Below, piece by piece: positions 1 to 64,000 of a stretch of DNA of 64,000 nucleotides (the first letter of the stretch is position 1; the number at the start of each line of letters is the position of its first letter). This DNA comes from Anaeroplasmataceae bacterium (lineage in GTDB: Bacteria > Bacillota_I > Bacilli_A > Acholeplasmatales > Anaeroplasmataceae): NCBI GenBank assembly GCA_029057785.1, contig JAIDZC010000010.1:1-64000 (forward strand), read 5' to 3'. The translations under genes and the position numbers were made by a program. Under the pieces are notes generated by a model. That model did not search any database and had not been told where the DNA came from. It saw only the letters and a program-made list of their open reading frames with translations.

Positions 1-2
1 CT

Positions 3-632
3 TATAGAATTGCGTTAGATTCTTTTGATTTTAAATTATATCCAGATTGTATGGGAAGTGAAGAATTGTTAAATACTTTCATTCAATCAGGATTTTCAAT
101 ATATTCTACATATAGTTCAACCCTAGCACCTATTTATGAACGTGTTTGGAATCGTTGTAAAAAAATCAAGGTACCACAAGGAATCCGATTTGAAGTCTTT
201 CATAATCGAGAGTGTTTCAATCATTTAGAAGAATTATATTCCATTGCTAGTATTTCTTTCCAAAAGGCAGATTTTTATGAGCCAATTTCTTTTGAATGCT
301 TTAAAGAAATCTATTTGAAGAATATAGAATTAGTTCAACCAGATATATTACTTATTTATGATGAAGAAAGACCTATTGCATTTAATTTTTGTTATGAGGA
401 TTTAGAAAAAAGATTTTATGTGTGTAAAACAACTGTGATACTTCCAGAATATCGAAACAAAATGATTTTAAAACTATTGATAGATAAGTCTTATGAAATG
501 ATGATAGAAAAAGGCTATAAAGAGGTTTTATATCATTTCCAAAATGATCGAACAAAGGTATTAGATGGTATATTTAAAAATGGAATCCTTCGTCAAAAAA
601 AATATGGGGTATTACGTTATGAGAATAAATAA
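3..632 (+). CDS. GNAT-like acyltransferase, 5' end cut by window edge
   Basis: The frame is open from the first bases of the window, so the gene begins outside it; the first ATG, at 51, is probably internal. The C-terminal half reads like a GNAT fold: a beta strand with LLIYDEERPIAF, then VILPEYRNKMILKLLIDKSY, which resembles the acetyl-CoA-binding strand-loop-helix, and a final ILRQKKYGVLRY strand. A FemAB/peptidyl-transferase-like relative is also possible. The next gene starts 14 bases before this stop, so the two are translationally coupled and belong to the operon running to 8082. The substrate is unknown; an acyl transfer onto the product of the neighbouring ligases is an inference from context only. 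Confidence 0.6.
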   Translation, partial: YRIALDSFDFKLYPDCMGSEELLNTFIQSGFSIYSTYSSTLAPIYERVWNRCKKIKVPQGIRFEVFHNRECFNHLEELYSIASISFQKADFYEPISFECFKEIYLKNIELVQPDILLIYDEERPIAFNFCYEDLEKRFYVCKTTVILPEYRNKMILKLLIDKSYEMMIEKGYKEVLYHFQNDRTKVLDGIFKNGILRQKKYGVLRYENK

Positions 633-1689
633 TAAAACTTGTACACGTTGTGTAAATGATAGAACTATCAAGCATATTCATTTTGATAATAAAGGAGTTT
701 GTAATTTTTGTAACTCCTATGATAAGATATCTCCTGTTTTGGAAAATCAAAGCTATTTAGATAAGGTGTTCCAAAATAAAATCAAGGATCATACACATAC
801 CTATGATGTTGCATTAGGTTTTAGTGGAGGCAAGGATTCCACCTATGTGCTTTATCAATTGGTGAATAAGTATAAGCTTAAGGTCATCACATATACCTTA
901 GATAATGGATTTTTATCTGAAGAGGCAAAGAATAAAATTGATAGGCTTGTAAAGGAACTGGGAGTGGTTCACGAATATGTGGTCTGTGATATGAGGCTAT
1001 TAAAAGAAATGTACAAGGTTATGGTGGAGAAGTATTTGTCTCCTTGTATTGCCTGTTCCTTTTTAGGCTACGCTGTAATGTTAAATTATGCAACAAAGGT
1101 AGACGCGGCAATTGGGATTCATGGGAGAAGCCCTGCTCAAATGTTTCGTAATTATGCTAGTGATGTTGATGATGTGTTTAAACCATTTATAGAAGAAGGA
1201 TTAAAGGAAAATCCAATACCGATGAATGAACTTGTTTATACCATATTAGAAAAAATAGAGAAGCTAGTTCATCCTGCCTTAGCAAAAATGATAAAAGAAA
1301 ATCTTTTAAAGGAAGGTTTAGAACAAGGCTTTAGAGAGTTTGTTTCTTTCTTTTTATATCATCCATATGATAAAGATGAAATCATTCAAACTTTAACGCA
1401 AAATACTTCCTGGAGAGTAGAAAGTGAAGAAGAGCATTTTGATTGTTTAATTCATCATGGAGCTCTTTATTTAAAGGACCAAATTGCAAGAAGAAGTCAT
1501 CTTATGCCAGAGTATAGCTATCTTGTTCGTAGTGGTCAAATGACAAGAGAGGCTGCAGTAAAGGCACTCGAATATCACCACGATAAAAAACAATCCAAGC
1601 TAGAACTTAAAAAACTATGCCAATATGCTCATATTTCTTATTCTAAGGTTATGCTGAAGGCATTCATCTACAAAAGGAGATGGTGGTAA
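619..1689 (+). CDS. PP-loop ATPase, N-acetyl sugar amidotransferase (WbpG)-like
   Basis: The 356 aa protein starts with a zinc-type motif (CTRC near residue 8, then CNFC) followed by the PP-loop SGGKDST near residue 70, the signature of ATP pyrophosphatases that adenylate a carbonyl for amination or thiolation. A CIAC pair lies near residue 161, and the C-terminal LVRSGQMTREAAVKAL resembles the end of WbpG/PseA-type sugar amidotransferases. Those usually work with a HisH/HisF-like glutaminase pair, and none is visible here. ATG 619 was chosen over upstream in-frame codons because the family N-terminus begins there. The stop overlaps the next ATG (TAATG). The family call is good; the substrate is unknown. 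Confidence 0.75.
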   Translation: MRINNKTCTRCVNDRTIKHIHFDNKGVCNFCNSYDKISPVLENQSYLDKVFQNKIKDHTHTYDVALGFSGGKDSTYVLYQLVNKYKLKVITYTLDNGFLSEEAKNKIDRLVKELGVVHEYVVCDMRLLKEMYKVMVEKYLSPCIACSFLGYAVMLNYATKVDAAIGIHGRSPAQMFRNYASDVDDVFKPFIEEGLKENPIPMNELVYTILEKIEKLVHPALAKMIKENLLKEGLEQGFREFVSFFLYHPYDKDEIIQTLTQNTSWRVESEEEHFDCLIHHGALYLKDQIARRSHLMPEYSYLVRSGQMTREAAVKALEYHHDKKQSKLELKKLCQYAHISYSKVMLKAFIYKRRWW

Positions 1690-4493
1690 TGGTATTTTTC
1701 AAGCGTTATATTGTTTTGTTCTTTGAAATCATAATACTATATACCGCATGTTTAGCTAGTACTTTATTTAAAGTACCTATCTTTACGGAAACACTTTATG
1801 GTTTTATTCCATTTTTCTATTTGATTCGCGTATTAGATGATATCTTAGATTATGATACAGATCTAAAGAATAATAAGGCACCATTAAGTAAAGGAGTACT
1901 ATATTTTCTAGCAGGTTTCTTTTGTATAGGTACAATAGCTTTAATCTCTATATATCAGCTATGGTATTTCTTCTTGCTTTTTGTTTTTGTATTGTTCTTT
2001 GTTTTATTTAAGAAGATTTCCATCTATGCAAAAATGCTCCTTTTACCTGCTACATATAGTCTTTTTCTTTATTATAATTTTACATTTGAAATTGTGAATA
2101 TTTGTATGCTTGTTTTATTCTTTGTTTTATCTATTCTATATGCCCTTTATAAAAAATTAAGTCAAGTTAACTTTTATGAGAACTATAAGGAAATAAAGAG
2201 TATAGGTGGAAAAGCATATAATCTAAATTATGCCAAGGTGAAAAATACACCAGCCTATTTTGTAATTCCTACTGAATATTTTAAGAGTTTAGAAAAGGAT
2301 AAACAGGTAGAAGAACAACTCAAGAAAAAAATTAATTCCTTTTGTAAAAAAGGCGAGCTATATGCAGTGCGTTCCTCTGCAATAGATGAGGATTCTTCTA
2401 AGTTTAGCTTCGCAGGAATTCATGATACAAAGCTAAATGTAAAAAAAGAAGATGTTTTATCTAAAGTTTATGAGGTATATCAAAGTGCTTTTATGCCACT
2501 TGCCATAGAGTATAGAACAACCAATGGACTTCCTATAGAAGATATTTCAATGGCTGTTGTTGTACAAAAGATGATTGTAGAGCCAGAAGCTTCTGGTGTA
2601 ATCTTCACAATGAATCCAAAAACAGATAATCCTGATGAAATTATGGTTAGTATTGTAGATGGACTTGGGGAAGATTTGGTAAGTGGAAAGAAGGATTCTA
2701 AGGATTATTTTATATCTTCAGGTCATATTCATGGAGATACCTCTTTTATATCTATAAAAGTATTAAAACAATTGGAGAAGCTTGGTCTTAATTTACAAAA
2801 AAGATATGATGTATTTTTAGATATTGAATTTACAATTAAGAAAAATAAAATTTATTTTCTACAAGCACGTCCGATTACAACCTATTCTGATATTCATCCA
2901 AGTCAAAGAACTCTTTTAATTGACAATTCTAATTTGATTGAATCCTATTATGGGACCACCTCTTATTTAACTCAAAGCTTTGCAAAAAGTATTTATCAAG
3001 GTGTATATACAAAAACCTTAGAAGCAGGTCATATTAGAAAAAAGATTATGCATTCTTTAGAGCCTACCTTAGAAAATATGCTATATGCATATGAAGGAAA
3101 GCTTTATTATAATTTAAATAGCTGGTATCGTTTGACAAGTATCTTTCCTATGAAATCTTCAACCTCTTATATGGAACAAATGATGGGAGTAGGAAGCAGA
3201 ACAAAGTCTTATAAAAAAGTTAAACTGAATTTTATAGATATGGTTAAAATTGGAATTTGCTTTATCCATAGGCTTCACACTATGGATAAGGCATCCAACG
3301 CTTTTATCGAGAAATTTAATCGAGTGGTTTTGCCCTACTATGGACATGAATTGACTGGGACTAACGAGGAACTGATTGCTTTATATCACAAAATCGAAGA
3401 GGATATATTGTCTGATTTTGCAACACCAATCTTAAATGATTGTGCAGTAATGTTTTATAATGGTCGTTTAACTAAAAAAATAAAGAGGAAATATAAAGAT
3501 CAATATACAGAAATCTTCGCTACCTGTATTCATTCTAGTGGTACGATGGAAAGTGCTAAAGTGTGTAAGGAATATGAGGATATTTTAAAATGTATTCAAG
3601 AAGATGCTACTCTTTTATCTGATTTTAAAAATTTAGATCCAGAAGAACTATTTAATAAATATCATTCTAAGGAATTTGAAATATCTAAAAAAATAGAAGA
3701 GTATATCTTGCATTTTGGTTCACGAGTTATGAATGAGCTTAAGCTAGAAACGATTACTATGATAGAAAATCCAGTACTTTTGTATAAGCAAATTCAAGAA
3801 GGCTTAGCTTATCAACAGGAACCTAATTCAGAGGCACCTCTTGTAGAAATTCCTAAGGATATAAGAAAGCTTGCAGATAAGACAAGATATTATATTTTAA
3901 ATAGAGAGCGTCTTCGCTTAAAAAGAACCTATATCTTTTCTGTAGTACGAAATATCTTTTTAGCCATAGGAAGAAACTACAGAAACGAAGGAAAAATATC
4001 TTCTTCTAGAGATATCTTCTATCTAACAAAAGAGGAAGTATTTTCTCTTCCTGAAAATGTAGAAGAAGTAATAAAGCTTCGCAAAAAGGAAATGGAATAT
4101 TTTAGAAAACAGCCTTATTATTATCGCGTAAGCTTCTACCCACATAGAGTTTTACCTTTAAAGCAGAGTTCTTCAAAAGAAGAGTTAAAGGGGTTAAGTA
4201 ATGGTAAAGCAATTATAAAGGGGAAAGTATCTGTAATGAAGGAAGTGACAGATCCTTTTACTCCTGGAGATATTATCGTTGCCTCTAGGACAGACCCAGG
4301 ATGGATATCCTTATTCCCTTTAGCTAGTGGTTTAATCGTAGAACATGGAAGTATGCTTTCTCATAGCTTCGTAGTAGCAAGAGAATTAGGACTTCCTGCT
4401 GTTGTAGGTATACCTGATGTCACAAAGATTTTAAAAACGGGAGATGTGGTTACCCTAGATAGTGTTAAGGGGGTGGTTCACATTGAAGAATAA
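1689..4493 (+). CDS. Fusion: half UbiA-like membrane domain + PEP-synthase/RPH-like phosphotransferase
   Basis: The 934 aa protein has three parts. Residues 1-165 are strongly hydrophobic with about five membrane segments and an Asp-rich DDILDYDTD motif near residue 50 that resembles the first metal-diphosphate motif of UbiA prenyltransferases; the second UbiA Asp motif is not seen. From about 172 (GGKAYNL) to 400 is an ATP-grasp PEP synthase/PPDK nucleotide domain, with RSSAIDEDS and VVQKMI motifs. A helical middle region (about 410-830) leads to a swivelling phosphohistidine domain with GSMLSHSFVVARELG, the catalytic His being near residue 892. There is no PEP/pyruvate TIM barrel, so the order matches rifampin-phosphotransferase-like proteins. 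ATG 1689 has AGGAG nine bases upstream. A membrane-bound ATP-dependent dikinase acting on a lipid is inferred. Confidence 0.75.
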   Translation: MVFFKRYIVLFFEIIILYTACLASTLFKVPIFTETLYGFIPFFYLIRVLDDILDYDTDLKNNKAPLSKGVLYFLAGFFCIGTIALISIYQLWYFFLLFVFVLFFVLFKKISIYAKMLLLPATYSLFLYYNFTFEIVNICMLVLFFVLSILYALYKKLSQVNFYENYKEIKSIGGKAYNLNYAKVKNTPAYFVIPTEYFKSLEKDKQVEEQLKKKINSFCKKGELYAVRSSAIDEDSSKFSFAGIHDTKLNVKKEDVLSKVYEVYQSAFMPLAIEYRTTNGLPIEDISMAVVVQKMIVEPEASGVIFTMNPKTDNPDEIMVSIVDGLGEDLVSGKKDSKDYFISSGHIHGDTSFISIKVLKQLEKLGLNLQKRYDVFLDIEFTIKKNKIYFLQARPITTYSDIHPSQRTLLIDNSNLIESYYGTTSYLTQSFAKSIYQGVYTKTLEAGHIRKKIMHSLEPTLENMLYAYEGKLYYNLNSWYRLTSIFPMKSSTSYMEQMMGVGSRTKSYKKVKLNFIDMVKIGICFIHRLHTMDKASNAFIEKFNRVVLPYYGHELTGTNEELIALYHKIEEDILSDFATPILNDCAVMFYNGRLTKKIKRKYKDQYTEIFATCIHSSGTMESAKVCKEYEDILKCIQEDATLLSDFKNLDPEELFNKYHSKEFEISKKIEEYILHFGSRVMNELKLETITMIENPVLLYKQIQEGLAYQQEPNSEAPLVEIPKDIRKLADKTRYYILNRERLRLKRTYIFSVVRNIFLAIGRNYRNEGKISSSRDIFYLTKEEVFSLPENVEEVIKLRKKEMEYFRKQPYYYRVSFYPHRVLPLKQSSSKEELKGLSNGKAIIKGKVSVMKEVTDPFTPGDIIVASRTDPGWISLFPLASGLIVEHGSMLSHSFVVARELGLPAVVGIPDVTKILKTGDVVTLDSVKGVVHIEE

Positions 4494-5541
4494 ATATTTT
4501 AAAGAACCAAATTATATTCACTACAGTAATTGTCATGAGGATGTATTGCAATTAAAGAAATATATGCCTCCACATACAAGAAGGATTTTATCTATTGCGA
4601 GTGCTTTAGATAATTCTTTAGCCTTTTTAGAAAATGATGAAGTAGAAGTTCTAGCAATTGATTCAAATCCAAGTCAGGTTTATCTTTCTAAATTGAAAAT
4701 TGCTGCAATCAAACATTTATCTTATAATGACTTTCTCATTCTTTTAGGCTTTAAGGAAGAAAATTCTGTAGATGTTTATAATACTCTTCAAGCTTCTTTA
4801 GATGAAGAAACGAGAACATACTTTGAGGAACACCTATTTTTAATTGAAAATAAATTAATTCATGCTGGACGCTTTGAATATTATTTCCATTTATTTCAAA
4901 AAAAGATTTTACCTCTTGTTGCTTCAAAAAAGAAAATAGAGAAATTTATGAGTTTTGCATCAATAGAAGAACAAAGAAAATATTATAATAAGTATATTAA
5001 TAATCGTCGTTTCAGACTTTTATTTCGTATCTTTTTTTCTAAAAAGGTTATGGCAAAGCTCGGTAGAGATAAAGCATATTTTCAATATGCTGAAGGGTCT
5101 TTAGCTAAGATATTAAAAGAAAGAGTTGATTTAGGAATTTATCATAATTTAAATTCTTCTAATCCATATCTTCAATATGCTATGCTAGGTAAGTTTAAAG
5201 AATTGCCTTACTATGCTAAAGAAGAAGTATTTGATAAGATTAAGAAAAATATAGATAGCATAGAAGTAAAATGCATAGATTTTGAAACAGTAATTCAAAA
5301 TGAAGGAAATTTTGATTTTATGAATCTGTCAGATATATTTGAATATATGCCTGAAGACATTTCTCAGTTTGAAAAGTGGATACAAAACTCTTGTAATACA
5401 AATGCAAGAATTGCTTACTGGAATATGATGAATCCTAGGTATTTAAATGGATTTAAAAGAATCAATACAAAAGAGAATCTAAAAGAAGATCGAGCAATGT
5501 ATTATCAGGATTTTATTGTTTATGAGGTGCAACATGATTGA
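4483..5541 (+). CDS. BtaA-like (DUF3419) SAM 3-amino-3-carboxypropyl transferase
   Basis: BtaA moves the 3-amino-3-carboxypropyl group of S-adenosylmethionine onto diacylglycerol in betaine-lipid synthesis. This 352 aa protein shows the BtaA pattern: IHYSNCHED near the N-terminus, a SAM motif I-like ILSIASALDNSLAFL (about 35-49), an acidic strand end VLAIDSNPSQ (D60), GRFEYYFHLFQKKILPL, NPYLQYAMLGKF and a late FDFMNLSDIFEYMP. TTG 4483 was preferred because AAGGGGGTGG ends five bases before it; an upstream in-frame start inside the previous gene is less likely. No BtaB-type N-methyltransferase lies nearby, so the product may be an unmethylated homoserine-type compound rather than a betaine. 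The acceptor is unknown. Confidence 0.75.
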   Translation: MKNKYFKEPNYIHYSNCHEDVLQLKKYMPPHTRRILSIASALDNSLAFLENDEVEVLAIDSNPSQVYLSKLKIAAIKHLSYNDFLILLGFKEENSVDVYNTLQASLDEETRTYFEEHLFLIENKLIHAGRFEYYFHLFQKKILPLVASKKKIEKFMSFASIEEQRKYYNKYINNRRFRLLFRIFFSKKVMAKLGRDKAYFQYAEGSLAKILKERVDLGIYHNLNSSNPYLQYAMLGKFKELPYYAKEEVFDKIKKNIDSIEVKCIDFETVIQNEGNFDFMNLSDIFEYMPEDISQFEKWIQNSCNTNARIAYWNMMNPRYLNGFKRINTKENLKEDRAMYYQDFIVYEVQHD

Positions 5542-6817
5542 GCATTTTTTAAAAGAAATAAAACCAGCTATACAATATGTAAAGCATCATAAGAAAGTAA
5601 GTAAGAGTTTTAAAGAGTTTTATGAAGATATCTATAAAATGATAGTGCTTTTTCAAAAGAATCAACTAAAACCAAAGGATAAGGTTGGGTTATTTGTATT
5701 GCCATATTCTTATGATTTTTATGTTGTAATGTTTGCCAGCTTTTTATATCAATTGAATTTGGTTGTCTTTGATTCATATAAGAAAAATCATATAAATGAA
5801 TTAATGATATTAGAAGAAGTTAGATATTGTTTTGTGGATAGAAAAACAAAAATGATGAGTTCTTTTATCCTTCCTAAATGTAAAAAAATTAATGTGTCCT
5901 CATTTGTAAAAAATAAGGTGAATTATAATCTGAAAATAGAAAGCTCTTCTGATTCAGTTATTTTAACCACCTTTACTTCTGGAACCACAGGTACTCCTAA
6001 AGCAATTCATCGAACCATAGATTTTTTGTTGAAGCAAGCTAAAGAGATTGAAAATGAGATTAATTTACAAGATGAATTTTCTATCTTTGGTGGATTACCT
6101 ATTTATAATATGTTATCCCTCTATTTGTTAAAAACCACTTGTATTTCTAGAAAAATAAAAAGCATTCAAAAATTTCAACCAGATTGTATTTTAACAAACA
6201 TTCAAAAAATACTTTCAGAAAAACGAAGTTATCCTATGGTTAAAAAAGTTATGCTAGGGGGAGCTATCCTTTATTCTGAAGAAGTAAAGAAGATTAAAGA
6301 AGTATTTCCTAACGCCAGTATTACTTATGTTTATGGAGCAAGTGAAGGAGCCATAATTTATAAGACAAATCTTGATTTTTATCAAAACAATCTTTTCTGT
6401 TTTGATAAAAAGGCAAATGAAATTGAAGTGGCTATTTCAAACCCAAATAAAGATGGAGTAGGGGAAATTGTAATTAAAGGAGATAAGGTAAATACACCAA
6501 ATCATTTACATTACACAGGGGATTTAGGAAAAATTGTAAGTGGGACATTACAATTACTTGGCAGAAAAAAATATTCCTCTTTAGAGAAAGAGTTTTATAA
6601 CTATGCTTTTGATGAGGAAATACGTAAAAAAAATCTTTGCATGGCTTTTAGCTTTTATTATAAGAATCAGATATATGTGGCTTATAATGGAAATTTAAAA
6701 AATAAAAAAGAAGGTGTAGAATATATTTTTATGCGTCAATTACCGATGGACTTAAAGCATAAAACAAAACTTAATTATAAAGTGTGTCTAGATAAAATAG
6801 AAAAAAGTATGAAATGA
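5534..6817 (+). CDS. AMP-forming acyl/aryl-CoA synthetase-like ligase (ANL superfamily)
   Basis: The 427 aa protein carries the P-loop-like TSGTTGTPK near residue 149, VMLGGAIL and YGASEGA (motif A5 region), HYTGDLG (hinge Asp region) and a C-terminal PMDLKHKTKLNY that holds the usual catalytic Lys. It therefore should adenylate a carboxylic acid. It is about 100 residues shorter than ordinary acyl-CoA synthetases, mainly through a reduced C-terminal lid. ATG 5534 lies inside the end of the BtaA-like gene, with GAGGTG upstream. Given its neighbours, activation of the amino-carboxypropyl carboxylate or of a fatty acid is plausible, but neither is shown. Confidence 0.75.
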   Translation: MIEHFLKEIKPAIQYVKHHKKVSKSFKEFYEDIYKMIVLFQKNQLKPKDKVGLFVLPYSYDFYVVMFASFLYQLNLVVFDSYKKNHINELMILEEVRYCFVDRKTKMMSSFILPKCKKINVSSFVKNKVNYNLKIESSSDSVILTTFTSGTTGTPKAIHRTIDFLLKQAKEIENEINLQDEFSIFGGLPIYNMLSLYLLKTTCISRKIKSIQKFQPDCILTNIQKILSEKRSYPMVKKVMLGGAILYSEEVKKIKEVFPNASITYVYGASEGAIIYKTNLDFYQNNLFCFDKKANEIEVAISNPNKDGVGEIVIKGDKVNTPNHLHYTGDLGKIVSGTLQLLGRKKYSSLEKEFYNYAFDEEIRKKNLCMAFSFYYKNQIYVAYNGNLKNKKEGVEYIFMRQLPMDLKHKTKLNYKVCLDKIEKSMK

Positions 6818-6825
6818 AAATTTTT

Positions 6826-6860
6826 AGCATAGTATTAATAGGTGATACTATGCTTTTTTA
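6826..6860 (+). promoter_or_regulatory. Hairpin enclosing RBS and start codon of the MurC-like gene
   Basis: GCATAGTAT (6827-6835) pairs perfectly with ATACTATGC (6845-6853). The nine-base loop TAATAGGTG contains the Shine-Dalgarno sequence, the start codon ATG 6850 sits in the 3' arm, and six T follow. The element looks both like a weak intrinsic terminator and like a translation-sequestering hairpin. Confidence 0.5.
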
Positions 6861-8082
6861 TTTGGTTGGAATCAAAGGCTCAGCTTTAAGTGCTCTTGCA
6901 AAAATACTTTCTGAACAAGGCCATATTGTAAGAGGAGTGGATGTTGAAGAGGATTTTTATACAATGAATTCTATCTATCCAATTCGTACTGAAAGCTTTT
7001 CTAATATGCAATTAAAAAAATGCTATTTCTATATTATAGGGAACGCATTTATAAATCATAGTGTAACAAAATACATTCAAAGTATGGTGTATACTTATAT
7101 GACATATCCTCAATTTTTGAATTATCATTTTAATAATAAACAATGGATATGTGTCAGTGGAACCTCAGGGAAAACGACAACCACTAAAATGCTTGCAACA
7201 CTACTCCCTAATTCCACAAGTCTAATTGGAGATGGTTCTTATCAGGTTGGAACGAAAAAGGATTTTATTTTGGAATCCTGTGAATATAGAAATACTTTTT
7301 TAAATTATCATCCCTATATCTCTTTAATCTTAAATGTAAATTATGATCATGTTGATTTTTTCAAAACGAAAGAAGACTATGAAAAATCTTTTATCCAGTT
7401 TGCAAAACAGAGTAATATTTGCATAGTAAATGGAGATGAGTTTTCTTATAGAGCTGATAATGTAATTACCTATGGCAGAAATGAAGATAATGATGTAGTC
7501 TTTACATACGATAAGGGAAAGGTAACGATATTAAGAAAGATATTTGAACTCTCAATTGTAGGATTAAAATATGCCTATGATTTTGTTGGTGCTTATTTGG
7601 CTGTTAAACTATTAAATGAAAGAGATTCTGTAGTTCAAACTAGAATCAAGAATTTTGTTATGCCAAAACGACGCTTTGAAAAAACGGAAATAGGATCTCA
7701 AATCATTATTTCGGATTATGCACATCATCCTCAAGAAGTAGAGGCTATATATGAAACATTATGTGAACAATACGGTTCTATGAGAAAGATATGCATTTTT
7801 GAACCACATACAATCTCTAGATTACAATGCTTTATTAAAGACTATAAAAAAGTATTAGGACAATTTGATGAATGTTATTTGTATGGATTATTTAGTAGTG
7901 CAAGAGAAAAACACAATATTGTTTTAGAAAAGTCACTTTACAAGGAATTAGGATTTCAAGTTTATGATTACCATTTGAAACAAAGCTTATATAAAAAAGA
8001 AAATGTCATTATTTGTTTTTTAGGAGCTGGGACAATAGATCGTGCTTGTGAAGAATATAGAAAGGAACTCTTTAAGAGATAA
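6850..8082 (+). CDS. MurC-like Mur ligase, divergent and operon-dedicated
   Basis: The 410 aa protein follows the MurC/Mpl order: N-terminal Rossmann start LVGIKGSALSALA, P-loop SGTSGKTTTT (about 103), NYDHVDFF, the C-terminal-domain DYAHHPQEV (about 290), FEPHTISRL and GAGTID. MurC normally has HGKTTTT and GIGG(S/A)GM, so Ser replaces His in the P-loop and the N-terminal glycine motif is altered; the protein is also somewhat shorter. Such ligases join an amino acid to a carboxylate with ATP. A dedicated paralogue acting on the operon's product is more likely than the essential MurC. ATG 6850 was chosen over the ATGA-overlap codon at 6814 because family homology starts there. The transcript ends at the hairpin at 8074. 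Confidence 0.75.
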   Translation: MLFYLVGIKGSALSALAKILSEQGHIVRGVDVEEDFYTMNSIYPIRTESFSNMQLKKCYFYIIGNAFINHSVTKYIQSMVYTYMTYPQFLNYHFNNKQWICVSGTSGKTTTTKMLATLLPNSTSLIGDGSYQVGTKKDFILESCEYRNTFLNYHPYISLILNVNYDHVDFFKTKEDYEKSFIQFAKQSNICIVNGDEFSYRADNVITYGRNEDNDVVFTYDKGKVTILRKIFELSIVGLKYAYDFVGAYLAVKLLNERDSVVQTRIKNFVMPKRRFEKTEIGSQIIISDYAHHPQEVEAIYETLCEQYGSMRKICIFEPHTISRLQCFIKDYKKVLGQFDECYLYGLFSSAREKHNIVLEKSLYKELGFQVYDYHLKQSLYKKENVIICFLGAGTIDRACEEYRKELFKR

Positions 8083-8106
8083 AGTATTTTACCTTATCTC
8101 TTTTCT
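8074..8106 (+). terminator. Intrinsic terminator after the MurC-like gene
   Basis: AAGAGATAA (8074-8082, including the stop codon) pairs with TTATCTCTT (8094-8102), followed by a T-rich tract. It closes the 1-8082 operon. Confidence 0.7.
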
Positions 8107-8114
8107 TTTTCTTG

Positions 8115-8123
8115 TGGTATAAT
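8115..8123 (+). promoter_or_regulatory. Extended -10 promoter for the glycosidase-MFS operon
   Basis: TGGTATAAT is an extended -10 (TG at 8115, TATAAT at 8118-8123) 27 bases before the GTG start. No convincing -35 is visible, which is common with extended -10 promoters. Confidence 0.6.
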
Positions 8124-8149
8124 AAAAATACTTGATAGGTGGTGGTATA

Positions 8150-9409
8150 GTGAAACTAGAGGTTAAAGGAAATTATTTATATATGAATAATGCCCCTTTC
8201 TTTTGGTTAGGAGATACTGCTTGGCTTTTGTTTGAAAAACTGAGCGTTGAAGAAGCAAAGCTTCATTTAGATAATCGTAAAAGTCTTGGATTCAATGTGA
8301 TTCAATGTGTGTTGCTCCACACTTATAAGGATGGATATACTTGTGCTGGGAAATCACCACATTTATTAGAATACTGGGAAGAGGTTAAAAAAATCGTAGA
8401 GTATGCTCAAAATATAGGACTGATTCTAGGAATTCTTCCTATGTGGGGAGCTATGGTGAAAAATCATATTTTAAATGAACAAAATATAGATGGTTATGCT
8501 GACTTTATAAATCGTCTATTTCAACCCTTTGATAATATCATCTGGATATTAGGTGGTGATATTAGGGGAGAAGAAGCCTTTTCCTTATATAATCATTTTG
8601 GTCAAAGATTAAAAGAAAAGGATTCTACTCGTTTGATTACATTTCACCCCTTTGGACGAACTGGCTCTTATCAATGGTTTAAGGATTGTGACTGGATAGA
8701 TTTTCATATGTTTCAATCTGGACATAGAAGATATGATCAGGTTGATATGCATGCCTGGGATGATAAGAAAACCAAAGAAGATGTTTTTGGTGAGGATAAT
8801 TATAAATATGTAAGAAAGAATAAAAGCTTGACGTCGAAGCCCTGTTTAGATGGAGAGCCTTCCTATGAGGGAATTTTACAAGGCTTACATGATTGTGCTC
8901 AACCCTATTGGCAGGATTATGATGTTAGAAGATATGCTTACTGGTCTGTTTTAGAAGGAGCATGTGGGTTTACATATGGGAATAATGCAATTATGCAATT
9001 TTATAGAAAAGGGGAAAATGGTTCTTACGGAGTTCGTGAGGAGTGGAAAGAAGCATTACATATGCCAGGTGGAAAACAGATGCAGCACTTGAAAAATCTT
9101 ATGCTTTCTATAGATTTTACAAAAGGCGTTGCTTGTCCTGAAATGATTCTAAATCCCAAGCCTTTTTATGAGTATATCCCTGTTTTTAAAAGTAAAGATT
9201 TCATCCTTTGTTATGATTATTTGGGAAAAGAATTTTCTCTAGATTTAAAGGAGTATAAAAAGAAAAAGCTTAGAGGCTTTTGGATCAATCCTGAAAATGG
9301 AAAGAAAAATGAGATTGGAATACTTGAAGGAAAGGATATTTTGACAATAAAGCCAGAAGAAAGAAAAAATTCTAATGACTGGATTTTATTGTTGGTAGAA
9401 GAAAAATGA
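8150..9409 (+). CDS. DUF4038 apiosidase-like glycoside hydrolase
   Basis: The 419 aa cytoplasmic protein (no signal peptide) opens with APFFWLGDTAWLLFEKL, the hallmark start of DUF4038/apiosidase-like TIM barrels, followed by RKSLGFNVIQ, WGAM, WILGGDIRG and DGEPSYEG, the latter two carrying likely catalytic acids. The end (FWINPENGKK to DWILLL) resembles the small beta domain usually annotated as putative collagen-binding. GTG 8150 has AGGTGGTGG upstream; an in-frame TTG at 8132 is less likely. It overlaps the MFS gene by ATGA, so it probably acts inside the cell on an oligosaccharide or glycoside that the permease imports. The substrate is not deducible. Confidence 0.8.
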   Translation: MKLEVKGNYLYMNNAPFFWLGDTAWLLFEKLSVEEAKLHLDNRKSLGFNVIQCVLLHTYKDGYTCAGKSPHLLEYWEEVKKIVEYAQNIGLILGILPMWGAMVKNHILNEQNIDGYADFINRLFQPFDNIIWILGGDIRGEEAFSLYNHFGQRLKEKDSTRLITFHPFGRTGSYQWFKDCDWIDFHMFQSGHRRYDQVDMHAWDDKKTKEDVFGEDNYKYVRKNKSLTSKPCLDGEPSYEGILQGLHDCAQPYWQDYDVRRYAYWSVLEGACGFTYGNNAIMQFYRKGENGSYGVREEWKEALHMPGGKQMQHLKNLMLSIDFTKGVACPEMILNPKPFYEYIPVFKSKDFILCYDYLGKEFSLDLKEYKKKKLRGFWINPENGKKNEIGILEGKDILTIKPEERKNSNDWILLLVEEK

Positions 9410-10578
9410 AAAATTTAACGTTATGTAAGATTTTAACCTTTGTCCGTTATTTTGCAGAAGCATTGTTCTTTCCTTATATTAGTCTGTATTTCCATTCTAA
9501 GGGCTTAGATGTTGCCCAAATAGGAATTCTAATTGCAGCGATTCCAATTACTTCGATACTTTGTGCACCAATCTATACGAAACTATGTACCAATCCTAAA
9601 AAGACAAAATTAGCGTTAATGATAATGTCTTTTGTTGAGGCATTTTTTATCATTTTATTGATGCTTGCGAATAACTTTGCTTTTTCGCTAATAGGTATAA
9701 TACTTATCAGTATCATTTCCTCTTCTAATTATGGAATGATTGATTCCTTGTTAACTTTAATTGCCGAAGAGGAGAATAAAAGATTTACTTCAATCCGTAT
9801 TTATGGGTCGACTTCCTATATGTTAGGTGTATTCATTTCAGGTGTAATTACTAAGTATACCTCATATGCGGTATCATTTTATATCGCTTGTGGATTGTTT
9901 ATTTTAGTTTCGGTTTTATATTTCTTTACAAGAGTTCCCCAACATGTGGAAGAAGAAAAAGAAAAACCAAAATTAAAAGAAATTGGAACAAACAAATTCT
10001 TTATTGGATATATATTTTTCTATGTATTATTAATTGGTTCTATGCAGGTAGGAGACGATTTCTTTTCTCTATATATGGAATCAAAGGGTGGAGGAGAATA
10101 TTATAATATTGTTAGCTTCGGCTTTATCGGAATTGAAATTATCACTATGTTCTTATTAAATAAATTTGGGGAGAAGCTTGGTCTTAAGCTATTCTTTATT
10201 TCAGCTATCCTTTTAGTCGTTAGAAATATAGCTCATGGCATTGGAGGAACCTCCTTGTGGTTTATTGTAGGTTTTCAAATGCTTAGAGGTATCATATGGG
10301 CGATAGCTCTATACTTATCTAGCAGTTTTGTTAGTGAAATATTGGGATATAGACTGGCTTCACAGGGAATAATTGTAGTGATGCTAGGGATTCAAATCTT
10401 TAGTGCCATTTTCAAATTTAGTGGTGGATATATTATAAAAAGTATAGGATATTCTAATTTTTATTTGATATTACTTGGCTTTTCTATCTTAGCTTTTGTT
10501 TATTTTTGTTTCTATTATTTTGCTTATAAAAAATATAAAAATAAGCAAAAAGAGAATCAATTATCTGTCGAAATGTAA
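9406..10578 (+). CDS. MFS permease (MFS_1-like/HcaT-type), probable sugar importer
   Basis: The 390 aa protein has about 12 hydrophobic segments and opens with LTFVRYFAEALFFPYISLYF, typical of the MFS_1_like/PPP group related to nucleoside-H+ and phenylpropionate transporters. The loop ICAPIYTKL/TNPKKTKLA (after helix 2) and YSNFYLILLGFSILAF near the end fit the fold. The ATGA overlap with the glycosidase gene indicates one operon, and CcpA is encoded just downstream. Uptake of a glycoside for the upstream enzyme is the simplest reading; the substrate is unknown. Confidence 0.75.
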   Translation: MKNLTLCKILTFVRYFAEALFFPYISLYFHSKGLDVAQIGILIAAIPITSILCAPIYTKLCTNPKKTKLALMIMSFVEAFFIILLMLANNFAFSLIGIILISIISSSNYGMIDSLLTLIAEEENKRFTSIRIYGSTSYMLGVFISGVITKYTSYAVSFYIACGLFILVSVLYFFTRVPQHVEEEKEKPKLKEIGTNKFFIGYIFFYVLLIGSMQVGDDFFSLYMESKGGGEYYNIVSFGFIGIEIITMFLLNKFGEKLGLKLFFISAILLVVRNIAHGIGGTSLWFIVGFQMLRGIIWAIALYLSSSFVSEILGYRLASQGIIVVMLGIQIFSAIFKFSGGYIIKSIGYSNFYLILLGFSILAFVYFCFYYFAYKKYKNKQKENQLSVEM

Positions 10579-10581
10579 ATT

Positions 10582-10596
10582 ATAGAAACGTTTTCA
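10582..10596 (+). promoter_or_regulatory. Probable cre (CcpA) site upstream of ccpA
   Basis: The sequence from 10582 to 10596 matches WTGNAARCGNWWWCA at every fixed position but one (A instead of G at position 3). It ends ten bases before the ccpA -35, which suggests autoregulation or catabolite control. Confidence 0.55.
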
Positions 10597-10605
10597 TGAA
10601 AATGA

Positions 10606-10634
10606 TTGAAAATTGATTTTCATTATGCTATAAT
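10606..10634 (+). promoter_or_regulatory. ccpA promoter
   Basis: TTGAAA (10606-10611), a 17-base spacer and TATAAT (10629-10634) preceded by TGC. An inverted repeat, ATGAAAAT (10596-10603) and ATTTTCAT (10616-10623), spans the -35 and may be a further operator. Confidence 0.8.
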
Positions 10635-10659
10635 TACACTGGATGTGAGGTGGTTTTTG

Positions 10660-11658
10660 ATGGCTAACACTACAATATATGATGTTGCAGGAGCTGCAAA
10701 GGTCTCTTTAGCAACAGTAAGTAGAGTAATGAATAATCCAGAAAAGGTTAATCCTGAAACTAGAGAAAAAGTTTTACGCGTCATTAAGGAATTGGGATAT
10801 CGTCCTAATGCGATTGCACGTGGACTTGCAAGTAGAAAAACCACAACAATTGGTATCATTTTGGCTGATGTTTCTAGATCTGCTACAGCTCAATTGTTAG
10901 GTGGAATTCAGGATATTGCTAAGAAATATGAATATTCTATTAAAATTTTTTCTATAGGTAATGATGAGGATATTACAGAAGCAATGCGTATAGTTATCGC
11001 AGAACAGATTGATGGAATTTTATTCTTAAATGATGAATTAGAAAAAGAACAAATGAAAATTGCTATGGATGCAATTAAAGATGCTATGATTCCTGTAGTT
11101 TTATCTAACGTATTCTATGATGATGAAGATATTCCTTGTGTAGCTATTAATTATGAAAATGCAACCTATGAAATAACAAAACAGATGTTAGAATATGGCA
11201 GAAAGAATGTTTATTTCTTTACAACTGCTAGACGATATTCAGTGAACACTCAAAAGGAAGTTGGCTATTTGGATGCTATGAAGGAAGCAGGACTTGAGCC
11301 TAAGATTTTTAGAACAAGTGGAGATGTTTCAATTAACTCCCTTCATTTTAAGGAATTCTTCCAAAATAATAAAATTGATGGTGCTATTGCTGTACGTGAT
11401 AGTATTGCCATCAGCTTTATGAATGTTGCTCAGGATCATGGAGTAAAAATTCCAAATGATATTTCTGTTGTTGGTTTACAAAACACAAAATATGCAATTT
11501 TATCACGTCCTACCTTGACATGTGTAGATACTCCGGTGTATGATATAGGTGCTGTTTCTATGCGTCTTCTAACAAAGTTTATGAAGCAAGAAGAGGTAGC
11601 GCATAACAGAGTTTTATTACCATATCGTTTTATAAGACGTAATACAACAAATTCATAG
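10660..11658 (+). CDS. ccpA: Catabolite control protein A
   Basis: The 332 aa LacI-family regulator starts MANTTIYDVAGAAKVSLATV, a CcpA-type helix-turn-helix, followed by the hinge YRPNAIARGLAS and a periplasmic-binding-like effector domain. The C-terminal PNDISVVGLQNT and VYDIGAVSMRLLTKFM match CcpA closely. CcpA binds cre sites with Ser-phosphorylated HPr and represses or activates carbon genes. ATG 10660 follows GTGAGGTGG; the open frame further upstream covers the promoter and is not coding. tyrS follows, a neighbourhood also seen in Bacillus. No terminator lies between ccpA and the tyrS T-box, so some read-through is likely. Confidence 0.88.
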   Translation: MANTTIYDVAGAAKVSLATVSRVMNNPEKVNPETREKVLRVIKELGYRPNAIARGLASRKTTTIGIILADVSRSATAQLLGGIQDIAKKYEYSIKIFSIGNDEDITEAMRIVIAEQIDGILFLNDELEKEQMKIAMDAIKDAMIPVVLSNVFYDDEDIPCVAINYENATYEITKQMLEYGRKNVYFFTTARRYSVNTQKEVGYLDAMKEAGLEPKIFRTSGDVSINSLHFKEFFQNNKIDGAIAVRDSIAISFMNVAQDHGVKIPNDISVVGLQNTKYAILSRPTLTCVDTPVYDIGAVSMRLLTKFMKQEEVAHNRVLLPYRFIRRNTTNS

Positions 11659-11659
11659 T

Positions 11660-11860
11660 TTTGAAGATAGGAACTCAAGTAGACTTAACAGTTTTGTTTT
11701 AGAGAGTCTGTGGTTGGTGAAAACAGATCAAAGGGTTAATTTGAAATACACTCCTGGAGAAACAAACATTGAAGTGTCATAGCTTGTGCTATGGAACTAA
11801 GGTGGTACCGCGGAAATTTTTCGTCCTTAGGAAATATAATTCTTAAGGACTTTTTATTTT
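11660..11860 (+). ncRNA. Tyrosine T-box leader of tyrS
   Basis: The conserved T-box sequence AAGGTGGTACCGCGG is at 11799-11813. A TAC triplet at 11747-11749 sits in a plausible specifier loop, fitting tRNA-Tyr. The leader ends in a terminator: 11823-11833 pairs with 11840-11850 (one G-U), then T5. Uncharged tRNA-Tyr should favour the antiterminator. The 5' boundary is approximate. Confidence 0.9.
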
Positions 11861-11882
11861 TAAAGAAAGAAGGAGATTATTT

Positions 11883-13103
11883 ATGGGAATTTATGAAGAA
11901 TTAGAATGGAGAGGTTTGATTAAAGATATATCAGACCCAACTTTAAAAGAAAAATTAAATGCAGGAGGAATGACATTTTATATTGGAACTGACCCTACAG
12001 GAGACAGTTTACATATTGGACATTTTTCAAGCTTCTTAATTTGTAAAAGATTAAAGGAAGCAGGACATCATCCCATTGTATTAGTTGGTGGGGCAACAGG
12101 TCTTATTGGTGATCCAAAGCCTGATAGTGAGCGTCCTATGATTACTAAAGAAACGGTCGATCATAATTTTAATTGCTTAAAGGCACAGCTAACAAAGCTA
12201 TTTGGTTGTGAGGTAGTAAATAATTATGATTGGAGTAAGGATATCAATTTTATTGATTTCTTAAGAGACTTTGGTAAATTCTTTAATGTAAATTACATGC
12301 TCAATAAGGATATTGTTTCAAGAAGATTAGATGCAGGTATTACTTATACTGAATTTTCTTATATGATTATGCAGGCTTTAGATTTCTGGTGGTTATATAA
12401 AAACAAGAATGTAACAATGCAGGTTGCAGGACAGGATCAATGGGGAAATATTACTGCAGGGATTGAGCTGATTCGTAAGAAGGAACAAAAGGATGCCTAT
12501 GCCTTTACTATGCCCCTTTTAACAAAGAGTGATGGTTCTAAGTTTGGTAAGACAAATGGTAAGGCAGTATGGCTAGATGCGAATAAAACTTCACCTTATG
12601 AGATGTATCAATTCTTTATTAATTCAGAGGATTCTAAGGTTATAGATTATCTAAAATTTTTAACCTTCCTTTCTAAAGAAGAAATAGAGGAATTAGAAAA
12701 GAAAAATACTGAGGCACCACATTTAAGAGAAGCTCATACCGCTTTAGCAAGAGAAGTGATTACATTCCTACATGGAAAAGAAGCTTTTGAAGAAGCCTTG
12801 AAAATATCTAAAGCTTTATTCAGCGGAAATATAAAAGAACTTACGGCAAAGGAAATTGAGATGGGCTTTAATGACTTGCCAGCAATGGAAGGAAAAGAAA
12901 TTGCTTTGGTAGATGCATTAATTGAATTAAAACTAGCGTCTTCAAAACGTGAAGCAAGAGAATTCATTAGAAATGGTGCGGTTTTAGTGAATGGAGATAA
13001 GGTTACAGAAGAAGGGTTTATTCTTACTAAGGATATAGCGATTGAAGGAAAGTTTGTAGTCATTAGAAGGGGAAAGAAGCTTTACGCTTTAATTCGCTAT
13101 TAA
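11883..13103 (+). CDS. tyrS: Tyrosyl-tRNA synthetase
   Basis: The 406 aa class I synthetase attaches tyrosine to tRNA-Tyr. The HIGH motif appears as HIGHFSS near residue 45, the KMSKS loop as KFGKT near 220, and QVAGQDQWGN is the tyrosine-pocket strand of TyrRS. The C-terminus (about 340-400) is an S4 RNA-binding domain (KREAREFIRNGAVLVNG). Length is normal for the bacterial enzyme. AAGGAG lies eight bases before the ATG, and the gene is controlled by the T-box immediately upstream. A GNAT gene follows two bases after the stop. Confidence 0.95.
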   Translation: MGIYEELEWRGLIKDISDPTLKEKLNAGGMTFYIGTDPTGDSLHIGHFSSFLICKRLKEAGHHPIVLVGGATGLIGDPKPDSERPMITKETVDHNFNCLKAQLTKLFGCEVVNNYDWSKDINFIDFLRDFGKFFNVNYMLNKDIVSRRLDAGITYTEFSYMIMQALDFWWLYKNKNVTMQVAGQDQWGNITAGIELIRKKEQKDAYAFTMPLLTKSDGSKFGKTNGKAVWLDANKTSPYEMYQFFINSEDSKVIDYLKFLTFLSKEEIEELEKKNTEAPHLREAHTALAREVITFLHGKEAFEEALKISKALFSGNIKELTAKEIEMGFNDLPAMEGKEIALVDALIELKLASSKREAREFIRNGAVLVNGDKVTEEGFILTKDIAIEGKFVVIRRGKKLYALIRY

Positions 13104-13104
13104 T

Positions 13105-13554
13105 ATGATTTTTTTAGAAGAATATGATTCTATTGAAGGAGAAATCTTGGATTTGGCAATAATAGAAAAAAATCCAGGGGATGAAAAAGCTATTCCTTTT
13201 TATTGGTATAACATTATTCTAAAACAAACAAAAGAGATTATAGGTCAAATCAGTTTGCGTATTGGAAAGAATTATCACTCCTATTATAATGGGAATATTG
13301 GGTACTATATAGAAGAACAATATCGTGGTCATAGGTATGCCTATATGGCAACTTTAATGCTATACCCTTTGTCTTTGGCTCATCATCAAGACCAGCTTTA
13401 TATCACTTGTAATGAAGATAATATTCCTTCTATTAAAACGATATTACGCTTGAATGCCAAATACATAGAAACTGTTTTACCTCCTAAGGATTATGTCTAT
13501 TACTATGATAATATGCCAAAACAAAATATCTATTTGTTGAGTTTAAAGAATTAA
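13105..13554 (+). CDS. GNAT family N-acetyltransferase
   Basis: The 149 aa protein has the GNAT core: a strand with KEIIGQISLRIG, then IGYYIEEQYRGHRYA (acetyl-CoA pyrophosphate loop of the R-x-x-G-x type) followed by a helix, and a late YITCNEDNIPSIKTILRLNA segment as in ribosomal-protein or small-molecule acetyltransferases. The start lies two bases after the tyrS stop without a clear Shine-Dalgarno, so translation probably depends on coupling. The acceptor is unknown. Confidence 0.75.
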   Translation: MIFLEEYDSIEGEILDLAIIEKNPGDEKAIPFYWYNIILKQTKEIIGQISLRIGKNYHSYYNGNIGYYIEEQYRGHRYAYMATLMLYPLSLAHHQDQLYITCNEDNIPSIKTILRLNAKYIETVLPPKDYVYYYDNMPKQNIYLLSLKN

Positions 13555-13594
13555 GAAAAGGGGCTATAAGATAAGAATCTTGTAGCCCCTTTTC
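13555..13594. terminator. Bidirectional terminator between GNAT gene and minus-strand RNA
   Basis: GAAAAGGGGCTA (13555-13566) pairs perfectly with TAGCCCCTTTTC (13583-13594). Pyrimidine-rich flanks occur on both strands, so it can end the tyrS-GNAT transcript and a minus-strand transcript. Confidence 0.8.
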
Positions 13595-13638
13595 TAATTT
13601 GGGAGAGATTATTTGAAAAGTTATTATTTTATCACACA
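13555..13638 (-). ncRNA. Candidate small RNA of about 85 nt
   Basis: A consensus minus-strand promoter (13672-13644) would start transcription near 13637 and the strong hairpin at 13594-13555 would end it, with no reading frame between. The RNA would have a U/A-rich single-stranded 5' part and a 12-bp 3' stem. No known family was recognised. Confidence 0.5.
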
Positions 13639-13643
13639 CATAT

Positions 13644-13672
13644 ATAATACCACTTATGAAAGCGCTTGTCAA
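13644..13672 (-). promoter_or_regulatory. Strong minus-strand promoter with AAGCGCTT box
   Basis: Read on the minus strand: TTGACA (13672-13667), a 17-base spacer and TATTAT (13649-13644) preceded by TGG. The palindrome AAGCGCTT (13660-13667) follows the -35. The same 14 bases TTGACAAGCGCTTT begin the tRNA-Ser promoter at 30629. Confidence 0.7.
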
Positions 13673-13702
13673 ATGTTTTTTATTTTTTGTTTTTATTAAA
13701 AA

Positions 13703-13731
13703 TTGTAAATATATGGCTTTAATGGTATAAT
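13703..13731 (+). promoter_or_regulatory. Promoter of the 13753-15136 operon
   Basis: TTGTAA (13703-13708), a 17-base spacer and TATAAT (13726-13731) with an extended TGG. Confidence 0.75.
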
Positions 13732-13752
13732 GAGATAGAGGTGGAAAGCTTT

Positions 13753-14160
13753 ATGAATCGTAAACAAATTATTATGCAATATAGAACAAGCAGGTTATTA
13801 AAGGGGCATCGTCCAGGTATAATTTATCTTAAACAAAATAAAGGGAAAATTTATACCCAGGGCACTGCTGATTTTATAATGACAATTGGAAAGGAAAATC
13901 TCTATTTTCAAAGATTATCTATGTTTACGAAAAGACTTCTTCCAGAAAAAGATTTTTCGCTTCATTTAAATCGAATAAAATCCTATAACATGCGCTTGGT
14001 AAATCCTGTTGTAAAATGCTTAACCTTATATACCTTTGAAAAATATTATTTAGAGATTTTTTTCTATATTAAAACAGCCGATACCTATGAAACAGAAACA
14101 AACATTGAAGGCATTATAAAGATGCTAGAAGAACGCGGTGTAAAGGAGATGGCTCTATGA
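13753..14160 (+). CDS. Small conserved hypothetical protein, PH-like fold possible
   Basis: I do not recognise this 135 aa protein. It is basic at the N-terminus and has no signal peptide or clear membrane segment. Alternating strands (GTADFIMTIGKENLYFQRLS, MRLVNPVVKCLTLYTFEKYYLEIFFYIKT) and one C-terminal helix (IEGIIKMLEERG) suggest a PH-like beta barrel, which is inference only. ATG 13753 has AGAGGTGG nine bases upstream; the in-frame GTG 13741 is part of that ribosome site. It overlaps the next small gene by ATGA and is first in an operon ending with cvfB. Confidence 0.65.
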   Translation: MNRKQIIMQYRTSRLLKGHRPGIIYLKQNKGKIYTQGTADFIMTIGKENLYFQRLSMFTKRLLPEKDFSLHLNRIKSYNMRLVNPVVKCLTLYTFEKYYLEIFFYIKTADTYETETNIEGIIKMLEERGVKEMAL

Positions 14161-14294
14161 AACCATTAACAACTAAAGAAAAGGATTTAATCAAAAAAAT
14201 AGAAAAACAATCTAAAAAAACAAGCTTTGAAGATAAGAAGGAAATGTATTTGAAGCAGACAGATAGAAATTATAAGGATGGGGATAGAAATTGA
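14157..14294 (+). CDS. 45-aa charged small protein between coupled genes
   Basis: An ATG at 14157 overlaps the previous stop (ATGA) and the frame ends at 14294, overlapping the TTG start of cvfB (TTGA). The 45-residue product is very basic and hydrophilic (MKPLTTKEKDLIKKIEK, then ending in YKDGDRN) and is probably helical. Perfect stop-start coupling on both sides supports a real gene. Its function is unknown. Confidence 0.6.
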   Translation: MKPLTTKEKDLIKKIEKQSKKTSFEDKKEMYLKQTDRNYKDGDRN

Positions 14295-15136
14295 TTAATA
14301 TAGGAACGATAAACCATTTAAAAGTGCTTCGTAAAACAGATTTAGGATATATGGTTTCTGAAGGCACAGAAGAGATTCTTTTACATTATCGTGAAGCTCT
14401 TTTAGAATTGGAAATTAATCAAATGGTAGATGTCTATGTATATACGGATAAAGAGAATAGAAAAACAGGGACTATGGCAACGCCAAACCTGTTGATGGGA
14501 CAGCCAAATTTTGTTCATGTTGTGAATCGTATAGCTGGAGTAGGGGTTTTTATTGACAATCATACCCCAAAGGATATTTTAATTTCTAGAGATTATTTAC
14601 CTTATGATGAAGAGCAATGGCCTATAGATGGAGATTTGATTTTTTGTGAGCTTAAAGTAAAAAAGAATGCTTTGACTGCTAAACCTGTAAATCGATTTGA
14701 TGTTTTGGAGTTATACAAAAATGTTAAGTATGCAGAAAATGAACAGGTTTCTGCATATGTATTACGAATTGCAGATAAGGGAATTGGACTTATCACAAAG
14801 GATTTAGTTTATGTCTTTGTTCCCCTTTCTCAGTTTAGAGGTAAATATCGTTTAGGAGAAGAGGTTGTTGTAACCATCACTAAAATGCTAGATAAAGAAG
14901 CTTATGGAAGCTTAAATGAACACAAGGAAGTATTGATGGATACAGATAAGCAAACCATTCTAAACTATTTAGAAAGGCATAATGGGGTAATGCCTTTGAC
15001 TGCAAAATCTAGCAGTGATGCAGTTGAGAAGTTTTTTCAAATGTCTAGAAAGGCCTTTAAAAGAGCCTATGGATCTTTATACAAGGATCATTTGATTGAT
15101 TTTGATGAAGAAAAAACCTATTTAAGAAAGCTATAG
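14291..15136 (+). CDS. cvfB: CvfB family S1 RNA-binding protein
   Basis: The 281 aa protein matches CvfB/YitL: an N-terminal S1-like barrel (IGTINHLKVLRKTDLGYMV), a second S1-like segment (VVNRIAGVGVFIDNHTPKDI, GDLIFCELKVK), a third (VSAYVLRIADKGIGLIT) and a C-terminal winged helix (FFQMSRKAFKRAYGSLYKDHLIDF). CvfB binds RNA and affects virulence-gene expression in Staphylococcus. The TTG start at 14291 is fixed by the family N-terminus and TTGA coupling. It ends at the hairpin at 15127. Confidence 0.85.
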   Translation: MINIGTINHLKVLRKTDLGYMVSEGTEEILLHYREALLELEINQMVDVYVYTDKENRKTGTMATPNLLMGQPNFVHVVNRIAGVGVFIDNHTPKDILISRDYLPYDEEQWPIDGDLIFCELKVKKNALTAKPVNRFDVLELYKNVKYAENEQVSAYVLRIADKGIGLITKDLVYVFVPLSQFRGKYRLGEEVVVTITKMLDKEAYGSLNEHKEVLMDTDKQTILNYLERHNGVMPLTAKSSSDAVEKFFQMSRKAFKRAYGSLYKDHLIDFDEEKTYLRKL

Positions 15137-15151
15137 AAATATAGCTTTTTT
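15127..15151 (+). terminator. Terminator after cvfB
   Basis: AAAGCTATA, a GAAA tetraloop and TATAGCTTT followed by further T residues; the stem includes the stop codon. Confidence 0.85.
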
Positions 15152-15182
15152 CCAAATCATACATAAATTATGTTGGTTTTAA

Positions 15183-15191
15183 TGCTATAAT
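15183..15191 (+). promoter_or_regulatory. Extended -10 promoter of addBA
   Basis: TGCTATAAT at 15183-15191, 20 bases before the ATG; there is no clear -35. Confidence 0.6.
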
Positions 15192-15210
15192 CTTAAGTGA
15201 GGTGAGGAGA

Positions 15211-17550
15211 ATGGAATTAGCAGAGGGCTTTATCATATGTAATGCTTCTATGAAAGAAAAAATATTAAAGGAAGCAAGAACAATAAAGAACTATATATTT
15301 TTAACACAAGAGGAATTACATAAGCGTTTGACTTTTTCTTTAAAACCAAATGCTATCTTTCAATTGATGAAGCATTATGGCTTTTCTTATTCCTTAAGTC
15401 AAGAATATGCAAATGCTGTTTCAAAGCTGGAAGATAAGAACTATTCTAATCCGAAGCTAGATAGTATGGTTTCTGTTTTGCATTATTTAAAGGAAAATCA
15501 GCTCATAGAAGAGGATCCTCTATTTTTGTTTCGCTTGAAGCAATTTCCTGTTACATTTATTGATCCTCTACCTACTAAAGAATATTTTTCTTTAAAAAAA
15601 CTTACAGAGCAATATACGAAAGTATATGAGGTTTATCCACAGGATAAAAGCTATATACCTTTCGTATATGAATTTAAAACAATTTTAGAAGAAACCCTAT
15701 TTGTGATGAATCAGATTAAAGAACTTCTAAGAAAGGGTGTTTCCTTAAATGATATTTATATTGTTCATACAGATGAAGAATATCGTTTTTTATTGAAACG
15801 TCTCTCTCGAAGCTATGGAATTCCTATTGAGTTTGATGGGTATAAAAATCTTTTATCTGCTTCCTTGATTAAACAATTTTTAGAAGCATGTAAGACTTTA
15901 CCTGATTTTCAAAGTGTGTTAAATCAACTCGACTCTAAAAACATTCTATATCCTATTCTTGTTGATATTTTAAATGAGAATGAAGTATTGAATGAAAAAC
16001 CTTTAGAATGTCTAGAATTTTTAAAGGCAGTCTTAAAGAATAAAAAGTTTCCACAAAAGAAATACATAGAAGCTGTTCAGTTTGAAGGGGAATCCGTTTT
16101 ATTTGATGAAACAGACTATGTATTTTATGTTGGTTTTAACTTGGGAAATTCACCTAAAATAAGTAAAGAGGAAGGATTTTTAAATGATAAAGATTTGCTT
16201 CTTTTAAATTTATCTACTTCCTATGAAAAGAATGAGATAGAGTATAATCGTTTAAAAGCCTGGATCTTAGCTACACCTCATCTTACTCTGACTTATAAAA
16301 GATATGTGAAGACGGAAAGCTTTTTGCCTTCTTTATTGATAGAGGATATGAAGCTAGATGTAGTGAAGAATCCAAAGCTTCCTTTTGGTTATGCCAAATT
16401 AGAAGATGAGCTGAGATTAGTAGGTCTATATGATTTATATTTAAAGTATGGTCAGTGGCATGAGGATTTAGAAGAATATGGTATTGCAGAAGCGAAGTAT
16501 AAGAGCTATGACCATAGCTATAAACCCCTTCCTTTAGAGACCATGCAGAAGCATTTTGAACTTAAACCATTGCGTCTTGCTTACTCTAATGTAAAGCTTT
16601 ACTTTGCTTGCCCATTTTCTTATTATGCTGATCGTATCTTAGGATTAAATGAATTCAAACCACAGATGGCAGCAAGAATGGGAACCTTTTCTCATGCGGT
16701 ATTAGAGGATAGCTATAGTGAGAGTTTTAATTTTTTAGAATCAGTAGCTAAGCACAAATCAGAAAATGCCTTAGAAAGTAGAGATGAGTTCTTTTTTGAT
16801 CAGATGACCTCTGTTTTACGAAACCTATTAGAATTTAATTTCCAGCATGAACAGATGAGCCAGTTAAAAACGATTGAACGAGAGGCCCATGTCGAAGTGG
16901 TAAAGGATACCTATACCTTTGAAGGATATATTGATAAACTGATGTATACAATCCAAGATGATGCGGTTTATGCAGCAATTGTAGATTATAAGACAGGGGC
17001 AGATATTGTTAGTTTAGATAATATAGAGGATGGCTTTCATCTGCAGTTACCTTCCTATATGTATCTATTATCTAAGTACCCTCCTTTTGCAGGACTTAAA
17101 CTTCATATTATAGGTTTATATTTGCAAAAGGTGAATATTGTCATCTTTGATCATAAATCAGATGTTGAAGCTCAGATGGCAAAGAAATTTATGCTAGAAG
17201 GATATAGCGTAGCTAGTCCAAAGTTAATCTCTATGCTAGACCCAACCTATGAGAAGAGTACCTATATTAAATCTCTAGGTGTTGGGAAGGATGGTTTTTT
17301 AAGGTACTCCAAGGTGTTTTTAGAATCTCAACAAGAAGAAATTATCACAATGGTAGAAGGACTTCTTGAACAAGCCTCAGATTCAATTCATCAGGGAATC
17401 TTCCCAATTGAACCAAAGAAGATTAATGGAAAAAATGCTTCATGTACCTTTTGTAAATATAAAGATATTTGTTATTATGAGTATGAGGATTTAAAGGAAT
17501 TAACCTATAAACCATTTGGAAAGGGAGGCGATGAGCATGGCATGGACTGA
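15211..17550 (+). CDS. addB: AddB-like helicase-nuclease subunit, short form
   Basis: This is a subunit of the AddAB double-strand-break resection complex. The 779 aa protein has a RecB-type nuclease: FACPFSYYADRIL (about 465), SHAVLED, EGYIDKL and VDYKTG (catalytic D-x-K near 592). Four cysteines, one at about 466 and CTFC/C at about 745-754, match the AddB iron-sulfur staple. It is some 380 residues shorter than Bacillus AddB (about 1160); the N-terminal helicase-like half is reduced and lacks an obvious Walker A, so it would be helicase-dead. ATG 15211 follows GAGGTGAGGA. It overlaps addA by 14 bases. Confidence 0.85.
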   Translation: MELAEGFIICNASMKEKILKEARTIKNYIFLTQEELHKRLTFSLKPNAIFQLMKHYGFSYSLSQEYANAVSKLEDKNYSNPKLDSMVSVLHYLKENQLIEEDPLFLFRLKQFPVTFIDPLPTKEYFSLKKLTEQYTKVYEVYPQDKSYIPFVYEFKTILEETLFVMNQIKELLRKGVSLNDIYIVHTDEEYRFLLKRLSRSYGIPIEFDGYKNLLSASLIKQFLEACKTLPDFQSVLNQLDSKNILYPILVDILNENEVLNEKPLECLEFLKAVLKNKKFPQKKYIEAVQFEGESVLFDETDYVFYVGFNLGNSPKISKEEGFLNDKDLLLLNLSTSYEKNEIEYNRLKAWILATPHLTLTYKRYVKTESFLPSLLIEDMKLDVVKNPKLPFGYAKLEDELRLVGLYDLYLKYGQWHEDLEEYGIAEAKYKSYDHSYKPLPLETMQKHFELKPLRLAYSNVKLYFACPFSYYADRILGLNEFKPQMAARMGTFSHAVLEDSYSESFNFLESVAKHKSENALESRDEFFFDQMTSVLRNLLEFNFQHEQMSQLKTIEREAHVEVVKDTYTFEGYIDKLMYTIQDDAVYAAIVDYKTGADIVSLDNIEDGFHLQLPSYMYLLSKYPPFAGLKLHIIGLYLQKVNIVIFDHKSDVEAQMAKKFMLEGYSVASPKLISMLDPTYEKSTYIKSLGVGKDGFLRYSKVFLESQQEEIITMVEGLLEQASDSIHQGIFPIEPKKINGKNASCTFCKYKDICYYEYEDLKELTYKPFGKGGDEHGMD

Positions 17551-20500
17551 GATGCAGAATCAAGCAATCCATAAAAGGGGAGGAAACTGTATTGTTTCAG
17601 CGGGGGCTGGTTCTGGTAAGACTGCAGTGTTATCAGAACGAATTTTAACCTACTGTCTAGATGGGAAGGACATTTGTAGTTTTCTTGTTTTAACCTTCAC
17701 TAATGCTGCGGCAGCAGAGATGAAAGAGCGCATCAGAAAGAAACTGATTGAACACAATCTAAAGGATCAAGCGAGTAGAATTGATAGTGCCTTTATTACA
17801 ACCTTTGATGCTTATAGCTTAGCCTTAGTGAAAAAATATTATTTCCATTTGAATGTTGACAAAGATATCACAATTATGGATCAGTCTTTACTTGAGGTCA
17901 AGAAAAAAGAAATTGTTGATTCTATGTTTGAGGAACTTTATTCTAATAGGGAACCTAGATTTTTAAGCCTTTTAACGAAGTATACAAAACAGAATGATGA
18001 CAATGTTAAAAAAATGATTTTATCTATATTAGCTAAATTAGAATTGATTGTAGAGGAAGAAGAGTTTTGTAAGACATACGAAGATAAGTATTATAATAAC
18101 GCATTTATAGAATCACTAGTTTCAAAATATGAACAGCTCGCCTTAAACAAGGTAAATGAGTTTTATCAATCTCTTTTGAAACTATCTGATTCTGCAAGTA
18201 CAGATTCTGCAAGCAATAAGCTTTTTGATGAGGTAAATCACATTTTATCGACTGCAAATATAAAAACGTATGATGAAGCTGCTTCTTGGCTGAACACAAT
18301 TTCTTTCCCTCGAATTCATCCTAAGGCTATAGATTATGTGAAATCTCAAAAGACAGCTTGTGGAGAATGCTTAAAGGAAATCAAACTAAAATATTTTTCT
18401 AAATATGTTTTTTTAGAGGAAGCAAGAACTGAGCTTTATGCAATCAAGGAAGATGTACTATACCTTTTAGAACTTGCCTTAAAGGTCAAGCACAGATTAG
18501 ATGATTATAAGTATGAACTTATGGCTTTTGATTATATGGATATTGCCAAGATGGCTATAAAGCTTGTAAAAACCAATCCTGCAGTTTTAGAAGAAATTAA
18601 ATATAGCTTTACAGAAATATTGATTGATGAATATCAGGATACTTCAGATATCCAAGAGACTTTCATTTCTTATATTTCCAATCATAATTGCTATATGGTA
18701 GGAGATATCAAGCAGTCCATTTATCGCTTTAGAAATGCCAATCCATATATATTTAAAGATAAATATAGCAGGTATTCTAATCTGGAGGATGGAGTTAAAA
18801 TTGATTTAACGCATAACTTTAGATCGCGTAGAGAGGTTGTTGAAGATATCAATTTAATTTTTTCAAATTTGATGACGCTTGAATTTGGGGATGCAAATTA
18901 CGCTTATGAGCATATGATGCGGTTTGGACAACTTGATTATGAAAAGTCCTTGAGTCACACAGAGCATCATATGAACATTTTAACCTATAATCCACAAGAA
19001 GAATTTAGTGATGAAGAAGTTGAAGCTTTTATTTGTGGAAATAAAATAAAGGAATTGATGAGTCAAAAGCCTCTTTGTTTGAAGAAGGATAAATTTGAGC
19101 CATTAGAGTATTCAGATATCGCAATTCTTATGGATAAAACGAAAAGCTTTATCACCTTTAAAAAAGTGTTTGAATATTTAGGTATTCCATTATCCATAGA
19201 AGCTGATGTAGATTTGAATGATTCGATTTTACCAAAGTTGTTTTCTAATATCTTTTTGTGTATCGTAAGCAAATATGAAAATCTTTTGGATAAGCCTTAT
19301 GAACACGCACTAGTAAGTGTGGGAAGAAGCTTCTTATTTGGCTTCGATGATTTGACACTTTACTCTATGGTAAAGGAGCATAAGGGAAATGAACTTACCG
19401 CTTTGGTGGATACTTTAGCCAACGAGGTAAGTAATCTTGCGTTAGAAGAAATTTATTTTAGAATTGTAGAAGACTTCAAGATTTATGAAAAGTTGTCTTT
19501 AATTGGAGAGGTCAACAGCTCTTGTGTTGTCCTAGAATATATTCATAATTTATTTATGACTATGGCATCAGCTGGTATGGGAATTAAGGAAGCTTGTTCT
19601 TATTTTGCTAGTATATTTGAAAATCAAATTGCTTTAAAATATAAAATGGCAGAGGATTCAAAGAATTGTGTCCATATGATGACCATTCATAAATCTAAGG
19701 GATTAGAGTTTCCATATTGTTTTTTCCCAATGCTAGGAAGTAAATTTAATCAAGCTGATATCAAAGAAAATTTTGGGTTATCTACAACGTATGGTCTTTA
19801 TATTCCTTTTTCAGATGAAGCCAATAGTAATACGATTATTAAGTCACTAGTTGAAGAAGAAACAAAAAAAGCAGATCTTTCAGAGAAGATACGATTGTTT
19901 TATGTAGCCTTGACTAGAGCTAGAGAAAAGATTATTTTAATTTCTAAAAATCTTGATGTAGAAGAACCTGTCTCATTAGAACGTGTGTCTTCCTTTAATC
20001 AGCTTTTATACACAAAGCTTTTTTTCAAAGAATATCATGTTCCTGTAGATGTTTCAAAATTAGGATTATCCTTGAAATATCGTATGGTAAAGCATTCTAT
20101 CAAAAAGATTTCAGGAAAGTCTATTCAATATCAACAGGATACTTATTTGAGTGAAGTAAAAGAAAAGAAAGCTATTTCTAAAGAATTAATAGAGCTAACA
20201 GATTCTAATTTAAAACAGGCTATTGAACTTGGTAAGAAATTCCATGAGTGCTTAGAAGTTTTGGATTTTCAAAACATTCAAATTGATGCTTTGCCAGTGG
20301 ATGATTTTATGAAGCAGTCTTTACATAAGGTTTTAGCAACGCCTGTATTTGAAAACATTAAAAATGCAAAAACCTATCATGAGCATGAATTCTATTTTGA
20401 TTCTTACCATGGTATCATTGACCTTTTATGTATTTATTCGGATCATATAGATATTATTGATTACAAGCTTTCTCATACAGAAAGTGAAGAATATTTAAGA

Positions 20501-20602
20501 CAGTTAGGCGTGTATAAGACCTATGTAGAAGCTCATACTGCTTTACCAGTATCCTGTTATCTATTATCCATCCTAAAACAAGAAGTAAAGAAGGTTTTGT
20601 AA
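17537..20602 (+). CDS. addA: ATP-dependent helicase/nuclease subunit AddA
   Basis: The 1021 aa UvrD-like superfamily 1 helicase carries Walker A AGAGSGKT (about 22-29), DEYQD (about 364), HNFRSR (about 427), MTIHKSKGLEFPY, FYVALTRARE, and a C-terminal nuclease IIDYKLS (about 973) followed by QLGVYKTY. With AddB it unwinds and resects DNA ends for RecA loading. It is somewhat shorter than Bacillus AddA (about 1230). ATG 17537 was preferred to ATG 17531 because GGGAGG is then eight bases away. The recA gene lies 9 kb downstream. Confidence 0.92.
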   Translation: MAWTEMQNQAIHKRGGNCIVSAGAGSGKTAVLSERILTYCLDGKDICSFLVLTFTNAAAAEMKERIRKKLIEHNLKDQASRIDSAFITTFDAYSLALVKKYYFHLNVDKDITIMDQSLLEVKKKEIVDSMFEELYSNREPRFLSLLTKYTKQNDDNVKKMILSILAKLELIVEEEEFCKTYEDKYYNNAFIESLVSKYEQLALNKVNEFYQSLLKLSDSASTDSASNKLFDEVNHILSTANIKTYDEAASWLNTISFPRIHPKAIDYVKSQKTACGECLKEIKLKYFSKYVFLEEARTELYAIKEDVLYLLELALKVKHRLDDYKYELMAFDYMDIAKMAIKLVKTNPAVLEEIKYSFTEILIDEYQDTSDIQETFISYISNHNCYMVGDIKQSIYRFRNANPYIFKDKYSRYSNLEDGVKIDLTHNFRSRREVVEDINLIFSNLMTLEFGDANYAYEHMMRFGQLDYEKSLSHTEHHMNILTYNPQEEFSDEEVEAFICGNKIKELMSQKPLCLKKDKFEPLEYSDIAILMDKTKSFITFKKVFEYLGIPLSIEADVDLNDSILPKLFSNIFLCIVSKYENLLDKPYEHALVSVGRSFLFGFDDLTLYSMVKEHKGNELTALVDTLANEVSNLALEEIYFRIVEDFKIYEKLSLIGEVNSSCVVLEYIHNLFMTMASAGMGIKEACSYFASIFENQIALKYKMAEDSKNCVHMMTIHKSKGLEFPYCFFPMLGSKFNQADIKENFGLSTTYGLYIPFSDEANSNTIIKSLVEEETKKADLSEKIRLFYVALTRAREKIILISKNLDVEEPVSLERVSSFNQLLYTKLFFKEYHVPVDVSKLGLSLKYRMVKHSIKKISGKSIQYQQDTYLSEVKEKKAISKELIELTDSNLKQAIELGKKFHECLEVLDFQNIQIDALPVDDFMKQSLHKVLATPVFENIKNAKTYHEHEFYFDSYHGIIDLLCIYSDHIDIIDYKLSHTESEEYLRQLGVYKTYVEAHTALPVSCYLLSILKQEVKKVL

Positions 20603-21100
20603 TTGAAAAAAGAGCATCCATTTTCTCCAGTAATAGATAAACATTCTCAAATTCTTATATTAGGTTCTTTACCTTCTGTTGTTTCTGTAGAACGTGGCTT
20701 TTATTATATGCATCCTCAAAATAGATTTTGGAAGGTTTTGTCTAGGATTTATAAAGAGGATGTTTATAATAAGGATATAGATGCTAAGACGAGTTTTATT
20801 CTTAAGCATCACTTAGCTCTATACGATGTGGTTGCCTCATGTGATATAAAGAATTCTAGTGATGCAAGCATTGAAAATGTGATTTGTACAGATATAAAGG
20901 ATATCTTGTTGCAAGCACCAATTCAGAAAATTCTTTTAAATGGAAATAAAGCATATTCCTTATTTTGTAAGGCTTACCCAAATCTAAAGGATATGGCAAT
21001 TTGTTTACCTTCTACAAGCTCTGCCAACGCAAGAATTTCTCTAGATGAGCTTATAAGTGTTTGGGAAGAGGCTTTACGCAATTCAAATATTTTGATATAA
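20603..21100 (+). CDS. DNA-deoxyinosine (hypoxanthine) glycosylase, UDG superfamily
   Basis: The 165 aa protein has LILGSLPSVVSVERGFYYMHPQNRFWKVL, the typical start of the DNA-deoxyinosine glycosylase branch of the uracil-DNA glycosylase superfamily, and a late LPSTSSANARIS that corresponds to the LPSTSPAN DNA-intercalation motif. It excises deaminated bases in base-excision repair. The TTG start follows the addA stop with no gap, so the gene is the third member of a DNA-repair operon. Confidence 0.85.
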   Translation: MKKEHPFSPVIDKHSQILILGSLPSVVSVERGFYYMHPQNRFWKVLSRIYKEDVYNKDIDAKTSFILKHHLALYDVVASCDIKNSSDASIENVICTDIKDILLQAPIQKILLNGNKAYSLFCKAYPNLKDMAICLPSTSSANARISLDELISVWEEALRNSNILI

Positions 21101-21101
21101 T
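21073..21101 (+). promoter_or_regulatory. rimM-trmD promoter
   Basis: TTTACG (21073-21078), a 17-base spacer and TATAAT (21096-21101) with an extended TGA. It lies inside the end of the glycosylase gene. Confidence 0.65.
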
Positions 21102-21126
21102 ACGAAATGCACTGAGGAGGAGTATT

Positions 21127-21624
21127 ATGGAGTACTATCGCTGTGGAAAGATTATGACAACACATGGAATCAAAGGAGATTTAAAAATTAAGGTCACCTC
21201 TGATTTTAATCGCTTTTTTAAAGGTAGTAAATTATATATTTATCATAATGAAGAATATATTCCCGTTGAAGTGGAAAAGGCTTCAGACTTTGGGAAATAT
21301 CTTTTAGTCAGCTTTAAGAATCTTCAAGACATTAATCTTGTGTCTAAATACCATTTAGATGAAATCTATGTGAGTGAAGAAGATCGAGAAGAGCTCGACG
21401 AGGATGAATACTATTATAGTGATTTAATTGGATGTAAGGTTTATAATCAAGATCATGTTTTCCGTGGTGTTGTAGAAGAAATCAAGGAAATGCCACAATG
21501 TGATTACTTATACATTTCTTACAATCAGATGCATTATTATGTTCCCTTTATTAATGAATTTGTTTTAGAGGTAACAGATAAAATCATCATTCAGGAAATC
21601 GAGGGGTTGATTCGTGAAAATTAA
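21127..21624 (+). CDS. rimM: Ribosome maturation factor RimM
   Basis: The 165 aa protein has the RimM N-terminal beta barrel (YRCGKIMTTHGIKGDLKIKV, with the conserved HGIKG) and a PRC-barrel C-terminal domain (YYYSDLIGCKVY to YVPFINEFV). It helps process 16S rRNA and assemble the 30S subunit head near S19. ATG 21127 is set by GAGGAGGAG just upstream. It overlaps trmD by 11 bases, the common rimM-trmD arrangement; rpsP and rplS, often adjacent in other genomes, are absent here. Confidence 0.93.
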   Translation: MEYYRCGKIMTTHGIKGDLKIKVTSDFNRFFKGSKLYIYHNEEYIPVEVEKASDFGKYLLVSFKNLQDINLVSKYHLDEIYVSEEDREELDEDEYYYSDLIGCKVYNQDHVFRGVVEEIKEMPQCDYLYISYNQMHYYVPFINEFVLEVTDKIIIQEIEGLIREN

Positions 21625-22336
21625 GATATTGACATTGTTTCCTCATATGTTTGAAGGCATTTTAGGAGAATCAATATTAAAGAGGGCAATTGAATCAGGT
21701 ATCTGTTCTGTAGAACTGATTGATATGCGCACCTACTCCTTAGATAAGCATCATCATGTTGATGATACCCCTTATGGTGGTGGGGCAGGTATGGTTTTAG
21801 CATGTGATGTTGTAGACAGAGCCATAGAAGCTAATACTACAGAAAAATCTTATAAGATATTAATGACACCACAGGGCAGACCCTATAAGCAAGCTATCGC
21901 TAAAGAACTTGCCTCTAAGGAGGAGTTGGTTTTAATCTGTGGACATTATGAAGGCTTTGATGAAAGAATTAGAGACTATGTAGATGATGAGATTTCAATT
22001 GGCGATTATGTCCTTACTGGAGGAGAACTAGCAGCTGGTGTGGTATGTGATAGCGTAATCCGTCTTTTAGATCACGCCATTCGTAAGGAAAGTAGTGAAG
22101 AAGATTCTTTCTCAGAAGGACTATTAGAATATCCTCAATATACTAGACCAGTAGAATATAAGGGCAAATGTGTTCCTGAGGTATTGGTAAATGGGAATCA
22201 TAAATTGATTAGAGAATATAGATTAAAGGAATCCTTAAGAAAAACTTATTTGCGTAGACCAGATTTATTAGCTAATAGAAAATTTACGAAGGAAGAAGAA
22301 AAAATATTTCAAGAAATAAAAGAAGAATCCAAATAA
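21614..22336 (+). CDS. trmD: tRNA (guanine-N1)-methyltransferase TrmD
   Basis: TrmD methylates G37 of tRNAs next to the anticodon. The 240 aa protein shows KILTLFPHMF, the trefoil-knot segments YGGGAGMVL, ICGHYEGFDERI and SIGDYVLTGGELA, and the C-terminal helices with RRPDLL. The GTG start lies inside the rimM end. The transcript stops at the terminator at 22323. Confidence 0.95.
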   Translation: MKIKILTLFPHMFEGILGESILKRAIESGICSVELIDMRTYSLDKHHHVDDTPYGGGAGMVLACDVVDRAIEANTTEKSYKILMTPQGRPYKQAIAKELASKEELVLICGHYEGFDERIRDYVDDEISIGDYVLTGGELAAGVVCDSVIRLLDHAIRKESSEEDSFSEGLLEYPQYTRPVEYKGKCVPEVLVNGNHKLIREYRLKESLRKTYLRRPDLLANRKFTKEEEKIFQEIKEESK

Positions 22337-22350
22337 GGATTCTTTTTTCA
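22323..22350 (+). terminator. Terminator after trmD
   Basis: AAGAATCC (22323-22330) and GGATTCTT (22337-22344), then T residues. Confidence 0.85.
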
Positions 22351-22377
22351 TATCAGAAATAAAAGTAAGGCATACTA
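22348..22377 (+). promoter_or_regulatory. SigF/SigG-like promoter of yihY-pdaA
   Basis: The -10 is CATACTA (22371-22377), an exact forespore consensus. Eighteen bases upstream is CATA (22349-22352), fitting the loose -35 gHATR except for its first base. PdaA is forespore-expressed in Bacillus, which supports this. Confidence 0.6.
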
Positions 22378-22396
22378 TATTTAGGTGATTTATTAA

Positions 22397-23167
22397 ATGA
22401 TTCAAAAGATTTATCATTTTGTTATGGACAAAAAAATACCAACTCTTGCGAGCGCAATTGCCTTTACTTTAGTGATGAACGGAGGTTCTTTTCTGTTTTT
22501 ATTTGTTATCATTTCAGGGTTCTTTTCAAATTCGTTTCAGGAGCTTATTTTCAATACATTAGAAGATGGTAAGCTTAAGGATCTAATTGTATATTTTTTT
22601 AATTATCAAAATAATATTTCTTATTCTATCCTACTTGTCATAACGAGTATCTATTCTGCCTCATCTTTATATTATCATTTGATTGGCATAGTTGAGTTTA
22701 TTACGGATACGAATTATAAGATGAGTGTATCTAAGAGAGTTTTAGCTATAGGGGTAACCATTCTTTATCTTTTGGGATTAAATATAATTACTCTTCTAGC
22801 AAGTGAAATTATTTTGTATTTAAATTATCTTTATATGATTTTATCCTTAGTCTTAATGTTACTTATTTTTATTTTAACGGTATATGTAGTACAAGTAGTT
22901 AGCCTAAAAACATATAGTATCAAACGTCTTTATAAAGGAATTTTATTTACGACAATTTACTTTATTATTTTTACCTTTGGCTTTGGCCTCTATTTAAAAT
23001 TGTTTTCTAATTTCAAGATTGTTTATGGGATTTTATCCTTCTTTATCATCTTATTTTTTTATATTTATATGCTCTCTATAGGATTACTTCTAGGAATTAA
23101 TTTTAATCATTTAAACATAAATATAAGAATTTTGTCGAAAAATAAGATAGAGGAGGTGAGAGAATGA
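22397..23167 (+). CDS. YihY/BrkB family membrane protein
   Basis: The 256 aa protein has about six membrane segments and the YihY opening (KIPTLASAIAFTLVMNGGSFLFLF, corresponding to AAaiAFy...lf in the family), with SIYSASSLYYHLIGI in the second conserved block. The family function is unsettled; earlier links to RNase BN are considered wrong. RBS AGGTGA lies eight bases before the ATG. It overlaps pdaA by ATGA and shares a SigF/SigG-like promoter, suggesting a role in the forespore envelope, which is inference. Confidence 0.78.
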   Translation: MIQKIYHFVMDKKIPTLASAIAFTLVMNGGSFLFLFVIISGFFSNSFQELIFNTLEDGKLKDLIVYFFNYQNNISYSILLVITSIYSASSLYYHLIGIVEFITDTNYKMSVSKRVLAIGVTILYLLGLNIITLLASEIILYLNYLYMILSLVLMLLIFILTVYVVQVVSLKTYSIKRLYKGILFTTIYFIIFTFGFGLYLKLFSNFKIVYGILSFFIILFFYIYMLSIGLLLGINFNHLNINIRILSKNKIEEVRE

Positions 23168-23898
23168 AAAAAACATTTTTATGGATTCTTTTAAGTGTTT
23201 TCCTCTTTGTAGGTATAAAAGGTAATGCCTATGGCTTTGGTTTGGTAAATAAAGGAAATACCAGACCTAATGCGGGTAAGTATGACACTATATTAAAAGA
23301 AAATGGTGGTATATATCTTGGTCCTGACACACAAGATATTTATTTGACTTTTGACTGTGGATATGAGAATGGTCATACAAAAATGATTTTAGAGGCTTTA
23401 AGAAAAACAGATACTAAAGCGATATTTTTTATTACAGGCCATTATTTAAATTCTGCCACTGACTTAGTTATGGAAATGATAGAAGATGGTCATATCATTG
23501 GAAATCACACCTATTCTCATAAGGACTTTACAAAATCCTCAAATGAAGAAATCCTTAAGGACATAGAAAAGCTTGAGGATGCATTTAAGGAAAAAACAGG
23601 ATATGAGATGTCTAAATATGTAAGACCTCCAAGAGGAGAGTTTGATGAAAGAAGCTTAAAGCTATTAAAGGATAATGGCTACGCCTCTATCTTTTGGTCT
23701 TTGGCTTATGTAGATTGGCATCAGGATGCTTTCCATGGAGACCACTATAGCTATAATCAGGTTATGAAGCGAATTCATAATGGTGCAATTCTTTTGATGC
23801 ATACGGTTTCTAAGGACAATGCCGTCGATTTAGAGGACATTATTTTAAAATTAAAAAATGATGGTTATGTTTTCAAAACGATTGATAGTGTGATATAA
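23164..23898 (+). CDS. pdaA: PdaA-like polysaccharide deacetylase (spore cortex delta-lactam)
   Basis: PdaA removes the N-acetyl group from muramic acid during synthesis of muramic delta-lactam in spore cortex, needed for germination. The 244 aa protein has a signal peptide (MKKTFLWILLSVFLFVGIKG), the NodB motif as TFDCGYENGHT (about 60-70; the PdaA-type second residue is replaced but the Asp is kept), HTYSH (about 115-119, metal ligands), PPRGEF and LMHTVS. The GYENG signature points to PdaA rather than general chitooligosaccharide deacetylases. Coupled to yihY. Confidence 0.85.
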   Translation: MKKTFLWILLSVFLFVGIKGNAYGFGLVNKGNTRPNAGKYDTILKENGGIYLGPDTQDIYLTFDCGYENGHTKMILEALRKTDTKAIFFITGHYLNSATDLVMEMIEDGHIIGNHTYSHKDFTKSSNEEILKDIEKLEDAFKEKTGYEMSKYVRPPRGEFDERSLKLLKDNGYASIFWSLAYVDWHQDAFHGDHYSYNQVMKRIHNGAILLMHTVSKDNAVDLEDIILKLKNDGYVFKTIDSVI

Positions 23899-23930
23899 TA
23901 GTCTTATGAAAGCATAAGGTGATTTAGAAG

Positions 23931-24863
23931 ATGGCTGTGAATTTTATTATCCTTGCAGATGACTATATGGCTGTAGAAGGTAAAATTGAAGAAATCAAAA
24001 AAGGCTTTGATCTTGATGTTGAACCTACGGTTTATAATGCAGAAGAGGAAGGAACCTACGCAATTGTAGATGAGCTTACTACCGTTTCTTTATTTGATGA
24101 AACAAAATTTGTTGTCGTAAGAAATGCAGAAAGCTTACTTTCAAAGAGTGATCGTGCTTTCTTAGATTTGTTAAAAGCAATGAATGATCAAAATAGTTCG
24201 AACATCCTCATTATGGTTTTTATGGGAACTGTAGATATGGCAAATGAACAATACCAAAAGCTGAAACGTTTTTCTTCTGTTTTTGAAGCAAAAACCAAAA
24301 ATATCAATTTGGAGGAATATGCTATCCAAATGTTTAAGGAAGAAGGATATTCAATTGATTTGGACACCATTAAGCTCTTAGTTAGCTATGCGGATAGTTT
24401 TTCTAAACTGAGAGGATATATGGATCAGTTAGAGTGCTATAAGGCAGAAGAAAAGAAAATTACGAATGCTGATGTAACACTTTTAATTCCAGAACCTTTA
24501 GATGATAATGTATACGCATTAATTGATGCAGTACTTACGAATAATAAAAAGTTGATGTTAAAAGGATATCAGGATATGAAGCTGAGAAGTATGCAGGCTT
24601 CAAATTTGATTAGTCTTTTAATTAATAAATTTCAAGAGCTTTATAATGTAAATATATTAATTAAAGCGGGAATGAATCAAGCTTCTTTGGCTGAACTATT
24701 TCATATTTCCTCAGGCAGAGCCTATTATATGGTAAAGAATGCTAAGGAGCATTCTTTAGAGACAATTGAAAGACATCTTGAACAGTTAAACACTCTAGAT
24801 TACCAAATTAAAACAGGGAAAATCGATGGGAATATTGGTTTAGAACTATATTTTTTAAGATAA
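23931..24863 (+). CDS. holA: DNA polymerase III delta subunit
   Basis: HolA opens the sliding clamp within the clamp loader. The 310 aa protein has the family layout: an N-terminal AAA-like domain without Walker A (VNFIILADDYMAVEGKIEEI, TVSLFDETKFVVVRNAESLL), a lid region (EEYAIQMFKEEGY, SYADSFSKLRGYMDQLECY) and a C-terminal collar (LDNVYALIDAVLTNNKK to IKTGKIDGNIGLELYF). Length is normal. The gene stands alone with a terminator directly after it. Confidence 0.9.
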   Translation: MAVNFIILADDYMAVEGKIEEIKKGFDLDVEPTVYNAEEEGTYAIVDELTTVSLFDETKFVVVRNAESLLSKSDRAFLDLLKAMNDQNSSNILIMVFMGTVDMANEQYQKLKRFSSVFEAKTKNINLEEYAIQMFKEEGYSIDLDTIKLLVSYADSFSKLRGYMDQLECYKAEEKKITNADVTLLIPEPLDDNVYALIDAVLTNNKKLMLKGYQDMKLRSMQASNLISLLINKFQELYNVNILIKAGMNQASLAELFHISSGRAYYMVKNAKEHSLETIERHLEQLNTLDYQIKTGKIDGNIGLELYFLR

Positions 24864-24864
24864 T

Positions 24865-24886
24865 GGAGACATAACGTCTCCTTTTT
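24865..24886 (+). terminator. Terminator after holA
   Basis: GGAGAC (24865-24870) and GTCTCC (24876-24881) followed by TTTTT. Confidence 0.8.
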
Positions 24887-24889
24887 CTA

Positions 24890-24930
24890 TTGACAAATCC
24901 TTTTATTCGTTGTACTATTTAAGTAGAACA
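24890..24930 (+). promoter_or_regulatory. Promoter and near-palindromic operator of the GntR-ABC operon
   Basis: TTGACA (24890-24895), a 17-base spacer and TACTAT (24913-24918). A 20-bp imperfect palindrome, TGTACTATTTAAGTAGAACA (24911-24930), with 16 of 20 positions symmetric, overlaps the -10 and is a natural autorepression site for the GntR protein. Confidence 0.7.
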
Positions 24931-24943
24931 AGGGGGCGATATT

Positions 24944-25297
24944 GTGGAATGGCGAAATGATAAGGCCATTTATTTACAAGTAATAGAACTTTTTAAAAGG
25001 GATATTATTTTAGGAAAGTATAAACCAAAGGATAAAATTTCTTCTGTAAGAGAATATGCTATAAAGCTTGGTATTAACCCTAATACGATTGTTAAGGTTT
25101 ATGATATATTAACAGAAGAAGGGCTAATCGAAGCACAAAGCACGAATGGGTATTTTATCACCGATAAAGAAGAAATTTTAAATCGATTGAAACCAGAGTT
25201 TGCAAAAGCCTATTGTAAAGAATTCTTATCTCAAATGAAGAGTATTGGATATCTGAAGAAGGAAGCAATAGAGCTTTTAAATAAGGAGGAAGAGTGA
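24944..25297 (+). CDS. GntR/YtrA-type transcription regulator
   Basis: The 117 aa protein is an N-terminal GntR winged helix (YLQVIELFKRDIILGKYKPKDKISSVREYAIKLGINPNTIVKVYDIL) with only a short C-terminal helix, the YtrA subclass, which typically represses an adjacent ABC transporter gene and its own operon. The start is GTG 24944, with AAGGGGG upstream. Two transporter genes follow in the same operon, the first one base after the stop, and a palindrome overlaps the promoter. Confidence 0.88.
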   Translation: MEWRNDKAIYLQVIELFKRDIILGKYKPKDKISSVREYAIKLGINPNTIVKVYDILTEEGLIEAQSTNGYFITDKEEILNRLKPEFAKAYCKEFLSQMKSIGYLKKEAIELLNKEEE

Positions 25298-25298
25298 A

Positions 25299-25994
25299 AT
25301 GGTTTTAGAATGTGTTGACGTAGTGAAACGCTATGGTTCAAAGGAAGCCTTAAGAGGAGTTACACTAGAGCTAGAGGCTGGGAAAATTATTGGGTTATTG
25401 GGGCCTAATGGAAGTGGTAAAACAACATTGATTAAAATTATCAATGGTATATTGCAAAAGAATTCAGGGAGTGTAAAGATTTGTGGATATCCTGTTGGAG
25501 TAGAATCTAAAAAGCACATTTCTTTTTTGCCGGAACGTACCTATCTCAATTTGGATATGAGGGTTAAAGAGTGTATTCAAATGTTTAAAGATTTCTATGA
25601 GGATTTTGATTCTGTAAAAGCTTTTGAGCTTGTAGAAAAGCTTCATATTGACCCAAATGAGAAGATGAAGCATCTTTCTAAGGGTACAAAGGAAAAGGTT
25701 CAGCTTATCCTAGTGATGAGTCGAAATACCGATTTATACATCTTAGATGAACCTATTGCAGGTGTAGACCCTGCAGCTAGAGATTTGATTTTAAATTTGA
25801 TTATGTCAAATTTAAATCCTAATGCTTCATTATTGATTTGTACACACTTGATTCATGATATTGAATCCATTTTAGATGATGTTGTGTTTATTAATGAAGG
25901 AAAAATACTTTTACATCGTAATGCTGATGAACTAAGAGCAGAATATAATGGTAGTATTAACGATGCATTTAGGGAGGCATTCAAATGTTTTTAA
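25299..25994 (+). CDS. ABC transporter ATP-binding protein (YtrB-like)
   Basis: The 231 aa ATPase has Walker A GPNGSGKTT (about 34-42), an altered signature loop HLSKGTKEKVQLILVMSR instead of LSGGQ, and Walker B LYILDEPIAGVDP. The SKG signature is usual in small-ABC systems such as YtrB and bacitracin-type exporters. AAGGAGGAAGAG precedes the ATG. It overlaps the permease gene by ten bases. Cell-envelope antibiotic sensing is typical of the GntR/YtrA class, but the substrate is unknown. Confidence 0.88.
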   Translation: MVLECVDVVKRYGSKEALRGVTLELEAGKIIGLLGPNGSGKTTLIKIINGILQKNSGSVKICGYPVGVESKKHISFLPERTYLNLDMRVKECIQMFKDFYEDFDSVKAFELVEKLHIDPNEKMKHLSKGTKEKVQLILVMSRNTDLYILDEPIAGVDPAARDLILNLIMSNLNPNASLLICTHLIHDIESILDDVVFINEGKILLHRNADELRAEYNGSINDAFREAFKCF

Positions 25995-26788
25995 AGGTTT
26001 TTAAATATGATTTTAAAGCGATTTTCTTTAAATTTTTACCTATCCTTGCCATCTTTCCAGTGGTTGCGGTTGTTATAAGAATTTTGGGTTTGCTAGATGT
26101 AGATGGAAATTTATTTGTAGGAATGATTTGGGGAGGACTGAATGCTTTATTCTTTTTAGGATTTGTGCTTATATCTATCTATACTTTGGTGATTTGTATT
26201 GTGCGATATACAAGGTCGTTATTTAGAGACCAAGGATATTTAACACATACACTTCCAGTGAATAAACATCAGCTTTTACTTTCTCAAATTCTTGCAGATA
26301 TACTTATGGAATTTATTTCTGTGCTTGTTGTGGTTTTGTGCTTTTTTATCGCCTATTATACGCCATCCCTTCTTTCAAATATTTTGAATGCTATCAATGA
26401 ATTTTTAGAGATATTTATCTCAGTAGAAGACTTTTATAAAATATTTGGTGGAACGATTGCATTAGTAATTATCTATAGCATTGTTTCCTTCCTTCAAAGC
26501 TTATTTGTCATCTATACAGGAATAGCAATTGGACATTCCTTTCCTAAAAATAAGGGAATTCTTTCTGTGGTTTTCTGTATTGCTATAAACTATGGACTAA
26601 GTTTTGTTACTGGTATTACAAGTCTTATTGTTGGTGCAGTTGGCGATTTTGCAATATTGAGTGTAACCTCCTTTGCAAATATGGCAAATCTTTATTTGAC
26701 AATTAGTATTGTTGAAAGTATATTGATTTGTGTAGGAGCATATTTCTTTAATATTTATTTAATGAAGAATAAATTAAATTTGGAATAG
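25985..26788 (+). CDS. ABC transporter permease, six transmembrane segments
   Basis: The 267 aa hydrophobic protein has about six membrane segments with a cytoplasmic N-terminus (MFLKVFKYDFKAIFFKFLPIL) and the loop RSLFRDQGYLTHTLPVNKHQLLLSQIL, a pattern common in ABC-2-type permeases of YtrA-linked operons. It overlaps the ATPase gene, so the two likely form the pump. The operon ends at the hairpin at 26797. Confidence 0.8.
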   Translation: MFLKVFKYDFKAIFFKFLPILAIFPVVAVVIRILGLLDVDGNLFVGMIWGGLNALFFLGFVLISIYTLVICIVRYTRSLFRDQGYLTHTLPVNKHQLLLSQILADILMEFISVLVVVLCFFIAYYTPSLLSNILNAINEFLEIFISVEDFYKIFGGTIALVIIYSIVSFLQSLFVIYTGIAIGHSFPKNKGILSVVFCIAINYGLSFVTGITSLIVGAVGDFAILSVTSFANMANLYLTISIVESILICVGAYFFNIYLMKNKLNLE

Positions 26789-26796
26789 AAGAAACA

Positions 26797-26825
26797 AAAA
26801 AAAGACACTTCGGTGTCTTTTTTTG
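26797..26825. terminator. Bidirectional terminator between ABC operon and rpsT
   Basis: GACAC-TTCG-GTGTC with A-rich and T-rich flanks on either side; it serves the plus-strand ABC operon and the minus-strand rpsT. Confidence 0.9.
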
Positions 26826-26848
26826 TTTTTAGTATTTAGAAAAATATA

Positions 26849-27112
26849 TTACTTTAATGTATTTACTGCAGTAGCTAATTCTGACTTATGTCTAGCAACA
26901 TAGTTCTTATGAACGATATGCTTAGCTTGAGCCTTATCTAATTTCTTATAAGCATAGGCTAATGCAGTTGTAGCCTTTTCTAAATCCTTAGCTTGAACAG
27001 CAGCTAGTACAGATTTCATAGCAGTTTTTAATGATGATTTGAAAGCCATATTTGCTTGTCTTGCTTTTTCATTTGTCTTTACACGTTTGATTTGTTGTTT
27101 AATGTTTGCCAT
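26849..27112 (-). CDS. rpsT: 30S ribosomal protein S20
   Basis: The 87 aa basic helical protein (MANIKQQIKRVKTNEKARQ, KSSLKTAMK, LDKAQAKHIVHKNYVARHKSEL) is S20, which binds 16S rRNA. The ATG at 27112 is set by the family start; a longer open frame to 27139 would be non-homologous. On the minus strand it has a good RBS (GGAGGTGAAAG) and a near-consensus promoter. Confidence 0.95.
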   Translation of the reverse strand: MANIKQQIKRVKTNEKARQANMAFKSSLKTAMKSVLAAVQAKDLEKATTALAYAYKKLDKAQAKHIVHKNYVARHKSELATAVNTLK

Positions 27113-27144
27113 ACTTTCACCTCCGACAACCAAATGCATTAAAC

Positions 27145-27173
27145 ATTATACCATTTCAATTTATTGAATGCAA
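27145..27173 (-). promoter_or_regulatory. rpsT promoter
   Basis: On the minus strand: TTGCAT (27173-27168), a 17-base spacer and TATAAT (27150-27145) with extended TGG. Confidence 0.8.
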
Positions 27174-27190
27174 GAAAAAAATAAAAATAT

Positions 27191-27219
27191 GCATAGTTAA
27201 ATTTAAAAAATAGATAATA
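27191..27219 (+). promoter_or_regulatory. SigG-like promoter of gpr
   Basis: GCATA (27191-27195) matches the forespore -35 gHATR, and 17 bases on is GATAATA (27213-27219), close to CATnnTA. Forespore expression of gpr is known in Bacillus. Confidence 0.5.
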
Positions 27220-27234
27220 TGAATAGGTGAAAGT

Positions 27235-27996
27235 ATGAAAAATAGAACAGATATGGCAGTAGAACAGATGCAAAGTGATTTTAAATACGATGTAGATCGT
27301 ATTATTCATGGTATGCATTTTAAGAAAATAAAGGTTGATGCGGCTTTAGCTAAAAAAATTAAAAAGAAAGAGGGTATATATTATACTATCGATCATTTGG
27401 ATTATCACTATAAAGCAAGGGATATAGTAAAGCTTTTAGAGACAACGCTATATGATTATTTAATACAATTAAATCTGAAAGAAAAAAGTGACGTTTTAGT
27501 AGTTGGTTTAGGAAATGACTTTGTTACTCCAGATGCTTTGGGACCATTAGTAATTAATAAGATAGAGGTCAATAGGCATTTAGAGAAGCATCCAGATCAA
27601 TATAATATTAGTGCATTATGTCCCTCTGTTATGGGAAAGACAGGAATGGAAAGTAAAGACATCATTCAAGCAATTGTTGATGATTTTCATCCTGACTTAG
27701 TCATAGTAGTTGATGCTTTAGCATGTAGAGATGCTAGCAGAATGTGTAATAGTATTCAAATCAGCACAGCAGGAATTAATCCTGGCTCTGGGATCTATAA
27801 TTTTAGAAGAGAGATTTCTAAAGAGACCTTAGGAGTAGATGTTTTAGCGATTGGTATACCTACAGTAAGTGATATTGATTCCTTTATTGATATGGAGGAT
27901 AATTACTTTGTTACCCCTAAGGACATAGATTTGGCTATGGATATATTATCAGGGATCGTTGCAGAAGGAATTAATAGAGCTTTAAGAAAAAAGTAA
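27235..27996 (+). CDS. gpr: Spore germination protease GPR
   Basis: GPR degrades the small acid-soluble proteins during spore germination. The 253 aa protein begins MKNRTDMAVEQ, resembling the mature N-terminus of the zymogen family (RTDLA-E), and has VLVVGLGNDFVTPDALGPLV, TGMESKDIIQAIVDDFHPDLVIVVDALACR and a terminal FVTPKDIDLAMDILSGIVAEGIN. It is short compared with about 320-370 residues in Bacilli and Clostridia, with little or no propeptide visible, so autoprocessing may differ. RBS AGGTGAAAG precedes the ATG. Confidence 0.9.
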   Translation: MKNRTDMAVEQMQSDFKYDVDRIIHGMHFKKIKVDAALAKKIKKKEGIYYTIDHLDYHYKARDIVKLLETTLYDYLIQLNLKEKSDVLVVGLGNDFVTPDALGPLVINKIEVNRHLEKHPDQYNISALCPSVMGKTGMESKDIIQAIVDDFHPDLVIVVDALACRDASRMCNSIQISTAGINPGSGIYNFRREISKETLGVDVLAIGIPTVSDIDSFIDMEDNYFVTPKDIDLAMDILSGIVAEGINRALRKK

Positions 27997-28147
27997 ATTG
28001 AATTCGACAGATTTCATCAAGATTTTTCTACATCTTTTTATTATAATATTTAAAATTGTATCATTCTGTTATGGAAATAAATTTCCTTATATGGTAAAAT
28101 ATTTCTGTGGGTAGATGAAAAGTAACAATTTTGTGAGGTATAGTAAT

Positions 28148-28567
28148 ATGAGTAAAGATGAAGTATGTTGTCCTTTATGCGGAAGCAAAGTATTATCTAA
28201 GAGTGAAGTTTCAGTAAATGAAAAGTATTTCTTATTTGACTTTGATAACAAGTGGATTTGTAAGAATTGTGGCTGTTTTTTTTCAGAAAATGAAGAATAT
28301 TATGGGAAGCTTGCTGCAACCAAAATTTCTAAAAAAGAATTTTTTGGAATAATTTTTGGAGCTATAAAAGAAATTTCGGGTAGAAAGTATTTAACAAAGG
28401 ATAAACAAAAAGAAGTGATGGATCTGTATAATATGAATATTAAGACCTACTATAGAGAGGTCGCAGAATTACAAGCTAATCTTTTTTATGAAACAGATTG
28501 TAGACAAAAGGAATATTGGCTGATGCAGCAGGTTCATCCTCATATGGAAAAGGGTTTTTTAAAGTAA
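28148..28567 (+). CDS. Zinc-ribbon hypothetical protein
   Basis: I do not recognise this 139 aa protein. It has a clear zinc-ribbon pattern near the N-terminus (CCPLCGSK, later CKNCGC), then a basic helical region (KKEFFGIIFGAIKEISGRKYL) and a C-terminal helix. ATG 28148 was preferred because GTGAGGT lies eight bases upstream; an in-frame ATG at 28115 has a poorer site. It stands between two spore-era genes and the pgsA-recA operon, with no other clue to its role. Confidence 0.55.
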   Translation: MSKDEVCCPLCGSKVLSKSEVSVNEKYFLFDFDNKWICKNCGCFFSENEEYYGKLAATKISKKEFFGIIFGAIKEISGRKYLTKDKQKEVMDLYNMNIKTYYREVAELQANLFYETDCRQKEYWLMQQVHPHMEKGFLK

Positions 28568-28625
28568 TATCCAAACACTGTACTTTTTCGACAGAAGGAT
28601 AAGATATGATATTGCTGGTGATTCT

Positions 28626-28871
28626 ATGAAGAAAAAAAGACTGTTTTTATTTCTTGCAGTTGGATTATTAGCTATCATAGTATTAGGCAGTACACTAACT
28701 CAAGGATCTACTGAGGTAAGTGGGGATGACTATGATACAGCGTTCTATGTAGATGGAAGTAAGAATGTTTTTATTATGGCTGCTAAAATGTTGGATAAGT
28801 GTTGTTTTTATGTTGTTGATGTTGTAATTTCCAGTGTGGGAAGTGTTTTTAATTCAATATTAAATAATTAA
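28626..28871 (+). CDS. Small secreted or membrane-anchored protein, 81 aa
   Basis: The product has one N-terminal hydrophobic segment (KKKRLFLFLAVGLLAIIVLG) that could be a signal peptide or anchor, an acidic linker (SGDDYDTAFYVDGS) and an amphipathic C-terminus (CCFYVVDVVISSVGSVFNSILNN). Function is unknown. GGTGATTCT is a weak ribosome site. The intrinsic terminator at 28914 closes it. Confidence 0.5.
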   Translation: MKKKRLFLFLAVGLLAIIVLGSTLTQGSTEVSGDDYDTAFYVDGSKNVFIMAAKMLDKCCFYVVDVVISSVGSVFNSILNN

Positions 28872-28913
28872 ATTATTTTAGAAAAAAAGATCCTTTCCCT
28901 AAAATTTTTAAGA

Positions 28914-28944
28914 AAAAACGCCTAAATTATAGGCTTTTTTTCTT
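28914..28944 (+). terminator. Terminator before pgsA
   Basis: GCCTA-AATTA-TAGGC (28920-28934) followed by T7, with a run of A residues upstream. Confidence 0.8.
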
Positions 28945-28998
28945 TGTTCATTTTTTTTTGATACTTTTTTCATTTTTCTTAAAAAGTTTATTGTTTTA

Positions 28999-29007
28999 TG
29001 GTATAAT
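28999..29007 (+). promoter_or_regulatory. Extended -10 promoter of pgsA-recA
   Basis: TGGTATAAT at 28999-29007, 23 bases before the pgsA ATG. No SOS box of the CGAACNNNNGTTCG type is seen nearby. Confidence 0.65.
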
Positions 29008-29029
29008 AACAAATAGAGGTGTTTAGAAA

Positions 29030-29626
29030 ATGAATTTACCAAACAAACTAACCTTAGGAAGAATACTTGCTATTCCGATTATGGTTGTTATTGCATATAT
29101 ACCTTATTTGCAAAAATCATTTTTTCTTGAGGTAAGCTATGCAAATTTTATTAATTTCATTATATTTGCTTTAGCATCCTTTACTGATTTCTTGGATGGG
29201 TATATTGCTAGAAAGAAGAATCTGGTAACTACATTTGGAAAATTTGCAGATCCTTTAGCAGATAAGATTTTAGTTATGGTTACATTCCTATTGTTATTTA
29301 TGCAAGGAAAAATGGTGACTATTGGAAATGTGGAGCTTGAACTTATTCCAATGTGGGGATTAAGTATTATTGTATTTAGAGAGTTTACAGTATCTGGTGT
29401 AAGATTAGTAGCTGCACAAAAGGGTGAGGTGATTGCTGCTGGCTGGTCAGGAAAGGTGAAGACCTTTGAGACGATGGTAGCTATTTGTGTACTATTCTTT
29501 GCTGGTATTCACTATGCAGTAGAAATTATTGGATTAGTATTAATGTATATATCTGTTGCATTAACACTTTATTCTGGAATAGAATATTTATGGAAAAACA
29601 GAAAAATTATTTTTGAATCAATTTAG
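29030..29626 (+). CDS. pgsA: CDP-diacylglycerol-glycerol-3-phosphate 3-phosphatidyltransferase
   Basis: PgsA makes phosphatidylglycerophosphate, the precursor of phosphatidylglycerol. The 198 aa membrane protein begins [11 protein letters not shown] and carries the CDP-alcohol phosphotransferase motif D-G-x2-A-R-x8-G-x3-D-x3-D, seen as [10 protein letters not shown] followed by GKFADPLAD. Several membrane helices follow. Genomes of this group often place pgsA before recA, as here, with eight bases between the genes. Confidence 0.92.
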
Positions 29627-29634
29627 GAGGAAAT

Positions 29635-30618
29635 ATGGCAGAATTAAGTCGTGAACAAGCTTTAGAGGAAGCTTTAAAGAAAATAGAAAAGGAGTTTGGA
29701 AAGGGCTCAATAATGCGTTTAGGAGATGAAGCTGATCGCAAAATAGAAGCTATACCTAGTGGCTCTATTGCTTTAGATAAGGCTTTAGGTGTTGGTGGTT
29801 ATCCAAAGGGCAGAATTATTGAGATTTATGGACCAGAATCCTCTGGTAAAACAACCTTTGCTTTACATGCTATTGCAAATGCACAGAAAAATGGAGGCTT
29901 TGCAGCATTCATTGATGCTGAGCATGCATTAGATCCTGTTTATGCAAAAGCTTTAGGCGTAGATATTGAGAATTTAATTTTATCTCAACCAGATAACGGT
30001 GAACAGGCTTTAGATATTGCTGAGGCTTTAATTAAGTCTGGAAGTGTAGATATTTTAGTTGTAGACTCTGTTGCTGCATTAGTGCCTGAAGCAGAATTAA
30101 ATGGAGATATGGGAGATTCTCATGTGGGCCTTCATGCAAGATTAATGTCTCAAGCAATGCGTAAGCTTGCAGGTATCATCAATAAAACAAATTGTGTTGC
30201 CATCTTTATCAACCAAATTCGTGAAAAGGTTGGAGTTATGTTTGGAAATCCTGAAACAACAACAGGTGGTCGTGCATTAAAGTTCTATGCTTCTGTTCGT
30301 TTGGATATCAGAAGAGGAGAGGCAATTAAGGATGGAACTAATGTATTAGGAAATAGAACGAATGTAAAGGTTGTAAAGAATAAGGTGGCACCTCCATTCA
30401 AATCTGCAGAGGTTGAAATTATTTATGGTCAAGGTATTTCCAGATTAGGAGAAATCGTGGATTTGGCTGTTAAATATGAAATCATCGATAAAGCAGGTGC
30501 ATGGTTTTCTTACAATGGTACAAAGATTGCACAAGGCCGTGAAAATACAAAAGAGTATTTAAAGAATAACCCAGAAATTCTAAAAGAAGTAGAAGAGAAA
30601 GTTATTGCTGCCGAATAG
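29635..30618 (+). CDS. recA: Recombinase RecA
   Basis: The 327 aa protein has Walker [10 protein letters not shown] (about 66), the [15 protein letters not shown] Walker B region, the L1/L2 loops ([20 protein letters not shown]) and a shortened acidic C-terminus. It forms filaments on single-stranded DNA and catalyses strand exchange, supplied by AddAB. AGGAGG sits just upstream of the ATG. No terminator separates it from the tRNA promoter at 30629. Confidence 0.97.
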
Positions 30619-30628
30619 CAAAAAAAAA

Positions 30629-30657
30629 TTGACAAGCGCTTTATTTTAAGATATAAT
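30629..30657 (+). promoter_or_regulatory. Consensus promoter of tRNA-Ser with AAGCGCTT boxes
   Basis: TTGACA (30629-30634), a 17-base spacer and TATAAT (30652-30657). AAGCGCTT occurs right after the -35 (30635-30642) and again at 30662-30669 before the tRNA. Confidence 0.85.
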
Positions 30658-30676
30658 GAATAAGCGCTTGGTAGTT

Positions 30677-30767
30677 GGAGTAGTACTCAAGAGGCTCAAG
30701 AGGCTTCCCTGCTAAGGAAGTAGACCGGGTAACTGGTGCAAGGGTTCGAATCCCTTCTGCTCCGCCA
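30677..30767 (+). tRNA. tRNA-Ser(GCU)
   Basis: The acceptor stem GGAGTAG pairs with CTGCTCC (one G-U), the discriminator is G and CCA is encoded. The anticodon loop CTGCTAA gives anticodon GCU, and the TTCGAATC T-loop and a long variable arm fit a class II serine tRNA. It is the only tRNA seen in the window. Confidence 0.93.
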
Positions 30768-30780
30768 TCTTAATCGTATT

Positions 30781-30810
30781 CAGATAATACGTCGGTATTA
30801 TCTGTTTTTT
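30781..30810 (+). terminator. Terminator after tRNA-Ser
   Basis: CAGATAATAC-GTCG-GTATTATCTG then TTTTTT. The gene-poor stretch 30619-30978 holds this, the tRNA with its promoter, and the Rrf2 promoter. Confidence 0.9.
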
Positions 30811-30913
30811 ATTCTCAGTTTTTAATTAGAGTTAAGATATTTTAGTATATCTTTTTTGTTGAGTATTTTAATTTGTTTTTAAACAACCTTACAATTATTT
30901 ATATTTTAAAGTA

Positions 30914-30952
30914 TTGTAATAATTGACATTACAACAAAGATAGTTTTATAAT
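30914..30952 (+). promoter_or_regulatory. Rrf2 gene promoter with palindromic operator
   Basis: TTGTAAT-N7-ATTACAA (30914-30934) is a perfect inverted repeat covering the -35 TTGACA (30923-30928); TATAAT is at 30947-30952 (18-base spacer). The same operator recurs twice before the cupin gene. Confidence 0.75.
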
Positions 30953-30978
30953 AATATGTGGTTAGGTTAGGTGATATT

Positions 30979-31404
30979 ATGCAGATCACATCAAAATTTA
31001 CAATAGCCATTCATACATTGATTGCTATACATACTTTTGAAAAGGAATTTAAGACAACATCTGAATTTATTGCGTCTAGTGTTAATGTAAATCCTGTAGT
31101 GATTAGAAGAACACTTCAAAGCTTGAAAAAAGCAGGATTGGTAGATGTTAAAGCAGGCAGTGGTGGCGCTAGTATCAAGAAAAAATTAAGCGATATTACT
31201 TTATATGATGTTTATATTGCTATGGAGTGCTTAGAAGGTGGATTATTTCATTTTCACGAGAAACCAAATTTAGAATGCCCCGTAGGAAAAAATATTCATT
31301 CGGTTTTAGATGTCCATTTATTTAATGCCCAAGCTGCTATGGAAAGTGAGCTTAAGAAGGTAACGCTTAAAAGCTTAGTTGAAGATTTAAATCATTTGTT
31401 GTAA
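30979..31404 (+). CDS. Rrf2 family transcription regulator without Fe-S cysteines
   Basis: The 141 aa protein begins MQITSKFTIAIHTLIAIHTF and carries an Rrf2 winged helix (TTSEFIASSVNVNPVVIRRTLQSLKKAGLVDVKAGSGG). Only one Cys (LECPVGK) is in the region where IscR/NsrR have three, so it resembles the cluster-free YwnA type, which responds to other signals. ATG 30979 follows AGGTGAT. Its promoter and that of the cupin gene share an operator, implying autoregulation and control of the cupin. Confidence 0.88.
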   Translation: MQITSKFTIAIHTLIAIHTFEKEFKTTSEFIASSVNVNPVVIRRTLQSLKKAGLVDVKAGSGGASIKKKLSDITLYDVYIAMECLEGGLFHFHEKPNLECPVGKNIHSVLDVHLFNAQAAMESELKKVTLKSLVEDLNHLL

Positions 31405-31410
31405 TTTTAA

Positions 31411-31436
31411 AATTGCTCAGAAATGAGCATTTTTTT
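31411..31436 (+). terminator. Terminator after the Rrf2 gene
   Basis: TGCTCA-GAAA-TGAGCA followed by T7. The last T residues adjoin the next operator. Confidence 0.85.
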
Positions 31437-31437
31437 G

Positions 31438-31500
31438 TTGTAACTATTGACATTACAATAAAAGTGGTGTATATTAACGTTGTAACGAAGAAGATTACAA
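31438..31500 (+). promoter_or_regulatory. Cupin gene promoter flanked by two Rrf2-type operators
   Basis: TTGTAAC-N7-ATTACAA at 31438-31458 covers the -35 TTGACA (31447-31452); -10 is TATATT (31470-31475). A second copy, again TTGTAAC-N7-ATTACAA, is at 31480-31500 around the start of transcription. Confidence 0.75.
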
Positions 31501-31526
31501 CAAAAAAAGAAAAGAGAGGGTATTAT

Positions 31527-31880
31527 ATGACAAATTTTAGTAAATGCAATGTAAACTTTGAAGGAAGAGTTGAGCTTCATGAAAAATTATCGTTAACAGG
31601 AGCAGAGGTGAGCTTTAATCAGTTACCAGCTGGAACAGGTGTTCCATTTGTTCATGCTCATAAACAAAATGAAGAGATTTACATTATCCTTGAAGGAGAT
31701 GGTAAGGCTGTAATTGATAACCAAACTGTAACTCTTGCTAAGGGAGATTGCTTACGTATATCTCCTAATGCAAAACGACAATTTTTTGCAGGAAAAGAAA
31801 ACTCAATTTCCTATATTTGCATTCAAGTAAAAGAGAATTCTTTAACTGAGTTCACAATGACTGATGCTATTGTGGAATAG
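31527..31880 (+). CDS. Small cupin-domain protein
   Basis: The 117 aa single-domain cupin has the metal-site motifs PFVHAHKQNEEIYIILEGDG (H-x-H and E) and GDCLRISPNAKRQFFAG, where the usual second His is replaced by Lys/Arg, so the metal site may be altered. The open frame upstream to 31413 overlaps the promoter, and ATG 31527 with AGAGAGGG is the real start. It is the evident target of the neighbouring Rrf2 regulator; a role in detoxification or stress sensing is inferred. Confidence 0.82.
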   Translation: MTNFSKCNVNFEGRVELHEKLSLTGAEVSFNQLPAGTGVPFVHAHKQNEEIYIILEGDGKAVIDNQTVTLAKGDCLRISPNAKRQFFAGKENSISYICIQVKENSLTEFTMTDAIVE

Positions 31881-31930
31881 GCAGATTGTGTAAGAATTAA
31901 TATAAGTAGTAAATTCCGATAGATAAAATA

Positions 31931-31966
31931 TGTTATAATAAAGGCACAATTTTTAAGATTGTGCTT
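31931..31966 (+). promoter_or_regulatory. Promoter immediately followed by a terminator-like hairpin
   Basis: TGTTATAAT (extended -10, 31931-31939) is followed by GCACAAT (31944-31950) pairing with ATTGTGC (31958-31964) and then a pyrimidine tract. It could be an attenuator of the macrodomain-sirtuin operon. Confidence 0.45.
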
Positions 31967-32006
31967 TCTCTTACTTATTATAGTTAAGCAAGAATATAAT
32001 TATAAT

Positions 32007-32060
32007 TGCATTCATAAAATGTATATCTTCAAGGTGGGTATAAAAATCCGTATGAATGCA
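32007..32060 (+). other. Long inverted repeat in the macrodomain-operon leader
   Basis: TGCATTCAT (32007-32015) pairs perfectly with ATGAATGCA (32052-32060) around a 36-base loop containing AAGGTGGG. No known riboswitch family was recognised. Confidence 0.4.
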
Positions 32061-32138
32061 GCATAAAAAACTATTGTTTTCTTGTGGAAATTGGGTAGAA
32101 GGCTTATTCTAGTCGAGTACGCAAAGGTGGTAAAAAGA

Positions 32139-32906
32139 GTGAATCAGGAACAAAGAAGAAAAAGCTTGATAGAAGCTTTGCTTTTAGAACAAAATCAAAA
32201 AATAAATATTCCAAAGGATAAATCATCTCAAGAACTATTGCTAAGGGGATTGATGAATATTCGTATGCCTAGAAAAGTTAGTGATATTTTTTTAGATACT
32301 CAAAACACATATTTGAAGGTGTACTTAAAAGAAAAGGGAATTACGGATATAAATGATTTACAGCCAATAAAAGAAGACTTGTTTCTTTGGAAAGGAGATA
32401 TCACAACATTACGATGTGATGCAATAGTAAATGCAGCAAATTCACAATTGCTAGGCTGTTTTATTCCTAATCATAGATGTATTGATAATGCCATACATAC
32501 TTATGCTGGAATAGAATTAAGAGAAGAATGTGCTCTTCTTATGAAAAAACTTGGAAGAGAGGCAAAAACGGGAGAAGCCTTTTTGACAAAGGCGTATAAC
32601 TTACCTTCTTCATACATAATTCACACAGTTGGACCCATTGTGTATTCCAACCTAACAGAAGAAAACAAAAAGGATTTAAAGGAATGCTATTTATCCTGCT
32701 TGCCTCTTGCAGATGATCAAAATCTTGAGAGTATAGCATTTTGTTGTATCTCAACAGGAGAGTTCCATTTTCCTAATGATGCAGCAGCTAAAATTGCAAT
32801 AGAAACTGTATTCGAATATAAACAAAAAACAAAAAGCAAATTGAAAGTGGTTTTCAATGTTTTTAAGGAGATAGATTATGACATCTATAAAAGATTACTC
32901 AAATGA
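32139..32906 (+). CDS. SirTM-linked zinc macrodomain protein (ADP-ribosyl hydrolase)
   Basis: The 255 aa protein has an N-terminal helical extension and a macrodomain: GDITTLRCDAIVNAANSQLLG (about 87-107) with the ADP-ribose-binding NAANS, CFIPNHRCIDNAIHTYAG, HTVGPIV and AFCCISTGEFHFPNDAAA. The inserted Cys/His segment marks the Zn-macrodomain group that removes ADP-ribose added by SirTM sirtuins in Staphylococcus and Streptococcus. GTG 32139 is eight bases after AAAGGTGG; the earlier open frame lacks homology. It overlaps the sirtuin gene by 29 bases. Confidence 0.88.
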   Translation: MNQEQRRKSLIEALLLEQNQKINIPKDKSSQELLLRGLMNIRMPRKVSDIFLDTQNTYLKVYLKEKGITDINDLQPIKEDLFLWKGDITTLRCDAIVNAANSQLLGCFIPNHRCIDNAIHTYAGIELREECALLMKKLGREAKTGEAFLTKAYNLPSSYIIHTVGPIVYSNLTEENKKDLKECYLSCLPLADDQNLESIAFCCISTGEFHFPNDAAAKIAIETVFEYKQKTKSKLKVVFNVFKEIDYDIYKRLLK

Positions 32907-33744
32907 AATTAAGAAATTAGCTACTGCAATCAGCCAAGCAGATGCTGTTGTCATAGGCGCTGGGGCAGGACTTTCAACTTCAGCAGGCTTTACTTATTCA
33001 GGAGAGCGATTTGAAGAAAGCTTCCAAGATTTTATCGACAAATATCATTTTTCAGATATGTATAGTGGAGGATTTTATCCTTTTCCATCTTTAGAGGAAT
33101 TTTGGGGATATTGGTCTAGATATATTTACATCAATCGATATCAAAATGCAAAATATCCAGTTTATGAGGAATTATATCAACTCATTAAAGATAAGAATTA
33201 TTTTGTTATCACTACAAATGTGGATCATTGTTTTCAAAAGGCCGGATTCTCTAAAGAACGTTTATTTTATACTCAAGGAGATTATGGGTTATTTCAATGT
33301 TCTACTCCATGTCATAATAAAACCTATGATAATAAAGATATAATAGAAAAAATGGTTCAGCAACAAACCTATATGAGAATACCAACAAGCTTAATTCCTA
33401 AATGTCCAATTTGTGGAAAGCCTATGACCACAAATTTACGCACTGATGATACATTTGTTCAAGATGAGGGATGGTATGAGGCACAAGAACGATATCAAGT
33501 ATTCCTAAATCAAAATAAAAAGAAAAGGATATTATTTTTAGAATTAGGTGTTGGAAGTAATACACCTGTCATCATTAAATATCCTTTTTGGAAATATACT
33601 ATGGATAATCCAAATGCAATTTATGCTTGTCTCAACTTTAATGAAGCAGTAGCTCCTCGAGAAATAAAAGAGCAATCTATTTGTATCAACGAAAATATTA
33701 GAAAAATACTGCCTCAATTGATAAGTGAAATGAGAAGCTCTTAA
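32878..33744 (+). CDS. SirTM-type macrodomain-linked sirtuin (protein ADP-ribosyltransferase)
   Basis: The 288 aa sirtuin opens with VIGAGAGLSTSAGFTYSG (NAD site, about 25), has TTNVDH (about 113), and shows TQGDYGLFQC where ordinary sirtuins have the catalytic His, so Gln replaces it. CIICGKP-type zinc cysteines occur as CPICGKP (about 176). This is the SirTM class, which ADP-ribosylates a lipoylated GcvH-like protein and is reversed by the partner macrodomain under oxidative stress. The GcvH-L and LplA2 genes that usually complete the operon are not adjacent here. Confidence 0.88.
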   Translation: MTSIKDYSNEIKKLATAISQADAVVIGAGAGLSTSAGFTYSGERFEESFQDFIDKYHFSDMYSGGFYPFPSLEEFWGYWSRYIYINRYQNAKYPVYEELYQLIKDKNYFVITTNVDHCFQKAGFSKERLFYTQGDYGLFQCSTPCHNKTYDNKDIIEKMVQQQTYMRIPTSLIPKCPICGKPMTTNLRTDDTFVQDEGWYEAQERYQVFLNQNKKKRILFLELGVGSNTPVIIKYPFWKYTMDNPNAIYACLNFNEAVAPREIKEQSICINENIRKILPQLISEMRSS

Positions 33745-33751
33745 ATAAAAA

Positions 33752-33789
33752 CCCCAATGATTTAAAATTTTAGAATCATTGGGTTTTTT
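33752..33789. terminator. Terminator between sirtuin and Thg1-like genes
   Basis: CCCAATGATT (33753-33762) and AATCATTGGG (33774-33783), then T6; A-rich on the other side, so possibly bidirectional. Confidence 0.85.
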
Positions 33790-33792
33790 CTA

Positions 33793-34533
33793 TTAGTGAT
33801 TTGCTACCTTTTCAAGAGAAATTAAACTCTCTAAAACATTTAAATTATTTACAAATTCAAAGGAAAGAATTTTTTGTTTAGGGGAATAAGCCAATCCAAA
33901 ACGATATTCTGCTGGTTGATTATAATAGTGAACATTTTTCTTATTTAATTCCTTGATTATTCTAGAGGACTGAATGATGTTTCTATCGATTTTATGCTTA
34001 TCTCGCAATAATTGTAAAAAATTACAGATTGCAAACTCCTGTCTTGTACAAAAATAACTGATAATATTTTCTTTTTCCACTTTTAATATTCTAGCATCAA
34101 ATAGACTAGATTTCACTTCCAATTGATTTTCTTTTGCAGTTTTATAAAACAAAACAGATAATTCGCTTGCATAAAGAGATAAAATCTTTTCTACTCTCGA
34201 AGTGATTGCCTTTTTACCTGAGGCTCCTTTTATAAGGATAGAAACCTCATCACTAAAACAATATCCGAAAATAATGTTGGAGTTATTTTCACAAAATGTT
34301 TTAAAAACCTTCTTCATCGTTTTAAAAAAGATTGCATTTATAGAATGGTTTTCTTGTCGGTACTCCCTTGTCATTCCCTTGCCATCAAAACGTACAATAT
34401 AATAGGAATCCTCTTTAAGTAATATATTAAATTCATTTTCCATATTTTTATATTTAGAATAATTGCGCTTTGCGGAGGGATAAGTATAATTATTTATTTT
34501 TGGATACTTGATTTGTGAGGTAACTGGATTCAT
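33793..34533 (-). CDS. Bacterial Thg1-like protein (3'-5' RNA polymerase family)
   Basis: The 246 aa protein shows the metal-binding pattern of tRNA-His guanylyltransferase relatives: YYIVRFDGKGMT with D50, and IFGYCFSDEVSILI with D95 and E96, matching the three catalytic carboxylates and their spacing in Thg1. LYASELSVLFYKTA and SLFDARILKV also follow the fold. Thg1-like proteins add nucleotides to 5' ends of RNA and can repair truncated tRNAs. The C-terminal half is divergent. The start has AAGGGAGA upstream on the minus strand. It converges on the sirtuin gene. Confidence 0.72.
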   Translation of the reverse strand: MNPVTSQIKYPKINNYTYPSAKRNYSKYKNMENEFNILLKEDSYYIVRFDGKGMTREYRQENHSINAIFFKTMKKVFKTFCENNSNIIFGYCFSDEVSILIKGASGKKAITSRVEKILSLYASELSVLFYKTAKENQLEVKSSLFDARILKVEKENIISYFCTRQEFAICNFLQLLRDKHKIDRNIIQSSRIIKELNKKNVHYYNQPAEYRFGLAYSPKQKILSFEFVNNLNVLESLISLEKVANH

Positions 34534-34760
34534 CGTTTATTCTCCCTTGAATAATTATAGTGATACTAGAAGTATATACCATATTGAAAGAAAAGGAAAT
34601 ATTATTTTTACAAAAAATTACAAAAAAAGCAGGTGCTATTTCTAACAATTCAACTGATGGTTGCAAAAAAAACAACCAATACTATAAAAAAACAACCTTT
34701 AGTCGCTTTTAAATATGGTAAAATAGATTTAAAATTAAAGCAAAGAAGGAGGAAATGAGT

Positions 34761-35252
34761 ATGCAAGAAACATTTGGTACGAGATTTCAAAAATTAAGAA
34801 AAAGATACAATTTAACTCAAGAGGAAGTGGCACAAAAGGTCAATGTAAGTGCACAAGCTGTGTCGAAGTGGGAAAATGATTTATCAGCACCAGATATATC
34901 CATTCTACCTACTTTAGCAGATTTATTTCATATCAGCCTAGATGAATTATTGGGCAGAGAGGTAATAAAAACAGAAATTGTCCCTAAGGAACAAAGAAAA
35001 AACATTGATGATATGCTATTTAAAATTAATGTAGATTCTGCAGAAGGAGATAGAGTAAGAGTTAAAGTCCCAGTTTCTATTATAAAGATATGCCTTGAAA
35101 GTGGAATGGCTATGCCAAGTATCAATGGAAAAGACGTTTTAGGTCAGATTGATTTTGAAAAAGTCTTTGCTTTAGTTGAACAAGGTGTAATAGGAGAACT
35201 CATATCTGTGGATTCTGCAGATGGAGATAAAGTTAGAGTTATTGTAGAGTAG
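34761..35252 (+). CDS. XRE-family regulator with SHOCT-like C-terminal domain
   Basis: The 163 aa protein has an N-terminal XRE helix-turn-helix (GTRFQKLRKRYNLTQEEVAQKVNVSAQAVSKWEND) and a C-terminal domain with two related edges (VDSAEGDRVRVKVP and VDSADGDKVRVIVE) around a helical region, as in SHOCT-like domains of envelope-stress proteins. ATG 34761 was chosen because AAGGAGG is seven bases upstream; ATG 34755 is too close. The next small gene shares the same ADG-KV end motif and follows within two bases, so they are a pair. Upstream are two AAAACAACC direct repeats, a possible operator. Confidence 0.8.
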   Translation: MQETFGTRFQKLRKRYNLTQEEVAQKVNVSAQAVSKWENDLSAPDISILPTLADLFHISLDELLGREVIKTEIVPKEQRKNIDDMLFKINVDSAEGDRVRVKVPVSIIKICLESGMAMPSINGKDVLGQIDFEKVFALVEQGVIGELISVDSADGDKVRVIVE

Positions 35253-35253
35253 T

Positions 35254-35496
35254 ATGAAAATATCTATTTCAAGACCACGATTTAAGCTATTTTTTTGGGT
35301 ACCCACCTCAATACTTCGTTGGAAATGGGTTTGGAGAAAAATAGTGAGCTGTGCGGATTATGTTGAGTATGATGAAATTGTAAATCTTTTACCATTTCTT
35401 TTGAAAGGATTAAAGATGTACATTAAAAAGAATGGTCATTTCAATTTGGTTGATGTAAAGACAGCAGATGGAACAAAGGTAAAGATTAAAGTATGA
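35254..35496 (+). CDS. Small basic protein with SHOCT-like tail
   Basis: The 80 aa product has an aromatic, basic N-terminus (RFKLFFWVPTSILRWKWVWRK) that may lie on the membrane, followed by NLLPFLLKGLKMYIKKNG and VDVKTADGTKVKIKV. The end resembles the DSADGDKVRVIVE of the preceding regulator. Length and spacing suggest a co-expressed partner; function is unknown. Confidence 0.6.
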   Translation: MKISISRPRFKLFFWVPTSILRWKWVWRKIVSCADYVEYDEIVNLLPFLLKGLKMYIKKNGHFNLVDVKTADGTKVKIKV

Positions 35497-35530
35497 TGGT
35501 TATGGGGTTATCCTTATAACCATTTTCTTT
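35496..35530 (+). terminator. Terminator after the XRE/SHOCT pair
   Basis: ATGGTTAT (35496-35503) and ATAACCAT (35516-35523) followed by a T-rich tract. Confidence 0.7.
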
Positions 35531-35567
35531 TGAGAAGAAGATTTTGTTAGTTATTTTGTAGAAAAAA

Positions 35568-35597
35568 TTGACTTGTTGATAATAATAATGATAAAAT
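35568..35597 (+). promoter_or_regulatory. Promoter of the REC-HD-GYP-GGDEF operon
   Basis: TTGACT (35568-35573), an 18-base spacer and TAAAAT (35592-35597) with extended TGA. Confidence 0.7.
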
Positions 35598-35668
35598 ATC
35601 ATTATATGGTATTTCATATAAATGAATGAAACATTTTTGGCAAATAAGTAAGAAAGGATTGTATACTT

Positions 35669-38539
35669 ATGAGTAAAACTGAAAATAAATTAGAACATAC
35701 TATACTTATCGCTGATGATTCTGAAATGAATCGCTCTTTATTGGCGGATATGCTTGGTAATGAATACAAAATCATTGAAGCAGAAGATGGTACTCAAGCT
35801 CTTGCTTACTTACAAAATGATGGAGTTAAGATTGATTTAGTTCTTCTAGATATTGTTATGCCAAATATGGATGGTTTTGAGGTTTTGGCTTATATGAATC
35901 GAAATGGCTGGATAAAAGATATTCCAGTTATTGTTATATCCTCAGAAACCTCTCCTTCTTGTATGGAACGTGCCTATGAGCTAGGTGTAACAGACTTTAT
36001 CAACCGACCATTTGATGTTTGGATTGTTAGACGTCGTGTAATGAATACTTTAATGCTTGCAAGTAAGCAAAAGATGCTAGTCGGTATGGTAACTGATCAA
36101 ATCTACAAGCGAGAAAAAATGAGTAATCTAATGATTACCATCTTAAGTCATATTGTAGAGTTTAGAAATGGGGAAAGTGGAATGCATGTACTCCATATCC
36201 GAACCATTTCAGAAATTCTTTTAAAAAATCTTGTGATTAAGACAAATCAATATGGATTAAATCAGACAGATATTTCCTTAATTAGTACAGCTTCTGCCTT
36301 GCATGATATAGGTAAAATTGGTATACCAGATGAAATATTAAATAAACCTGGAAGATTTACAAAAGAAGAATATGAAATTATGAAGAAACACTCAGAGTAT
36401 GGTGCGGCAATGCTAGATGACTTAGATTTTCTTCAAGATGAAAAGCTAGTTCAATATGCTAGGCAAATCTGTCGTTGGCATCATGAACGTTATGATGGAA
36501 AAGGATACCCTGATGGTTTAAAGGGGGAAGAGATCCCTATTTCTGCACAGATTGTGGCTTTAGCAGATGTGTATGATGCTTTAACGAGCCCTAGAGTATA
36601 TAAGGCAGCTTTCCCACATGATACAGCAATACAAATGATAGTGAATGGAGAGTGTGGTGCATTTAATCCTTTACTTATTGAGTGTCTATTAGAGGTTGAA
36701 GAAACTTTGGCTAGGGAGGTGAAGATAAATTCATTTAGTCGTGATACTTATGATAAGATGAATCATATTACAGAAGAAATATTACAGGATGATGAATTAT
36801 CTACCTCTGCAAGAACTTTAACTTTATTGGAAAACGAGCGTACAAAAACGCGTTTCTTTGCAGAGCTTTCTCAGGAAATTCAATTTGAATATGTGATGGA
36901 AACTTCTCTTTTAATGATATATGACTTTGGCAAAAGAAAACTTGGTTTAGATGAACTCATCATGAATCCTTTACAGAATGAAAGGATTGTGGAGGTATTT
37001 GGAGAAGAAGCTCTTAAGCAATTTGTGGATTTGGTAGAAAAAACCACACCAAAGGATTATGCCTTTAGTATGGAAACTCCAATGCAGTTTGACAAGGAAT
37101 CTCGTTGGGTACGTATATCAGGTCGCTCCTTATTTAAGGGAGAACCAGCAGCACGTACAGGAATCATTGGTAAAATCATTGATATCAATACAGAGCATAA
37201 GGTATTAAGAGATTTACAGCATAAGGCAACGCATGATTCTCTAACTTTATTGTATAATGCAGGTACAGCAAAAGAGAAGATTACAGAATGCTTATATGAA
37301 AATAACGATTATGTTTTACTGATACTTGATTTAGATTACCTTAAAACCATTAATGATACTTATGGGCATAACTTTGGTAATCTAGCTTTACAGCATATTT
37401 CTTCTAAACTGAAAAGTACTTTAAGAAGAAGTGATATTATAGCACGTATAGGTGGAGATGAATTCCTAGTATTCTTTGAAGAGCATAAAACACAGGATGC
37501 TACAATACAGCGTATTTTTAATTCCTTAGTTGAACCATTTAATAATTTACACCTTTCTGTTAGTATTGGTGTTGCAAGTACTAAAGAATGTGGCAAGGAA
37601 TATGACCATTTATTTAATTGTGCGGATCGTGCATTATATAAAGCTAAAAAGGATGGTAAGCATTGTGTTCGTTATTATGATGAATCCTTGACTGAAAATT
37701 CATCAACGATGACTAGCATCGATAATACAGATTCAGAAAATGGATCTTTTATCACCTTACATACTCCTGAAGAGTTAAAAGAGTTTTTGAAAAACATACA
37801 TAGTGTTTATGAAAGAACAAGAATATACAATGTTGAAACTGCAAAATGTTATCATATTGATGAAGAAGGAAATTTAATTGATTTTACAAAGGATGATACC
37901 TATATTAATGCAGGAAGAATAAGTGCATATGGTCGTGCCTTAATGACAAGAGGTAAGGCAAGCGAAATCGCTTATCGTGGAAACAATTTATATTATATCA
38001 ATGCTATTTATTTAGAATGCGATGGTGTATCTTATGTTTTAGAACTTATTGCACCTTTAAAAGATGATACAATAATTAATAATCATTTTACTAAGACAAG
38101 AATGATTTCTGAAATTGATAGTCAAGGAGAAAAGAAGTATAAGGATTCTATTTTGAATGTTTATAATAAAGTCTTCTATGAGGACCAGCTAAGAGATACT
38201 GCAGGTCTATATTCTGTAGCCCATATTGAAGTTCAAATAAAAGAAGAGACCTTAGAAAAGGTGGTTTCAATTTTCAAATCACATATTCGTTCTACAGATA
38301 TAATGATTCGTTATGCAGAAAATGAATTCTTGATTATCTTAGAAAAAATACAAGAGAAGCAGTTTAATTTGATTACGGAAGATATTTATGAAGATCTTTC
38401 AAAAATATGTAAGGTATATATAGGAGCCTGTCAAACCTTAGGTAGAATAGAGGATTTAGTTTTGCTTGCAAAAAATAATTTGAATTTAGCAAAAACAGGT
38501 GCCATTGGTTATGTCTATAAAAATATTGCAAAGGAGTAA
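35669..38539 (+). CDS. Hybrid response regulator: REC, HD-GYP, PAS-like, GGDEF, degenerate GGDEF
   Basis: The 956 aa protein predicts both breakdown and synthesis of c-di-GMP. REC (about 11-130) has the phospho-acceptor in LLDIVMPNMDG (D near 60). HD-GYP has HDIGKIGIPDEI (about 212) and HHERYDGKGYPDG (about 271). A PAS-like region (about 390-510) leads to GGDEF (about 595) preceded by RRSD five residues earlier, the inhibitory I-site. A second GGDEF-like domain ends the protein with AENEF near 882 and should be inactive. It is followed six bases later by an HPt gene, so it probably receives phosphate through that relay. Confidence 0.85.
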   Translation: MSKTENKLEHTILIADDSEMNRSLLADMLGNEYKIIEAEDGTQALAYLQNDGVKIDLVLLDIVMPNMDGFEVLAYMNRNGWIKDIPVIVISSETSPSCMERAYELGVTDFINRPFDVWIVRRRVMNTLMLASKQKMLVGMVTDQIYKREKMSNLMITILSHIVEFRNGESGMHVLHIRTISEILLKNLVIKTNQYGLNQTDISLISTASALHDIGKIGIPDEILNKPGRFTKEEYEIMKKHSEYGAAMLDDLDFLQDEKLVQYARQICRWHHERYDGKGYPDGLKGEEIPISAQIVALADVYDALTSPRVYKAAFPHDTAIQMIVNGECGAFNPLLIECLLEVEETLAREVKINSFSRDTYDKMNHITEEILQDDELSTSARTLTLLENERTKTRFFAELSQEIQFEYVMETSLLMIYDFGKRKLGLDELIMNPLQNERIVEVFGEEALKQFVDLVEKTTPKDYAFSMETPMQFDKESRWVRISGRSLFKGEPAARTGIIGKIIDINTEHKVLRDLQHKATHDSLTLLYNAGTAKEKITECLYENNDYVLLILDLDYLKTINDTYGHNFGNLALQHISSKLKSTLRRSDIIARIGGDEFLVFFEEHKTQDATIQRIFNSLVEPFNNLHLSVSIGVASTKECGKEYDHLFNCADRALYKAKKDGKHCVRYYDESLTENSSTMTSIDNTDSENGSFITLHTPEELKEFLKNIHSVYERTRIYNVETAKCYHIDEEGNLIDFTKDDTYINAGRISAYGRALMTRGKASEIAYRGNNLYYINAIYLECDGVSYVLELIAPLKDDTIINNHFTKTRMISEIDSQGEKKYKDSILNVYNKVFYEDQLRDTAGLYSVAHIEVQIKEETLEKVVSIFKSHIRSTDIMIRYAENEFLIILEKIQEKQFNLITEDIYEDLSKICKVYIGACQTLGRIEDLVLLAKNNLNLAKTGAIGYVYKNIAKE

Positions 38540-38544
38540 AAGGC

Positions 38545-38898
38545 ATGAATTTACAAGAATTTTATAATAGTATCCATGTTGATCCAACAGAAGTGTTGCA
38601 TCGCTTTGGAAATAATGAAGCAATGCTTGCAAAATTTTTAAGAAAGTTTTTAGATGATAAAACCTTTCTAGAATTAACTCAAGCAGTAGAAAACAAAGAT
38701 TGGGAGACAACCTTCCGTGCAGCTCATACTTTGAAGGGATTAAGTGGAAATTTTGATTTTAAAGAATTATTTGATTTATCTTCTAAAATAGTGGAGAGAT
38801 ATAGAGCACAAGATTATGAAGTTATCCCTGAATGGTTTGAGAAACTAACGATTTGTTATCAAAACACTGTTGAAAATCTTACAAAGTATTTGGAATAG
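38545..38898 (+). CDS. HPt (histidine phosphotransfer) domain protein
   Basis: The 117 aa all-helical protein carries RAAHTLKGLSGNF, the HPt phospho-His motif (His near residue 60), in a four-helix bundle of normal size. It starts six bases after the REC-HD-GYP gene with GGAG upstream, so it likely exchanges phosphate with that receiver. No histidine kinase gene is seen in the window; the donor must be elsewhere. Confidence 0.88.
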   Translation: MNLQEFYNSIHVDPTEVLHRFGNNEAMLAKFLRKFLDDKTFLELTQAVENKDWETTFRAAHTLKGLSGNFDFKELFDLSSKIVERYRAQDYEVIPEWFEKLTICYQNTVENLTKYLE

Positions 38899-38905
38899 GA
38901 TAGCT

Positions 38906-39208
38906 ATGGCAACTTCTAAAGAATTTAGGAATTTTGTTTTAGAACAGCTTCAAGGTTTGCAAGATATCACTTGTCGTCCAATGATGGGAGAATATCTCTT
39001 ATATTATAATGGACTTTTATTTGGTGGAATTTATGATGATAGACTTCTTATTAAGAAGACTGTCACGAATCAAAGGTTTCAGTTAGAAGAACAAATTCCA
39101 TATAGTGGAGCGAAGCCAATGGCTTATATTGCTGATTTGGACCATCCAGAAGTGTTACAAGAAATTATTCTTGAGACTTGTAAAGGACTTCCACTTAAGA
39201 AGAAATAA
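38906..39208 (+). CDS. TfoX N-terminal domain protein
   Basis: The 100 aa protein reads MATSKEFRNFVLEQLQ, then CRPMMGEYLLYYNGLLFGGIYDDRLLIKK and PYSGAKPMAYI, the TfoX/Sxy N-terminal domain. In proteobacteria TfoX regulates competence; stand-alone N-domains in Bacillota have no clear role. ATG 38906 lies seven bases after the HPt stop and is probably co-transcribed. Confidence 0.85.
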   Translation: MATSKEFRNFVLEQLQGLQDITCRPMMGEYLLYYNGLLFGGIYDDRLLIKKTVTNQRFQLEEQIPYSGAKPMAYIADLDHPEVLQEIILETCKGLPLKKK

Positions 39209-39251
39209 GTTCATTTTGTAAACATTTTCTTCTAGAAAAAGTAAAACATCG

Positions 39252-39280
39252 TTGACATTTATGTAATAATTTGATATAAA
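39252..39280 (+). promoter_or_regulatory. degV promoter
   Basis: TTGACA (39252-39257), a 17-base spacer and TATAAA (39275-39280) with extended TGA. Confidence 0.75.
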
Positions 39281-39335
39281 TTGTAGGAAAGGTCAAAAAT
39301 TGACTTAAATCAAACTATAATGTGAGGGATTGAAA

Positions 39336-40220
39336 ATGAAAGTAGCAATCGTTTCAGATAGTAATAGTGGTATTACACAAAAAGAAGCAAAGGAACTTGG
39401 AATTAAAATTGTGCCTATGCCTTTTACTATTGAAGGTGAAGAGTACTTTGAAGATATTAATTTAACCCAAGAAGGATTTTATGAAAAATTGTTAGGAGAT
39501 GTACAGGTTTCTACATCTCAACCATCTATTGGATTTGTTATGTCTATTTGGGATGAGCTTTTAAAAGAAAATGATCAAGTTGTATATATACCAATGTCTA
39601 GTGGATTATCTGAATCTTGTGCTAGTGCTTTACGTGTAGCTGAGGCAGAGTATAAGGGTAGAGTCTTTGTGGTAGATAATCAAAGAATATCAGTTACACA
39701 AAGACAATCTGTAATGGATGCTATAGAACTTGCAACTAAGGGATATAGTGGACAAGAAATACATGATATTTTAATGAAAGTTAAGATGCAATCAGATATT
39801 TATATTATGGTTGACACATTAAAATATCTTCGTAAGGGCGGAAGAATTACTCCAGCTGCTGCTGCAGTAGGTAATTTATTAAAAATCAAGCCTGTTTTAA
39901 GAATTTTTGGTGAAAAGCTAGATAAACATCGTATGATGAATCGTACTTTAGAAAATGCTAAACGTATTATGATTGACTCTGCAAGAGCTAGTATAGAAGG
40001 ATTTTTAAAGGATGTTGATGGTAAAACGGATAATGTTCATTTATCTGTAGCCTATAGTGGAACAGATAGAACCAATGCAGAAGCATTTGTAGAGATAGTA
40101 AAAAAAGAATTTGGTGTCAATGACGTTATTTGCAATCCATTATCTTTATCTGTATCTTGTCATATTGGTGATGGTGCCTTAGCAATAGCTATATCTAAAG
40201 CTTTACCAGAAGAATTATAA
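39336..40220 (+). CDS. DegV family fatty-acid-binding protein
   Basis: The 294 aa protein begins VAIVSDSNSGITQKEAKELGI and contains VSTSQPSIG, PMSSGLSESCASA, DTLKYLRKGGRI and IGDGALAIAI, all typical of DegV/FakB proteins. FakB presents fatty acids to the kinase FakA for phospholipid synthesis; FakA is not encoded in the window. ATG 39336 follows GTGAGG. The gene is monocistronic with a terminator. Confidence 0.9.
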   Translation: MKVAIVSDSNSGITQKEAKELGIKIVPMPFTIEGEEYFEDINLTQEGFYEKLLGDVQVSTSQPSIGFVMSIWDELLKENDQVVYIPMSSGLSESCASALRVAEAEYKGRVFVVDNQRISVTQRQSVMDAIELATKGYSGQEIHDILMKVKMQSDIYIMVDTLKYLRKGGRITPAAAAVGNLLKIKPVLRIFGEKLDKHRMMNRTLENAKRIMIDSARASIEGFLKDVDGKTDNVHLSVAYSGTDRTNAEAFVEIVKKEFGVNDVICNPLSLSVSCHIGDGALAIAISKALPEEL

Positions 40221-40244
40221 AGCCGAAAAAGTCGGCTTTTTTCT
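40220..40244 (+). terminator. Terminator after degV
   Basis: AAGCCGA-N5-TCGGCTT followed by T residues. Confidence 0.9.
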
Positions 40245-40310
40245 TTTCTATAGTTGTTTTTATTGTTAAAATTACCAAAATATAGTATAATTAGTCAAGT
40301 GAGGGATTAT

Positions 40311-41630
40311 ATGATAAAGAAAAGAAAAATCAAAGTACATCCATATGTATTTATTATTTTAACATTTTTATCGGTAATTTTACTTGGTACAATATGCTTT
40401 ATGCTTCCATGGGCAGTACGTGATGGTGTTCGCTTGAGTTTTATAGATGCTTTATTTATGTCTACCTCAAGCGTTTGTGTGACAGGATTATCCGTTGTTT
40501 CTCCAGCAACAAAGTTTAGTTTGTTTGGTAAAATTATAATGGCCATCCTTATGGAAGTTGGAGGGTTATCTTTTTTGACGATCGCTGTATGCTTTTTTGC
40601 CATATTGGGTGGTAAGATTGGAATCAGCAATAGATATCTTTTAAGAGAGGCATTAAATCAAAATTCAATTGCAGGAATTGTACATCTTGTCAAAAGAATT
40701 ATATTGATTTCTTTCATAATTCAAATGATTGGTGTCGTCTTAAATTACCTAGCATTAATGTCTTATTATCATTATGATTTTTGGAAAACACTGGGAGCTT
40801 CCATTTTCCATTCTGTTGCGTCCTTTAATAATGCTGGTTTTGATATTTTTGGAGAACAAAGTTTAATTCCATTTAAGGATAATATTCTTTTAAATATTTC
40901 AACAATCTTATTAATTATTTGTGGTGGATTAGGATTTATTGTTATAGAAGAACTTGTTTCTAAGCATAGTTTAAAGAAATTGTCTTTGCATAGTAAAATT
41001 GTTTTACTTATGACAGTTATCTTGACTCTAGTGGGAATGTTTATTTTGAAGTTTTCTATGTTTGGTCAGATTAGTTGGCTTCAGGCATTGTTTACTTCGG
41101 TAACCTGCCGAACAGCTGGATTTACAGTTATACCTTTAGATCAAATTCCTCCTAGTGCTTATGTTATGTGTATCGTTCTTATGTTTATTGGTGCTTCCTC
41201 ATGTTCAACAGGTGGAGGTATCAAGACGACCACAATATTTGTCATATTTTTGACTTTATTCTATTATGCACAAGGAAAGAAGCCTAGAATTTTCCATAGA
41301 AAAATTTCAGATGGATCTATTTTCAAGGCTTTCGTTTTATTTGGTATTGCTGTAATGATGGTTATGATAGGAACATTACTAATTGGATTTAGTCAGCCCG
41401 GATTAGGCTTAGAAAAAATATTATTTGAAGTTGTATCGGGCTTTTCGACAACAGGGTTAACTATGGGAATCACAACTTCACTAAATGTATTTAGTAAGGT
41501 TGTGTTATGCTTTATGATGTTCTTTGGTAGACTTGGTCCACTTACAATTATTGGGGTTGTTAATCACAACTGGATGACAGAGTCTAAAGAGAAGATACAA
41601 TATGTAGAAGAGAGGATGATTGTAGGATGA
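40311..41630 (+). CDS. ktrB: Potassium transporter KtrB/TrkH subunit
   Basis: The 439 aa membrane protein has the four pore-loop repeats of the SKT family (CVTGLSVV, ASFNNAGFDIF, CRTAGFTV, FSTTGLTMG), each with the selectivity-filter Gly. Together with KtrA it imports K+ coupled to Na+. ATG 40311 with GTGAGG upstream is the true start; TATAAT lies at 40286-40291. It overlaps ktrA by ATGA. Confidence 0.93.
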   Translation: MIKKRKIKVHPYVFIILTFLSVILLGTICFMLPWAVRDGVRLSFIDALFMSTSSVCVTGLSVVSPATKFSLFGKIIMAILMEVGGLSFLTIAVCFFAILGGKIGISNRYLLREALNQNSIAGIVHLVKRIILISFIIQMIGVVLNYLALMSYYHYDFWKTLGASIFHSVASFNNAGFDIFGEQSLIPFKDNILLNISTILLIICGGLGFIVIEELVSKHSLKKLSLHSKIVLLMTVILTLVGMFILKFSMFGQISWLQALFTSVTCRTAGFTVIPLDQIPPSAYVMCIVLMFIGASSCSTGGGIKTTTIFVIFLTLFYYAQGKKPRIFHRKISDGSIFKAFVLFGIAVMMVMIGTLLIGFSQPGLGLEKILFEVVSGFSTTGLTMGITTSLNVFSKVVLCFMMFFGRLGPLTIIGVVNHNWMTESKEKIQYVEERMIVG

Positions 41631-42292
41631 AAAAAAGTTTTATTGTTATAGGATTAGGGCGTTTTGGTTCCTTTGTTGCTAAATCCTTAGCAAATTTGAA
41701 TTGTGATATTTTGGCGATGGATATTTCAGAGGATTGTGTTACTGAGATTGCAAGAGATATAGAGCATTGTGTTATAGCAGATTCAACTAAAATATCAACA
41801 TTAAAGGAATTGGGGGTTGCCTCTATTGATCATGCTGTTGTTGCGATTGGTAACAATTTAGAGGCATCAATTTTAACTACAATGAATTTAAAGGCTCTAG
41901 GTGTAAAAAATATAACTGTAAGAAGTGATTCTGAAGGGTATCGTGAAATCTATGAACGTTTAGGTGCAACAGAAGTTATCATACCTGAAGAGGCATCAGC
42001 CACCTCTCTAGCAAACCAAATTGCAAGTGATGCAATATTAGATTATTATGCCATTGATAAAGATTATGCAATTGTACAAATCCAGGTAGGACCAAAATTT
42101 CCTTCCCAGACCTTAATTGATCTAAATTTGCGTAATAAGTTTGATGTTAATATCGTTGGTATTATTCATGAGGATAAATTTTATATTCCTCGTGGTACAG
42201 ACTATTTGGTTCCATCTGATATTATGGTGCTTGTTGGTACAAAACAAAAAATTAGAAAAGTAGATGCGTTTATCAATCAAGAAACAAAATAG
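41627..42292 (+). CDS. ktrA: Potassium uptake regulator KtrA (RCK domain)
   Basis: The 221 aa cytoplasmic protein has an RCK-N Rossmann domain (VIGLGRFGSFVAKSL) and an RCK-C (TrkA-C) domain. KtrA rings gate KtrB; they bind ATP/ADP and, in some species, c-di-AMP at RCK-C. Start and stop overlap ktrB (ATGA). The stop is followed nine bases later by the lipid-kinase gene. Confidence 0.92.
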   Translation: MKKSFIVIGLGRFGSFVAKSLANLNCDILAMDISEDCVTEIARDIEHCVIADSTKISTLKELGVASIDHAVVAIGNNLEASILTTMNLKALGVKNITVRSDSEGYREIYERLGATEVIIPEEASATSLANQIASDAILDYYAIDKDYAIVQIQVGPKFPSQTLIDLNLRNKFDVNIVGIIHEDKFYIPRGTDYLVPSDIMVLVGTKQKIRKVDAFINQETK

Positions 42293-42301
42293 GTGATTAT
42301 T

Positions 42302-43210
42302 ATGCAGGCTTTAGTTGTTTACAACATATATTCGGGCAAAAGTAAGATTGTAAAAAATATTGATTACATTTGCCAAAAACTAAAAAGTAAATATGAAATT
42401 GTAGAAACTTTTGCCTCTACTGGTCCGAATTCTATTCGAGATTATGTGCTACAAAATGCTGGCAATTATGATTTGGTAGTTGCTGCTGGTGGCGATGGTT
42501 CCATCAATGAAGTGGTAAATGGTCTAATGATGATTAAAAATCGCCCTACCCTTGCTTATGTTCCAACTGGAACCTGCAATGATACAGGGAAGACTTTGGG
42601 TTTAAAAAGAAGTCTACGTAAGACGATGAAGATTATCTTGAATGAAAATAAGACCTTCCTAGATGTGAATCAGATTAATGGTCAATATTTCATTTATGGT
42701 CTTGCTGCGGGAAATTTAACGGATGTCAGTTATGCTGCAAACTATAAGGTAAAAAAGAGATTTGGTAGGTTTGCTTATTATTTTGAAACAGTAAAATCCT
42801 TCAGTAAAGATAGGACGATTCACATTGATATTCAAACCAATGGAAAAACTATATCTGGTAGATTCTTTTTGTTTCTTGCAACAAACTCTAGATATTTAGC
42901 TTCCTTTAAGCTTCATCGTAAGAAAAGAATTTATTTAAATGAAGGAAAACTTTATGTTACATTGATTCGAAAAACTAATCGTCTTATCAATACAATTGAT
43001 TTTGCTTTGTTTATGCTATTAGGGGAACGTTATAAGCATAATATAGAGCATTTTGAAACAAGTAATATGATTATTACCTCTAAAAATGCTATTCCCTATA
43101 ATACTGATGGAGAAAGCTTACCTAAGCTTAGTCGTATAGAAGTGACAGTTTTATCAGAGCAAATCGAAATGATTGTTTCAAAAAGAGTATTAAAAAGACA
43201 TTTTAATTAA
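42302..43210 (+). CDS. Diacylglycerol kinase-family (DagK/YegS-like) lipid kinase
   Basis: The 302 aa protein has a DAGK catalytic domain: ALVVYNIYSGKSK, AAGGDGSINEVVNGL (nucleotide-binding GGDGS) and PTGTCNDTGKTLGL, with an all-beta C-terminal half. In Bacillota DagK recycles diacylglycerol from lipoteichoic acid synthesis; that assignment is likely but related sphingosine/YegS-type kinases look similar. ATG 42302 follows AGGTGAT. A hairpin extending into the next gene may end its transcript. Confidence 0.85.
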   Translation: MQALVVYNIYSGKSKIVKNIDYICQKLKSKYEIVETFASTGPNSIRDYVLQNAGNYDLVVAAGGDGSINEVVNGLMMIKNRPTLAYVPTGTCNDTGKTLGLKRSLRKTMKIILNENKTFLDVNQINGQYFIYGLAAGNLTDVSYAANYKVKKRFGRFAYYFETVKSFSKDRTIHIDIQTNGKTISGRFFLFLATNSRYLASFKLHRKKRIYLNEGKLYVTLIRKTNRLINTIDFALFMLLGERYKHNIEHFETSNMIITSKNAIPYNTDGESLPKLSRIEVTVLSEQIEMIVSKRVLKRHFN

Positions 43211-43238
43211 ATAAATTGAGCTTATTTCAGACATACTA
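43209..43238 (+). promoter_or_regulatory. SigF/SigG-like promoter of the ger operon
   Basis: CATACTA (43232-43238) is an exact forespore -10; AATA (43210-43213), 18 bases upstream, fits the -35 core. Expression of germinant receptors by SigG is known in Bacillus. Confidence 0.55.
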
Positions 43239-43286
43239 TAGTTGGTGATGCATATGACCAAGCTGTCGAGAATAAGCTTTTTTTTA
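43219..43286 (+). terminator. Terminator-like hairpin enclosing the gerAB start
   Basis: AGCTTATT (43219-43226) pairs with AATAAGCT (43271-43278) followed by T9. The 44-base loop holds the ger promoter -10, the ribosome site and the start codon. Read-through RNA from the lipid-kinase gene would fold this way, while RNA from the ger promoter lacks the 5' arm. Confidence 0.45.
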
Positions 43287-44264
43287 TTTGTAAGTGTCTA
43301 TAATTATCTTTGGCTAAGAATACTGATGTTTCCTTATTTCTATAACAACTATGGTAGTATGGGAATTTATTATACTGCTATATTGGCAATAGTGATGCTC
43401 CTGGCATTCATGCTTCTTCCTAAAAAACTTATGTTGCATAACTATGAAGAAGCCTTTAAAAAATCTAATTTTAAATATTTTTATAGTGCTATAATCTTGC
43501 TAGAGAATATTTTTGGTATAGCATTTTGCGTATATTTGTTAGCTAAAATATTTATTCCTACAGGAAATTATTACATTATGCTAGGATTTATAGTGATAAT
43601 TTTAATAGCCTTGTCGTATTACCAACCCAAGGATATTATGGAAATCTCTACTTTATTTATTATTCTTGGTTATTCTATATTAGTCTTGACTTTGTTTTTT
43701 TATCCTAATTTAGATGTTTCTTTATTACTCCCCATAAGACAAACAAGTATTATAGCTCTTCCTATATTTGCAGTTTTATTTTTTGGAGATAATTTAACTT
43801 TTTTAATCAATAAAAAAGATATTCAGTTTTCAAAGTTAAATTTTATAATGGCGATATTTACAGCATTTGTTTTATTTGGTACAGAATATTTCATTTTGAT
43901 TACAAACGCTGGAGACACGTTTTTTAAAAACTTAAATTGGGTGGGTTTTATTAGTTTGTCTATAGAACCAATATCTAAGTATATAGGTAATTTTGAATTT
44001 GCTTATATTTTTTATATTATGATAAGCTGCATTTTTAAATACTCCTACAATATGAGTTTATTAAGAAACATAATAAATATAAATAAACATCTTATGAGTG
44101 GAATTTTATTTGTTATGTTTATCGTGTTATGCACTGTATGCTTTTTATTTATTCCGATGACAGATATATTTTTAAAGATCGTTGTAGTGCTCATGCTATG
44201 TAGTTTTTTGATTCTATTTTGGTTTATAAAGGAGTGTTACCATGCTAGAAAAGCTGAAGAATAA
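43254..44264 (+). CDS. gerAB: Spore germination permease GerAB-like
   Basis: The 336 aa protein has about ten membrane segments, as expected for the APC-type B subunit of germinant receptors, beginning ISFFLFVSVYNYLWLRILMF. It should bind or transport the germinant in the inner spore membrane. ATG 43254 was chosen near GGTGA; ATG 43248 is also possible. It overlaps the gerAA gene by 23 bases. Gene order is B-A-C rather than the A-B-C of Bacillus. Confidence 0.82.
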   Translation: MTKLSRISFFLFVSVYNYLWLRILMFPYFYNNYGSMGIYYTAILAIVMLLAFMLLPKKLMLHNYEEAFKKSNFKYFYSAIILLENIFGIAFCVYLLAKIFIPTGNYYIMLGFIVIILIALSYYQPKDIMEISTLFIILGYSILVLTLFFYPNLDVSLLLPIRQTSIIALPIFAVLFFGDNLTFLINKKDIQFSKLNFIMAIFTAFVLFGTEYFILITNAGDTFFKNLNWVGFISLSIEPISKYIGNFEFAYIFYIMISCIFKYSYNMSLLRNIININKHLMSGILFVMFIVLCTVCFLFIPMTDIFLKIVVVLMLCSFLILFWFIKECYHARKAEE

Positions 44265-45621
44265 TACAGATGTAATTTATAAGGAAACAAAAGCGAATTG
44301 CACAATCATCTATCAAGAACATCTGTGCAATATTATGGACTTTATGAAGGATTTATATCCAAGACTTCTAGAAGACAAGTATAGTGATATAGATGAGATT
44401 ATACCAGGAATCTGTAAGAAGCTGGAATATGACGAAGATGAGATTATACAGTTTGTTTTTTGTGGACTATTGATATGTGAAAGAAATAAGCAATATTATG
44501 TTTTGGATTTATCGAAGGCCCCATCAAGACAAACTGGAGATTCTATTGCAGAACCTGATAATGTATTTGGTCCAAGAGATGGGTTTGTTGAGAATTTCAA
44601 AGAAAATATAGCTCTTATAAGAACACGTGTCAAGGATGATAAACTCAATATAGATACAGTCACTGTAGGAAGAAGAAGCAAAACGATTCTTTCTTTATTG
44701 TCTATTCAGGATATTCATAATGAAGAAATGAGACAAACAATTATTAAGCAATTAGAAGCTATTGATATAGATGCGATTATTTGTATTGAAGATATTATGT
44801 CTTATTTTCAGCATAAGCATCTTTTCCCTACCTTTCATTATGTGGGAACGCCAGACACTGCTTGCAGGCGTTTATATAATGGTGAGTTCGTATTAGTGAT
44901 TGAAAGAAATTGTATTGTTATTTGCCTACCTACAACACTTGCCTATTCCTCAAGATTGAAAATTGATGCATTAAATATTCCTTTATTTTCTTTTTTTGAA
45001 CGATGGTTTGTTATACTTTCTGCAATCTTTTCTATCTTTTTCTGCGGAATCTTATCTGCCTTTAGTAGTATACAGATGGATAACTTGTCTCTTACAGTTC
45101 TGTCTACTTTAAAGGTGTCACAAACGGGTATTTATCTTCCTATCTTTGTAGAGATACTGATTGTACTAGGGATGTTTGAACTCTATTACTTGATTGGTTT
45201 TAGGCAAAACAAAGTTACGGTCTCTTCAACAATTGTCCTTATAGGTGGTTTAATCGTAGGGCAAAATTTAATATCTTCAGGTATTGCTGGAGTATTTATA
45301 ATGACAGCGACAGCAATTTGCTTTTTATTATCTTTTGTAGTAAGCTCCAACGTGACAAATATTATCGCTATAAGTTTAGCAAGATTGTGTATCTTATTTT
45401 CCTCTTTAATATATGGATTATTTGGAGTTGTTATTGCAAGTATTTTATTAGCTTGCTTCCTCTATAATCAAAAGACATTAGGTGTAAGGTACTTTTATCC
45501 ATTCTTACCATTTGATATAAGAGGAATTCATAAATTCTTTTTATCCTCCTCTAATCTAAAGCTAGATGAAAGGGATCGGCCTTTAAGAGTTAATAATAAA
45601 ATTAGGAGGCGTATGGAATGA
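44242..45621 (+). CDS. gerAA: Spore germination protein GerAA-like
   Basis: The 459 aa A subunit has a soluble N-terminal domain with IQDIHNEEMRQTIIKQLEAIDIDAI, GTPDTACRRLYNGEFVLVIE and then a membrane half starting at FERWFVILSAIFSI with about five segments. A subunits form the channel of germinant receptors. AAGGAGTG precedes ATG 44242. The gerAC gene overlaps by four bases. Confidence 0.88.
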   Translation: MLEKLKNNTDVIYKETKANCTIIYQEHLCNIMDFMKDLYPRLLEDKYSDIDEIIPGICKKLEYDEDEIIQFVFCGLLICERNKQYYVLDLSKAPSRQTGDSIAEPDNVFGPRDGFVENFKENIALIRTRVKDDKLNIDTVTVGRRSKTILSLLSIQDIHNEEMRQTIIKQLEAIDIDAIICIEDIMSYFQHKHLFPTFHYVGTPDTACRRLYNGEFVLVIERNCIVICLPTTLAYSSRLKIDALNIPLFSFFERWFVILSAIFSIFFCGILSAFSSIQMDNLSLTVLSTLKVSQTGIYLPIFVEILIVLGMFELYYLIGFRQNKVTVSSTIVLIGGLIVGQNLISSGIAGVFIMTATAICFLLSFVVSSNVTNIIAISLARLCILFSSLIYGLFGVVIASILLACFLYNQKTLGVRYFYPFLPFDIRGIHKFFLSSSNLKLDERDRPLRVNNKIRRRME

Positions 45622-46622
45622 AAAAAATTCTGTGTGGTATTCTTGTGATTTTTAATTTGATTTTACTTGCAGGCTGCAATAGTTATGATATTTCGAAAAT
45701 TCTTTTTATAGCTAGTATTGGAATAGAAAAGAAGGAGGACGGATATCAGGGCTATTTTTATTTGCCTCTAAGTAGCGATATTGGTAAAACGGAAACTACA
45801 GAAAATAAGGGAAAAGGGGAATTTGCTAAAACAACTGGACAAAATATTCCAGAGCTATTTTATAATTTGCAAAATTCTACATCCTTAGTTATGAACTTGA
45901 AGCATGTTTCAAGTATTGTATTAAACAAGGAACTATTAAATAAAGAATTTATTATAGAACTATTGGATTACATTAAATTTTCATTAGATATTGATTTTAA
46001 TTGCTATTTATTCATTACGAAAGAAAAGATGGATGAATTATATAATTTCCAAAATCCCAATCAAGAGAGTGTATTGAATTCATTGCTTGTTTCAACCAGT
46101 GATGCAAACTCTTCCTTTTTGGTAACTCCTCCAATTCATTTTTTAAAGTTTACTAGAGAGTTTTATAAGGATAGAAGTATTTTGCTTCCTATGTTAGATT
46201 TGGAAGAAATTTGGACAATAGATAGTGAACCTGTGAAAAACTTTTATGCACAAAGTGCAATCTATTATTATAAAGGTAATTTAAAAGAAGTTGTTAAAAA
46301 TTCAAGTAGCCCTTATTTTAGTACGACAAGCCATTTTATTGACCAAATAGAGAAAACCTCTATTTGCTTCAAGGATTATAAGTATGGCCTTGATTTTAAA
46401 GAGGTTTTACATCTAAATGTTGAATTCAGTTATGAGATATATAAGACAGAGCATTTTATTCAATCAGAAGAGATTAAGGCTTTTGTAAATAATAGAATTA
46501 AAACATATATATTAGAGTATCAGGAAATGGATCCTTTAAATATTGAGTATTATAATACAGTTTATGGTACATCCTGTTCTTATGATACAATAGATATTCA
46601 AATTAAGATTCTTAAGAATTAA
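45618..46622 (+). CDS. gerAC: Spore germination lipoprotein GerAC-like
   Basis: The 334 aa C subunit has a lipoprotein signal (MKKILCGILVIFNLILLAGC, lipid-attached Cys20), then the GerAC start YDISKILFIASIGIEKKEDGY and the family middle segment with MNLKHVSSIVLNKELL. GerC lipoproteins sit on the outer face of the inner spore membrane and complete the receptor. The stop overlaps, tail to tail, the end of the minus-strand gene that follows. Confidence 0.85.
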   Translation: MKKILCGILVIFNLILLAGCNSYDISKILFIASIGIEKKEDGYQGYFYLPLSSDIGKTETTENKGKGEFAKTTGQNIPELFYNLQNSTSLVMNLKHVSSIVLNKELLNKEFIIELLDYIKFSLDIDFNCYLFITKEKMDELYNFQNPNQESVLNSLLVSTSDANSSFLVTPPIHFLKFTREFYKDRSILLPMLDLEEIWTIDSEPVKNFYAQSAIYYYKGNLKEVVKNSSSPYFSTTSHFIDQIEKTSICFKDYKYGLDFKEVLHLNVEFSYEIYKTEHFIQSEEIKAFVNNRIKTYILEYQEMDPLNIEYYNTVYGTSCSYDTIDIQIKILKN

Positions 46623-47533
46623 CGTCGCTTTCTATAGATAATTATTCCCAATGCAATTAACAATAAAATACAGCTTAAAGAAATATAGATGATTTTATCA
46701 TCTTTTTTCTTTTCTGAAACTAAAGAATTTATGATTTTACATTGGTAGATTTGTTGTGTTCCATCTGAGTAATCAAAAACAAATTGTGCTTGATATATTC
46801 CTTGTTTTAAGGGAGTATCTAGATAAGAGCTTTGAACTTGTACGGCTTGATAGCTTGTGTCTATACTATTCTTTTGTAAGAATAATGCAAGAAGCTCATT
46901 AGAAGCTAAAGTTTTATTTTCAATTAAAATTGGAGTTGATACAATTTGTTTTTGTATACTTTCAAAGCTATGCACAATAAGTGTGATTTGATTAGAGGGA
47001 TTTCCAGAACTATCTGCCCCATAACAGCAGATAGAATAAGTGCCTGGTCCTTGTTCCAAATCCTCTATTCCCTCAAAGAAAAACTGATTTAAATTTGTAT
47101 CATAATTATCTGTGATGATAAGAACGGAGGAAAGAACATCTTGAATATTTTCTTTAGAAAAATCTATGGAGATTTCCCTTTCTGTATAGCTTAACACAGG
47201 TGCAGTAAAATCTCTTACAGATATCTCATCTTCCCATTTTATTGTTTTATTTCTAGAATTTGTTACAGAAATGTAAAGTAAATAGGATTTCACGGACAAA
47301 CTATTTTTTTCATAATCTGTTTCATACTCTGACTGAAAGACTAGTCTATCCGTTAGATTCCCATCTACAGCATCGTAAGAAGTATAGCGCGCTTTAATCT
47401 CATCAAAGGATATGGGGTGGTCATAATCTACAATATGAATGTGTGTATAATCTTCTTCCTCTGCATAAGCTTGGATTGCAAAAAGTGGGAAAAGGACGAG
47501 AAGAAAGATGAAGCAATACTTAATCCTTTTCAT
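46619..47533 (-). CDS. Ig-like (DUF5011-type) surface protein, membrane-anchored
   Basis: The 304 aa protein has a signal peptide (MKRIKYCFIFLLVLFPLFAI), one clear Ig-like repeat (VDYDHPISFDEIKARYTSYD, VDGNLTDRLV), a second weaker one ending GADSSGNPSN, and a C-terminal membrane anchor IIYISLSCILLLIALGIIIY plus basic tail. It is a smaller paralogue of the next gene. The start overlaps that gene's stop by 14 bases, so they are co-transcribed from the minus strand. A role in spore or cell surface structure is possible but not shown. Confidence 0.75.
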   Translation of the reverse strand: MKRIKYCFIFLLVLFPLFAIQAYAEEEDYTHIHIVDYDHPISFDEIKARYTSYDAVDGNLTDRLVFQSEYETDYEKNSLSVKSYLLYISVTNSRNKTIKWEDEISVRDFTAPVLSYTEREISIDFSKENIQDVLSSVLIITDNYDTNLNQFFFEGIEDLEQGPGTYSICCYGADSSGNPSNQITLIVHSFESIQKQIVSTPILIENKTLASNELLALFLQKNSIDTSYQAVQVQSSYLDTPLKQGIYQAQFVFDYSDGTQQIYQCKIINSLVSEKKKDDKIIYISLSCILLLIALGIIIYRKRR

Positions 47534-49094
47534 ATTTTTTCTTTTCCAATACCATAATCATCACTGCAAATGTGATAGGAAGGAGTAATAGTAAATAATA
47601 CCAAGAGCTTGTCTTTTGTGAAGAGGAAGTATCAGAAGAGCCTTCTACAGGAGAGAATACATTTAGGTGAACTGTTCCCTCTTTTTTTGTTCCATCCTGT
47701 AGTGTTTCTACATAAGATACTTCATAGCACCCCTCTTTATCAGTTTCTATATGATTTGTAGCTAGAGAAACATTATTACTTTGAAAATTGATAATTCCTG
47801 CCTCTTTCAGCATTTGAATAATTTGTTCGTTGGTATAGGTGGTACCTAAAGGAATATAAAGTGTTTTTTCGACCATAATGATAGGAGATTCTGTATCCGT
47901 TAGATAATATTTAATAACCTGCTCTCCCACATTATTACTGCCATCAGTAATGGATACCTTCAATCTATATTCTTTCCCTTGAGCACCAGTACATGTGTTT
48001 TCTAGAATTTGTATATTGGAATTGGATAGAGAATAGTAATTATCTGATACTTTCAAAAGACCTCTAATTTCATCATCAGAAAGTATATGGTCAGCGTAGA
48101 TGGTATCTCCACCTGCCAGCAAAGAAATGCTAGGCTTTGTTGTATCTACTACATGAATGGTTAAAACATCAGAAGAAGAATTATATTCATAATCCTTAAC
48201 TGTTCCTGTAATAGTATAAGTTCCTATCTTATTATACTGAGATTTATACTCATCCTTATATTCCCAGCTAAGATAATTTAATGTGTATTGATTATCTGTT
48301 GCTGAAAAGAATTTTTTTGCATCTGCTGAAGTAAAAACCGTATTGACTTCTATGGTATGCTCTTTTTGGGTTAAATGAATTGTCGGTGGCGTTAAGTCCT
48401 TAACCCGAATGATATCAGCTGAATATGTGATGTGCCCTGCATGATCAGAAACATATAGTAGGATATAATAGGTTCCTACATCTAAATGAGAAGGATCATA
48501 ATTTGTTTCAAATACGATTTGATTTGTTATATCCCCATCTACATTATCTATCGCGCGATATCTAGATTTGATTTCGGATAGTGAAATCGGATGATCATAG
48601 TCAACAAAATGTGTCATATTTCCAGCTATAGAGGTATTTGTATTTGGGACTTGGTCGTACATTCCATACCCTGTTATACTGATGATTTCTCTTTCAGTAG
48701 AGAATACTGCATAGGATTTTACGTGAATCGCAGTTAGTCCCTTACTCCTTAATAGGGCACTACCAAATATGGTATAATAAGGCTCACCAATGATAGACAA
48801 ATCCACGGTATCAGGTACATTGAGATTTTCTTCAATCCTCTGATAATCTACTTCATAAGAGCCTTCTAAGAAGAAATAATCATAATCTCCTTTAAAGAAT
48901 CTTTCATCAAGTTGAATTGAATAGCTTCCAAAAAAATAGTACCCACTATTCAATACGACCGCTGAATAAGGATCAATATCACTTTCCTCATAAATTGTAA
49001 TGAGATCCCCTGAAGCATCTGCTTGAAAAGATTTATTCCATCCGTAGCAGAAGAATAAAATAAGAGTTACAACTAAAAATTTCGTTTTTTTCAT
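47520..49094 (-). CDS. Multi-domain Ig-like (DUF5011-type) surface protein
   Basis: The 524 aa protein has a signal peptide (MKKTKFLVVTLILFFCYGW), a unique N-terminal domain, then three or four Ig-like repeats, the first with VDYDHPISLSEIKSRYRAID and VDGDITNQIV, later ones beginning PTIHLTQKE and PSISLLAGG. The C-terminus is a membrane segment (SSWYYLLLLLPITFAVMIMV) and a basic tail, without an LPxTG signal. The VDYDHPIS/VDG pattern is shared with the downstream paralogue. AGGAAAA lies before the ATG. Confidence 0.75.
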   Translation of the reverse strand: MKKTKFLVVTLILFFCYGWNKSFQADASGDLITIYEESDIDPYSAVVLNSGYYFFGSYSIQLDERFFKGDYDYFFLEGSYEVDYQRIEENLNVPDTVDLSIIGEPYYTIFGSALLRSKGLTAIHVKSYAVFSTEREIISITGYGMYDQVPNTNTSIAGNMTHFVDYDHPISLSEIKSRYRAIDNVDGDITNQIVFETNYDPSHLDVGTYYILLYVSDHAGHITYSADIIRVKDLTPPTIHLTQKEHTIEVNTVFTSADAKKFFSATDNQYTLNYLSWEYKDEYKSQYNKIGTYTITGTVKDYEYNSSSDVLTIHVVDTTKPSISLLAGGDTIYADHILSDDEIRGLLKVSDNYYSLSNSNIQILENTCTGAQGKEYRLKVSITDGSNNVGEQVIKYYLTDTESPIIMVEKTLYIPLGTTYTNEQIIQMLKEAGIINFQSNNVSLATNHIETDKEGCYEVSYVETLQDGTKKEGTVHLNVFSPVEGSSDTSSSQKTSSWYYLLLLLPITFAVMIMVLEKKKYEKD

Positions 49095-49281
49095 ATTTTT
49101 CCTTTCTTTTTGAAGCTACCTTTTTTGTGCTTCGTATAAATAATTACCAAAATGTTTCAATTATTTTATTAAAATTTAAAAAAAATATTTTTTTTGTAAT
49201 TTTTTGGTAATTTTTAAGACAGAATATACAAAATAGGTCCATTGAAAGCATTAGATTTGTCGAATAACCGTATGGATTAGA

Positions 49282-49310
49282 TTGTTTTTTATTTGATAAA
49301 TTGATATAAT
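49282..49310 (+). promoter_or_regulatory. Promoter of the deaminase/BspA operon
   Basis: TTGTTT (49282-49287), a 17-base spacer and TATAAT (49305-49310) with extended TGA. Confidence 0.7.
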
Positions 49311-49348
49311 AAATAATATAGATTAAAAGAAAATGAGATGATGTTATA

Positions 49349-49819
49349 ATGTCAGCTGAAAAGAAATTTATGCAGATGGCAATTAAAGAAGCACAAAATG
49401 GAATAAGAAAAGGACATGGCGGACCATTTGGAGCCGTTATTGTAAAGAATGGAGTCGTAATTGGCAAGGGACATAATCAGGTAGTGAAAAATAATGACCC
49501 TACCTGTCACGGAGAGATAATGGCAATTCATAAGGCATGTAAAACAATTCAAAGCTTTGATTTAAGTGGCTGTGAATTATATACTACAGGAGAACCATGC
49601 CCAATGTGCTTAGCTGCAATTCTTTGGGCCAATATATCTAAAGTGTATTATGGCTGTACAATAGAAGATACTGCTAAAATAGGGTTTAGAGATTCTATCT
49701 TTTATCAATTTCAAAAGGATGAAGAAGCTAAAGGTAAATTTTCAAAGATGCTAGATAGAGAAGATTGTTTAAAGCTATATGATGAATATATGAGTATAGA
49801 AAGCAAAACAAACTACTAA
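49349..49819 (+). CDS. Guanine-deaminase-like cytidine/deoxycytidylate deaminase family protein
   Basis: The 156 aa protein has HGGPFGAVIVKNG, NDPTCHGEIMAI (zinc His54 and catalytic Glu56, where most relatives have HAE) and GEPCPMCLAAILWA (Cys84, Cys87). The GGPFGA start and the C-terminal extension resemble the small guanine deaminase of Bacillus more than TadA. It would convert guanine to xanthine. The next gene starts 14 bases after the stop, which is an odd partner for a purine enzyme. Confidence 0.82.
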   Translation: MSAEKKFMQMAIKEAQNGIRKGHGGPFGAVIVKNGVVIGKGHNQVVKNNDPTCHGEIMAIHKACKTIQSFDLSGCELYTTGEPCPMCLAAILWANISKVYYGCTIEDTAKIGFRDSIFYQFQKDEEAKGKFSKMLDREDCLKLYDEYMSIESKTNY

Positions 49820-49833
49820 AAAGGAGAAGGATT

Positions 49834-52104
49834 ATGATTAAATTAAATAAAATAAAGATTTTAATTGCAGGCATAATTTCTTTTGCTTGTCTATTCTTTT
49901 TCTTTTCTAAACCTATGCAAATTTATGCAGAGGAAGAATGTGAGTTTACAAGCAACTGGACATCTACAATTACAGATTATCAAGCACTTACGCAGATTGA
50001 CTTTGTTGATGTTGCTCCTGCAGATTATGAGGATACAAATAAATCGATAAACACCAATATACAAGTATTTCGTAGCTCTGCTGATTCAACTAAAGTAGCT
50101 TTTGTATATGATGGTGTTATTAAAGCTCCAGTAAATTGTAGTCTTTTATTTGCTGGATGTTCAAATGTGAAAACAATCGGATTTGATAACTTCGATACAA
50201 ATAATGTAACAAATATGGTTTCAATGTTTTCTATGTGTAATAATCTTGTCAGTTTAGATTTATCTGGATTTGAAACTCCAAAATTACAAGGAACAAGAAA
50301 CATGTTTGGAAAATGTAGTAATCTAGCTTATATAGATATCAGTAATCTTGATACAAGACAAACAGTAAATATGATGTCTATGTTTGCTGATTGTTCTAGT
50401 TTGTCAGGGACTTTTGGCAAAAATGGGACAGCTGTTAAAATCGGTGACAACTTTAAAACTGATAAAGTGTTCACTATGCAAAGTATGTTTGCTAATTGCT
50501 CCAAAATTATTAATTTTGACTTGAGTGAATTTGATTTATCAAGTATTAATACAAATCCAGTGTTCACTGAAGGAGAAAAAGATATGTTTGCAAAATGTGC
50601 ATTCAATGTATTTTTAGCTCCAAGGATTATACCAGAAGGAATAGAGATTAATTTGGGTGGCGGAAAATACTATGATAGTGTTACGAATACTCAATATACC
50701 ATATTAGATAGCAGTTTAGCGGGAAGAAGATTAATAAAGCATAACGTGCATACCCCAGTTGATTGTGTATGTACAACCTGTGGTTTTATTGATCATAATT
50801 ATGGTGAATGGATTGAAGAGGTTCCAGCATTCTGTGGACAAATCGGAGCGAAGGCACATTATCATTGTGATAAATGTAATAAGAATTTTGATGAAGAGTA
50901 TAATGAAATTGAGGATATAACGATAATTGCTACAGAGCATAAGTATTCTGAGGATTGGAGTAGTGATGATGCAAATCACTGGCATGAATGCTTATGTGGT
51001 CTTAAAAAGGATGAGGCGGGTCATACCTATGGTGATTGGATAATAACACAGCCAGCCACTGTAGACAAGCCAGGATTAAAAAAACGTAATTGTACTGTTT
51101 GTGAATATGAACAAACAGAAGTCATTTATCATACTCATGACTATTCAGAAGAATGGAAAGCTGATGATGCAAATCACTGGCATGAATGTGAATGTGGTCT
51201 AAAAAAAGATGAAGCATCACACACCTTTGGAAACTGGGTTGTAACAAAGGAATCAACCGAAGAACAGTTAGGTGAAAGAAAGCGTGTATGTAGTGTATGT
51301 GGCTATGAACAAATAGAAGCCTTTGAACATACGCACAGCTATTCAAAAGAATGGAAAGCAGATGATGTAAATCACTGGTATGAATGTGAATGTGGAGATA
51401 AAAAGGAAGTATTTGAACATTCATATAGTGCGTGGGAAATAACAGTACCTGCAACCAAAGAAGAATTAGGCGAAAGAAAACGTGTATGTAGTGTATGTGC
51501 TTATGAACAAATAGAAGCCTTTGAACATACGCATAGTTATTCAGAAGAATGGAAAGCTGATGATGCAAATCACTGGCATGAATGTGAATGTGGAGAAAGA
51601 ATTGAAGAATCCGCTCATACCTATAGTGATTGGAAAGTAGTAAAAGAAGCTACAGAACTTGTGGAAGGTACTAAAGAAAGACAGTGTAATATTTGCAAAC
51701 ACAAAGAAACAGAAAGTATTGCCAAACTAGCTCATACGCATAAATATTCAGATGCATGGAGTTATAATGAAACAAATCACTGGCATGAATGTTCATGTGG
51801 AGAAAGAATTGAAGAATCCGTTCATACCTATGGTGATTGGAAAGTAGTAAAAAAAGCTACCACAAGTGAAACAGGTCTTGAAGAACAAGCCTGCGAATGT
51901 GGACATAAGGCAACTAGAGTCATACCTAAACTTTCAAGTTCAGGTAATCTAGGATTAATTATAGGTATTAGTATTGCAGGAGTATTTGTGGCATTACTAT
52001 TAGTTTATATAATTATGTATAATTTTTGGTCTAAAAAACAGAAGGGCTTGAAATTCTTAGTTCCATCTTTTGCTTGGATTAAACACAAGATTTTTAAGAA
52101 GTAA
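49834..52104 (+). CDS. BspA/DUF285 surface protein with five Cys/His tandem repeats
   Basis: The 756 aa protein has a signal peptide, then a DUF285/BspA leucine-rich region (about 65-250; repeating units such as NVTNMVSMFSMCNNLVSLDL). From about residue 365 to 700 are five copies of a unit of about 65 residues with the core HWHECxCG and a later CSVCGYEQ, so each unit carries four Cys and several His that could bind metal. The C-terminus is a membrane helix (LGLIIGISIAGVFVALLLVY) with a Lys-rich tail. BspA repeats mediate adhesion in other genera. Co-transcribed with the deaminase gene. Confidence 0.82.
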   Translation: MIKLNKIKILIAGIISFACLFFFFSKPMQIYAEEECEFTSNWTSTITDYQALTQIDFVDVAPADYEDTNKSINTNIQVFRSSADSTKVAFVYDGVIKAPVNCSLLFAGCSNVKTIGFDNFDTNNVTNMVSMFSMCNNLVSLDLSGFETPKLQGTRNMFGKCSNLAYIDISNLDTRQTVNMMSMFADCSSLSGTFGKNGTAVKIGDNFKTDKVFTMQSMFANCSKIINFDLSEFDLSSINTNPVFTEGEKDMFAKCAFNVFLAPRIIPEGIEINLGGGKYYDSVTNTQYTILDSSLAGRRLIKHNVHTPVDCVCTTCGFIDHNYGEWIEEVPAFCGQIGAKAHYHCDKCNKNFDEEYNEIEDITIIATEHKYSEDWSSDDANHWHECLCGLKKDEAGHTYGDWIITQPATVDKPGLKKRNCTVCEYEQTEVIYHTHDYSEEWKADDANHWHECECGLKKDEASHTFGNWVVTKESTEEQLGERKRVCSVCGYEQIEAFEHTHSYSKEWKADDVNHWYECECGDKKEVFEHSYSAWEITVPATKEELGERKRVCSVCAYEQIEAFEHTHSYSEEWKADDANHWHECECGERIEESAHTYSDWKVVKEATELVEGTKERQCNICKHKETESIAKLAHTHKYSDAWSYNETNHWHECSCGERIEESVHTYGDWKVVKKATTSETGLEEQACECGHKATRVIPKLSSSGNLGLIIGISIAGVFVALLLVYIIMYNFWSKKQKGLKFLVPSFAWIKHKIFKK
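50937..51930 (+). repeat. Tandem coding repeats of about 200 bp, five units
   Basis: Units begin near 50937, 51129, 51330, 51527 and 51733; each has CATACG/CATAC...TATTCAGA and AATCACTGGCATGAATG. They encode the Cys/His repeats. High DNA similarity between units 2-4 suggests recent duplication. Confidence 0.8.
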
Positions 52105-52132
52105 ATATACTATAGAATAAGGGAATGAGCTT

Positions 52133-52522
52133 ATGAAGGATGTAACCAAAAGACATTTTAGAAATTTATTTATTTTTCTCTTTATTACATTAGTAATGTT
52201 TTTAGCTCTCATGATTCTTTTTATAGGAACTGGAAATTTTATATATTCTATTATATGGGCTGCTTTTGGTTTGGAAATCATCATTATGATTTGTGTTTAT
52301 TTTAAATTGTATTTTGATTATAAACATAATTCAAATATTTTAGAGGGAACAATTACTCATATTAGTGCATTTAAATCATATTGCATTACAATAAAATGTG
52401 AAGATAAAACCTATATTGCTAGATATATATTTATATCTTCACGTATCAACAAGCAGGTAGGAAATAAATGTACTTTTGTAGTAAATAAAAAAGGAAAAGC
52501 ATACATAAAGGATATAGAATAA
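52133..52522 (+). CDS. Small membrane protein with a beta-rich tail
   Basis: The 129 aa product has two N-terminal membrane segments (LFIFLFITLVMFLALMILF and FIYSIIWAAFGLEIIIMICV) and a cytoplasmic beta-rich tail (LEGTITHISAFKSYCITIKC, TFVVNKKGKAYIKDIE) that could be an OB-like or PH-like fold. Function is unknown. It follows the BspA-like gene by 28 bases and shares its direction. Confidence 0.65.
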   Translation: MKDVTKRHFRNLFIFLFITLVMFLALMILFIGTGNFIYSIIWAAFGLEIIIMICVYFKLYFDYKHNSNILEGTITHISAFKSYCITIKCEDKTYIARYIFISSRINKQVGNKCTFVVNKKGKAYIKDIE

Positions 52523-52545
52523 AAAATAATTTTATAAAGATAAAA

Positions 52546-52580
52546 AACACCCAAGGATTTTATTGATCTCTTGGGTGTTA
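52546..52580. terminator. Bidirectional terminator before the tetR gene
   Basis: AACACCCAAG (52546-52555) and CTTGGGTGTT (52570-52579), with A-rich and T-rich flanks; it ends the plus-strand operon and the minus-strand tetR. Confidence 0.88.
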
Positions 52581-52600
52581 ATTTTTATCCAATTTTTTAT

Positions 52601-53203
52601 TTATGCCTTTTTAATTTCTTGAATTGGTCTTACACAATAAGTAATGATTTCACAGATGAATAAAATATCATCCTCACAATCATTATATACCCATTCATTA
52701 ATAATTGCATCGATGCCCTTTAGAAAATACTTTTGCATATAGAAAATAAGTTTTTTATCAGTAACACCATACTTTGCATAAATAGGAACAAAAAAGTTTT
52801 CAATCATATAATTGTCCATCTCATTTGCTTCAAAAGCAGAAGCATTTTCAGCATAAATTTTGAAAAGTCTTTTATGAGATTGAATATATTTTAAATAAGG
52901 TAAAAGATATTTTGGTGTAATAAAATTCAAATCCTCTTTATTTAGCTTTTGCATATCTTTTAAATCTACAGGATCATCGAATGTGCATTCGGTTAAAAAG
53001 TTGTTTATTAATCCTTGATACGTTTCTTTTAATAAATCGTATGTATTATCATAGTGTGCATAGAAGGTAGAGCGATTTACGCCTGCTTCTTTGCATATAT
53101 CCATAATTGTTATATCAGTAAATTCTTTTTTTTCTAATAAAGATATAAATGCACTTCCCATTTTGTTTGCTGTATTTTGAAATTTGGATTCTGATCTATT
53201 CAT
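52601..53203 (-). CDS. TetR family repressor
   Basis: The 200 aa protein has an N-terminal TetR helix-turn-helix (MGSAFISLLEKKEFTDITIMDICKEAGVNRSTFYAHYDNTYDLL) and a helical C-terminal domain of the TetR_C class often found with multidrug ABC operons (FFVPIYAKYGVT, INEWVYND). The ATG at 53203 has AAGGAG on the minus strand; the longer frame covers the promoter (TATAAT at 53236-53231). The divergent ABC operon is the expected target, through the palindrome at 53263. Confidence 0.88.
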   Translation of the reverse strand: MNRSESKFQNTANKMGSAFISLLEKKEFTDITIMDICKEAGVNRSTFYAHYDNTYDLLKETYQGLINNFLTECTFDDPVDLKDMQKLNKEDLNFITPKYLLPYLKYIQSHKRLFKIYAENASAFEANEMDNYMIENFFVPIYAKYGVTDKKLIFYMQKYFLKGIDAIINEWVYNDCEDDILFICEIITYCVRPIQEIKKA

Positions 53204-53262
53204 CTTATGACTCCTTACTAATTTAATTACATTATAGCAGAAAAATGTAAAAAAACAATTAG

Positions 53263-53282
53263 AAACCAACACTTATTGGTTT
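53263..53282. promoter_or_regulatory. Palindromic operator between tetR and ABC operon
   Basis: AAACCAA-N6-TTGGTTT is a perfect inverted repeat just upstream of the tetR -35 (53258-53253 on the minus strand) and within the promoter region of the divergent ABC genes. A second, overlapping repeat (CCAACAC with GTGTTG) follows. Confidence 0.6.
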
Positions 53283-53349
53283 TTGTGTTGTGGTGATAAT
53301 AAACAAATTATATTAAAATAGAATTAAGAAAATAAGAGGAGGTTTCGAG

Positions 53350-54255
53350 ATGAATGCGATTGAAATAAAAGGTTTATCTAAAAGCTTTAGAGGAATGTAT
53401 GCAGTAGATAATCTAACTATGACAGTTCCTGTAGGAGCAATCTACGGTTTTATCGGAGAAAATGGTTCTGGTAAATCTACAACTGAAAAATTAATCTGTG
53501 GACACTTAGTTCCAGATCAAGGAGAAATTAAACTCTTTGGTAAGGATTATACAGATCCAGGTGTACGTGCTAGAGTAGGAGCTTTAATTGAAAGTGCAGG
53601 CTGCTTTCCAAATTCAAGTGTTTGGGCAAATCTTTATATGCAAGCCTTAAATTTAGGAATACAAAATAAAGAAGAAGAAATTATGCGTGTACTTAAAATT
53701 GTGCGTATGGAGGATTCAGCAAAAATTAAATTTAAAAGCTGTTCTTTAGGTATGAAACAAAGAATCGGTATTGCTATGGCATTATTAGGGAATCCAGCAT
53801 TATTAATTTTAGATGAGCCTATCAATGGATTAGATACAGATGGTATGAGAATCATGAGAGAAATCATTGTGGATATCACACAGAATTTAGGATGTACAGT
53901 TTTGATATCTTCTCATATTTTAGGTGAGCTTGAGAAAATTGCAACTCACTATGGGATTATTCGTCAAGGAAGATTAATCCAAGAACTTTCTGCACAAGAT
54001 ATGGAAAATCGATCTAGAGTATTTGTATCTCTTAAAACAAAAAATATGAAAGAAGCTTTTGCAGATTTGCAAAAGAAATTTGCAAATGTTCGTTTAGAAG
54101 AAGAGTATATCAGAGTTTATGATGTGGATGATACAGAGCGTATTGTTAAATACTTACTTGAAAATGGACACAAGATTAGTGAGATTGAAAAGAATAAGGT
54201 AGGTCTTGAAGAATACTATATTGAACTGATGAGTAAAAAGGAGGTAGAAGCATAA
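53350..54255 (+). CDS. ABC ATPase of a drug-export pair, copy 1
   Basis: The 301 aa ATPase has Walker A GENGSGKST (about 36), signature CSLGMKQRIGIAMALLGNP and Walker B LILDEPINGLD, and a C-terminal extension of about 80 residues as in BcrA-type bacitracin/lantibiotic exporters. AGGAGG lies seven bases before the ATG. It overlaps the permease gene (TAATG). It is strongly similar to the second ATPase at 55084, so the pair arose by duplication. Confidence 0.9.
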   Translation: MNAIEIKGLSKSFRGMYAVDNLTMTVPVGAIYGFIGENGSGKSTTEKLICGHLVPDQGEIKLFGKDYTDPGVRARVGALIESAGCFPNSSVWANLYMQALNLGIQNKEEEIMRVLKIVRMEDSAKIKFKSCSLGMKQRIGIAMALLGNPALLILDEPINGLDTDGMRIMREIIVDITQNLGCTVLISSHILGELEKIATHYGIIRQGRLIQELSAQDMENRSRVFVSLKTKNMKEAFADLQKKFANVRLEEEYIRVYDVDDTERIVKYLLENGHKISEIEKNKVGLEEYYIELMSKKEVEA

Positions 54256-55073
54256 TGGAAAATAGACGCGAATTACAATTTGAAAGCCCTAGTTTTTTCA
54301 AAAGAATTAAGGGTATGCTTGGTGTGGATTTTTATAGACTATTCCACACACCACTTCTTTATATCTTCCTAGCTATTGCCGCATTCATCCCTGCTTTAGT
54401 TTCTATGGGTGCTACAGGTGACGGAGAAACTGCTGGAATGTTTACAAATGCTTGGCAGATTATAGCAGCTAAAACCCCTTTATATGTGATCAATGATATA
54501 GGAGATTATGCCAATATGAATATGGTATTTATCTTTGGTGGTATTATGATTTCCATATTCATTGGACATGATTATAAGAGTGGTTATGTAAAACAGCTTT
54601 TTACTACTCATGCTAAAAAACAGGATTATATGATTTCAAAAACTTTACTTGGTGCATTCTCTATGGTGGGTATGTGCATTACTTATCTGATTGGTGGAGT
54701 TTTATCAGCAGCATTTACAGGATTACCCTTTGCAATCAATGTTGGTTCTTTGATTAGTGCTATTCTTGGTAAAATGATTATGAGTTTAGGGTGGGCAAGT
54801 CTTTATACCTTCATCAATGTTATTTTCCGTTCTAAGTTTGGAATATCTATAGCCTTGTGCTTTGTACTTGGTACGGGTATTCCTGTTATTGGAGCTGCAG
54901 CAGTTGTTGGTAATACACCTATTTTAAATGTATTCTTATATGGATCTTCAGTATTTGCATGCTTATCAAGTAATGGACTAGCGATTCTCATTTGCTTATT
55001 ATGCTCAGTTGCTTGGGCAATGATATATAACATCTTAGGGACCTTTATTCTAAATAAACGAGATGTATATTAG
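54255..55073 (+). CDS. ABC permease, copy 1
   Basis: The 272 aa protein has about six membrane segments, preceded by a soluble head (FFKRIKGMLGVDFYRLFHTPLLYIFL). The segment YKSGYVKQLFTTHAKKQDYMISKTLLG matches the same loop of copy 2 (FRSGYSKNLFTIRSQKTDYVISKTL). It forms a transporter with the adjacent ATPase. Export of peptides or lipid-II-binding antibiotics is inferred from family resemblance. Confidence 0.85.
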   Translation: MENRRELQFESPSFFKRIKGMLGVDFYRLFHTPLLYIFLAIAAFIPALVSMGATGDGETAGMFTNAWQIIAAKTPLYVINDIGDYANMNMVFIFGGIMISIFIGHDYKSGYVKQLFTTHAKKQDYMISKTLLGAFSMVGMCITYLIGGVLSAAFTGLPFAINVGSLISAILGKMIMSLGWASLYTFINVIFRSKFGISIALCFVLGTGIPVIGAAAVVGNTPILNVFLYGSSVFACLSSNGLAILICLLCSVAWAMIYNILGTFILNKRDVY

Positions 55074-55083
55074 GAGGCTTAAC

Positions 55084-55986
55084 ATGAACGCAATTGAAAT
55101 AAAAAACTTATCTAAAAATTTTGGACCTAAACAAGCATTACAAGGCTTGAATATGACTGTACCTCAAGGTGCTATTTATGGATTTATTGGGGAAAATGGT
55201 TCTGGTAAATCTACAACCGAAAAAATTATATGTGGTCTTATCCTACCTACTGGTGGCGAGGTGAAGTTGTTTGGAAAAGATTATAAGGATCCAGACATCA
55301 GAGCTAAGATTGGTGTACTTATTGAACAACCTGGCTGCTTTCCCAATTATAGTGTATGGAATAATATGATGCTGCAAGCAGCAAACTTAGGCATAAAAAA
55401 TGCTGAAGAAGAAGTACGTAAGGTCTTGAAAATTGTACATATGGAAGGTTCAGCATCTAACAAATATAAAAACTGCTCCTTAGGTATGAAACAGCGTATT
55501 GGTATAGCATTTGCTTTACTTGGGAACCCAAATTTACTTATCTTAGATGAGCCTATCAATGGCTTAGATGCCGATGGTATGAGAATTATGAGAGAAGTCT
55601 TAACAGATGTTACTAAAAATTGCAATTGTACTGTAGTTATATCTTCTCATATATTAGGTGAACTTGAAAAGATTGCTACACACTATGGAATTGTTCGTGG
55701 TGGAAAAATGATAGCTGAGATGACTACAGAAGAACTCAATGCAAGCTGTCCTACTTATGTAGCTCTTAAAACAAAAGATTTGGAAAATACAAAAACACTT
55801 CTAAACCATAAATATTCTCGTGTTGAAATCGATGAAAATGAATACATTCGTATCTATGATTCTATTCAAGCTGAAGAGGTAGTTGAATTTCTTTATAAAG
55901 AGCATAAGATTGCTGTTATTGAAATTAAAACAAATAAAATTAGTTTAGAAGAATATTACATTGACTTGATGAAGGAGGGAAAATAA
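55084..55986 (+). CDS. ABC ATPase of a drug-export pair, copy 2
   Basis: The 300 aa ATPase repeats the features of the gene at 53350 (GENGSGKST, CSLGMKQRIGIAFALLGNP, LILDEPINGLDADGMRIMREV) and differs mainly in the C-terminal extension. AGGAGG precedes ATG 55084. All four transporter genes are on one strand with gaps of at most ten bases, so a single TetR-controlled operon is likely. Confidence 0.9.
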   Translation: MNAIEIKNLSKNFGPKQALQGLNMTVPQGAIYGFIGENGSGKSTTEKIICGLILPTGGEVKLFGKDYKDPDIRAKIGVLIEQPGCFPNYSVWNNMMLQAANLGIKNAEEEVRKVLKIVHMEGSASNKYKNCSLGMKQRIGIAFALLGNPNLLILDEPINGLDADGMRIMREVLTDVTKNCNCTVVISSHILGELEKIATHYGIVRGGKMIAEMTTEELNASCPTYVALKTKDLENTKTLLNHKYSRVEIDENEYIRIYDSIQAEEVVEFLYKEHKIAVIEIKTNKISLEEYYIDLMKEGK

Positions 55987-55987
55987 G

Positions 55988-56782
55988 ATGGAAACAAAAT
56001 TTGAAAGATTGACCTTTGCAAAAAGGTTTAAGACAATGCTTAAGGTAGACTTCAAAAGAATGTTCACTATGCCACTAGTTTATATTTTAGCTGGTGTAAG
56101 TCTTGCTCTTCCTATTCTCATTTTAGTTATGACATCTACAATGGGAGGTGCTGATCCAGAAACTGGTACAGAAGCTGCAGCAATGTTTACAAATGTTTGG
56201 CAGGCAATCAGTTCAGTAAGTGGTGGAGAAAGCTCAAGCATGACTATGGACTTAACCACTATGTGTAATATGAATCTAATGTATTTCATGATTGCTGTAC
56301 TTGTGTGTGTATTTACAACTGAAGATTTTAGAAGTGGTTATTCAAAGAACTTGTTTACAATTCGCTCCCAAAAGACAGATTATGTGATCTCTAAAACTCT
56401 TGTCTGCTTTGTTGGTGGTGCCATTATGATACTAATGTATTTTATAGGTGCAATGCTTGGTGGTGCCATTGCAGGACTTCCATTTGATATGGTAGGCTTT
56501 AATGCAGGTGGAATTGTTGCATGTATGTTTTCTAAAATTTTCCTTGTGGCAGTATTTGTTGCAATATTCTTTATATTCTCTGTTGTTGCCAAACAGCGTA
56601 CCTGGATGTCTATATTATTATCTTGTGGTGTAGGAGCCTTCCTATTTATGATGATTCCCATGATGACACCACTCAATGCAAATTTCTTGCACGTGATTAT
56701 GACTCTTGCAGGAGGAGCAATCTTTGCGGTAGGCTTAGGTGCAGTAAGTAATATCATTTTAAATAAAACAAGTCTAGTATAA
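55988..56782 (+). CDS. ABC permease, copy 2
   Basis: The 264 aa permease has the same layout as copy 1, starting RFKTMLKVDFKRMFTMPLVYILAGV, with about six membrane segments and a Ser/Met/Thr-rich loop between the first two (SSVSGGESSSMTMDLTTM). It is last in the operon, with the terminator following. Heterodimers between the two pairs are possible. Confidence 0.85.
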   Translation: METKFERLTFAKRFKTMLKVDFKRMFTMPLVYILAGVSLALPILILVMTSTMGGADPETGTEAAAMFTNVWQAISSVSGGESSSMTMDLTTMCNMNLMYFMIAVLVCVFTTEDFRSGYSKNLFTIRSQKTDYVISKTLVCFVGGAIMILMYFIGAMLGGAIAGLPFDMVGFNAGGIVACMFSKIFLVAVFVAIFFIFSVVAKQRTWMSILLSCGVGAFLFMMIPMMTPLNANFLHVIMTLAGGAIFAVGLGAVSNIILNKTSLV

Positions 56783-56806
56783 TTTGTTAAATTATCATTA
56801 AAATTT

Positions 56807-56838
56807 ATGCCCTTAAATATGTTTAAGGGCATTTTTTT
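56807..56838. terminator. Terminator after the ABC operon
   Basis: ATGCCCTTAAA (56807-56817) and TTTAAGGGCAT (56822-56832), then T residues. The MATE gene ends 74 bases beyond on the other strand. Confidence 0.88.
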
Positions 56839-56911
56839 ATTTGATTAGTATGAAAATGTTACCCAAATAACACTAAAAATAAAATCATATCTAAAATCTA
56901 GCAGTTAGCTT

Positions 56912-58312
56912 TTAGAATGATTTTTCATTCATTGTACAGACTTTTTTATTATAGGCAAATTTTAATATTAAAGCAGATATTCCTGCAGTTGCAAATTCTA
57001 TAATAGGGAATGTCCACCATACGAGAGTTACGACATTTTCTGATAATGTAAAAAGATATGCAACGGGTAGAACGAACAGGCATAATCTTAAAAATGAAAT
57101 AAGTAGTGGGGAAAGTGCATAACGAAAGGCTTGCAGTATACCTTGTACTGCTATACTAAATGCCATAAAGATGTAGCCAACACTTGCAATCCGTATTGCA
57201 GTAGTAACAGTAGACTCTATTGCATCTCCACCTTCACCACTTGCCATACCGAATAGTTTAGAAAGAGGAACTGCAAGTGATTCAAATAGAATTGTAATAA
57301 TTGCTGCCACAAGTATGGAATCAATTATACCAAATTTGATGCATGCTTTTACACGCTCTTTATTTTGCATACCATAGTTAAAGGATAAAATTGAAATGAT
57401 TGTATTGGATACACCGAAGGCTGCAAATAAAGCAAATTGCATAATCTTATAATAGATACCGAAGCTGCCTTGTAATAAATTAGCAGTTTCGGTTATTTTT
57501 ATTGTTCCTAAAATACTTGTCATTCCCAGCATCATTACAGATAGTAGACCTTGCATAATTGCAGCAGAAATACCGATCTTATAAATGTCTTTAATTATAG
57601 ACCAGCTTGGTTTTAGTGCTTTAATGCTGTTCTTTAGTTCTTTGTTTGCAAGATAATGGAAGAGCATAGCAACTACAAGCGAAACAATTTGTCCTATAAT
57701 TGTTGCCCATGCTGCTCCATCTATTCCCATTTTACAAGGGTAGATAAAAACATAATCTAGGATGATATTTGTAACTGCACCTGCAATTTGTGAAATTGTA
57801 GAGAAAAGTGTTTTACCTGTACTCTGTAAAAAACGTTCATAAACAGTAAACCCGATTGCTCCAAAGGAGAAGCAGCAGCAAATCCTTAAGTAGCTTGAGC
57901 CCATTTTTGCAGCGGAAATATTTTCTCCTGCCTGCATAGATATGAACCAATTACAACCCAATAGTCCAAATATAAGAAATACTAAGTATATACAAATACC
58001 AAGAAAAATACCATTTCCAACTGTCTTTGTTGTACTAGATTCATCTTTTTCTCCTAATTTTTTAGAGAGCAAAGCATTGATGCCAACACCTGTACCAACC
58101 CCAATTGCAATAATCAATAATTGAATGGGAAAAGCATAGGTAAGAGCAAGATTGCCAGCGATACCTTCCTCACCCATATTAATAACAAAAGCGGTATCTA
58201 CAATATTATAAACAGACTGCAAGATCATAGATATGATCATAGGCAATCCCATTTTCCATATTAGCTTGTGCATTGATGTTGATTCCATTTTGTTTTGTTT
58301 AATTTTTTCCAT
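56912..58312 (-). CDS. MATE family multidrug efflux transporter
   Basis: The 466 aa protein has about 12 membrane segments in two homologous halves, with MGLPMIISMILQSVYNIVDTAFV at the start and KFGIIDSILVAAIITILFESLA in the second half, typical of the NorM/DinF-like MATE superfamily. These pumps export cationic drugs with Na+ or H+. The ATG at 58312 has AAGGAG eight bases upstream. Its RNA leader contains a terminator between promoter and ribosome site. Confidence 0.9.
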   Translation of the reverse strand: MEKIKQNKMESTSMHKLIWKMGLPMIISMILQSVYNIVDTAFVINMGEEGIAGNLALTYAFPIQLLIIAIGVGTGVGINALLSKKLGEKDESSTTKTVGNGIFLGICIYLVFLIFGLLGCNWFISMQAGENISAAKMGSSYLRICCCFSFGAIGFTVYERFLQSTGKTLFSTISQIAGAVTNIILDYVFIYPCKMGIDGAAWATIIGQIVSLVVAMLFHYLANKELKNSIKALKPSWSIIKDIYKIGISAAIMQGLLSVMMLGMTSILGTIKITETANLLQGSFGIYYKIMQFALFAAFGVSNTIISILSFNYGMQNKERVKACIKFGIIDSILVAAIITILFESLAVPLSKLFGMASGEGGDAIESTVTTAIRIASVGYIFMAFSIAVQGILQAFRYALSPLLISFLRLCLFVLPVAYLFTLSENVVTLVWWTFPIIEFATAGISALILKFAYNKKVCTMNEKSF

Positions 58313-58328
58313 TTTGATTTCTCCTTAC

Positions 58329-58372
58329 AAAAAAAATAGTGCGTAAATCCGATTAGCCGGACTTACGCACTA
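58329..58372 (-). terminator. Attenuator hairpin in the MATE leader
   Basis: On the minus strand a 15-bp stem (58372-58358 with 58351-58337, one G-U pair) is followed by eight T and, directly after, the AAGGAG ribosome site. GCACTATAGTGC (58378-58367), a perfect palindrome, overlaps the 5' arm and gives a competing fold or an operator. Confidence 0.75.
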
Positions 58373-58393
58373 TAGTGCTACTCACTTAGTGTT

Positions 58394-58422
58394 AGTATAT
58401 CATTTTCAAGGAAAAAATGCAA
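58394..58422 (-). promoter_or_regulatory. MATE gene promoter
   Basis: On the minus strand: TTGCAT (58422-58417), a 17-base spacer and TATACT (58399-58394) with extended TGA. Transcription would start near 58387, only about 15 bases before the attenuator stem. Confidence 0.7.
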
Positions 58423-58443
58423 ATTTATTTTATCTAGAAATAT

Positions 58444-58926
58444 TTATTTCTTTTTTATTTCTTTACGGATTAAATATTCTTCTTTATTTTCTGCTTTTAC
58501 CAAATGCTCTATAGTGCTAAATAATACATCATCACGTTGTTCTGTTTCAATTGATTTGTATTCACTATCATTAGTCTTAATTACAATCTTACCATATTTG
58601 TCTCTTAAGCCAGAATGTGAAACATTTACTATTTCGTTATAGTTGACAAATATTTCTTTTTTCTTTCTATAGTAAAAATAAATTCCATTACAATCAGCTT
58701 GTATTGCTATTTTAGGTTCAGTCAACCATCTAAATAAAAGCAAAATAAAAATACATACACATACCACCAAAAGGAACAGAGGTATAAATAATAAACGCTT
58801 ATCACTAGTAAAACATGCCCAAACTATCATTAGGGCAATAACACCACCTGTTACAATCAATTGTTCCAACGTTACATTTCTTGTTGCTAGCGTATATCGT
58901 TTTTCATATGTAACCTTCTTTTCCAT
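58444..58926 (-). CDS. Two-TM protein with PH-like cytoplasmic domain
   Basis: The 160 aa protein has two membrane segments (LIVTGGVIALMIVWACF, LFIPLFLLVVCVCIFILLLF) and a soluble beta-rich part (IQADCNGIYFYYRKKKEIFVNYNEIVNVSHSG, IVIKTNDSEY) like STM3941/bPH proteins. ATG 58926 follows AGGTGGAG; the longer frame upstream lacks a ribosome site. It begins a run of orphan small genes. An immunity role is possible but not shown. Confidence 0.6.
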   Translation of the reverse strand: MEKKVTYEKRYTLATRNVTLEQLIVTGGVIALMIVWACFTSDKRLLFIPLFLLVVCVCIFILLLFRWLTEPKIAIQADCNGIYFYYRKKKEIFVNYNEIVNVSHSGLRDKYGKIVIKTNDSEYKSIETEQRDDVLFSTIEHLVKAENKEEYLIRKEIKKK

Positions 58927-59127
58927 TTTACTCCACCTGCATTCTAAATAAAAAATATAAAGAAATATATAACCAAATTTAAAGCACTCATAAGTATTAT
59001 AAAGTATTTTCATTGAATTGTCTATAAAGTATTAGAGTGTAGTTAGATAAACTATATATCAAAAACAATGCCCTTTAAATAATGAAAAAAACATTGTATA
59101 ATATTATTTGATGAGGAGAATAGAGAA

Positions 59128-59838
59128 GTGCATAAGTATGGTAAAAAATTTCCTATAAAAAATTTAATAATTGCTATAATATGCTTTGTAATGATAATAA
59201 CTTTTTTTATTATTTTGTTTAATGGAAATGGTGAAGAAAAATATATTGTTGCTATCATGGCTGTAATGGTACTCCTTATGCCTATTTTCCTGGTTGGTAT
59301 GGTTGGAAATATAAGATATTGTTTAAGATATTTTAAATTTAAAAGAAGTATTCAATATGGTAAAGATGGAATATGTCAAATCGTTGATTATAGAACGGTG
59401 ATGTATAATAAAAAGAAATGGAATATAAGATATGCATTAATAGTACAGTACTATGAAGATAATATAATGAAAACATATAAAACAGGATATGATTTTTTAG
59501 AAGTCGAATATCAGTACCTAATTAGTCTAGAAAAAATCAAATGCAAATTCAAGAATAATTCATTAATAATTACAGAACAGATTCCCGATAAGATCTACGA
59601 AAATTTAACCGTATATGGCATAGATAATTCAAAATTCAGGCGTGTTTTTATAGTTGTATGGCAAATTATTGGCTGGATTGGAGCATTGCTATTGCTTGCT
59701 GGAATTGTTGGCACTATTTTAACAGAAGATAGCTTGTATTTAATATTAGGAGTTCTATGCCTGTTCATTCCAACTACAATATGTGCACTCATTTTCGGTA
59801 TTCATTTTTTGGTTACATTTTTGATTAAAGGAGAATAA
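59128..59838 (+). CDS. Four-TM protein of unknown function
   Basis: The 236 aa protein has two N-terminal membrane segments, a soluble middle (SIQYGKDGICQIVDYRTVMYNKKKWNIRYALIVQYYE, resembling a DUF3592-type beta domain) and two C-terminal segments (WQIIGWIGALLLLAGIVGTI, LYLILGVLCLFIPTTICALI). It starts at GTG 59128 with GAGGAGA nine bases upstream. Function is unknown. The next gene starts three bases after the stop. Confidence 0.6.
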   Translation: MHKYGKKFPIKNLIIAIICFVMIITFFIILFNGNGEEKYIVAIMAVMVLLMPIFLVGMVGNIRYCLRYFKFKRSIQYGKDGICQIVDYRTVMYNKKKWNIRYALIVQYYEDNIMKTYKTGYDFLEVEYQYLISLEKIKCKFKNNSLIITEQIPDKIYENLTVYGIDNSKFRRVFIVVWQIIGWIGALLLLAGIVGTILTEDSLYLILGVLCLFIPTTICALIFGIHFLVTFLIKGE

Positions 59839-59841
59839 GAG

Positions 59842-60234
59842 ATGAAAGAAGAGAAGTTAATACCAGACAAAAAAATATATTATATATTGTCTAGCATTGG
59901 CTTATGCTTATCTGTTATTTCAATAAGTTTGTTATTTTCTTTAGATGAATTATGGATGAATATAGGTCTTTCTATTCTATGTATAATATACGCAGTTATA
60001 TTTGTCATAATTTATTTAAAAAAAGAGAGTAAGGAAAAGAGCAATTTCTTGGGAATAGCAGGCTGGATAGTTTTAATTATTGCAATTGCTTTTATAGGAA
60101 CAGCAATTTTTATAGGTTGTGTAGATGAAACCAATTCTCTTCCTTTTTTGAAAGTTCTATTCACAGCTATAGATATTACTCCAGGAATTTATTTAGTAAT
60201 TAAGCTTATTGTATTTCTTGTTACACTGAGGTGA
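59842..60234 (+). CDS. Small four-TM membrane protein
   Basis: The 130 aa product has four hydrophobic segments and few charged residues apart from a KKESKEKS loop between segments two and three. It is not recognised. It is coupled to the preceding gene, and the pair ends with a terminator. Small multi-spanning orphans of this kind often provide immunity to secreted toxins, which is inference. Confidence 0.6.
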   Translation: MKEEKLIPDKKIYYILSSIGLCLSVISISLLFSLDELWMNIGLSILCIIYAVIFVIIYLKKESKEKSNFLGIAGWIVLIIAIAFIGTAIFIGCVDETNSLPFLKVLFTAIDITPGIYLVIKLIVFLVTLR

Positions 60235-60267
60235 TTAAGTTAAAGAATCTATTTCTTAATCATTTTT
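60232..60267 (+). terminator. Terminator after the 59128-60234 pair
   Basis: TGATTAAG (60232-60239) and CTTAATCA (60255-60262) followed by TTTTT. Confidence 0.75.
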
Positions 60268-60393
60268 CAAACATGATAAATGATTTATTAGGTTAATTGA
60301 AAAAACTTCATTTTTATTAAAACGAATGCAAGGAGGTAATTTAATAATTGATTTAGTTTATTATAGTTCTAAATTAATTATATGTGAAATAAT

Positions 60394-60909
60394 ATGAAAA
60401 GATATAATAATTTGTCATTTACTGCAATAGTTTTTATTTCAATTTCCTGTATTGGTTATCTAGTAGGAATCATATTGGGATGTCTTTTCTATGATGGAGA
60501 TATAATTGGTACAGTAGTTATGTGTATAACCTTGGCGTGTGTTATCTTTATCTCAATTTTAGTACTGTTTTTATTACAGAATACTGTATTTATTGTCACG
60601 TATTATGATGATGAAAAAATTTTACAAAAATCTTTATGTAAAAGAAAACAAATCAAGTATGAGGATATAAAAGAAATTTATATTTCAGGATCATACATTT
60701 ATTTGACTTCAAAAGAATATAATTTAAAGTTTGGTGAAAAAGAAAAAAGATTTCAGCTTCAACGTAAAGTGAATAAGCTATTAAAACATGAAGTTGCAAT
60801 TATGATTACATCAGATGCAGTATTCTTGAGATATATCAATTTGGATAATACAGAAGTATATGTTTTAAAAAACAGTATTAAAATTACAGTTAACAAGTAC
60901 TTCAAATAA
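60394..60909 (+). CDS. Two-TM protein with PH-like domain
   Basis: The 171 aa protein has two membrane segments (AIVFISISCIGYLVGIILGCLF, VMCITLACVIFISILVLFLL) and a soluble part (VTYYDDEKILQKSLCKRKQIKYEDIKEIYIS) with the strand pattern of bacterial PH domains, like the 58444 gene. The ATG lacks a good ribosome site; an AAGGAGGT about 56 bases upstream (60331-60338) serves no ATG, suggesting a rearranged 5' end. Function is unknown. Confidence 0.5.
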   Translation: MKRYNNLSFTAIVFISISCIGYLVGIILGCLFYDGDIIGTVVMCITLACVIFISILVLFLLQNTVFIVTYYDDEKILQKSLCKRKQIKYEDIKEIYISGSYIYLTSKEYNLKFGEKEKRFQLQRKVNKLLKHEVAIMITSDAVFLRYINLDNTEVYVLKNSIKITVNKYFK

Positions 60910-61029
60910 TCTTAATAGACAAGAGAAGAAAATACTACGCCTTCCCATTATGATTGAATAAAAAAGATGATACTAGTATATGGATAGATACCTTCGAGTA
61001 TTTAATAGACATTTTGAAAGGAAAATAAA

Positions 61030-61690
61030 ATGGATATGGATTATGGAATGTTAAAAGAAATGCCAAGATTTTGGATTGGTTATGGCATTAAGTTTTATAC
61101 TGAGGAAAAAAGCAAGATATATTTTATTAAATGTGTTTAATCAAATAAATATTGATAAAACTTTCTTCATAAAAGAAATTTTGAAAGAAGAGCAAGAGAC
61201 ATTTTCAATCAATATAGAATTTTGCCAAAAACTATTTTGTGGTTTTTCTATTTCAGATGCAATTAACTTTTTATTTTCAGGAGATAACATAATATCGCTT
61301 TTTGAGTTCATTCTTGCTGAGTATTCTAATGAGATTAAAGATATTAGTTTAAGTATAGAGTGTTATGATAATCCTTTAGCTAAACGTTATTATATGAATA
61401 CAGATATCACCGGAAAAGCAGCTGATATCATTAGAAAATTAAAATGTGATATTTATTTTGAAATTGCTAAAGATGGAGTAATTGATTTTGAAGAATTTAA
61501 TACCATATGTGAAACATTGGCTGGAATTCAAGATGTTTCAACAATCAATTCAGAATTATTAGAATATCAACTAAAGGCTTCTATTAAAGAAAAAATGATT
61601 CATAAAGAGGAAAACTATAAGGATATCATTAGATTAAGATATGTGCTTAAATACTTTACCAACCATAAATCTAGCATGAAAAAAAATTAA
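61030..61690 (+). pseudogene. Orphan gene interrupted by a frameshift in an A6 run
   Basis: A well-placed AAAGGAAAA and ATG at 61030 open a frame (MDMDYGMLKEMPRFWIGYGI) that ends at 61140. A second frame, one base shifted, continues without a convincing start from about 61076 to 61690 (204 codons). The frames can be joined at the A6 tract 61106-61111 if one A is removed, giving a protein of about 219 aa. The product is not recognised; GFSISDAINFLF and a long C-terminal helix are visible. Real mutation, slippage-based expression and sequencing error are all possible. Confidence 0.5.
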
Positions 61691-61743
61691 AGAATTAAGC
61701 ATTTTAATTAGAGGATGAATATAAACAAAGGGAGGCATCTATT

Positions 61744-62130
61744 ATGATTTGTGAAGAAATTACCATCCACACAACACCATTGGAGCAAATTCGGTTTGAA
61801 AATGATAAATTGTATGTATCATTTGATGATATTACTTTAAAGAGAGTACATATTGAATTTTCAAACATTTTATGCTTTAAAAGTACATATGAAGATGTTT
61901 GGAATGTTGATTTGCTTTGTGAGAAGTGTTTTTACAATGATAATGATAATCATACTCGCTATCGTAGAAGTGTGTATGAAATTAAAGACTCTATTTGGAT
62001 GCATGAGTTAAAGAAACAAGGAGAAGATACATTTCAAGAAGATATTTCAATGTATCACCATTTTGTATTAATTTTAGGAGATAGAATTTTGGAAGTTGTT
62101 TGTGAAAAATTGCATATTCAAAATGATTGA
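61744..62130 (+). CDS. Orphan immunity-like protein, 128 aa
   Basis: This soluble protein has several beta strands (ITIHTTPLEQIRFENDKLYVSFDDI) and a C-terminal helix (HHFVLILGDRILEVVCEKL); no family is recognised. GGGAGG sits eight to nine bases upstream of the ATG. Size, acidity and lack of neighbours with known function resemble polymorphic-toxin immunity genes; that is inference from context. Confidence 0.6.
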   Translation: MICEEITIHTTPLEQIRFENDKLYVSFDDITLKRVHIEFSNILCFKSTYEDVWNVDLLCEKCFYNDNDNHTRYRRSVYEIKDSIWMHELKKQGEDTFQEDISMYHHFVLILGDRILEVVCEKLHIQND

Positions 62131-62159
62131 GTTTTTGAATACAAAAGGATGGAAACGAT

Positions 62160-62783
62160 ATGATGAAGATGATAGATCTAATAAATTCAATAAAACAAAG
62201 ACCAGAAATTTATTTTGGAGAAAAATCATTTACTAAGTTAATTTCTTTCATTAGAGGTTATGAGTATTGCCAAAGTAAATATATTTCAGAAAGTAGTATT
62301 TTAACTAGTTTTGATGAATATGTACATCATCAATATGGTTTATCTAATTTGATTTCTAATGATTTAGAAAAAGATATTTTATTGTTTTCTGGTTTTGATG
62401 AAAATCAGGCTTTTGATAATTTTTTCAAACTTTATGAAAATTGGAAATTAAAAGAAGAAAGAGAGCAAAATTTAACAGAACATACACTTTCTCAAGTGTT
62501 GGAAGAAATTAAGAATAAACCTGAAAAGTTTTTAAAATCAAAATCATTTAATAGACTTATGCCTTTTATATATGGATATGAAGTTTGTGAGTGTAATTTT
62601 GATGAGAATTATCAGAAGCTTCCTTGGAACGAGTTATTCATATATTTGGCAAATAAATATCACATTGATGATAGGTTAACCTTAAATGTTGAACAAATAG
62701 TTAAATTTATTAGTGAGAATGATTTGGAAGCTTTTAATCTATTCTTTGAAGAGTATGATAGATTTCTTGCCTTTCAAAAATAG
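62160..62783 (+). CDS. Orphan protein made of two related halves
   Basis: The 207 aa protein contains an internal duplication: IKQRPEIYFGEKSFTKLISF then IRGYEYC in the first half, and IKNKPEKFLKSKSFNRLMPF then IYGYEVC in the second. Each half is an all-helical unit of about 95 residues. The second half keeps the same P-E/F-KSF-L-F-GY-C pattern. Function is unknown; two-domain immunity proteins with this look are common near toxin loci. AAAGGATGG precedes the ATG. Confidence 0.65.
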   Translation: MMKMIDLINSIKQRPEIYFGEKSFTKLISFIRGYEYCQSKYISESSILTSFDEYVHHQYGLSNLISNDLEKDILLFSGFDENQAFDNFFKLYENWKLKEEREQNLTEHTLSQVLEEIKNKPEKFLKSKSFNRLMPFIYGYEVCECNFDENYQKLPWNELFIYLANKYHIDDRLTLNVEQIVKFISENDLEAFNLFFEEYDRFLAFQK

Positions 62784-62798
62784 TTAGGAGAACACAAT

Positions 62799-63146
62799 AT
62801 GATTTCTATAACAATACTCCATAAAGAAGAATATGAAGCAGATATAATAGTGAAAAATGATAATTATGAATTACTATGTTATTGTATATCTAATGTTGAT
62901 GATTTAAAAGATATTACATTGATCACTTTTTTATCAAAAAATATTGTAAAGTCTGAAGTCGATAGTGGAAAAGTAACTAAATTGGACAATTATTATGCTT
63001 ATAAGCTCTTCTGTAAGGTGATAAATTGTGAAGAACACCTTGTCACTTTAGGGGAAATAAAAATATATTTAGATTCAGCATTACCAGGAGATATAAGAAA
63101 TGGTGATTTTGTTGAATTTGAAGTAATGCGGTTGGATGTTTTTTAA
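62799..63146 (+). CDS. Orphan beta-rich protein, 115 aa
   Basis: The product is soluble and acidic, with a strand-rich pattern (ISITILHKEEYEADIIVKND, KIYLDSALPGDIRNGDFVEFEVMRLDVF) that suggests a small beta barrel. It is not recognised. TTAGGAGAA provides a ribosome site, and the gene follows the previous stop by 15 bases, so the two are probably one operon. Confidence 0.6.
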   Translation: MISITILHKEEYEADIIVKNDNYELLCYCISNVDDLKDITLITFLSKNIVKSEVDSGKVTKLDNYYAYKLFCKVINCEEHLVTLGEIKIYLDSALPGDIRNGDFVEFEVMRLDVF

Positions 63147-63205
63147 TTAGATGATTTATTTAAGTAATTTAAATGATAAAATAAAAAAAACAGGAGATGT
63201 CAATT

Positions 63206-63823
63206 ATGGAATTTGATTTTGAATTTAAAACGGAAAATGACAAGAAGAATTATTTTAAAAATCTCAAGCATATAGGAGAAGTATATGCCGTAATAACGAG
63301 TAAAGGCTATGCTCTTGCACAAATTGCAGGCTTAGATAGGCATGGAATACCAATATGTAGAATATTTTCTGAACTGCATAAGGATATTCCTCTTAATATT
63401 GAGAAAATAATTTGTGAAGAAGAGTCATATTTGATAATAATACATTTACCTAGTATGGCACATTGGCGTGTAAAACAAGCAATTAAACTTGGTATGTATG
63501 AAGTCCCAAAAGATTTTAAGATTCCTCAATATTACCGTGATTGTTCTTCTTTTAGAGGTAGACCTGCTCCATGTAAATATTGGGCTGTGAGAGATTATGA
63601 GGGGAAGATTTTACTATTCAAAGATTATGTGTTAAATATATTGCATAAAAAAATAAAAGACAACTCATGGAAAAAAGATTTCTTAAAGTTAAATTCGGCA
63701 AGTATTTTTAATGGTCCAGCTTTAATAGAAGCATTAGAGAGTGGATTTTCTTTAGAAAATTGGAAGCCGACTGATTTTAATAGAGAAGCAACTGATATAA
63801 TCCAAGAAGAACTAAACTTATAA
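63206..63823 (+). CDS. Orphan soluble protein, 205 aa
   Basis: The protein starts MEFDFEFKTENDKKNYFKNL, has a strand IGEVYAVITSKGYALAQIAG and a basic segment MAHWRVKQAIKLGMYEVPKDFKIPQYYRD with a WAVRDYEGKIL strand after it. No family is recognised. ATG 63206 has CAGGAGAT upstream; an earlier in-frame codon is less likely. It is the last member of the orphan run and ends with a terminator. Confidence 0.6.
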   Translation: MEFDFEFKTENDKKNYFKNLKHIGEVYAVITSKGYALAQIAGLDRHGIPICRIFSELHKDIPLNIEKIICEEESYLIIIHLPSMAHWRVKQAIKLGMYEVPKDFKIPQYYRDCSSFRGRPAPCKYWAVRDYEGKILLFKDYVLNILHKKIKDNSWKKDFLKLNSASIFNGPALIEALESGFSLENWKPTDFNREATDIIQEELNL

Positions 63824-63826
63824 CCT

Positions 63827-63860
63827 TATAGCCAAGGGTGAAAGCTCTTGGCTATATTTC
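63827..63860 (+). terminator. Terminator closing the orphan gene run
   Basis: TATAGCCAAG (63827-63836) and CTTGGCTATA (63847-63856), then TTT. Confidence 0.8.
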
Positions 63861-63983
63861 AAAGGAAGAAAATATGAAAACATTTTGTCCTTATCGTATT
63901 TGTCCTCTAGGTATATTTACATTTATAGAACAAATATGTTACAATAAATAAAAGTAACTTCATAAAAATAGGAGGGGATTAGA

Positions 63984-64000
63984 TTGGATAAAAATTGGTC
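63984..64000 (+). CDS. Start of a gene cut by the right edge
   Basis: GGAGGGG (63971-63977) lies seven bases before TTG 63984, which opens a frame LDKNW to the end of the window. An extended -10, TGTTACAAT, is at about 63937-63945. Nothing more can be said of the product. Confidence 0.4.

Follow-up and report, generated by a model that had tools for sequence, protein, structure and literature searches.

An apparently undescribed operon with a probable role in making an unusual membrane lipid around a SAM-derived amino-acid group

The window analysed here (the whole stretch of 64,000 nucleotides from an Anaeroplasmataceae bacterium of the gut) begins with an operon that has apparently not been described before. 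Its probable product is an unusual membrane lipid centred on an amino-acid group taken from SAM. The core of the operon consists of five genes, which encode a HAD-GNAT protein, a WbuX-like PP-loop enzyme, a half-UbiA/dikinase fusion, a DUF3419 protein, and an AMP-ligase. These genes retain their catalytic motifs, are inherited together, and represent a gut form that is nested within a broad form of the same locus. No published account of the operon was found in the open-access literature, in agreement with the original prediction, which knew of no named pathway with this combination. The lipocone paper that came up in this literature deals with other operons. The locus contains the following features.

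3..632, + strand: gene 1, of which just the 3' part is present; GNAT domain from the C-terminus of a HAD-GNAT fusion
619..1689, + strand: gene 2; PP-loop amidotransferase, ATP-dependent and WbuX-like, that carries an SGGKDS motif and, at its N-terminus, CxxC...CxxC
1680..4493, + strand: gene 3; RPH-like dikinase preceded in the same ORF by a half-UbiA membrane domain (about 1680-2160)
4483..5541, + strand: gene 4; DUF3419 (BtaA-like), predicted SAM:3-amino-3-carboxypropyl transferase
5534..6817, + strand: gene 5; short AMP-forming ligase (adenylation enzyme) that closes the conserved unit
6826..6854, + strand: hairpin with a 12-pair stem and the murC start codon inside; part of the murC leader, not of the operon
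6850..8082, + strand: murC, UDP-N-acetylmuramate-alanine ligase homolog; neighbour only, outside the system

The first five ORFs in the ORF list of the window are co-directional and overlapping, which confirms that the predicted gene cluster is real. The original prediction had described an operon of six genes closed by one terminator. The five core genes are conserved together across genomes and this part was upheld, while the sixth gene, murC, is excluded and a scan up to 8400 gave no convincing terminator after it. The single strong hairpin is found between the AMP-ligase gene and murC, spanning the murC start codon, and in a related locus (L012) the same hairpin precedes murC far from the operon. 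Because the hairpin occupies this position and moves with murC, the conserved unit ends at 6817.

The sixth gene is an ordinary housekeeping murC and not a member of the pathway. It matches TIGR01082 with 199 bits, the best of seven places in the genome with no second MurC among them, and the score is under the TIGR01082 cut-off across the genus as a whole. Genomes G132, G137, G138, G139, G115, and G092 carry murC without the operon, and in L142-L144, relatives that also lack the operon, the gene is flanked by ccpA and tyrS. Where the operon is present, murC can be separated from it by rhamnose-type genes (L012, 3.6 kb apart), lie on a different contig (G136), or be located away from it (L048 and L049). 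In G123, a 95%-complete genome with the operon, the only match to the murC profile is weak and partial (32 bits, in a 411-aa frame), and no recognisable cell-wall Mur ligase was found. Because this genome has the operon with only such a match, peptidoglycan is probably not required for the product. The proposal of a wall-linked metabolite to which a MurC-like ligase attaches a residue draws on the location of murC at most 33 bp downstream, both in the window and in two relatives; set against a sole copy that is present without the operon, is found apart from it in the loci named above, and is undetected in G123, it is effectively refuted and we consider it highly improbable. Membership of murC and a wall-linked product were rejected on these grounds, and the second ATP-driven carboxylate activation, which had rested on the Mur-type ligase, loses its support with them.

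The linkage of the DUF3419 gene with those for the dikinase, GNAT, and AMP-ligase is far above chance expectation. In a sample of nearest DUF3419 relatives and same-class genomes, which was not a random draw of DUF3419, 36 loci had at least six genes per side, and the dikinase, GNAT, and AMP-ligase genes were each found within eight genes and on the same strand in 34 of them. Genes for DUF3419, dikinase, UbiA, GNAT, and AMP-ligase occur together in about 20 phyla, and the core genes show correlated divergence (r 0.86-0.94). A single-protein blastp search from the window falls far short of the profile in sensitivity: it retrieved only three genomes with DUF3419 in the phylum sample. Among the carriers are anaerobes of the gut and mouth, for example Treponema and Catonella.

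The families predicted for genes 1 to 5 (GNAT, PP-loop, PPDK_N/PEP-utilizers, DUF3419, and AMP-binding) were all confirmed. Gene 1 is open at the window start, which is the contig end, and is therefore truncated. Its GNAT domain was called correctly, if weakly by Pfam (Acetyltransf_1, E 0.002), while the HAD half, beyond the contig end, was invisible to the original prediction. Full-length orthologs (L009, L011, L012, L013, L048, and L049) are HAD_2-GNAT fusions of 480-487 aa, with HAD_2 at E 1e-12 in L009; the missing half has no match elsewhere in the window's own assembly. In Clostridia, an APH-like kinase stands in for HAD. The PP-loop protein scored 144 bits against TIGR03573 (WbuX) and the corresponding protein of L106 scored 137 bits, both under the cut-off of 203; SGGKDS is kept in 24/24 loci, and the PDB match of gene 2 is an N-acetyl sugar amidotransferase (E 1e-4). 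Gene 5 matches AMP-binding with E 3e-20 and carries all three adenylation motifs (TSGTTGTPK, YTGD, and HKTK).

The dikinase of gene 3 is well defined (PPDK_N, E 1e-48; PEP-utilizers, E 2e-22). It contains an ATP-grasp part, an acceptor domain, and a C-terminal swivel domain whose catalytic histidine, His895 (4362-4364), is invariant, with LSH in 66/66 dikinases. Over its whole length, its fold matches rifampin phosphotransferase (5hv1, E 6e-32), and the RPH family is reported to phosphorylate hydroxyls of small molecules (PMC12167813). The membrane part of the predicted UbiA/PEP-synthase fusion was borne out to a lesser extent. Pfam did not detect a UbiA domain in gene 3, and by profile comparison its N-terminus (160 residues) corresponds to the first half only of full UbiA proteins (94.8%, E 5e-8). 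The domain of about 160 aa has one Asp-rich motif (DDILDYDTD) rather than two motifs in a nine-helix protein. In the broad form, UbiA is present at full length (PF01040, 42 bits), and its second motif is ExxRK, which is not Asp-rich. Because half of the domain is missing, a role in prenyl transfer is doubtful in the gut form. The idea of a membrane-anchored phosphohistidine dikinase is supported, and a separate short ORF accompanies the dikinase, without fusion, in L010, L048, L049, and Clostridia.

Gene 4 matches PF11899 with 170 bits, which supports the predicted activity of a BtaA-like enzyme that transfers aminocarboxypropyl from SAM. Since its DUF3419 clade is very distant from the btaA-type outgroup sequence (branches of 3.9-5.2 changes per site), the transfer itself is proposed from sequence as a putative activity. 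The structure model of the protein has a pLDDT of 95.7, and a fold-based assignment was set aside with weak matches only, to Dam/SAM methyltransferases and nicotianamine synthase. Another DUF3419 gene is present in an unrelated KAS III/CoA-ligase-type cluster.

Where the gut form has the PP-loop enzyme, the broad form instead encodes two proteins, a phytol-kinase-like enzyme and a homolog of HMG-CoA reductase. The PP-loop clade is nested within the broad form with 99% SH-aLRT support, and the PP-loop and phytol-kinase-like genes are mutually exclusive (23 versus 49 loci); L123 is the single locus with both, and its PP-loop gene is apparently unrelated (30% identity). The phytol-kinase-like protein received no name from Pfam or NCBIfam, and was named from an RKxxH motif in 48/48 loci, a multi-helix membrane make-up, and a GKKSxEGS motif that we take to resemble those of phytol and dolichol kinases. 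Some broad-form loci contain genes for CdsA-like and CDP-alcohol phosphotransferase proteins as a pair, whose place in the operon differs between the two lineages that have it, or AsmA-like and START-like (lipid-transport-like) neighbours. None of the CdsA, CDP-alcohol, and transport genes was found in the gut form, and because of this the lipid reading of the gut form is borrowed from the broad form.

We consider the chances about even that this locus represents, in its gut-type version, a widespread pathway whose products are membrane amphiphiles with a SAM-derived aminocarboxypropyl unit, and in this sense the aminoacyl-lipid type of product in the original prediction is one that we also infer. 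The chemistry of the pathway is deduced from the enzyme families, and the exact sequence of steps given here is unlikely to be right throughout. Preparation of a lipid acceptor would fall to the UbiA-type membrane domain together with the RPH-like dikinase, with the dikinase phosphorylating a hydroxyl via phospho-His895 and converting ATP to AMP and Pi. The DUF3419 enzyme would then move 3-amino-3-carboxypropyl from SAM onto the acceptor to give a homoserine-type head, whose amine the GNAT may cap; a small acyl cap is suggested because a formyltransferase replaces GNAT in three broad-form loci (L091, L095, and L128). The AMP-ligase would activate the carboxyl. In the broad form, this carboxyl may be reduced to an alcohol by a neofunctionalised HMG-CoA reductase and then phosphorylated by a phytol-kinase-like enzyme of the CTP type, with CdsA and the CDP-alcohol phosphotransferase acting next in some lineages. 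In the gut form, the WbuX-like enzyme would replace reductase and kinase and amidate the activated carboxyl, or convert an N-acetyl group to an acetamidine. HAD, or the APH-like kinase in Clostridia, could adjust a phosphate. A more specific and quite speculative version, which is rather improbable as a whole, has the broad form making a glycerol-free phospholipid, in which an O-alkyl homoserine with a capped amine has its carboxyl activated, reduced by the repurposed reductase, and phosphorylated to a phosphatidate-like core, and the gut form making a matching amide or amidine lipid via the half-UbiA-tethered dikinase.

The rival that deserves most weight, though we hold it to be improbable at perhaps one chance among several, is a soluble secondary metabolite or signal built from the aminocarboxypropyl unit, with the membrane domain merely tethering the dikinase. 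A patchy distribution across phyla with one operon copy on a Roseinatronobacter plasmid would suit such a product, as would the service of the AMP-ligase, GNAT, dikinase, and PP-loop families in small-molecule pathways and the DUF3419 gene of the KAS III cluster. However, a UbiA-type domain is present in both forms, the broad form adds the phytol-kinase-like membrane protein and the CdsA, CDP-alcohol phosphotransferase, AsmA, and START-like genes, and no dedicated export gene is conserved in the neighbourhoods.

Two further readings carry less weight. In a variant of betaine-lipid synthesis, DUF3419 would act like BtaA and add homoserine straight to ordinary diacylglycerol, leaving to the other enzymes only the modification of the head. 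Family membership agrees with this, and BtaA is the sole DUF3419 member with a reported role in a 2023 review of SAM alkyl transfer (PMC10491745). Rhizobium carries a btaA-btaB pair, whereas no BtaB-type methyltransferase is present in the window unit or recurs in the neighbourhood table; furthermore, the clade is far from the Rhizobium sequence, and the UbiA and dikinase genes would be left unexplained, which makes the variant a poor candidate. Slightly less probable still is isoprenoid-alcohol salvage or prenylation with DUF3419 in a minor part, which the adjoining UbiA, phytol-kinase-like, and HMGR-family genes of the broad form would suggest. Nine sampled genomes with related loci and the window's genome were examined, and HMG-CoA synthase was absent from all ten while DXR was present in all ten, so that the MEP pathway is used; the gut form, moreover, drops HMGR, the kinase, and half of UbiA and keeps DUF3419, dikinase, and AMP-ligase. 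Because of the absent synthase and the use of the MEP pathway, the broad-form reductase has no visible supply of HMG-CoA.

If the membrane-amphiphile reading is true, about 20 bacterial phyla possess a so far undescribed class of lipid or amphiphile, a member of the HMG-CoA reductase family has a function apart from the mevalonate pathway, and a dikinase of the RPH type takes part in biosynthesis. Cultured carriers (Dyadobacter fermentans, Sphingobacterium, Rubritalea, Desulfobulbus, and Catonella morbi) make the pathway directly testable.

Compared to known systems, the locus exhibits both shared and distinct features. With BtaA/BtaB synthesis of the betaine lipid DGTS it shares the DUF3419 family, a predicted SAM aminocarboxypropyl donor, and a membrane context, but it lacks BtaB, has several other conserved enzymes, and uses a separate group of DUF3419. 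WbuX/WbpG N-acetyl sugar amidotransferases have the same PP-loop and N-terminal Cys motif and are the best family match of gene 2, which falls under the family cut-off and belongs to a conserved unit without sugar genes. OleC-type AMP-ligases (PRK09274) are the best match of broad-form ligases (336 and 333 bits) and share the HxxK end motif, whereas the unit has no OleA, OleB, or OleD and the window ligase, at 433 aa, is much shorter. The HMG-CoA reductase homolog, found only in the broad form and outside the window, is a full-length family member (381 bits) that keeps the catalytic Glu, Lys, Asp, and His, but its substrate-binding motif is altered and the ten genomes examined lack the synthase. 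Finally, rifampin phosphotransferase and the small-molecule dikinases HpeHI and phenylphosphate synthase resemble the dikinase of gene 3 in ATP-grasp, acceptor domain, swivel histidine, and whole-length fold; unlike them, the dikinases of this operon are fused to or encoded beside a UbiA-type domain within a biosynthetic operon.

The source genome is metagenome-assembled, 1.76 Mb long, and 97.7% complete, and the window covers the initial 64 kb of its contig C2; the deposited labels of its close relatives are gut "Mollicutes" or "Bacillales" bins. Five co-directional, overlapping open reading frames run from the contig end to position 6817, and a sixth begins at 6850. Pfam and NCBIfam bore out these families: GNAT (weak), a PP-loop protein of the WbuX kind, PPDK_N with PEP-utilizers, DUF3419, AMP-binding, and Mur ligase. 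Gene 1 is truncated by the contig end. Its orthologs in G130, G133, G134, G135, G136, G268, and G426 (related genomes) are 480–487 amino acids long; those that were aligned carry a HAD-type FDLDGTLW motif at the N-terminus, and both orthologs scanned (loci L009 and L011) match HAD_2. This HAD half has decayed in the ortholog of G123 and has no match anywhere in the window genome's assembly.

Searching with PF11899 gave 7 carriers in two genera among 160 genomes of the window's order and three further full-length loci among 395 genomes of its class; one scan of genome contigs gave 79 loci. Neighborhoods were tabulated with profiles built on these loci, counting genes on the same strand and within 8 genes. 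Among 82 loci, which represent the query's nearest relatives rather than a random sample of DUF3419, the dikinase accompanies DUF3419 in 77, the AMP-ligase in 75, and GNAT in 67. Where at least six genes flank DUF3419 on each side, each of the three is present in 34 of 36 loci. Between-family correlations of pairwise distances are 0.86–0.94. Carriers span about 20 named phyla, many being metagenome bins with possibly wrong assignment; cultured carriers are Catonella morbi, Dyadobacter, Sphingobacterium, Rubritalea, Natronospirillum, and Desulfobulbus. An annotated Roseinatronobacter plasmid locus encodes UbiA, a PEP/pyruvate-binding protein, DUF3419, two hypothetical proteins, and an AMP-binding protein. 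Two bins labeled Candidatus Saccharibacteria, usually small-genome epibionts, carry the operon whole or in part (L067, L080), possibly through mis-binning.

The operon exists in two forms. The broad form comprises full-length UbiA, the dikinase, DUF3419, a phytol-kinase-like membrane protein, GNAT, and an OleC-related AMP-ligase; an HMG-CoA reductase homolog often stands first. The gut form, which includes the window, comprises a half-UbiA (a homolog of the full-length protein's first half, with its first Asp motif retained), the dikinase, DUF3419, GNAT (HAD-fused in Bacilli), a WbuX-like PP-loop protein, and one or two AMP-ligases; Clostridia loci add an APH-like kinase. The PP-loop gene (23 loci) and the phytol-kinase-like gene (49 loci) exclude each other except in L123, whose separate PP-loop gene (30% identity) we take to be unrelated. 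Gut-form loci make one clade of the DUF3419 tree (99% SH-aLRT) beside the broad-form loci; the tree was built quickly and its outgroup branches are long, which leaves the root unsure.

The MurC-like gene had been predicted as the operon's sixth member but is not part of it: it occurs without the operon, can be separated from it, and is undetected at full length in one carrier. It is the best and sole full-length murC match in the window genome (199 bits). Relatives lacking DUF3419 keep murC (G132, G137, G138, G139, G115, G092), in several cases adjoining ccpA and tyrS, a block also found downstream of the operon in L009 and L013. Three genes resembling rhamnose catabolism separate operon and murC in G130, the two lie on separate contigs in G136, and they do not adjoin in G268 and G426. 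G123 carries the operon, and its sole murC-profile match is a 32-bit partial one in a 411-aa frame. Nor does the proposed terminator close a six-gene unit: the strongest terminator-like element found, a 12-pair hairpin at 6826–6854, places the murC start codon within the 3′ arm and an AGGTG-like ribosome-binding sequence within the loop, is conserved upstream of murC across the genus (window, L009, L012, L013), and travels with murC rather than with the operon. It may be a translational leader controlling murC. Separately, near-complete genomes of the window's family (G095, G122, G123) have zero or one weak Mur-ligase match, and peptidoglycan synthesis may have been lost in part of this family.

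Several clues bear on the chemistry. The dikinase is most similar in sequence to rifampin phosphotransferase, which its predicted model also matches in fold over the whole length (pLDDT 79; TM-scores about 0.4, with poor inter-domain placement), and His895, the predicted phospho-histidine, is invariant. Enzymes of that family phosphorylate hydroxyl groups via a phospho-histidine (PMC12167813). The broad-form HMG-CoA reductase homolog has an altered substrate motif and retains Glu, Lys, Asp, and His at what we take to be the catalytic positions. HMG-CoA synthase was found in none, and DXR in all, of ten genomes bearing these loci, a set drawn from the two forms (gut form for the window genome and Catonella) and having the reductase gene inside the examined locus for only part of the broad-form genomes. 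GNAT was not found in L091, L095, and L128, which carry instead a formyltransferase whose Asn-x-His motif is intact (called in L128 by likeness to L095's); this implies capping of an amine with a small acyl group. In the Sphingobacterium operon (Pfam) and, at a different position, in L104 (read from sequence), a CdsA-like gene is inserted together with a CDP-alcohol phosphotransferase gene; other loci hold AsmA-like and START-like genes. Together, these clues point to membrane lipids as the product. Besides half-UbiA, the gut form has no unmistakable lipid gene.

The analysis shows which genes are present, their motifs, their inheritance together, and the absence of HMG-CoA synthase; every step of the following pathway is inferred. 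DUF3419, whose function in this clade is assigned from a very remote homolog, would bring in an amine and a carboxylate at one stroke by aminocarboxypropyl transfer. The amine would be capped first and the carboxylate activated afterwards, the same order as in the synthesis of arginine through N-acetylated intermediates. In the broad form, the AMP-ligase and HMGR-type reductase would convert the acid to an alcohol for phosphorylation by the phytol-kinase-like enzyme, and the resulting phosphate would be the substrate of CdsA/CDP-alcohol enzymes. Since the gut form has the PP-loop amidotransferase and neither reductase nor kinase, amination there would target the activated carboxyl or, following WbuX chemistry, the N-acetyl group.

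DUF3419 genes also occur outside the operon. Those of Rhizobium form an apparent btaA–btaB pair or else a different cluster, as on plasmid pMK-2 (L165):

97111–107950, cluster of ketoacyl-ACP synthase III, NAD(P)-dependent oxidoreductase, MBL-fold hydrolase, CoF synthetase, DUF3419, and a hypothetical protein

A class-mate genome shows a striking expansion (L051, G381:C7:34000-53000) of about 18 head-to-tail genes, each roughly 300 aa and weakly DUF3419-like over the SAM-binding half; three genes of this kind occur in L050 (G375:C2:57000-70000).

No published description of the operon was found in the open-access literature. Betaine-lipid synthesis is the nearest named pathway, but the operon has no BtaB and that pathway does not account for most of the conserved genes; we know of no other named pathway with this gene set, and the open-access searches gave none. 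The pathway would be new as a whole; every enzyme family in it is already known.
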